Part shown: positions 1 to 34,202 of the stretch, one piece after another
How positions within the stretch are numbered: position 1 is the first letter of the stretch
Layout of the letters: each line of letters begins with the position of its first letter
Source: Saccoglossus kowalevskii
Lineage: Eukaryota; Hemichordata; Enteropneusta; Harrimaniidae
Reading direction: 5' to 3'
Assembly (NCBI RefSeq): GCF_000003605.2
Contig: NW_003133371.1
Location: 61,353 to 95,554 of the forward strand
DNA length: 34,202 bases
Made by a program: the position numbers and the translations under genes
The notes under the pieces: model-generated
Databases searched by the model: none
Told to the model about the DNA's origin: nothing
Seen by the model: only the letters and a program-made list of their open reading frames with translations

Positions 1-1202
1 GAACTAATACGTGAAAACACTGGAAATCACACACACAAATGATTTGAGGGGCAATCCTCTTAGAGCGGATCGCCAATGCCATGTTCATTAGCATATTGAC
101 CGTGAAAATATCGAAAACATTATTGCATGGGTGATATGCAAATTAGTTTTAGTCAAAATAAGTGACTGCCTAGAAGTACCATTATTGTTGTTCAAATTTC
201 ATTTCACTCGGCAAGTATATTCATGTACCCCAAGGGTAAAATATCGCACTTCTAAATATTGTTTATTCCTGCTATGTTTCGAAAACGCTACTCTTCAAAG
301 AACTACTTTGTTTGCATATGGGGTGTGGAAATACCGATTTCATAGACGAATCAAAATAAACTGCAGTACATTTGTAATAATGTGGTATACTTCATTTCTA
401 CTGAAAACGTTTTCCCCTGAAATAAATTCCAGTGAAAATGCCATTTACCTCATACTCCTTTGAGACACAGCACAGAAAAAATCGGATTCACATGTAATGC
501 TTGAAAACGTTTCAGCGAAAATAAATTTCATAAGAGTTGAAATGAACAAATTATGTGACACCCGACCCTACCACTCCACACACAATGTAAACTATATCCC
601 AAAACATCCTTTCACTCACGGTTTCACCAGTGCATTCTATTTGACTTCAAAAGAAATTGCAATAAAAAAATTATTTAATGATAATTTCAGCCTCTAGTTC
701 AGCACTGATTAAATAAACTATCTCGTCTTCATGCCAACTTGAAGTTATCATTCATTGCCTACATCAGTGACTTCAAAATACATGTTTCAATCCCAGGAAT
801 TTCACTTGCTATTAATTGCATGGGACTGCCAGTCTTCCATGATTTTCTATTGTAATATCAATTTTGCGATTACTCTGAACATGAAGCTGTAACCACAGAC
901 CGTCCTTGTATAAGCACCGGTTAGGCAGGCTTGAACTATGCATGTGAAGCCAGCCGAGAGGTATATTCAATCCTATAGATTTCTCATTGTTTGGTAACTA
1001 TTTGCTGCAAATGCAACAAAAATCAATATAAAAATATTACCCACACAGCATTCTACAGGTTACTTGTTGCATATAGAGATTGTTTTCTGGGTTATTTCCC
1101 ATTGTGTTGGTTTATAAATTACAAGTTTAAATAATCCAATCTTTGTTTTAGCAGCTGTGAAAAAAGGGGAGAGTGTATTGTTTAGATTTCTAACTATATT
1201 TT
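1..1202. other. No gene seen; probable upstream/intron DNA of the GPCR gene
   Basis: AT-rich sequence with only short open frames (for example 131-463 and 497-697) that show no recognisable domain and have low-complexity composition. If the acceptor at 1218 is real, at least the right part is intron. Confidence 0.5.
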
Positions 1203-1218
1203 ATTTTATCATTTCCAG
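1203..1218 (+). promoter_or_regulatory. Splice acceptor before the GPCR coding exon
   Basis: A T-rich tract ending in TTTCCAG lies 30 bases before the GPCR start codon. It suggests that the 5'UTR is split and that the promoter lies upstream, possibly outside the window. The donor exon was not found. Confidence 0.6.
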
Positions 1219-2364
1219 GTTCACGAGTGGTATCACTGTTAAATAACCATGACGACAGCAGCTCCGAACTTCACCGACTTCGGAAACTATACGGAAATCG
1301 TGTCACGCGCAAGGCCGCAATGCCACTTTGAGAGTAAAGAGGCCGAGTTCGTTTTTTATACTATTTCGTGTGGCGTTGCTTTAGTTGGAAACTTTGCCTT
1401 CTTCATGGTAGTTATCAAAGTAAAGTCCATGCGAACCGTACCCAACGTGTTTTTCATGAATTTGTCGTTGGCCGATGCTATATTCATGGCGTACTATGTG
1501 ATTTATCTATCGGCCTATAAATGGCAGATCAAGTCCGTATTGCTGTTCCACAGTGGAGGAGGGCATGCCATAACGGACGTAGGATTTTGCTCGTCGTTGC
1601 TGACTGTCGCACTGATCAGCATCAACCGATATGTGGCGATATGCTACCCATTCAAAGCGGAAAAGCTTCGGTTGCAAAGCCGATCGAGAGTTGTTGCTTC
1701 GATCACGATTTCTTGGATTTTTAGCATCGCCATTGGCCTTCTCGACTTTTTCGCTTACGGAAGCGAGTACCAGGAAACGCTGATCGTCGTTCTACTCTCT
1801 CTAATGTTCATCTGCATCATTTTCTCCATCGCCGTTGTCGTAGTAACCTACGTGGTGATTGCCACCAAGATGATGAAGAAGAAGCCGCGTTACGCACCGG
1901 CCGCTAACAACGGAAACTCCTACATTTCGGAAGAAATTCACGTACTGTTGCTATGCGTGGCGATAACTGCCATCTTCGTCATCAGCTGTGCGCCCCTGGC
2001 AACAGTGTACATCGTTGCTACCGTTAACAAGGCAATCGGCAGACGGTCCATACCCTTGGAAAAAATCATGTGTCTATCGTACGTCGCCCGACTGATGCTG
2101 TCACTACATTTTACGCTGAATCCGATTCTGTACAACATCGGTAGCAGGAATCACCGAGCAGCGTTTCGAAAAGTGTTCTGGCCGAGAAAGAGGCATCCGC
2201 CTGTGAACTCCATATATCGAGATGTTGACCCTTCACCTTTGAACTCGTCAAATATGAGCATGACGATGTCCACCTACGGTGAAAGGTCGGTCCTCGCCAC
2301 ATCAAATAATTCACTTTGAGACCGAGTCTTTCTATCTCCCACGAATATGCGATCAGCAAATAAA
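1219..2364 (+). CDS. Class A (rhodopsin-like) GPCR, single coding exon, CDS 1249-2319
   Basis: The CDS at 1249-2319 encodes 356 residues with seven hydrophobic segments, so it is an integral plasma-membrane receptor expected to signal through G proteins. Two N-glycosylation sequons lie near the N terminus (N7, N13). Class A landmarks seen are GN in TM1 (N48), SLAD in TM2 (D76), NRY plus VAICYP after TM3 (126-134), W156 in TM4, a proline-containing TM6 (CAPL, 247-250) and NPILY in TM7 (291-295). The tail is basic, then Ser/Asn-rich. The start is well supported: an in-frame TAA lies at 1240-1242 and the context is ACCATGA. A splice acceptor (AG at 1217-1218) after a T-rich tract implies an upstream 5'UTR exon. 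AATAAA at 2359-2364 is the likely polyA signal. The cysteine expected at the top of TM3, the TM5 proline and the TM6 toggle tryptophan are missing, and the second extracellular loop is short. This recalls the melanocortin/lipid/cannabinoid/adenosine (MECA) group. Ligand unknown; orthology not assigned. Confidence 0.93.
2359..2364 (+). terminator. Polyadenylation signal of the GPCR gene
   Basis: AATAAA lies 40 bases after the stop codon of the GPCR, with T/GT-rich sequence about 40-70 bases further on. This gives a very short 3'UTR. Confidence 0.6.
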
Positions 2365-4274
2365 AGACTTTTAACTTGTAATCTCTCGTAGACTACGAAG
2401 TATTTGCTGTACTTTATTGTCGGTGTACTGCATTTCATTCACGTAATACGTTAAGGCTAACACTATGCTTATCAAATTTACGTGGTCGAATATTTATCCC
2501 GGCGTTTGTGCAACTATGTACCCCGCACGAAAACAATTTACATTTTTATACCAATCAAGTGAAAACGTATACTGAGAATTAATATTCAAAATCTGTGATT
2601 TTACGAAATGAAGAATCATTGCCACCTGGCGCCTAGCAGGGAAAACGAGTATATCTGTGCCACAGTGAAGGTGTCATCTATTCTGTCGCATATAACATGC
2701 CGGTAATCACTCGTCGCTGGGAAAGTGAGTTTACAATGTGAAAAAAAAGCTGAAAAACATTGTTTGATAATCAATCAGTCAATCAGTGAAGTGGTGATGA
2801 CGTTTACTCGCCTTATTACTTAGTATACGCGACTAAAGTAAAACCCATCGACGATTTGCGTTTAATCAGACAATTTCAAGCCATCATGTCTTGTACCCTA
2901 TAATACAGGTGCGAAGTTGATGTGGATGCATTATGGGCTGAATACCGATATATTCAAAACAGGTGCAGCTAACTTGCGTCATCATTGGAGTAAACAGAAA
3001 TGTCATATAAATGCCAGGTGACAACTAGTTGGCAACGCTCACATCCAATTTCGGATTGGTTATTAACATAACCTGTACGTTGTTACCGAGAAATTGGACA
3101 CTAGTACTACGGGTAATTACCCCCACCTCGAAACTGTTCTTAGATACATATAAGAATAAATCTCTGGTTTATCTTGAATTATTATAGTTGCAAAATATTG
3201 CCTAAATATACAACATCAGAAACGCACAGTGACATGTCAATTACAGTTATGTCTGCGTTTGTTTGAAATCGCCGACAGTACAGTAACCCTAGTTTATGCG
3301 CGTGTCTATCAAACTGAGGTATTTTCCAAATGAACTATCAATCAACCTTAAATTTATAATTACTTTGAAACTCTATGTGTTGTGTTCGACAGTTTATACA
3401 TTAATAACTACTGGAATCCGTTATCGCTGTGTCGGTGTTTAATTACTTATTCGTGCACACGTTCGGATGACGAAACTTAAAAAAAAATATTGACATTTAT
3501 TATGATGTTGTTTTGTAACATTTTACCGTCACAATGCTGCCATGTCTTTCAATAGCAAGATGGTAAGTCAGCTAATCACTAAATTCGCGTTAAGGCGTGA
3601 TGCGGTTGATACTGACTACACCTTGTTTTAAATAGTTCATATCTTCTATAGTCGGATGTCGTAGATAGGCGTTATTATATTCGCTCGTCGCAAGATGCGA
3701 CTGTGCCCTGTTTGACACCACTGTGTCAATTATATTTCCCGTTACGGTGAATGGTGCCGTTCTGTGGTTATCGTTGTATTTGATCGATAGGACATGACCC
3801 CCAAGGAAGTAGCCAGCGGTTACGATTCCCATCTTGAGTTTGCAAGATATTTAGAAATCAAGTAAGATGGAAATCAAATCGTATTGTAACCTTGTCGGCT
3901 AATTCTCAAGTAGATGAGTAGTTTTCTCGTGTTTTTTTTTCCAAGGATGTCTGGCAAATTGATCTTACATGTTTTCATCTTTATACACCATCGGGACGTT
4001 TCAATTACTCATGATGTTAAAAATCTTTCTTAAGGGAAAATAATAATCAGCACATGCCAATTATTTTCAACGGAAACAACCTAAGGACGTTTGTATGATT
4101 CACAATTTGACAACTGAAGTATATAATATTCTAAACCGGAAACACTGATAAATCGCCTGAAATGAGGTGTGACGCGGGGTTTTGCGTGTGACCCACTATT
4201 CGGTCCCTGATATAATTTATATAAGTTATATTTAATAATACATGTCTCAACTTGTAAATACAGAATTTCATATA
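2365..4274. other. Intergenic stretch, no confident gene
   Basis: No domain recognised. A minus-strand open frame at 3590-3832 (80 codons) is less AT-rich than its surroundings and has plausible codon use, but it matches no family I recognise and lacks clear splice context. An imperfect hairpin lies at 3044-3098, with arms beginning TCCAATTTC and ending GAAATTGGA. Confidence 0.5.
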
Positions 4275-4566
4275 TTAAAGCGCGGTAGTCGTCGCGCTGC
4301 GCATGTGCGACATTTGTGATGATAAACATTGATTTTCCCACAATTTAATGCGTTCTTCAAATGGAAATCACAAGTATGAGGTTTGACCTGGGCGCGACTT
4401 GCACTGATTACCGACGGTGACTCCTTCCAATCACATGAAAATTGCCTAATTAAAGCTTGGAAACGTCTCAGTTAGTTGATCTGCGCAACAGTCAAAGTCG
4501 CCATCTTTGTTTATATGAGACCCATATATCTCGCACATGCGCAGCGCGACGACTACCGCGCTTTAA
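4275..4566. mobile_element. TTAA-flanked MITE, 284 bp, perfect 32-bp terminal inverted repeats
   Basis: The left end at 4275-4310 and the right end at 4531-4566 are perfect reverse complements over 36 bases. The outermost four bases on each side are TTAA, the target duplication made by piggyBac and Kolobok transposases. The element proper is then 4279-4562, starting AGCGCGGTAGTCG. The interior codes for nothing, so this is a nonautonomous element. The ends do not start with the CCC typical of piggyBac, so Kolobok-like or unclassified fits better. A YY1-like motif lies inside (4497-4509, minus strand). The perfect arms suggest fairly recent activity. Confidence 0.85.
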
Positions 4567-5756
4567 CTTTTCAATGCACGCAATCTGGTTGAAATGATTG
4601 TGCGAAGTTTTAAGATCGTATTCCTGGCACTGACCAGCTGATTGATTGAGTGTTGTGGATGTGGATAATTTCCATAGCTCTGTCCGTAGTTTTGTATAAT
4701 ATTCAATTTCATGTGTATTCCACATTGTTTACATCACGGTGTTTATTTTCTACACGTATCTTCTTTGTGACGCGTCACTTCATTGAATGGCGGATTGATT
4801 CTTATCATGACTGTGAATAACAACCGAACTTCTTTCCAAGCCGAGAGTTATTAAATGTCTCAGGCTGGCGACAAATGTGATGTTTCAGTTTCAAAAAATC
4901 GTTGTCTCATATTTCGGTTGTAAATCTTTTGGGGGTAGTGGATTTTTTTCAATACATTTTATTTATGAATGTAATTTTGTATTAAAAACAATACGTACTG
5001 ACGATGGAATTGGAAGATGCATTATCGCACTATGAAAGTTTTGTTTTTATTTTAATTTATTAACAAAAATAAATATAATGGATTCATTTGTTTTCTTCAA
5101 TTTGTTCTGATATAAATTAAGGTTATGTATAGAAAGCATTGTTCACTGTGATATATGGTTAGGTGGCGTGTGTGTGACCTGGTTTGATTACCAGAAAGTA
5201 TGTCCCTGGCCCACAACTGACCAAAAAACTGGGAAAATCGACGAGTGAAACAAAATAATGTGTTTTACTCAAAACGAGCTTCGATTCCGTAAATCATCAT
5301 TGGTAAGACAACATTGCTATTTCTGGTTACCATCATGATGTCTGTCTATTCTATTACATATCTCAATCTAAATATTAACATTCAGGTCCCGGAGTGGGGC
5401 AGTTATGGTTGTGCCTTTTTGTTATGCAACACAAAATACTAAAAGCCTGTTTCACATTTAATGTGCATAAGACCTGCCCAATTTAACTGTTTTTGTTTGT
5501 TGAATAAAAAAGATTTGATTCGCTTTCACACAGTCAAGACGTCGTGGATTTACTTAAAGCGCCCTCTTTTCTTTGGAATACAGATTTAGCTACATCAGAT
5601 ATGTCCAAGATGGCGGCCTCGACGTGTTCTTTCTCCTCGAAGTTTGTCTGTATTTTCGTAACAAATCTCGACGAAGACGTAATTTGCATCATCGTTCTGA
5701 AGTTCTCCCAACTAATTAGAGTGGTGGAGAGTGGGCACAACATCTGTTCAATTTGA
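4567..5756. other. Intergenic stretch with two regulatory-looking motifs
   Basis: No gene recognised. Overlapping open frames on both strands at 5534-5756 have no known domain. AGCGCCCTCT is at 5558-5567 and CAAGATGGCGGCC at 5606-5618. Confidence 0.5.
5606..5618 (+). promoter_or_regulatory. YY1-like motif
   Basis: CAAGATGGCGGCC matches the known YY1 core AAGATGGCGGC. The same 13-mer recurs at 8917-8929. No transcription start is identified nearby. Confidence 0.35.
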
Positions 5757-5870
5757 TTAGCTCGGGCTAAGCACCCAAAACGCTAACGTTAGTACCTTCC
5801 ATGGTTAAAAGTACCACATTACTGAAGATTCGTACATTTTAACGTTTGGGCATTCCTTAGCCCGTGCTAA
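5757..5870. repeat. 114-bp inverted repeat, MITE-like
   Basis: The arms at 5757-5771 (TTAGCTCGGGCTAAG) and 5856-5870 are reverse complements with one mismatch. Looser pairing continues inward through ACCCAAAACG / CGTTTGGG. TA flanks GC at each end, compatible with a TA target site (Tc1/mariner-type), but this is weak. A further partial copy of the right arm lies at 5919-5932. Confidence 0.55.
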
Positions 5871-7618
5871 CTGTTGTTCTCTCCCGTGCATTAACGCAAT
5901 GGCCGATATGCAAATATACTTAGCCCGTACTTGATGTACCCTGTGAACACGACTATCGGTGTTTGATCTTAATTATTAAACTGAGTAACAGATCGTCGTA
6001 TGTATGGGTCTATTTCAAGGCGTACGTGAGTGTTATGTTGGTGATTAATTTCCTTCACAATTATACTTATTATAATGCTTGGGGATATTCTTACTGCTAT
6101 TTTTATTTTATTTTTGTTATTGCCGTTCATTACTATATTTTCATTTATCCCATTTATATTTCCATTTGCTGATTTGTATTTCAAAGTTTTTTTTTAGTTT
6201 TGTGGGTTTTTTCATTTTACTTGTCATTTTCATATTTTATTGTCGTTCATTATTATTAACAAAAAGTTTCTATTATGTTTTTATTTATCTTTTTATATTT
6301 TCATTAATGAGCGTTCTAAATGATTAATTTCTACAAGTTTAGTGTAGCCGATAAGGCAGTAGGCAACCAGAATTGGTGGAATCACGGTGGTTGTGGTCGC
6401 TTTGCTGAACAAGGACCAGAACGTCGACATTGCAAGGTGGCACAGCGTTAAAGATCACCTGTCTCGATGAGACATCCATTCTATCAATTGTCCTGTTTGC
6501 AATTGATGTTTCTAAGACGGCTGAGAAATAGCTAGAATCCATGTTAGAAGTAAAGCATTATCGAATTTTTACGATAACAATCCGCGCGTTAAGTTGTGGT
6601 CACCATTTCGTCATGCGAATCACTTTCCCAAACCGTGTACTTTAAATTGCAATTTTCTACAAAATCGCTAAAATTGACCTTTTAAGGTTAAGACTTTGGA
6701 TGATCCATATCTTAAACTAATTTCTCAGTGCATTCACGAATGGTATACATATACTAATTAATTCCGCTCTATGGCGATTGTAATAACGTTTAGTTCAATT
6801 TCACTGAATTGATTTATGACGTCATACATATTGGTAGAATACCTCACAAGTGAACTTATAATGCCATATTCATCATTAAACAGGTACAACATTTTCCATT
6901 ATTATACCATGACAGCCAATCAGATATTACAGATGACATATTCGTGAGTCGACCTGCTGCCATATTCGTATGTCTACCTCCATCCGAGTATCTTTACCTG
7001 ATTTATGTCAATAATTTGTCAGGAGAACACGATACGCGGCAATATTCGAGAACTGATTGGTTTGCCAGGTTTACGTTCATTATTTGACTATCTTACTAAA
7101 AAAATTCGATTTTGTAGCGATTTCGCGTCAAGCTTGCCTTCGATCTGCGATTGCGTAGTTCGTCTACCTAAATAATCTACGAGCCGTGGGCTTTGCCGTG
7201 CGACGAAACCGTTTTGTTTGATTTTGTTCCATATTTGTGTGTGTTTTGACAGTATGTCGACATATTATGTACAGTGTATTTGTTGAAATAGAATGGTGTT
7301 GACATAAACCTATACTGAATCAGTGTGCAGCTCGATTCAATGTTCTTATGCGAACTGGAACGCAGTATAGCCTGTAGCTGGACATATGATGGCGCTGGAT
7401 GTGTTTGTAAAAAATCAATTCTTCGCCAGGCTGAAGCTGTTGAAATTAGGTTTATCAAAACAACCATGAAAGTAAAAAGGCGTCCATGATAAAACTCAAT
7501 AAAATGCAACTTGTATATTTCTGTTCATACATGCATTCAGCTCTACGAGCGTGACCTGGAAGATTGCCATGATTGAGTGCCACAATTTCTGTTTAATTAT
7601 TCGGTATTATACTAGTAA
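5871..7618. other. Intergenic, includes a T-rich low-complexity block
   Basis: 6080-6330 is very T-rich, with an imperfect 120-base periodic duplication (TATTGCCGTTCATTACTAT at 6118 recurring as TATTGTCGTTCATTATTAT near 6238). No gene recognised. Confidence 0.5.
6817..6824. promoter_or_regulatory. Perfect CRE palindrome TGACGTCA
   Basis: An exact match to the CREB/ATF site. A second exact match is at 21254-21261. Neither sits by an identified promoter, so function is unproven. Confidence 0.25.
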
Positions 7619-7666
7619 TACAAATCACAGTCCCTCGACACCGGTGTTGAGGGACTGTGTACAAAT
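7619..7666. mobile_element. 34-bp palindromic insertion, copy 1, with 7-bp target duplication
   Basis: The unit at 7626-7659 starts CACAGTCCCTC and ends with its reverse complement GAGGGACTGTG. The centre ACACCGGTGT is fully palindromic. Only one base pair of the 17 is mismatched. The unit is bracketed by the direct repeats TACAAAT at 7619-7625 and 7660-7666. It has 21 G/C of 34, in AT-rich surroundings. It is too short to encode anything. A second copy with different flanks lies at 33677-33724. Confidence 0.85.
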
Positions 7667-9994
7667 GTACAAACGCTTCGCCTAGGTTGACAATGAGCTC
7701 TTCGGGTCACTAAAACTGTATGTCCACCTCTGTCGGGGTGAACATTTGTATAATGGTAGTCTTAGGAGAAGTTTCAACCTTTTTTCCATGTGTATTCTTA
7801 GTTTAGTTTAATCTGTCACCGAAGGGAGATTACTGTTGGTCATTTCCTTATATGGCATGTCTCCTTATATGGAATTTCCAATCAAATCACAGCATGCGGA
7901 TCAGGTGATCATGCACACCTAACTACGTGTATAAAATCAGTATATTCTGGTCACGTATATATGTGTGATAGTGTAAAGTTGCAATACAACACCAGACGTC
8001 GGTATGAACATGATAAAATTGCTATTGGCAATTACTGGTATTTTATACACAATTCTATGTGTCAGATTCTGTATAATTTCACTTTGTCAACAAAAGTAAA
8101 AAAAGATGTTTGTTTTTTTTCTAATTTGTATGAAATACACTAAATAGCGCATGGATGGATACGAATTTTGATTTAATGGTTTTGGAATTGAAATGCCGAG
8201 CCTATAGTGAAATGTGTGCTTTCTACGCCACCGCATTAGGTAATCATGATAATTATAATACTGTCAAAATCAATACACGTATATCGTGTCATAGCTATGC
8301 AAATGTCAGATTACTCGAAGCGATTCAAATTTAGTGTGTGTATTTTTTGCGCTATTTTGTACTGATCGTATTTGTTATATTGATGAAGATGATGATTGTA
8401 GTAATCTGTCTGAATAACTGGGTTCCGGTTATAGAAGAGTTATTGTCTGAAAAGGTAAATATGTATAATTGTGAATGACACCAGCGTACGTCAATGAGTT
8501 AGTCAACTCTCTACGCTCCGGAGTTACAAAGAACGGAGTTCTTTCCAAGCATACTGCTGTTGATGTTTCCTTGCTCCATCGGTCGAGAACCCCCCCCCCC
8601 TCCCAGGGTATGTCCCTGTTCTGTTCCTTGTCATTCATCCCAGCAGCCAATCAGCGACGGGCTCACAGTTAGATGACGATTTCGGTTTCAAATACCCCCG
8701 GGAAAGTGTTCTATGTTCTTAGTGTAATTAGGTGTTCGTATTTGAGGGATTTTTCCATACAAAAATGCCGAATTCGGTCGAATTTTGTTATCGGTTGGCT
8801 TAATATTACCCCCAACGGATCGTATTTCTGTGAAAGATTGGCATTTTTGTCCAGATTTGTAGGAATCTGAAAAACGCGTTTCTCAACTTGTCTCTTATTT
8901 AGTTTTATGCTGCATTCAAGATGGCGGCCCCCATATAGTAAACGTATTTATTTAATTATCACGTGTGCGCCAACTGACTGTGTTTTTACCCTGGGTAAAT
9001 GGGCTACAAGTATAAGCTTGCAGCTGTCGCCTGACTCAAAAATAAATTTTGTTTTAAAGAAAAGAGTTTATAATAAAAATTGTTTCCTTAAAATAGATTG
9101 CCTAGCAAAATGATGTGTTATATAGGTTGACACTCATTTTTCTTGTGAAACCATTACATCGAGATTCGAGTCTGTAGGCTGTTAATAGAGTGAAAAGATG
9201 TATCGAATATGCATTCACGGCGTCACGTCTGTTTCTGTGCATGTTATTTCAATAGTGTAATTTTATCAAAATGAACATGTGCTCGGTAATCTACACAGCC
9301 AGTGAAAGCTCTTTGCAATTATTTTCTGTATTATTCATGGAAAGGCTGATCGAAATTAAAGAAAACGTCTCCACTTTGGTTACTATGGAAACATCAGAAT
9401 CGGTACAAGGACATAGTTTATCAGCGATGATGGCAAACTGATATCGATAAGATGGCAGATGTTCCCAGACAGACAAGTCTGTCGCATTAAATATTATTTT
9501 ATATTGAAACCCAATTATGGATTGTTTTAGTTTTAACTATTCAGACAGTTTTATGCTATCCCATGGTGACCTTACGAATGATATGTGTACTGTGTGGTAC
9601 GTCGATGCCAAGTGATCGGCGTTCGCAAATAGGGAACACGCCAATGTTTAGTGTATACACAGGTAACAATTACAAATATACCGCTATTCCACAGTTGTTT
9701 TTAATTCTACCCATATATTACGTTGAACACAGAGGCGATGTTCACGCTATTAGTCTTGAATCCGAGAACTCTACACGAATCGCGTTGTGTGAAGAAATGT
9801 TGACGCGTAAACAGATACAACATGAGTAAATTTGTAAGGGTAATTTGTGAGGAAACTTCGCTTTTACTTATGTTAATAGTATGCAAAATATTTAGAAATT
9901 GCTTTGGTTCATCCAGCTGTATATTATATGTGCTTTCCGCATCTTATTAGCAATTTACCAGTGTGTATTCATTATGACTTGGTCACATGGGTCA
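7667..9994. other. Intergenic stretch, no confident gene
   Basis: Short open frames (for example 8475-8672, and 9563-9829 on the plus strand) have no recognisable domain. There is a C-run at 8590-8600 and a YY1-like motif at 8917-8929. Confidence 0.5.
8917..8929 (+). promoter_or_regulatory. YY1-like motif
   Basis: CAAGATGGCGGCC, identical over 13 bases to the motif at 5606-5618. No associated gene start found. Confidence 0.35.
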
Positions 9995-10050
9995 GTGTGA
10001 CCTCAGACTAGTAATACAAGTAATACAATATTACTAGTCTGAGGTGTGAC
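9995..10050. mobile_element. 42-bp palindromic insertion with 7-bp direct repeats
   Basis: The unit at 10002-10043 has perfect 14-base arms, starting CTCAGACTAGTAAT, around a 14-base centre. It is flanked by GTGTGAC at 9995-10001 and 10044-10050. Taking one base fewer on the left gives an 8-bp repeat (GTGTGACC, to 10002 and 10051), so the exact boundary is ambiguous. The interior holds GTAATACAA twice in tandem. It is noncoding. The size and duplication length resemble the 34-bp unit at 7626-7659, though the sequence is different. Confidence 0.65.
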
Positions 10051-13000
10051 CAAAACCAAAAACAGAACTCATACTTTTTCTGTCCAAAAAATCTCAAATC
10101 AATTGATGTGCATTTCTTTGATGTGCATTGATGCGCATTTCACTTTTATAATTACTTGATTTGGATAACAAATCTACAAAGTTAAGTTGCATGAACAGTT
10201 ATATAGTAACTTCTACTTGTGAGAGTAGCTCAGTTATTAATGACTTGTACCTTGTAATTGGTGTCAAAACAATTGATTTTTTTATTTTGCTTAACAATCT
10301 GCGGTTATGTTATTTCCATTTTATACTCCTATGAAACAAGACCGAAGATTGTCACTTCGTATAAAAAAAACAAAGGAAAAACATTACTGTGAGATATTGG
10401 AGAATCTTATAGAAACAGTTAACTGTGGCTAACTACATTATGATAAATAAATAATGAAACGTTCACATGAAAACATGACTGAGAATATTAATATTTCCAT
10501 GCTGAGCAGAACTGAAGCATATTTTCTATAATCATATTTTCACGTTGACAACCGTTGTCTGCCGCGGGTAGGTCGTCTTATGTAAAGTTATTCAAACATA
10601 GGAAACGTGCTCTGAGTGTAATTTCGTGACACAAAATACGACGCACGAATATCGGAAATATTTAAGGAACTGAACGTAAAAACCTCGACAGAAAGAATTA
10701 ATTGAACAATTGTCTGCATGGAGTATAAATGCATGCATGGTCTTGTGCCGATATACTCGGAATCCCTGCTTACAAAGGTTTATTTAAGCTAGCCGAGCTA
10801 AGCAGGTGATTGGAGATGGAGTTCAACGAGTGGCCAGGGTCACATGGGTATATAAGGTGTGACGTGTACACCCGGGCGTTTTATTCTGAAATGATTTCTG
10901 CTAAACAAAAATTGAAAATACAGTTTCTGTTCAAATAACCTATTATGGTATATTATCTGGAAAATGAATCTACAACATTACACTACATTGTTCAAGGAAC
11001 ACTAATTATTATAATATACCTGCCACAACTCGGTATATCATGCAAACTTAAGCTAGATTTATTGCTAAGTCATTTAAATAGAACTAACCAAGGAACTGTC
11101 TGTTGTGGGTTTTCAAATGTGACTTTGATTACTATACCACATAATGGATTAAGGTTACGCATTTAATAAAAAAAAATGTTTCTAGTCGCTACAAAAACAT
11201 AGTAGTTAGATACTGGCTCACTGAATAACTATAGAAAAAAATTAAAAACAAAAAGGTACAAAAAAGATAAATCTTTTAGTTTCACATTCATATATATTGA
11301 TGATGTACTTTTCTTCAACAATTCTAAATTTAGTGATAATAGTACAATGTATATACAGCTGAACTTAAAATTTGACTCTAAAAGCCAGCGCATGATTTTT
11401 ATTTTCCTTTCATCAATCATCCACAACTTTGCAGCAATATCTTTCACTATTTCCTACCTATGGTGTATACGTTTTCAGTTCATACGCTATGTCAGTAGCT
11501 GTAGTACGTATGCAGAATTTTTTTAAATACATTATATAAGTTTGTCCAAATTATTAAACCAACTACTAGTCTTAACATTCAAAACTTTTATTAACATAAA
11601 TATAATGAGCTTGTGATCAAATACAATAACACTTTTACAACGATGATCTCAGAGTACATCAATGTTACTTTGCTGATGTAGACCTCTGATGTTGACTGCA
11701 GTTGATTATGACCCAGAATGCCACATGTGGAGCAGGATGTGACATCACCTGACATCACTTCATGTACACCATGGGGTCTATATATATTTCTCCTCCGATT
11801 GATTTGACTACGCCGACCGATTGTTGTCAGTTGTTATTCTTTTCTCGTACCTTTGTAAATCCCCATATTTTGTTCATAGATCTACGGTTGAATGTTATTT
11901 TCTCACCTTTCAATTAATTTATTGTGTCCTCAGTATTCAATATGAACAATATTATTTTTCCATTGTAATTAAAATGAGTGCATAGCTTGTTCAATTTCAT
12001 TCAGATCAGTTACCTTAATTATGCGTGCGTTCTTTTAGTTTGTTAGTTTGATAAACCTTTCTTACTATATTTTCAGAACAATTAAAGAAAATGATCACTG
12101 CCTAGCATACTATACGCAAGTATACAGATGTGAAATTTGTGACATATTTTCACAAAAAGAAAAGGGTGTGTTTTGGTTGGCATAAATTATTGGATTTTCA
12201 TACGTCTGAAATAGCAATCTTTAGACCATTTGTCGTATTATGACGTCTGCAAGACAGCGTATTTGTCACTAGCCGAATAGGTTGTTGAGTAAGATTCCCA
12301 TTGATATCAAACACAGTCTACTCACCACCATTACGAGTACATTTAGATACCATGATTTTTACTGATTTTAACAATCAATGTCCACGTTATATTGACTTGT
12401 TGGTTGTGTGTGGTACAAACCTTATTATATCTAAAAGCCTTCTATTATACCTATTGAGCCTTCCTCCACCAAAAACACTGCGTTTTGCTTTTTACGTGAG
12501 AAAAGTATCCACAAACAATGTCTGCCAAAATTCTATCGGAGAAGGGTGTATTTATCTATGCCTGCTCCTACAATGGCAACACTGGTTATTGGTATAATTC
12601 CCAATTCGTTAGAATAAAATTCAATTTAAGATCCGTACTATAAAGTGACATGTAATATTTACTACAAAATCTACAAAAACGTTTAGTTGTCGACTTCTCA
12701 CTTGTTTTTCGTCTCCTCAGCTAAATTCTCAACTTTGTAAACTATTTTTTTTTCAACTTTTCTCTCTACTCATTGTTTTTCAGCCAACGTTTTCAATTTT
12801 GATAGACTTTACATCCCACGTTACTTTGTCAACTTAGCAGATAACTGTTTTGATAGTCCACCCAATGCCAGATCACAGCCCCGATCACAGCGGTGTAAAC
12901 GAATTTTAGAATTTCAAATTGTTTGACCACGAACCCGCCAGTTATTGGTATGCTTATTTGTTAGAAACACTTTTATTCTGATATTTGTACTTGTATATTT

Positions 13001-13640
13001 GTACGGACACTTTTTGGGGGGGGGGGGCATTAACAACTAGATTGGCAAACCAGCTTTATTTTCCTGCAATTTGTACTAATAAATCTATGTATACAAGGTG
13101 GTTCATCCAAATCTTAAAATTTCAGTAATAGCCTATGTACTGTACGCTGTGACGCAAAGCTAACAACTGGAAATTGCATATTGCCTAAATACATGAGACT
13201 TTTAATCATTTTATTTACATAAATTTGAATATTGTTTGGAAAGTAGATGTCTGCCTTCACTTTGCGTATCTGATGGTAAAATAATTCTGCTGGGCACAAT
13301 AATCAAATTGACGTGATTGCGTTTACAATGATTTATGGTAAAGTTTGTTGAACATTTAATTTTCACTTCACAATGTTCATTTTGTACCTCCTATTTATAT
13401 GTGTTTAAGCAGGTGTGTTCGGAGAACAACGAAGGATGCGTCGACAAGACAAGATCGCTCGTCGACTTTCGGTTTTTGTCATACTCCAACGTTTTTTTTT
13501 TTAATAATAAAATTATTTAATTGTATAATGGCCTCCGGCTCATTACAATCATACAAATTAATTATTGACAAGAATTGAATTAATATTACAAAATATGTAT
13601 GAAAATATAGATGAAGAGTGTGTCAATAGAAAATATAAGT
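10051..13640. other. Intergenic, AT-rich, no confident gene
   Basis: No domain in any frame that I can recognise. Possible TATA boxes occur near 10847-10857 (GTATATAAG context) and 11779, with no open frame of note after them. There is a G-run at 13016-13027. Confidence 0.5.
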
Positions 13641-13690
13641 ACTATATAATGTATATATATATATACAAGCTTATTCTCATTTGATCTTTG

Positions 13691-13934
13691 ATTAAAAAAC
13701 AGTTATAAATAAATAGTGCTAACGAGTTAATGATTTGGCTTTTAGAGGAGCTTAATACTTGTACTAGGGTATTCAAATTTGGGGGTTNNNNNNNNNNNNN
13801 NNNNNNNNNNNNNNNNNNNNNNNNNNNNNNNNNNNNNATTAAAAAACAGTTATAAATAAATAGTGCTAACGAGTTAATGATTTGGCTTTTAGAGGAGCTT
13901 AATACTTGTACTAGGGTATTCAAATTTGGGGGTT
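13691..13934. repeat. 97-bp perfect duplication flanking the assembly gap
   Basis: 13691-13787 and 13838-13934 are identical and immediately flank the N-run. Both fall in the C-terminal part of the LINE, where one copy is enough to complete the protein, so this is most likely a scaffolding artefact. Confidence 0.85.
13788..13837. other. Assembly gap, 50 N
   Basis: A run of exactly 50 N, a conventional placeholder length. See the flanking duplication. Confidence 0.99.
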
Positions 13935-16900
13935 GTGTCTTATTTGGGAGATACTTTTTCCTGATTGTGTTCCATGCAGTGCATTTTATTAAAAAAATAT
14001 ATTCATCATCAATTTCTGCAGGCACAAATGACAAATACGGCCCTCCCTAGGGATATTATTATGTCTGCCTCTTTCTATTTCCAAGGGGTGGCACGCATAT
14101 CTTAATCTTGCTATTGCTCTGCGCAATTTTAATTGCTGCAATGACACATAGTTTTCAATCCCAAATTTTGTTTTGTATTGCCTATAATACTGCGTTTTTT
14201 CTCCAGAACAAATGTCTATATACCATTCTGTAAATCCAATATCCTTGATACGTTCACAATATTTGTACAAGAACATATCAGAGTCCCCCAACCCTTGATT
14301 AAACCAGACATAGCCAAATACATATTAAAATAGCAATTCTTTCATTTCTGTGGCCCCTGACTTTTGTCTTTTTTGTCCAGTGAAAGCAGCAGCATCCATG
14401 CTAGTAATCTTTTAACATGGTAACAAAATAAGGCTAGCTTCCCACAATCCCCTAATACTGTACAAGTTGAAGCATGTTTACCTACACCGAAGTATTGCCT
14501 ACAGTAAGATGTATGTACACTTTCTAAATGTTGATATTGACCATATCCCCAGATTTCAGACCCATATGTAAGTACTGGTTGAATTAATGTGTCAAAAATC
14601 TTAAAATACAAGTCTGCTTTAAAACATTGCATATTTCCTAAGTATCTTTTGATTGCAATCAGTTTCTCTTTGCCTTTTGTAGCTGAATTTTCTGTAGTAA
14701 TATTAAAAGAGCATTTACATGACATTGCCAAGCCCAGGTATTCGTATGAACTAACAGTACTAATTTGCTTGTCCTCGAAATACCACTTTTCATATTTACT
14801 GAGATATCCCCCATTTCTGTATACTACAATTTTAGTTTTATTTAAATTGATATTTAGATCCCACTTATTTGTAAACGCATGCAATATACTTATTAGTATT
14901 TTTAAGCCCAATACAGAATTTGAAAATAAAGCAATGTCGTCAGCATACAATAATACAATACAATACTCCAACGTTGTTCTAGTGGAAAGAATACGGTTAT
15001 TTTTTCTGGAAGTGTATTCACATATAAAATGAAATTCGAGTCTGATTAAATTATTTCGTTTTTCAGAGTTGTGTTTTAAATGCTTCGTCACTATTACAGA
15101 ACTGTACAGTGTCGTTATTCATTATTTTAACAGAAAGTATGAGAACATTAAAGCAGTCGAGAAATATATTTTTGAAGATCAAGTCTAATATCAAAAACAG
15201 AAATATATCATGACAATGATTAGTGTTCCAATAATGTTGAAATTGAAACGAATCATTGTTGAGATGCAGGAATAACCCCGTCGTGTCATACTTCGAGTTG
15301 GAAATAAGTACAATAACCGACACATAAGTTCGTTCAATTGACAGAAATGCGAGCGTGCATCGATAACAACAGAATTGAATCCGCCATGCATAAAATAACA
15401 GTTCTTAGCGGTTCTGCACCGCGAAGCGAATTAACGGGATTAAGTTGTTCAGATTCTGGTTAACTGAATTATGCTACGATTTATTCAGGAAACGGAATCA
15501 TCACATACGCTGAATTTATGTTTACTGCGCACCGAACATTCTGTTGCAAACCACATTGACCGAAAATCGGAAAACCATGGCAAACAAGATGATTTGTTTT
15601 GAATATTCATATCAACGTCATAGGGTGAGGGCGCTGATCATTTGCTTCGAGTTGCGCATACTATGAACCCTTGAACCTTTTTATTTTTTTATTTTTTTTC
15701 TTCAAATAAGATTATCAACACAAAATAGAAATAAATTCTAGACTTCTAAAAATGTCAAAATATTACGATGTTTGGTAAATACACAATTACACAGAATTAA
15801 TGTATATTTTCATAAATGAGCTAGTAGTACATTGAGAAAATCAAGAAAAATAACATTTGGGTGAAATGTAAAAGGAAATTTAATAAGAAACTACACGGTT
15901 AGAGACAGGCGTGGGAATTTAACCTCCGCGTGAATAGACATCGCGTTTCACGCCGAAAACACCTGGGGGTAAACACTGAAAGAACACGATAAGTGGAAGA
16001 CTGTCTGAAGATATGACGTAACGCTAATGAACACCCATGACTTAAGGCGGAGATTGCGGTATGCCTTTTAATCTCGTAATTCCATGCTACATTTACGTTT
16101 ATGTTCGGTGGTTTGTAAAAAACCTGTAGATGAAGAGCGGATTGCAGACATTCATGGTGCCGTCAAGCAGCAAGCAATTAGCTCATTACCCGCGTTACGG
16201 GCTACTCAGAAAGCGTTGCCAAGCATTCAGTACGATGAGTCCGTGCTGTAGTATTGGCGCCACTGACATTTAGATTAATAATCCCAGTACAGACCTGGAA
16301 GCGATACTGAAAATAAATTAAGGTGGCACGTAGGGTAAAAATGATATGATTTTCTTATATTATATAACAGTGTTTAGGTACGAATTAATGAAAAAATTGA
16401 AGTGCAGCTTTCAGCGGAAAAAGTAAGTGTCGGTTTTAAAGGTATTTTACCGCTGCTTCATAAGAAGTGTCATCCTCGTTCGGTGACAATGTCATTATGA
16501 GCGGTTTATGTTCATTGAATGGACACTCGTGCACACAACATTCCAAGCATCTCTGGTATTGATCTGGAATAGTATTGTAACGGTCTGTTATTGATATGCA
16601 ATAACACTTTATATGTTAGTATGTTAATTACCTTGCCCAAACATTCCAACATAATTGCTAAACTTCTATTTTTATACCCAAATATACATGTACCGTTATT
16701 TATTGCTTTTGTGACAATTTAAATCGGAGTCAGTAGGTCAATCTAGAAAACGGATATGGGAACGCTAACAAAAAAAATGTCTACTATTTTAAATCAAATC
16801 GCAAAATATTACAGTCGTCAAATCTCAGCCAATCCGCGGTATACACGTGTCAATCATTCATCAAAATTGCTTGCACTAAATGTGTAAAATATACGAGAAA

Positions 16901-17725
16901 CCGTGTTGTTTTAGTGTTACACCTACACTTAGGGCCAGCTTCTCCTGTCATGAGGTCGAAGGTTATTTATAAGATGCAGACCGCATAAACGTGAGTGTTA
17001 TACGGACACACGAGGGGCTACGAATAACGAATACAACGACAACCCGACAAAAACGTGAAATACTAGTAACGTGAAGAATTGTCTTCGTTTTATTGACGCT
17101 TCAGTGTGGAACTGTGGTCATTTTTATTAACACAAATGATCGGTTCGATAATTTGTCGTGAGTTTAATTTTTAAATTCAATACACATCGCGTGATGTTGA
17201 ATGTATGCTTTATTTATATAACTATTCCTACCAAAACCAACACCAAATTTTACGAATAGCTGTCATTTCTAAATATTGACCCAAACTAAGGCAAAGACAA
17301 ACGAGTAAGGGTGGTATAAAAATAAAAAAAGGGTCCGAGAAATGAAGGTCGCTCGGAACTGAACTACGTCCGAACGTTGTCTAAAATAATATATATCGTG
17401 TATTTGTCATGAAGTGTTGAAAAAATAACATCACTAAATATGTTTTTACATCTTGATCTACGGACAATTCTGTTGATTTTTCAACAAAAAATCATTTACA
17501 GTGAACAACTAAAACAAAACAAAATTGCATTGCTGCCGGACTAGCAATGAAATATTTATTTATAGACAGTTTTTTTTTTATAAAGTATCTTTTATACGGT
17601 ATGATATTATACATGTTACGAAAAAAGCTTATTCTCTTTATTCTCTACCGATTCATCTCCACATTCAGTAGCAAACGATCCAGTTATCACTGACGAGGTG
17701 CCGTCCTCGCAGTGTGCGCATGCGT

Positions 17726-17760
17726 GCATATGCATATATATATATATACATATATGTATG
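17726..17760. repeat. TA/CATA microsatellite
   Basis: An alternating pyrimidine-purine run dominated by TA steps, likely polymorphic. Confidence 0.8.
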
Positions 17761-18423
17761 AAATGTCCGTTGTTATGTGGAACTGCCAAGTGACGAATCC
17801 GTAAAATACTTGTCATTTATAAAATAGTAATGAGTTGGTACGTGACGATGGGGGGGGGGTATCTATGATGATTGCCTTACAGTTTGATGCCGTTATACAC
17901 GTGCTTCCGGATTTTCGTGGCTGTTCCCGCTCACAGACCTCCTACAACGGGCGTTTGACACAAATCCTTTCAAAAGTTGTCTTGTCTTGTTTTGTTTTAA
18001 TTTGACGTCAATGCGGAGCCCCAAATCGTTCGTACATGCGCCACCAATGTTTATTGATTGTACGGGGATCATGAGAACGTTGTCTCATTCTCCAATACGA
18101 CTGAGTAAACGGTTTCCATGGTAACTATGACGTTATGGTGCTAAAACAACATATTATTCAAGCACAAAACTCATGCTGATATAGGAAGACATTACACTAA
18201 GCGGACCGCACAGCCTACGACAAGTAGCCATAAATGGTATATAACTGGACGTTACAGTCGGGTCACAAGTCTATGGAAATCTCAGATTATTTCAGGAAAA
18301 GATAACGAGCAAGCAGACAGACAGATTATTGTATGGCTATCGTTCACTTGGGACGTTTGTAAGAGGTTGCGATAGGGCTTATTCAACTTTCGACTGGGAA
18401 TGATTCCTCCTTTTCTTAAAACT

Positions 18424-18435
18424 AGCGCCCTCTGT
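18424..18435 (-). promoter_or_regulatory. CTCF-like core
   Basis: The reverse strand reads ACAGAGGGCGCT, resembling the bilaterian CTCF core AGGGGGCGCT. The identical 12-mer occurs at 22247-22258. This is motif evidence only. Confidence 0.3.
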
Positions 18436-21253
18436 CGATAAATCACATCAGTGAAGTCTGACTGACGCTGATTGCTGAAAGCAGAATCGCTCAAAGAAAC
18501 AACGGCATTTTGTCATGTAATTCTTCGTTATTCAGTATGTAGCAAACCTCTCAAACAATTTAATTGTTACTGACATGGGACTACAAATAGAATCAAACAT
18601 TCACGTTGTGAACGGTCTTCAAAACGACTTTATACAAAAACTAGTAATACTGATTGGGACAACATATATAATTAAAAAAAAATCTGGTTTTGGAATACAT
18701 TTTCTTGTAAAAAGAACGTCATAGATAAACAGAAGATGACAGTGTGCTTACCAGACAGCAAAATCTTGCAAACTAGACAGGGATACACAGCAGTTACAAA
18801 ACGCGCATGCGTCAACTGCACAAAAGTGTAAGTGTGCGGGTATGTTTACTTGTAAATTGATCAAAATGATCATCGCACACAATTTTTTGTTTTAGAATGT
18901 AGAAGAAGTAATATTGGATGTGAAAGAAATGTCTGAAACCTGCCTGTTTACTGAGAACTCTTAATATGGAGAACAAAATTGGATTTGTTATGAACAGGTG
19001 ACAAGCAATGTGTTCATTATATCAGGGAGTAAAGGTAGTCGTTATAACGAGGTTACGGTGTATCAGTTTCAAAACTGTAACAAGTATTTTCGTAGAATTG
19101 ACATCTACCATGAGATTCTATTTACGTTAAAGACCAGTTGGAAATACCGTTTGTCGTGTTTAATGAGTAACTTATTAAATGGTCACAATGCTATTAAACT
19201 GGGAATTCCAATGATTTGTCCATTCTCCCCACTCAGCAACTGCATTTGCTATCGATATATTTTTTCGTACGTCAAAAAATACCTTCTCATACCAAACCAG
19301 TAAATACAACGTAATGTCATATGTGTGTATCTACGATAATTAAATGGAAATAGCAGGCAACTTAGTTGTGACCATGGTTGTGACCAAATAAATCCCCAAT
19401 TGTCTAAGTGTGTTTACATATGTATAACGTGTGAATCCTAACAACCAACATATACTAGTTTATTTTGTATCAGGATGGATATTTTTAGCTCAGTATTACA
19501 TGTATAATGGCAAATGTGCGTGTCTTTCTATCTCTCACTCGCTCAATGTTTGAAGTACGCCCACAATACTCGCATAGCTACATCGGGATCACCAAGGTTT
19601 CCAAGTGTTCTTAATTGGAAAACGCTCGTACTTTCATATAATGACCACGCACTAGATAGACGCGATTATCTTGTTCTCCGTCACGAAAGGTCGCTTCCCG
19701 TAAACCGTGTTCGACTCTCACTCTGTCTCTAGCGAGAATGTGTTCCTGACTTCCATACACAAATTACACTCAAATACGATAGTAATTATATGCATCAATT
19801 AATCAGATTGTCATTATCTAGGATTCCAGGATTCTATGTACTTTGCACTAAAAACTATTCTTATATAAGTAACTTGACAATGGTCTCTGCTTATCAAAGT
19901 CAAATTGAAAGTCAACAACGTTATTAACTACTGGTCCCTGTTAAGTGCCTGTTCGTAAAAGAGAATCTAGTATATATAATGCCGTTGTCAAGATTGTCAA
20001 GATTATTATCAATCGTGATCACATGGTCAAACCACCTTGCTTCATCGAAAATAACCACTTTGCTTTTTGCTATGGCACTCGCATGCCTGAAGTGTCTTTT
20101 CCTAGTGTATACTTGAAAATGGAACCTTGGTCGTGTTTCGAAATACTAGTAAGTTCGATTAATTAAAACATTTCGCGATACATACGATATTTAGTTTTGA
20201 CTGACAACTCTTCTTCTACATTGTTACTACAAAATGCACATGTTGATTACAATTAAACAAAATATAACCGATAATATCGAATCATAATTTGGCATGGTTA
20301 TTGTTATTAGCTTGTAATCAGTCATTTCGGTTTAGGACGATTAATTCATAGACCGCAATAATATGATGCAAAGTCGTGATGGTGGTTAAATTATTGTTTG
20401 TCATCCACGCGCTCTTATATTTTCATTCCCTACGTATTCCATACAAAATGTGTCTCAAAATTGTTTTTCTACCGTGATTCACAAATATTCACATATATTT
20501 ACACATATATATTATGAAGAAGCAAGAAATGACTGATTTAACATTTTCACGACTTACATTACTAACACAATATGCCACAGCAATTATTTGTTTGCATTGA
20601 TTTACGGAACAGCTTATAATTTCTGGTTCAGTAATTTTCTATCCCTCGTCATGCTTTATTTCAACCCGAGTTCAGAGAATATAATAATCATGGATAGGAT
20701 ATAAGTATTAATAAGTTGTTCAGCTTATGGAACAACTGTCTGCATCCAAGCGTGATTGGACACCGTGTCGAAGCGAAAACAGCAAAATGAGATTTTTTTT
20801 TAATGTATACGACATTTTCCATTGCATTTCCTTTATTCAAGCTCATTTACAGAAAATAATACGTTTCTTTTCAAAATGCGAGCATTCGAGAATTTTAATG
20901 CATTGCCACAGGTATATAATTTACATGTGTGCACTTAAATGTCAATTTTCGGACACTAGCCTGCACGTTTCAGATCGGGGAAGTGTACGAATGATCATCA
21001 GCCTCTTTCTGAATAAGTGTAACCGACGGTGGCGCTGTCTGTGAGAGTGTGAAGTTGTCCCCTGCATTCGTCCGGAGATAAGAATATTCGTCCATTTGTT
21101 CTTATAATTGCGAAACAAATTGATCAAAAAACTGTTTTTTAATGGAAAACCCCATAGTAAGACATATGGCATCCATGACAAGACATGTGGCAGGCTATTT
21201 CAGTTTATGGTGAAGGCAATGTTGTCTTCTAATATCGTGCAAATGTAAAGCTA

Positions 21254-21261
21254 TGACGTCA
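21254..21261. promoter_or_regulatory. Perfect CRE palindrome TGACGTCA
   Basis: Second exact CREB/ATF-type site in the window. No gene start identified beside it. Confidence 0.25.
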
Positions 21262-21420
21262 TAAAACCCTCTGAGTCTGCCAGTGGTGATTTATGATATG
21301 TAGCCAACCACGTGACTTCGTGCACTTACCATCTGAAAGTACAGCTGTTGTTCACAAGTTGACATGAACGTTGATGTCATTGTCAACTTTCTCTGCCCAT
21401 CATAATATACTAAACGTAAT

Positions 21421-21455
21421 CCCAGTCTATTTCGTCTGAATGCGAAATAACTGGG
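21421..21455. repeat. 35-base hairpin
   Basis: CCCAGTCTATTTCG pairs with CGAAATAACTGGG across an 8-base loop, with one bulged base. Unlike the palindromic insertions, it has no flanking direct repeat. Confidence 0.5.
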
Positions 21456-22246
21456 CTGATTTTGTTTCACGATTCTTTAATATTTAAAAACAGAATTACG
21501 CCATCACTTTTTCCACATAATAACACTGCCGGAAATAAAAACAGGTCGTACCTGGACGTCTGATTTTGTGAATGCGGTGTGGGTGGCTATATCCACTCAT
21601 CCGTTGCACATGGCACAGTAGTACCGCTAACAGCGCCTGTTTGTGATCTGTTAACACATTCATGAAGATGTTCGGAAAAACAAATAAGCAAAGAACTAAA
21701 ATGAGGGTCGGCAAGGGGTATTTTCGTCAGCTGTAATCAATTGTTTTGTGTTTTTTTGTAATAATGTAATTTAAATAAATAAAAAAACGTAAATTCGTAG
21801 ACATTGGAGAAGGTCTAAAATGTAATCGGCTATTTTACTTTTTGTAAGTGTATAAAGCACTTTCAACACAATGCAACGCAATTTTCAATTTTGATTCTTA
21901 AACACAATTTGCTTTATCTGTAAAGTGTAAAAAGCTGTACTGTAAATGGAACTTTCCTTTTTATTTCTTGTAAAAACGTTAAAAAATGACAAATCAATTG
22001 ACAAAGCCAGCCCACCAGAGGTCTATTAGGAGCGCACCATCCTTACCAAATTTCTGGATCTGCCAGAGACTTCCGTATGTTTTTGTCCGATCCAATGTTG
22101 CTGACTGGCGACATATATGGTCTTACATCTATTGTAAGAACATGACGCAGGGGTTGGTATTACTTGCAGATTACGAAGTTGGGGAAGATATTGATTCACT
22201 CTCCACACAAGAGCTTGTACTGCCAGAGTGCGCAAAGCAAGCTGAC

Positions 22247-22258
22247 AGCGCCCTCTGT
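22247..22258 (-). promoter_or_regulatory. CTCF-like core
   Basis: The reverse strand reads ACAGAGGGCGCT, preceded by CAC, giving a somewhat longer match to the CTCF consensus. Same 12-mer as at 18424-18435. Confidence 0.3.
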
Positions 22259-22915
22259 GTGGAAAGCGATACGTGCTGGGTCCTACGATGGTAACTGAGT
22301 TTCCATGTACACTTGTTTATAGGATACGATTCAATAACGATTATATTATTATATATGGAAGTGTACTCCGTGTTCATGAAATTAAATATAGTCGCTAATC
22401 TAACTTTCACAAAGAATACAATTATTTTTTGCATCTATTTAGAAAATACATATTTTTCTGGGTGAAATAAGTGCAATAAAAAGCGTATGAATAAACTAAG
22501 ATACTTATTTGGAAAAATGTAATCAGATATTGATGTTGGATAGGAAATTATATTTTATTCAAATCCAGTATTGAGTTTGTCCTCATTGTCAAACGTGTGT
22601 GAGATGTATCATTTGTGCATCTACAGGTCTTTTTCTGATGATTGTACCTCGAGAAGTACGTTGGGGGGAAACGCCCAGCAGTGAGGACTTTTACTGAGGA
22701 TCCAAACAAAATCAAATTATGAGGAGAGAATGATATAACTTCAAAAACACGATGATTAGTAGGGGGAAATCACACGAGACTGAAAATCTAACTCAAATAG
22801 GTCAGTTTCTGTAAGGTTTGAAAGAGCTTCTTGTAAATTAAAATTAGTGCAGAAGTATTCGCTGATGAAAGGAGCGACTTGTACACATTCTTAGAGACTG
22901 TATGCAAGTCTAACT

Positions 22916-23080
22916 TTAAAGCGGGGGAGTCGACACCTGCGCATGCGTCAGACGGCCATAGCATGTCATTGTTTACAAACAAGCGTCTGCCCATGATTCT
23001 TTGCGTTTTTAGCGCGTGTTGCTATCGTCGCTTGGGACTCAATTCCCGCGCGTGCGCAGGTGACGACCTTCCCGATTCAA
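22916..23080. mobile_element. Diverged TTAA MITE related to the element at 4275-4566
   Basis: The left end (TTAA, then AGCGGGGGAGTCGACACC, then TGCGCATGCG) and the reverse complement of the right end match at about 25 of 32 positions. The right target copy has decayed to TCAA. The left end also aligns with the TIR at 4275 (TTAAAGCG, then GG, AGTCG, and TGCGCATG after a one-base gap), so both belong to one family. The interior (about 157 bp in total) is noncoding and unlike the other element's. Confidence 0.65.
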
Positions 23081-24681
23081 TATAATGTAACTCAACGAAA
23101 AGACGTTTTTGTGGAACATAACTGTTTGAAATAGTATCATCAATGGATAACTGAGAGATGCCGAATATTCAGAACATTGGATTCGATTGTGAAAACAAGT
23201 TACAATTTAAAACAGAATCTTAAAACTTGTATACATAATACTCTGTTGTTGTTTTTTTGCTATCTATCTGTCACATCTGTACTCGTGTCTAAAAATCTTC
23301 CAAACTGTGAACTCAAATTGTTCATCTGTATTACTTGTTATTTATAACTCCAGTTTTTGAAATTGAAGATACAAATACTCTTAAATTTGTCGCAGGTTGA
23401 TTTCATCTGATAATATCGTTGGTTTGATATGTACAGCTGAATCTAACATCAGCAGCATGAAAACCATTGTCAGAAATGTTCTTCCTTAAATTTCATAATT
23501 TTTATAACTCATCAAACCTATAGCTGAAAATGAATCAAATAGTTCTCCCAAAATAATATGATGCTATAAATGTATATTAATGCTGTGTGTCTATCAGACA
23601 GTAAAACTGAACTTGCACTTTACTATTTGGCCATAATTGGACAAAATAGACTATAGTGTGAAGAACCAACTAATAATCGATTAGTATGTCTTCACATAGT
23701 GCATCAACAATAGAATAAAACAAGATAGAAACATAATTAACAGCCATCTGTAATGCAAATTAAAATTGGAAAACAGAAATGAACAAATTAATGGGAGAAT
23801 AAAACAAAACTAAAACATACCAGAAATGAAAATGAAACAAAAATGAAAATATAATAGTAACTTTGTCAATAATAAATATTAAAGAACCTCATAGGTGAAA
23901 ATGAACCCAAATTTGAAAACTTATCAAGCCACAAAATCAAACATTGTGACAGGAAAAAGCACTGAGCTGATTTCAGGTTCATTCTAGAGCAGATCTCCTG
24001 GCAATGTCATGTCAGGCAAAGGCCTTCACAACAAATTATTAGTTTTTGTACATACGAGTAAAGTAGGGACTTTGTTTGGATGATTATTCATGTCGTTCCA
24101 TGTACAGAGCAAGTAAACATTTGCATATATAGCCAACTTATTTATGACGAATCATGAATTGTCATGTAATTAACAAAAATCTGTTTCAAAAGTTCACAAA
24201 TTTTTTTTTTTTAAATAGCAAAGATGACAGTGGAGTTAATCTGATGGGTTTAAAGAGCCCAGGAATATACATTCACATTTTCAGACCTGTTAATGTTCTT
24301 ATTCATCATAGTAGACTTTCACAGACCATGGAGGTGAAAGGCAATTCTAAATGGAAAATGTACCAATGTACACTACTGTTTACCTGTACAGGGGGCAGCA
24401 GACAGATAATCTCCTATACCAACAGCTCTGCCCGTCATTTTTAAGATGCTAAAATAGCTTCTCCAAATTTGCATTATGATCACCTTCGTACAAGCCTATA
24501 TTCGGGTGAGCATAGACTATCCCCCCCCCCCCCATCGCTATTGAATATCTTTATGCGGGGGTTAGTTTTTAATCTTGCACACAAGATGGAATATTCTCGA
24601 TGATTATCAATATTATCATTAAAAGAAAAACCAAGTAGGTCTAGGGTGTAAAAAAAAATACACATCTTGTTCTAAACAGAC
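23081..24681. other. Intergenic, no gene seen
   Basis: AT-rich sequence between the MITE and the end of the kinase gene. A C-run lies at 24521-24533. The open frame at 24154-24444 has no recognisable domain. Confidence 0.5.
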
Positions 24682-24687
24682 TTTATT
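24682..24687 (-). terminator. Candidate polyA signal of the kinase gene
   Basis: AATAAA on the minus strand, followed by GT-rich then T-rich sequence. It would give a 3'UTR of about 1.3 kb after the stop at 26028. Confidence 0.45.
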
Positions 24688-26027
24688 CATCAACAAACAA
24701 AGAAGCAAAATATAAAATTGATTGAAAGCATACTAAAGTTTCTGACAAAGACACAAAACATTTAAAACATTCTACTGATACAGATGTGTTAAGAACCAAT
24801 CAGCTGTGTAAATATTTTAAAAACAAATGCTACTGGTAATTAAATTTCATCAGGATTAAACATAGAAAGATCAAAGGAGCTAAAAAATATAGGAGAGGAC
24901 AAATATATATGAAGTTTTGATGACAAGAAGATAGAACACAGCTGATGTATACCAAATAGCTCTGAGTAAAAGTCACAAATACATATAAGCAAATATCACA
25001 TTCATCTTTGTTAAAAAAAAAAATCTGAAGTGTCAACAATTTAAAAAAACTTGCGGCACCCAAATAAAACCATCAAAGCACATTTGGTAGAAATATTTTA
25101 CATGTATTATTTTGAAAGCCGATGTACATGCTAAAGACATTTCAATACTAAATAAAAAAAATTTGTCAGAATCCAAAGAACATTGTTGTGTATTTTTTGT
25201 TATTATCAGCTCTTTGTGATCATCAAAAATTATATTAATATGTGGCAGTGATGGTCTAATAAAAGGTCTTTAACAAGTATAAAAGCTAGATATTGACTAT
25301 AGTATTACATTGCACTAAAAATAAAGTTGTCATAATACAATTTTCAAGCTAGTTGAGAATTGCAATACAATGCAAAGCCCAACCCACATACAATGCATTA
25401 GGTATAATAAGTGAAGCCACTTTTCACTTGCCAAAATTATTTTTGAAAAAAAAACCTTTGTGGCAGTGTTTATATTTCCCTTAACTTGTTCATGGTTGCC
25501 AAATCTAAACAAGATTAGGTATGATAAATAATGCTACAGTAGTACTTTTTCGTGTACGATAAGTTCTGGCCGCCAGTTAACCCGACCAATATAAATAAAC
25601 TATATCATAATCACAATATACATCATTTTGAAAAAGTTTCTTTTTTTTGGATGGTTAGCAATTCCTTAAATTGACAACTGTAAATATTAAAATCTGTAAT
25701 GAACCACAGAAGACGTTCCTTGATTAATATATTGTGAATAAATGAAGATCATCTTTTAAAGAGCTCAGGATAGGAAACTGAAGATTTACGAACATCTTGG
25801 TTATTCTCACAAAGCCACAACTAAAAATTAAATCCAAGGTTTTCTCTTCTTCACCTGCACTCAGAACATTTAGATTACCAGTCATTAGCAAATATCAGTT
25901 CCTCACATGAACCAGCAGAAAGTTATTGAGACTTCAGGTTGTTCAAAATGCACTGGATACTTGCTTGTACACACAATGTATATATCACATTTATGAAAGA
26001 CAAATACGGATAAGTCTGTTAAGTATT

Positions 26028-26204
26028 CTATGCCCAACTATGTTTTCTTGTACATCTTTCTGGTCTTTTACCAAGATAATCACCAGAACAGAACGTGAAT
26101 TGTTTGGAACCTTTCCCACTGTTTTTTGGTGACCTGGAACGATTCCTTTCTTGTAGTCTTTTTGGTCTGCTTGGTCGGTAGTTCGCAGCAAATGCTTTTA
26201 AAGC
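26028..26204 (-). CDS. Kinase exon G: basic C-terminal tail and stop
   Basis: Acceptor TTTCTTTGCAG, then 58 codons and TAG at 26028-26030. Rich in Arg, Lys and Ser (RPSRPKRLQERNRSRSPK), which could be a nuclear localisation or docking region. This is inference from composition. Confidence 0.8.
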   Translation of the reverse strand, partial: ALKAFAANYRPSRPKRLQERNRSRSPKNSGKGSKQFTFCSGDYLGKRPERCTRKHSWA

Positions 26205-29200
26205 CTGCAAAGAAATACACCTTTAGTTATATAGAGCAAAGCAATATTCAAGAAATAACAGAATGTGTTTGTGACATAAAAAGTGCATCAGCATGCAATT
26301 AAAAAATACTAAGATGGGAAACAGACGAGAAATGCGAGGCAGATATTTTACTATACTGCCTACAGTTTTGTTTCAAATATGGTAATTTTGTATTGTAGAC
26401 ATTTGACCCTTAGAAAGTTTACAAACTTTTTATAGAATCTCAGAAAAACAGGTTTTACATTCATACACACAAAGAAGTTGGACAAAATATAATTCATATC
26501 ATTTTAGTGTCCATACTTACTATTGTAAGATAATTTTTATAACTTGTATGTGCTACCCTAAAGTTAACGCCCCTTTTTTTGTCGATCTACACGTGTCATT
26601 AGTACCTGGTCATTGTTATCTGTTAAATTAATTATTCATTCTTGATTCTCATGCAGACTCAACAGTTACAAGTTTTTATATGGTGGCAAGAGGCAACACA
26701 GACTTGACATTTCATTTTGAAACTACATGACACCCCAGCAGCAGGCAAGCTAAAAACTACTATTTTTAGTATCTCATTCAGCATTCAAAAACAAAAAAAG
26801 ATGGACCATCCCCCTCCAAGCAGGAGGTACAGTAGTTCTTTTTTAAATAAGGGGAAAATCTCCAGCTTCTAAATTTTTTACCTGAGGACAATTGATCTCA
26901 TTTTCTTTCCCAGTTCTTAGACGACTTGGCACAGGAGCTGTCAAATAGTCAGATTCTGCATTATTACCTAAACGAGGAAGCATAGAAATAAATGGTCAAG
27001 ACATGCAGAAATTAGTTATTACACTTCTTAAAGGAATACATGATAAAGAGTCCTTATTTGGTGACATAAAACAAGGACCAGAAATCACATCCTATTTGAA
27101 GTGTCTGTAAATTGATGGTAAAGATGCTAAGAAAGTCAACAAGCAGCCTCTCAGCTGAGATAGCTCTGCATGTAGCAAAGCACATTTCAATTAAAGAACT
27201 AAAGATATCATTAGATAATGAACAAATCTGAAGGACGTCTACCTGAGGTACCTATATGTATAATATCAAAGCAATCAGACTTGCTGTTTTTAACAAGAAG
27301 TCAAAATTATCACTTTTACCCAAAATGACAAAAGTATCCATCAAAATTAGAGAATTGAAGATATCATCACGAAATGAACAAATCTGAGAAAGGAATACCC
27401 TAAGTAGCTATGTTGCGAATATGAAAGCATTTGGTTTTAAAGTTTTGAAGAAGAAGACAAAAATGTAAAAAGTTGACGACATACTACAGGCGCCGGACAA
27501 TCAGTAAAATGAGAGCTCTGCGTTGTTGACTTTGTCGACAGTGGGGCTAAAAAGCTAACTGAAACCCAAGCAATGAAAATACAGAGGCGTGGCCAACTGA
27601 GACGTTAATCTAAACAACTTAGGGTGTGCCATTTATTTGTAGGAGTTCATTTGACCCATCATCTTGGGCTCGCCAAGAATATCACTTTAATGTTTATATT
27701 TATCAAACAGAAGTAAGAAAAAATGTGCAGAAATTCCATCTGTGTACAAGTTGAACTAACGCTGCAGTGCCAACCTGTTCGCATAGGGCTAAAAGTGAAG
27801 AAAGTGTACATCATTTAAAACTAGCTGAAAGAACAAATAAATTCTTTTATTTCGGCCAAACAAAATACCTTCAGGGGTGATTACATGCTGTTGGTCACAC
27901 AACAACTTGAACTTATTTTAAATATATTTTGGATCACTTTCGATATAAAAGAAATATTTCAATGCCATGCAATTTCTGCCAGAATGCTGTATTGATCAAA
28001 GAATTAGAAATTCTTGCAAAGTTTTAAGACATTTAAGACATACCTGTGGTTATATTCCTCATGATTTTTTGTAATTTGTTTAAAAGAACTCTAGCATTTG
28101 TTAATCTTCTATAAGGGTCTGGGTCGATCAGATTTCTGAAAAAAATATATAACCAAGTTACATTAAGAAAACACGCAGACAGACAAACATGTTACAATAG
28201 ACCATTATCCGTTCACTGCGAGATCATGCGTTATGTGAGAAATCAAACGTAAAAACAGGACAAACAAAGGTCATAGCATCGTAGTGGCAACAAACATCGC
28301 GTAGGAGTTAACAAATGCGAAAGTATATTTCTATGCTCAATAATGTGCTGTACACATTTGACGATGGTCAATTTTGATGAAGTAAGGGTATTCAAAAGCA
28401 ATATTCCCCTGTCAAAGATCAACCTTTCGATAAGAGCTATGAAATAAAGAAATTCAAGTTTAAAATCAAATCATTCTATTTTTGCAGCAGGCACTCAACC
28501 ATGTCTTTCACGGAACTCTTGAGATCTTGCAGTTGAACGGAAAATCACCTATTAAAAAGGTTTTAGCAATACACCTGAAATAGGAAATAACTTTGTGTAT
28601 AATTAATTAATGAGTTAATATAATCGACATTATACCCACCTAATTAGATCTATAAGCTCAGGATGGTCTCCACAAATAAGCTTGTCACGGACACATTTGT
28701 CAATAACCCTATCGATATCCAACCGTTTAGTTGCATGTGAGATTGCTTTTTGACATTTTTTGAGGCTATGTTTGGTTCTATCCAATAACTGAAATAAATA
28801 TGATAAGAGTTGTGACAATCAATCACTTACAATTCAAATCAGATATACAATGTAGTATTTATTTGTAAAAGATAGAAACTACTCTGATAAAGACGGAATT
28901 AAAATCATAACCCTGCTCCTCCAGCAGGCCTTCTCGATTTCAATTATTTACACTCCTCTTTGTGTCACTTAGAATTGTTTGGAGGGGCATACTGAATAGG
29001 GTTAGTGTTCAGGTTATGGGACCTCAAGAAACTCCCTAAACTGCAGGAGAAATTACAGACAACTCAAGTTGAGAACATATTCATTAGAACAAAGAAAAGA
29101 CTTACCATACTAAAGAGCATTACTCCTAAACTGAAGAAATCAACTGATTTAGGTTCATATACAGTCTCACCATCCATTTCACCCAAACAAATTTCTGGTG

Positions 29201-32200
29201 CATCATATCCTTTTGTACCGCATATTGTGTGCATTTCTGCCTCATAATATCTCTCTGTTTTTGTAGCTAAACCAAGGTCCAAGATTTTCAGTTGTTCTCC
29301 CTGTAACGCAAACAAATAAATATAGGTAACAGCATTGTTTAATTATACCATATTTGCTCCAATGGAATGCCATATAAACCAAAAATCATTTGCTGTACAA
29401 ATGAATCATTAAAATATCTATTTTACTAAAGAAACACCTAATTTACATAACCGCATGAACCCATTAGCATAACTACTGTAATTTATTTACCATACATTTT
29501 GACAGCAAGACTTTAACTTCAAAATAAAAGTTGACACCTAATTTCCCAACAAAAACCAACAAAAGTGAGTTATTGTATGGTATTAGTTTCAAGGGCAGCA
29601 AGTTAGTAGGACCTCAATATGACATCACGCTCAACTTATAAATACATTGTAGCATTTTAAAAGCCCCCATTCCAACTTACAACTGCCCTATATAATAGTT
29701 GTGTTTACATACAGCTCCTTGGCACTGACTAAAAAATGTATGTGAACAGTGTGGCCAAGAGTATTGGCTAAATTTTAATCATTTTAAAACCCTCGCTAAC
29801 TGGAATCAAATACTAGTATACACAAATTTTCATTTCCAAAATGGCAACTCATCCTTAGTGTATCCAAAAACCTGGAGTGACAAGAGACAATAGTCTTATA
29901 AAGTATATGGAAAGACAATGAAATTCTCAGACAGATACCATAATATACTTTTTGTGAATTGAGTATATCAATACATGTTATGTATTGTGTACTACTTTTA
30001 TGTAAAGTTTGAACATATCATAATTGGTCAATGCAATGCCAAGGAACAGGTGACATTTTACCCTACTTTTTGACCTAAAAACCAGGTTGGGAAAAACAAC
30101 ACAATTCCAGATGAAAGACTTTACAAATGTATGAAAATGCAATTCACTTTTTTTTATTACTTTTTATTCCCTATATATTCAACTTTATCAGTATTATTGT
30201 AGTCCACCATCTTGATTCTCCACAGAATTGTGAGTAAAGTATGACAGTCAATACGTTGGAAACATCAATGAAAAATTGAGAAAATGATTTTGCCTGACTT
30301 ACACCTGACAAGGAATATTCAAAAACTATTTTGCATTCTCCTACATTTGGAGAGCTTATTTAGAATCATCAGGTTTGCCTCGACTTTCCCTTGCAGATCT
30401 GAAAACAAAACTGATTTGCAAATGTACATTTAGGGATACACATTTGCAGCAAATTTCATGAAAATCTGTCAAGCATTTCAGAGTTGCAATGTGGCATAGC
30501 TTTTCAGTTGCTTTTTTTTTAAAAACGAAAAGTGCCCCAAAATACTCTTTTAAATGTACATGCAGTGTTCCCCAGGATGTAAACAGCGTGGCGGTCCCGC
30601 CACAGTGCTTTGATTTGCCGCCACACTGGTCTGACACCGCCACAGTGATTAGCAAGACCGCCACAGTGCTTTTTTCATTGGGGATCTCATCAAGCTGGTC
30701 GGCCCGACCGGCACTCAAAATTAGCGACCACCACGGAAACGCTTCCGACCAGGACTATTGCCATATTGTTATTATACTTAGGTACCGACCGACACGCATC
30801 CTGCCAGTCGTGGATAATAATTTGTAAACAATAACATAGTACCGCGATTGAACAATACAAGTCAATTTTGTAAAATTAGCACCTCTTTGTAAGTAAATAC
30901 TTTCTGACGATAGACGCAGTCTTTAGATTGAAAGCTAAAATTCTTTCAAAATCAATTCCACCCGATGTAACATGGGCAAAGCGGAGTTCACGATCAGTTT
31001 ACGCTACTCAAGAAAAAACAACGTGTTTATTGCGTGATTGGGTAAAATACATTTGAACTGTTATCATGAATCATGTAAAAACTCCTCTTTCAAGACTTCT
31101 TTTACCTTTTAAAAATTTCTAATCACCTCTTTCGAAAACCATCATGCAGTTTTCATCTAAAAAATTCATACCAACACATCGTGCTACGACATCGCTTTAC
31201 TTCCGCAATGTAATTTTTATGATCACGATCATTCGGAAAACCTCGGGTTCTACCGGCATTACCATGCGGCATTCTGATTCGTTAATGGCGTTTTTGACCC
31301 ACCGGGTCAAAGGACACATGCCGGTCAACTAATGCGTCATAACTATCACGGCGGGTCTGTGTTTTTCACCGAAGTGATCGAGTGATCAAAAATAACTTCT
31401 CCCGATAAAACTAGTTCAAATTTTATGTTTTTCTCATATAAAAAAAGAAGTATTTAATTTTTGCATGGCATCACGACCGAGTAATAAGAATTATTCATCA
31501 CGAAGTAAGTTATGTCACGTCATAATTTTGATGATCGTCGGAATAATAACCAGCAATCCGCCAAATAATTACGTGGTCGATTTTTTGAAGGAGAATTTTG
31601 TAGTAAATAAGATCATGAAAGTCGTGAACATAATCCTGGCTCAAACGTTTCAAATTAGTTTCATTTAACCTTTTACAATTTATTTGTTTCTTTTTAGTCT
31701 GCAGCATTTGCATTTCGAGAATGTTAAATTTTTAAATTCAAACTCTTCTAAATTGTGAAACATAATATTTTGACTCCAAAAAAAAAATATATTTGCACTG
31801 TGACAAAGCTCATTAATATTACAAAAGTGCCCAAAATAAAAGTGTTTATAACACTGTGTGAAGCAAATAAATATCTGCCACTTGGTTTTAAAATATATGT
31901 TGTTTATTTTGTGGGTGTAAATGTGCTTTGGTCAATTTCTATTATGTAAATGATATGCAAATTATATGCAAATTAGTATGCCACAGTGATTTAAATTCCT
32001 GGGGAGAACACTGACATGAATAAGACAATACATCACATGTGTACCAAGTTTGAATGAAAACCGTTTCATGTATGTCAAAGATATGGTCGAAGATGGACGC
32101 ATACACTGAAGTGAAGTGACAACATCCCTGTCTGCAGGGGCTAATTACTTAATAAACTTCTAACTCATAGTCCCATGTGCACACTAATCTTAAGATAATT

Positions 32201-32955
32201 TGTGATAACAGTTTCAAAAGGAACTCTTTACTTACCTTGACTAAAATATTCTCCAATTTTAAGTCTCTATGTGCAATGCCCTGCGAGTGAAGTGATTGCA
32301 CCATTTGAACAACAGAATAAAATATTTCCAACACCACTTCAACAGAATGAGATCCTGTATACCGTTCCAAATGTGTTGCAAGGTCATGATCTCCTCTTTC
32401 TAACACAATTCCTAATCTGTAAGTCCTTTTCCCATTTTCATCTTCATCTGGCACAATTGTTAATCCTAATATTTTAACTACAGAATTAAGCAACTCTTGG
32501 CACTCGCTGGTAAGAAAAAGAAAAAATTCAGTGTAATGGAAAAAAGTGTAGGACTTGTACAGTTACATTAAACTTTTCATTGACGACAATGTTACAAGCA
32601 GGGTTTGAAACAAAGACAAACTCCTGGAAATGGAGCCTCGAACCTTACAGTACGGTAATTCATATTCATTGATGTGCAGAAGATATGGATGCATACAGGT
32701 ATTATGATTGTGGAACTTGATAAAAACAATTGTGCTCCTGGTGAAATAATATAATGCATGAACTTACCACAAAAGATCTATTTCTTGCACTGCATATTCT
32801 AATTCTTCATCATCCTTAATTATTTTGATAACTGCGTGCATTTCCTCACCTCCAACTTTCACGACTGCTTCACATACTTTACTCTGTCCTCCATTACTAA
32901 GTTGATCACCAAGCCAGATATCATTTGGTTGAAGCTGATAAATGGGACATTCATA
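26028..32955 (-). CDS. Atypical Ser/Thr protein kinase gene, seven coding exons joined (5' end unresolved)
   Basis: Joining 32955-32768, 32506-32236, 29300-29106, 28788-28640, 28135-28044, 26967-26882 and 26204-26028 gives 1158 bases: 385 codons and a stop, in one frame throughout, with GT/AG at every junction. Numbering from the first joined residue, the kinase features are a degenerate glycine loop (SNGGQSKV, 20-27), the ATP-binding lysine in AVIK (K44), a likely helix-C glutamate (E58), the catalytic loop HRDLKLEN (142-149), DLG in place of DFG (161-163), GTKGYDAPE (181-189) and DFFSLG (207-212). All residues needed for phosphotransfer are present, so it is probably active. The domain ends near residue 290. 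The tail is basic and Arg/Ser-rich. The kinase family is not assigned; substrate unknown. Intron sizes are 261, 2935, 317, 504, 1076 and 677 bases. Confidence 0.88.
26882..26967 (-). CDS. Kinase exon F: linker
   Basis: Acceptor CTCGTTTAG, donor CCTCAG|GTAAAA. 86 bases that restore phase 0. Encodes a polar linker (29 codons with the split glycine) with no domain. Supported by an exact phase fit with both neighbours. Confidence 0.75.
27189..27480. repeat. Diverged tandem repeat, two units offset by 156 bases
   Basis: Inside the kinase E-F intron. Unit 1 (from 27189) and unit 2 (from 27345) share AGATATCAT, then ATGAACAAATCTGA, then TACC/CTATGT-like and AATATCAAAGCA/AATATGAAAGCA-like blocks. 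The style resembles dispersed repeats seen in marine invertebrate genomes, from memory only. Confidence 0.55.
28044..28135 (-). CDS. Kinase exon E: end of the kinase domain
   Basis: Acceptor TTTTTTCAG, donor CACAG|GTATGT. It completes the arginine codon from exon D and encodes IDPDPYRRLTNARVLL, matching the usual subdomain XI pattern. Too short for simple ORF detection; found by phase and splice sites. Confidence 0.85.
28640..28788 (-). CDS. Kinase exon D: C-lobe helices
   Basis: Acceptor TTTATTTCAG, donor AG|GTGGGT. Encodes a basic helix (SLKKCQKAI) and HPELIDLI, leading to the conserved C-lobe arginine region. Ends two bases into a codon. Confidence 0.85.
29106..29300 (-). CDS. Kinase exon C: activation segment
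   Basis: Acceptor GCGTTACAG, donor ATG|GTAAG, exactly 65 codons in phase 0. It carries DLG, the GTKGYDAPE block and the DFFSLGVMLF helix. The activation loop contains Thr168, Tyr171, Tyr172 and Thr178 as possible phosphorylation sites. Confidence 0.92.
30558..32018. mobile_element. hAT-like nonautonomous DNA transposon, 1451 bp, in a kinase intron
   Basis: The ends at 30563 and 32013 read CAGTGTTC then CCCCAGGA inward on both sides (right end inverted, with a two-base insertion). The match continues loosely through GTAAA and CTGTGGC/GCGTGGC, giving a terminal inverted repeat of about 33 bases. The flanks ACATG (30558-30562 and 32014-32018) form a 5-bp target duplication. CAGTG ends fit the hAT superfamily. 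Most hATs duplicate 8 bp; 5 bp is less common. No transposase is recognisable inside. The left subterminal region has repeated CCGCCACAGTG motifs. Removing the element leaves an intron of about 1.48 kb. Confidence 0.72.
30588..30668. repeat. Phased subterminal motif array CCGCCACAGTG
   Basis: Four copies start at 30597, 30618 (one base changed: CACACTG), 30637 and 30658, spaced 21, 19 and 21 bases. A head-to-head partner makes GTGGCGGTCCCGCCAC a 16-base palindrome at 30588-30603. A related GCCACAGTG sits at the other end (about 31980-31988). Subterminal arrays in hAT elements are known transposase binding sites. Confidence 0.7.
32236..32506 (-). CDS. Kinase exon B: helix C region to catalytic loop
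   Basis: Acceptor TTCTTACCAG, donor AAG|GTAAGT. The first base completes a cysteine codon begun in exon A. It encodes an acidic insert (PDEDENGK) in the N-lobe, hinge-like sequence around IVLERGDHDL, and HRDLKLEN at the end. Confidence 0.92.
32768..32955 (-). CDS. Kinase exon A: N-lobe, glycine loop and ATP lysine
   Basis: The acceptor is a long T tract ending CCAG, just before codon TAT. The donor is GTG|GTAAGTT. The exon starts in phase 0 and ends two bases into a codon. The same frame stays open upstream to an ATG at 32998-33000, so translation might instead begin there without splicing. The strong acceptor makes an upstream exon more likely. Confidence 0.85.
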
Positions 32956-34027
32956 CTGGAAAAAAAATGTACAAACCTGAGTTTGTGGAGTGGTGTGCAT
33001 TTCTACCGTACTTATCCGGGTAAGAGCCCATGCCTGGACAAACGCCCACCCCCCACTTTTGACACAATAAAGAAGTTGAGGTCATATCCGGGCACGCCCA
33101 GAGGGTCTTTTTCTATACAAAACAAAAAAAAATATTTTCTATTTGTTGACTGTGGTTGTATTAACTGTTGACTGTCTTGAAGTCTGTCGTTAAAATTGTT
33201 AATTGCGTAAAACAAGGGGTGAACGCAAAATAGCTGTGACAGCTTTCTGGCTTCAGGGCAGCGCGTTCACCGCTGATTTTTTTCAGAATCATAACAGTCA
33301 GGAAGTCTATAAAAATAAATATTAAAGCAGAAATGGTAGTTCTCTTTTTGAAATATGTCATGGCCGTAAAAAGGACTGTTTGGTGTGTGCTTCCTTAGAA
33401 ACGATTCAAGCAAATCGTACAAGGAGAGCCACTAAGCAAGTGTCTCACTCATTCGGCTTTAGCGTCATCGACAATGAAAAAATGATGCAATATTGTAGCA
33501 ACCCGTACCTGGCAGAATGGTTGAAACCACTCTGTTTTTTTGGCTTTATAAATAATTTGTAGCAGCTTGTGAATCCATAACTGGGGCCAGCAATTTTGCA
33601 ATGTCACGCCGAAGACTGCCAACTTTTTTACAATCTTTTATCACCACTATTGCATTTCTGTCATGAAAACTATTCCTTCTGTTCACAGTCCCTCAACACC
33701 GGTATTGAGGGACTGTGTTCTGTTGTTGGATAAAAAAAAACTTCCTATTTCAAGTCCACCGCGATATCCATATAGCGAGACATTTCAACTGCCGGAACTT
33801 GCTGAATAATGACTTTCACAGTGATTAATAAGCGTCGAGTCTGAAGAAAGCAATGTCACGATTTGACCTTTATGATGAAATCCTAGTAGTTGATGTCATT
33901 CTTAGCCAATCAGTAAAGCAGATGCATAAAGGTCAAAAATGATTGCTAGATTGTAAACAAAATCATCTTGTGCCATCGCAGCAGAGCGACCCCATTTTTC
34001 TTGTCTCTTTATTATGATTAGACATGA
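32956..34027. other. Upstream region of the kinase gene
   Basis: It should hold the missing 5' exon(s) or promoter of the kinase if these lie in the window, but no exon is convincing. It contains the second 34-bp palindrome, and a 9-base-arm hairpin at 33218-33271 (GGTGAACGC / GCGTTCACC). Confidence 0.45.
33677..33724. mobile_element. 34-bp palindromic insertion, copy 2, with 7-bp target duplication
   Basis: The unit at 33684-33717 differs from copy 1 (7626-7659) at two of 34 positions (12 and 21). It is flanked by the direct repeats TTCTGTT at 33677-33683 and 33718-33724. The flanks differ from those of copy 1, so the two copies are independent insertions and not a segmental duplication. 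Confidence 0.88.
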
Positions 34028-34202
34028 ATGAAAAGTGCCAAGCTGACAGACTGCAAAATCCATGGATTAAAAGTGCCAAGTCCAAATTATGTGGGACGAT
34101 ATCGACGAACTTCAGGAATAAGTTGTAGGGATTTTGTTCGACGGCTAGTGACGCCGACTTGGACATTTGAGGGTTTTGAGTTTGACGAAGATGGCAATGA
34201 AC
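34028..34202 (+). CDS. Partial open frame, possible first exon of a divergent gene
   Basis: An ATG at 34028 with an in-frame TGA immediately before it (34025-34027) opens 58 codons that run off the window. The product begins MKSAKLTDCKIHGLKVP and ends acidic (FEFDEDGNE). Codon use looks coding-like and the frame is less AT-rich than its surroundings. No domain is recognised. An out-of-frame ATG sits four bases upstream and the start context is weak. If real, it diverges from the kinase gene with about 1 kb between. A transposon-derived frame is an alternative. Confidence 0.35.
   Translation, partial: MKSAKLTDCKIHGLKVPSPNYVGRYRRTSGISCRDFVRRLVTPTWTFEGFEFDEDGNE

Follow-up and report, generated by a model that had tools for sequence, protein, structure and literature searches.

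The stretch of DNA analyzed here (hereafter the window) measures 34,202 nucleotides and corresponds to C2527:61353-95554 of a Saccoglossus kowalevskii assembly of 572 Mb in 4830 contigs. It is animal DNA, with a rhodopsin-type receptor in one open frame, protein kinase exons and a piece of reverse transcriptase. The latter fragment (14342-15118, minus strand; PF00078) belongs by eye to a non-LTR element. An exact 97-bp repeat (13691-13787 and 13838-13934) flanks a run of N and is probably an assembly overlap at a scaffold gap. RNA families (Rfam) and tRNAs were sought in the window, which holds both palindromes described below, and none was found.

Two 34-bp palindromes with perfect 7-bp flanks are present, as the initial annotation of the window had reported. 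Copy 1 (7626-7659) is composed of two 17-base arms, namely CACAGTCCCTCGACACC on the plus strand (7626-7642) and GGTGTTGAGGGACTGTG (7643-7659), which reads CACAGTCCCTCAACACC on the minus strand; the arms match in 16 of 17 pairs, and the window sequence shows TACAAAT on either side (7619-7625 and 7660-7666). Copy 2 (33684-33717, plus strand), identified from the window and the genome search, reads CACAGTCCCTCAACACC|GGTATTGAGGGACTGTG and lies between two copies of TTCTGTT (33677-33683 and 33718-33724). When the window was searched with the 34-mer pattern allowing ≤ 3 mismatches, only these two copies were retrieved, and 100 shuffles of the window yielded 0. Identical flanking 7-mers surround 8 of the 34,154 possible 34-bp stretches of the window, copies 1 and 2 included. 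Copy 1 is located within an older interspersed repeat (7560-7720, plus strand), as its flanks match other copies of that repeat, several of which have their two halves in opposite orientations.

In the whole genome (572 Mb), the 34-mer was found at 29 places with ≤ 3 mismatches, whereas the reversed control gave no match. The gapped pattern CACAGTCCCTC-N(0-30)-GAGGGACTGTG, which fixes 11-bp ends, leaves the inner bases free and allows unit lengths up to 52 bp, retrieved 318 units (control 0), many of which belong to a second family (family B). Fifty places of this pattern were listed, giving 49 units after the nested C310 was merged, and among these listed matches 42 of 49 measured ≤ 34 bp. 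The 17-base arm of the window palindromes (family A) occurs with ≤ 1 mismatch at 376 genome places (control 1). The absence of a loop, which the initial annotation had emphasized, holds for the 34-mers and not in general, since related units are approximately 20 to 60 bp long and have variable centers. Sampling of twenty 10-kb stretches, which together comprise about 135 kb of called bases, yielded one unit (L017).

Viral contigs were without a match to either the 34-mer or the gapped pattern. The single gapped match in prokaryote contigs is a bacterial intergenic hairpin without a 7-bp repeat, upstream of an apparent ribosomal protein gene (judged by eye), and was taken as chance. This contig (L001) carries two Kaiserbacteria intergenic hairpins (152-196 and 1427-1473) with ACAGTCC near the start of both, of which one matched the gapped pattern. 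The string CACAGTCCCTC also occurs in the literature, where the titles suggest primers.

Few or no further copies, or copies without matching 7-bp flanks, would have refuted the initial annotation, and neither applies: besides the 29 places, an exact 7-bp flanking repeat was observed in 19 of 25 units of family A and related units whose ends had been fixed beforehand. The first five units (the two in the window, two in L006 and one in L017) all have one. For the 34-mers outside the window (27 places), 20 were fetched in addition to C3323, which had been fetched earlier; C1731, C1841, C1916, C2019, C4443 and C4461 (6 of the 29 places) were left out. Fourteen of these 20 have an exact 7-bp repeat, two match in 6 of 7 positions, L043 has an exact 8-bp repeat, and L035, L048 and L053 are without any.

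A total of 58 units was tabulated, leaving out seven of the 40 fetched arms that are solo arms without a second end (L057, L059, L060, L063, L065, L078 and L082) and the separately fetched stretches of family B and of a third family (family C). An exact 7-bp repeat is present in 44 of the 58; for most of the 33 units without ends fixed beforehand, the right end was located partly via the flanking repeat, a procedure that favors the detection of one. One unit has an exact 8-bp repeat, and exact repeats of 5, 6 or 9 bp are absent. Permutation of the right flanks across the 58 units gave a mean of 0.77 exact 7-bp repeats. The remaining 13 units lack an exact 7- or 8-bp repeat, five of them matching in 6 of 7 positions; the right ends of L069, L070, L080, L086 and L093, all without a flanking repeat, were placed by eye. 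The symmetrized target motif is TNN-GTTNAAC-NNA, with T at position -3 in 66 of 88 and T at positions 2 and 3 in 50 of 88.

The 17-base arm is also found at the ends of longer elements, where it forms the outer half of an inverted repeat of approximately 30 bp, CACAGTCCCTCAACACC|CGGTTRGGAAACG; at the inner boundary of the left arm of copy 1, these longer elements run on with CGGTTRGGAAACG. Forty exact arms were fetched. Thirty-one end at exactly base 17, one ends at base 18 (L071) and eight continue, seven of which enter the long-element sequence CGGTTRGG, with the second end absent from the stretch. In the eighth (L068), 45 bases of one end are joined to 14 bases of the other. Arm lengths between 18 and 45 are absent, and arms shorter than 17 bases were unsampled because the query required at least 17. 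Counted over the short or truncated family A units, the retained arm ends at 17 in 31 of 33, which points indirectly to an internal strand cut at that position.

Beyond base 17, the other end contributes at most 16 bases, and the flanking 7-mer then follows as a rule. Trimmed joins of this kind are 17+16 (L067), 17+15 (L061), 17+12 (L064), 17+8 (L088) and 17+4 (L055 and L079). Fillers that repeat adjacent bases were observed in L066, L071, L133 and in the window itself at 10002-10043, and the right arm of L071 keeps 19 bases, a retention beyond 17. In L072, a 17-base stub is joined to 150 bp of the other end, and an exact 7-bp repeat surrounds the whole 167 bp. Several 34-mers combine one standard arm with a divergent one, like the two ends of some long elements.

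The initial annotation had recommended a search for transposase-encoding elements of greater length that share these ends, and this search was successful. The approximately 30-bp repeat occurs at 66 genome places (control 0), and left and right repeats are identical at 25-30 of 30 positions in 11 pairs. Ten end pairs are located 0.9-1.5 kb apart, and their flanking 7-mers match in 7 of 7 positions in four pairs, 6 of 7 in five and 5 of 7 in one. A unit of 7942 bp (L094, at C1630) has two identical 30-bp ends and encodes a P-superfamily transposase. Its open reading frames match PF21787 (1.1e-27) and PF21789 (1.2e-6) above the cutoff and PF21788 just below it (6.7e-5; 23.7 versus 24.8 bits), domains that answer to the TNP-like RNase H, GTP-binding insertion and RNase H C-terminal parts of the P superfamily. 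The best PDB match of this transposase is the P transposase 6p5a, which is weak (E 0.0048). PF21787 has 13 matches in the genome, the best of them inside the repeat-bounded L094, and 0 in 14 control genomes; besides that at C1630, transposase copies lie at C2039 and C4066. No THAP domain was reported in the six of 18 listed L094 open reading frames that were scanned, and introns and decay could hide one. Matching flanks are absent at L094 (7.9 kb) and at a 9.4-kb pair (C1845), so neither is demonstrable as one intact insertion. We conclude that the parent transposon of the palindromes belongs to the P superfamily. L094 has two further open reading frames on the minus strand (5443-6498 and 7360-7710). 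A C2H2 zinc finger is encoded by one of them, whereas the other (351 aa) has no Pfam match, and L094 may thus contain another gene or an insertion nested within it.

Two other families show a similar organization. The family B arm is CACAGTCCCTCTATCAC, and CACAGTCCCTCTATCAY is found at 293 genome places (control 0). Twenty stretches were fetched, of which five (L119, L122, L124, L126 and L132) continue past base 17 as CGGTCTGG or close variants and L134 continues in a further variant. Eleven short units end at base 16-17, with an exact 7-bp repeat in six, a match in 6 of 7 positions in three and none in two. On inspection by eye, L115 and L129 could be assigned to neither class and were excluded from all counts. 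L119 and L129 are two ends of one unit, as are L128 and L134; the latter pair (C532:541895-542212) delimits a 318-bp unit with the exact 7-bp repeat ATTTCAC, in which a 17-base stub is joined to sequence reaching the other end.

The family C arm is CTCAGACTAGTAATACAA, and its first 15 bases occur at 611 genome places (control 2). Elements of approximately 1.1 kb continue as CAGACTCGCAACG or a close variant, at one end (L139) after a short insertion. Twelve of the 17 close pairs listed and four of the five listed pairs about 1.1 kb apart were fetched; exact 7-bp repeats surround 11 of the 12 short units, whose ends were fixed beforehand, and all four long pairs. In this family the wall lies at base 18, as no arm among 13 units exceeds 18 bases, and two units read 18+18 (or 17+2+17). 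In a by-eye alignment, the walls of families A and C are equidistant from the inner AACG of the repeat. The window contains one family C unit, a 42-bp imperfect palindrome beginning CTCAGACTAG (10002-10043, plus strand), which is composed of CTCAGACTAGTAATACAA, the filler GTAATACAA that repeats adjacent bases, and TATTACTAGTCTGAG. It is flanked by GTGTGAC (9995-10001 and 10044-10050), and the C that follows position 10050 equals the first base of the unit, making an 8-bp duplication possible.

Certain junctions recur. Four of the 12 short family C units (L143, L145, L146 and L147) are the identical 34-mer CTCAGACTAGTAATACT|AGTATTACTAGTCTGAG; they lie at unrelated sites, and every copy is flanked by a 7-bp duplication of its own. 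No long element with the arm CTCAGACTAGTAATACT was encountered. In family B, C52, C170 and C184 share one 33-mer, and C262, C423 and C687 share one 31-mer.

We propose that the palindromes are scars left by end joining after the excision of P-superfamily transposons whose target duplications measure 7 bp, with a probability of about 0.90, lowered slightly from 0.92 on account of the recurrent junctions. The course of events would be as follows. A transposon with inverted repeats of approximately 30 bp inserts and duplicates 7 bp of its target, as is observed around the repeat pairs. The transposase would then cleave one strand exactly at the tip of the element and the opposite strand 17 bases further in (18 in family C), which would leave a 17-base single-stranded tail of the terminal repeat on each flank; the wall at base 17 points to this stagger, which has been described for the Drosophila P element. 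The flanks would be sealed by end joining that uses no homologous template, a step suggested by the observed product spectrum, with the repair enzymes presumed. When both tails are kept whole, the product would be target repeat, 17 bases, 17 bases and target repeat, i.e. the 34-bp palindrome; trimmed or microhomology-joined tails would give shorter scars and polymerase filler longer ones. Without the inner half of the repeat and all that lies beyond it, such a scar should be immobile. The lost transposon of copy 1 would have inserted into the older interspersed repeat at 7560-7720. We infer that an element was formerly present at each scar site, where its strands were cut and which enzymes carried out the repair; excision is likewise read from sequence alone, with no empty or filled allele of any scar site seen. 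Two suggestions of the initial annotation agree with this account: a DNA transposon does lie behind the 7-bp duplications, and the unit does consist of two abutting pieces of terminal repeat from between which everything has been lost.

The same annotation had also regarded the 34-mer as a complete mobile unit, and a mobile micro-element that is cut out and reinserted by a P-type transposase would explain several observations: near-identical 34-mers occur at numerous sites, and a separate 7-bp duplication surrounds most of them; identical non-trivial junctions are found at unrelated sites in families B and C; and the duplication TACAAAT is common to the window (7619-7625) and C3323 (L011), where the surroundings differ. 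The recurrent junctions fit repeated joining at microhomology, or a variant arm that underwent 17+17 joining, and a moving unit would produce them too. The preference for excision scars over a mobile unit follows from the deciding test, which is where the arm ends. The arms of three families end at base 17 or 18 of a repeat of approximately 30 bp, and in the 34-mer this is the position of the P-type internal cut, whereas a self-mobile micro-element or MITE requires the complete partner terminal repeat, which these units lack. The centers differ widely among copies in trimming and filler, neighboring units have joins with the trimming and filler that break repair should produce, and the mixed arms of several 34-mers mirror the unequal ends of some long elements. 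A 34-bp duplex would probably also be too stiff to pair its own ends, with the inner sequence absent. Mobility of the 34-mer is therefore improbable.

A still smaller probability is assigned to internal deletions of the P element that arise by interrupted gap repair from a sister copy instead of by the joining of tails. A few units have the expected appearance, namely L068 (45+14 bases), L072 (17-base stub and 150 bp) and the 318-bp unit at C532, but this route predicts variable lengths past 17, and 31 of 40 arms end at 17, while in L068 alone an extended portion of the sampled end is linked to a short piece of the other. Finally, it is very unlikely that the scars derive from another superfamily with 7-bp duplications. 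Such duplications are reported for hAT7 and Kyakuja in the available part of PMC12730594, and those of Dada are 6-7 bp (PMC3706591, in part). The transposase within the inverted repeats, however, matches P-type domains. A hAT domain was not reported in the six L094 open reading frames scanned, which contain P-type domains instead, and hAT7 was rejected. Kyakuja, with 7-bp duplications and CA..TG ends, was rejected because the families described in PMC12730594 are without terminal inverted repeats, whereas inverted repeats are present here and the transposase is P-type. Dada, which inserts in small RNA genes (PMC3706591) and is without terminal inverted repeats, was rejected as well, as 30-bp inverted repeats are present and the window has no tRNA or Rfam match. 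The 17-base stagger, moreover, is described as unusual to P in the accessible text of PMC7776569.

Excision scars of this form closely resemble what is known of the P element of Drosophila melanogaster. Its inverted repeats are of similar length (31 bp), and its transposase cuts 17 bp inside the repeat and leaves 17-nucleotide 3' extensions (PMC7776569, in the sections available). In fly excision products, too, up to 17 nt of each end lie between the two target repeats, with or without filler in the middle (PMC2895639, Table 1). The P element differs in its 8-bp target duplication, versus 7 bp here, and in its repeat sequence. That table derives from Rad51-less flies, and plain 17+17 joins, which are common here, appear in none of its rows. 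Galileo, a P-superfamily element of Drosophila, makes 7-bp and occasionally 8-bp duplications (PMC2775673, PMC4168063), so that the statement that seven fits no standard family has to be abandoned. Galileo also has a palindromic target motif, GTANTAC as against TNN-GTTNAAC-NNA here, but its repeats are long foldback repeats and not of approximately 30 bp; the passages available from these two papers make no mention of scars. The P-MITEs of Anopheles gambiae are non-autonomous and have ends in common with P elements, yet their lengths run to hundreds of bp and their duplications are 8 bp, whereas the units studied here are joined stubs without internal sequence (PMC1562414, in part). RAG-like elements have ends that begin with CAC, and a RAG-like or Transib reading was rejected on the basis of their 5-bp duplications (PMC7204232, in part) and the P-type transposase found here.

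The ends of CACTA and Transib elements begin with CAC as well. The target duplications of CACTA and Chapaev are 2-4 bp, and these elements differ from the present ones in that the transposase here is P-type. The RAG-like or Transib reading had been prompted by CACAGT, which resembles the RSS heptamer.

The 318 exact-ended units, which represent at least two families, far exceed the 13 matches to the transposase domain in number, and full 17+17 joins are frequent. As a plain 17+17 join demands that both non-complementary 3' tails become double-stranded, it is conceivable, at somewhat less than even odds, that two non-complementary 17-base 3' tails are regularly retained in the germline and made double-stranded before they are sealed. 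If true, this would imply a fill-in route not seen in fly products, for example one with a polymerase mu/lambda-like enzyme or polymerase alpha-primase. To our knowledge, flies are without family X polymerases such as mu and lambda, which may explain the missing 17+17 joins there. The genome would then also serve as a natural archive in which both the outcomes of end joining and the positions of transposase cuts could be counted; the latter would lie at 17 in two families and at 18 in the third, at the same distance from the inner motif.

Our results suggest that families of another animal, with target duplications of 7 bp, share the 17-base stagger established biochemically for the P element of flies. 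A literature search, with most subscription journals outside its reach, returned no report of genome-wide natural P-type scars and none of such ultrashort palindromic elements in the sources it partly covered. Read as scars, the palindromes would allow an assembly alone to show where a transposase cuts its own DNA and how many elements have departed versus remained, and the repair of breaks with long 3' tails would become measurable in an animal without laboratory genetics. A repeat finder could mistake these palindromes for miniature mobile elements, or overlook them. The window additionally contains two inverted-repeat elements (4275-4566 and 22916-23080) that begin alike (TTAAAGCG), have arms of 44 and 32 bp, and are possibly MITEs of another family.
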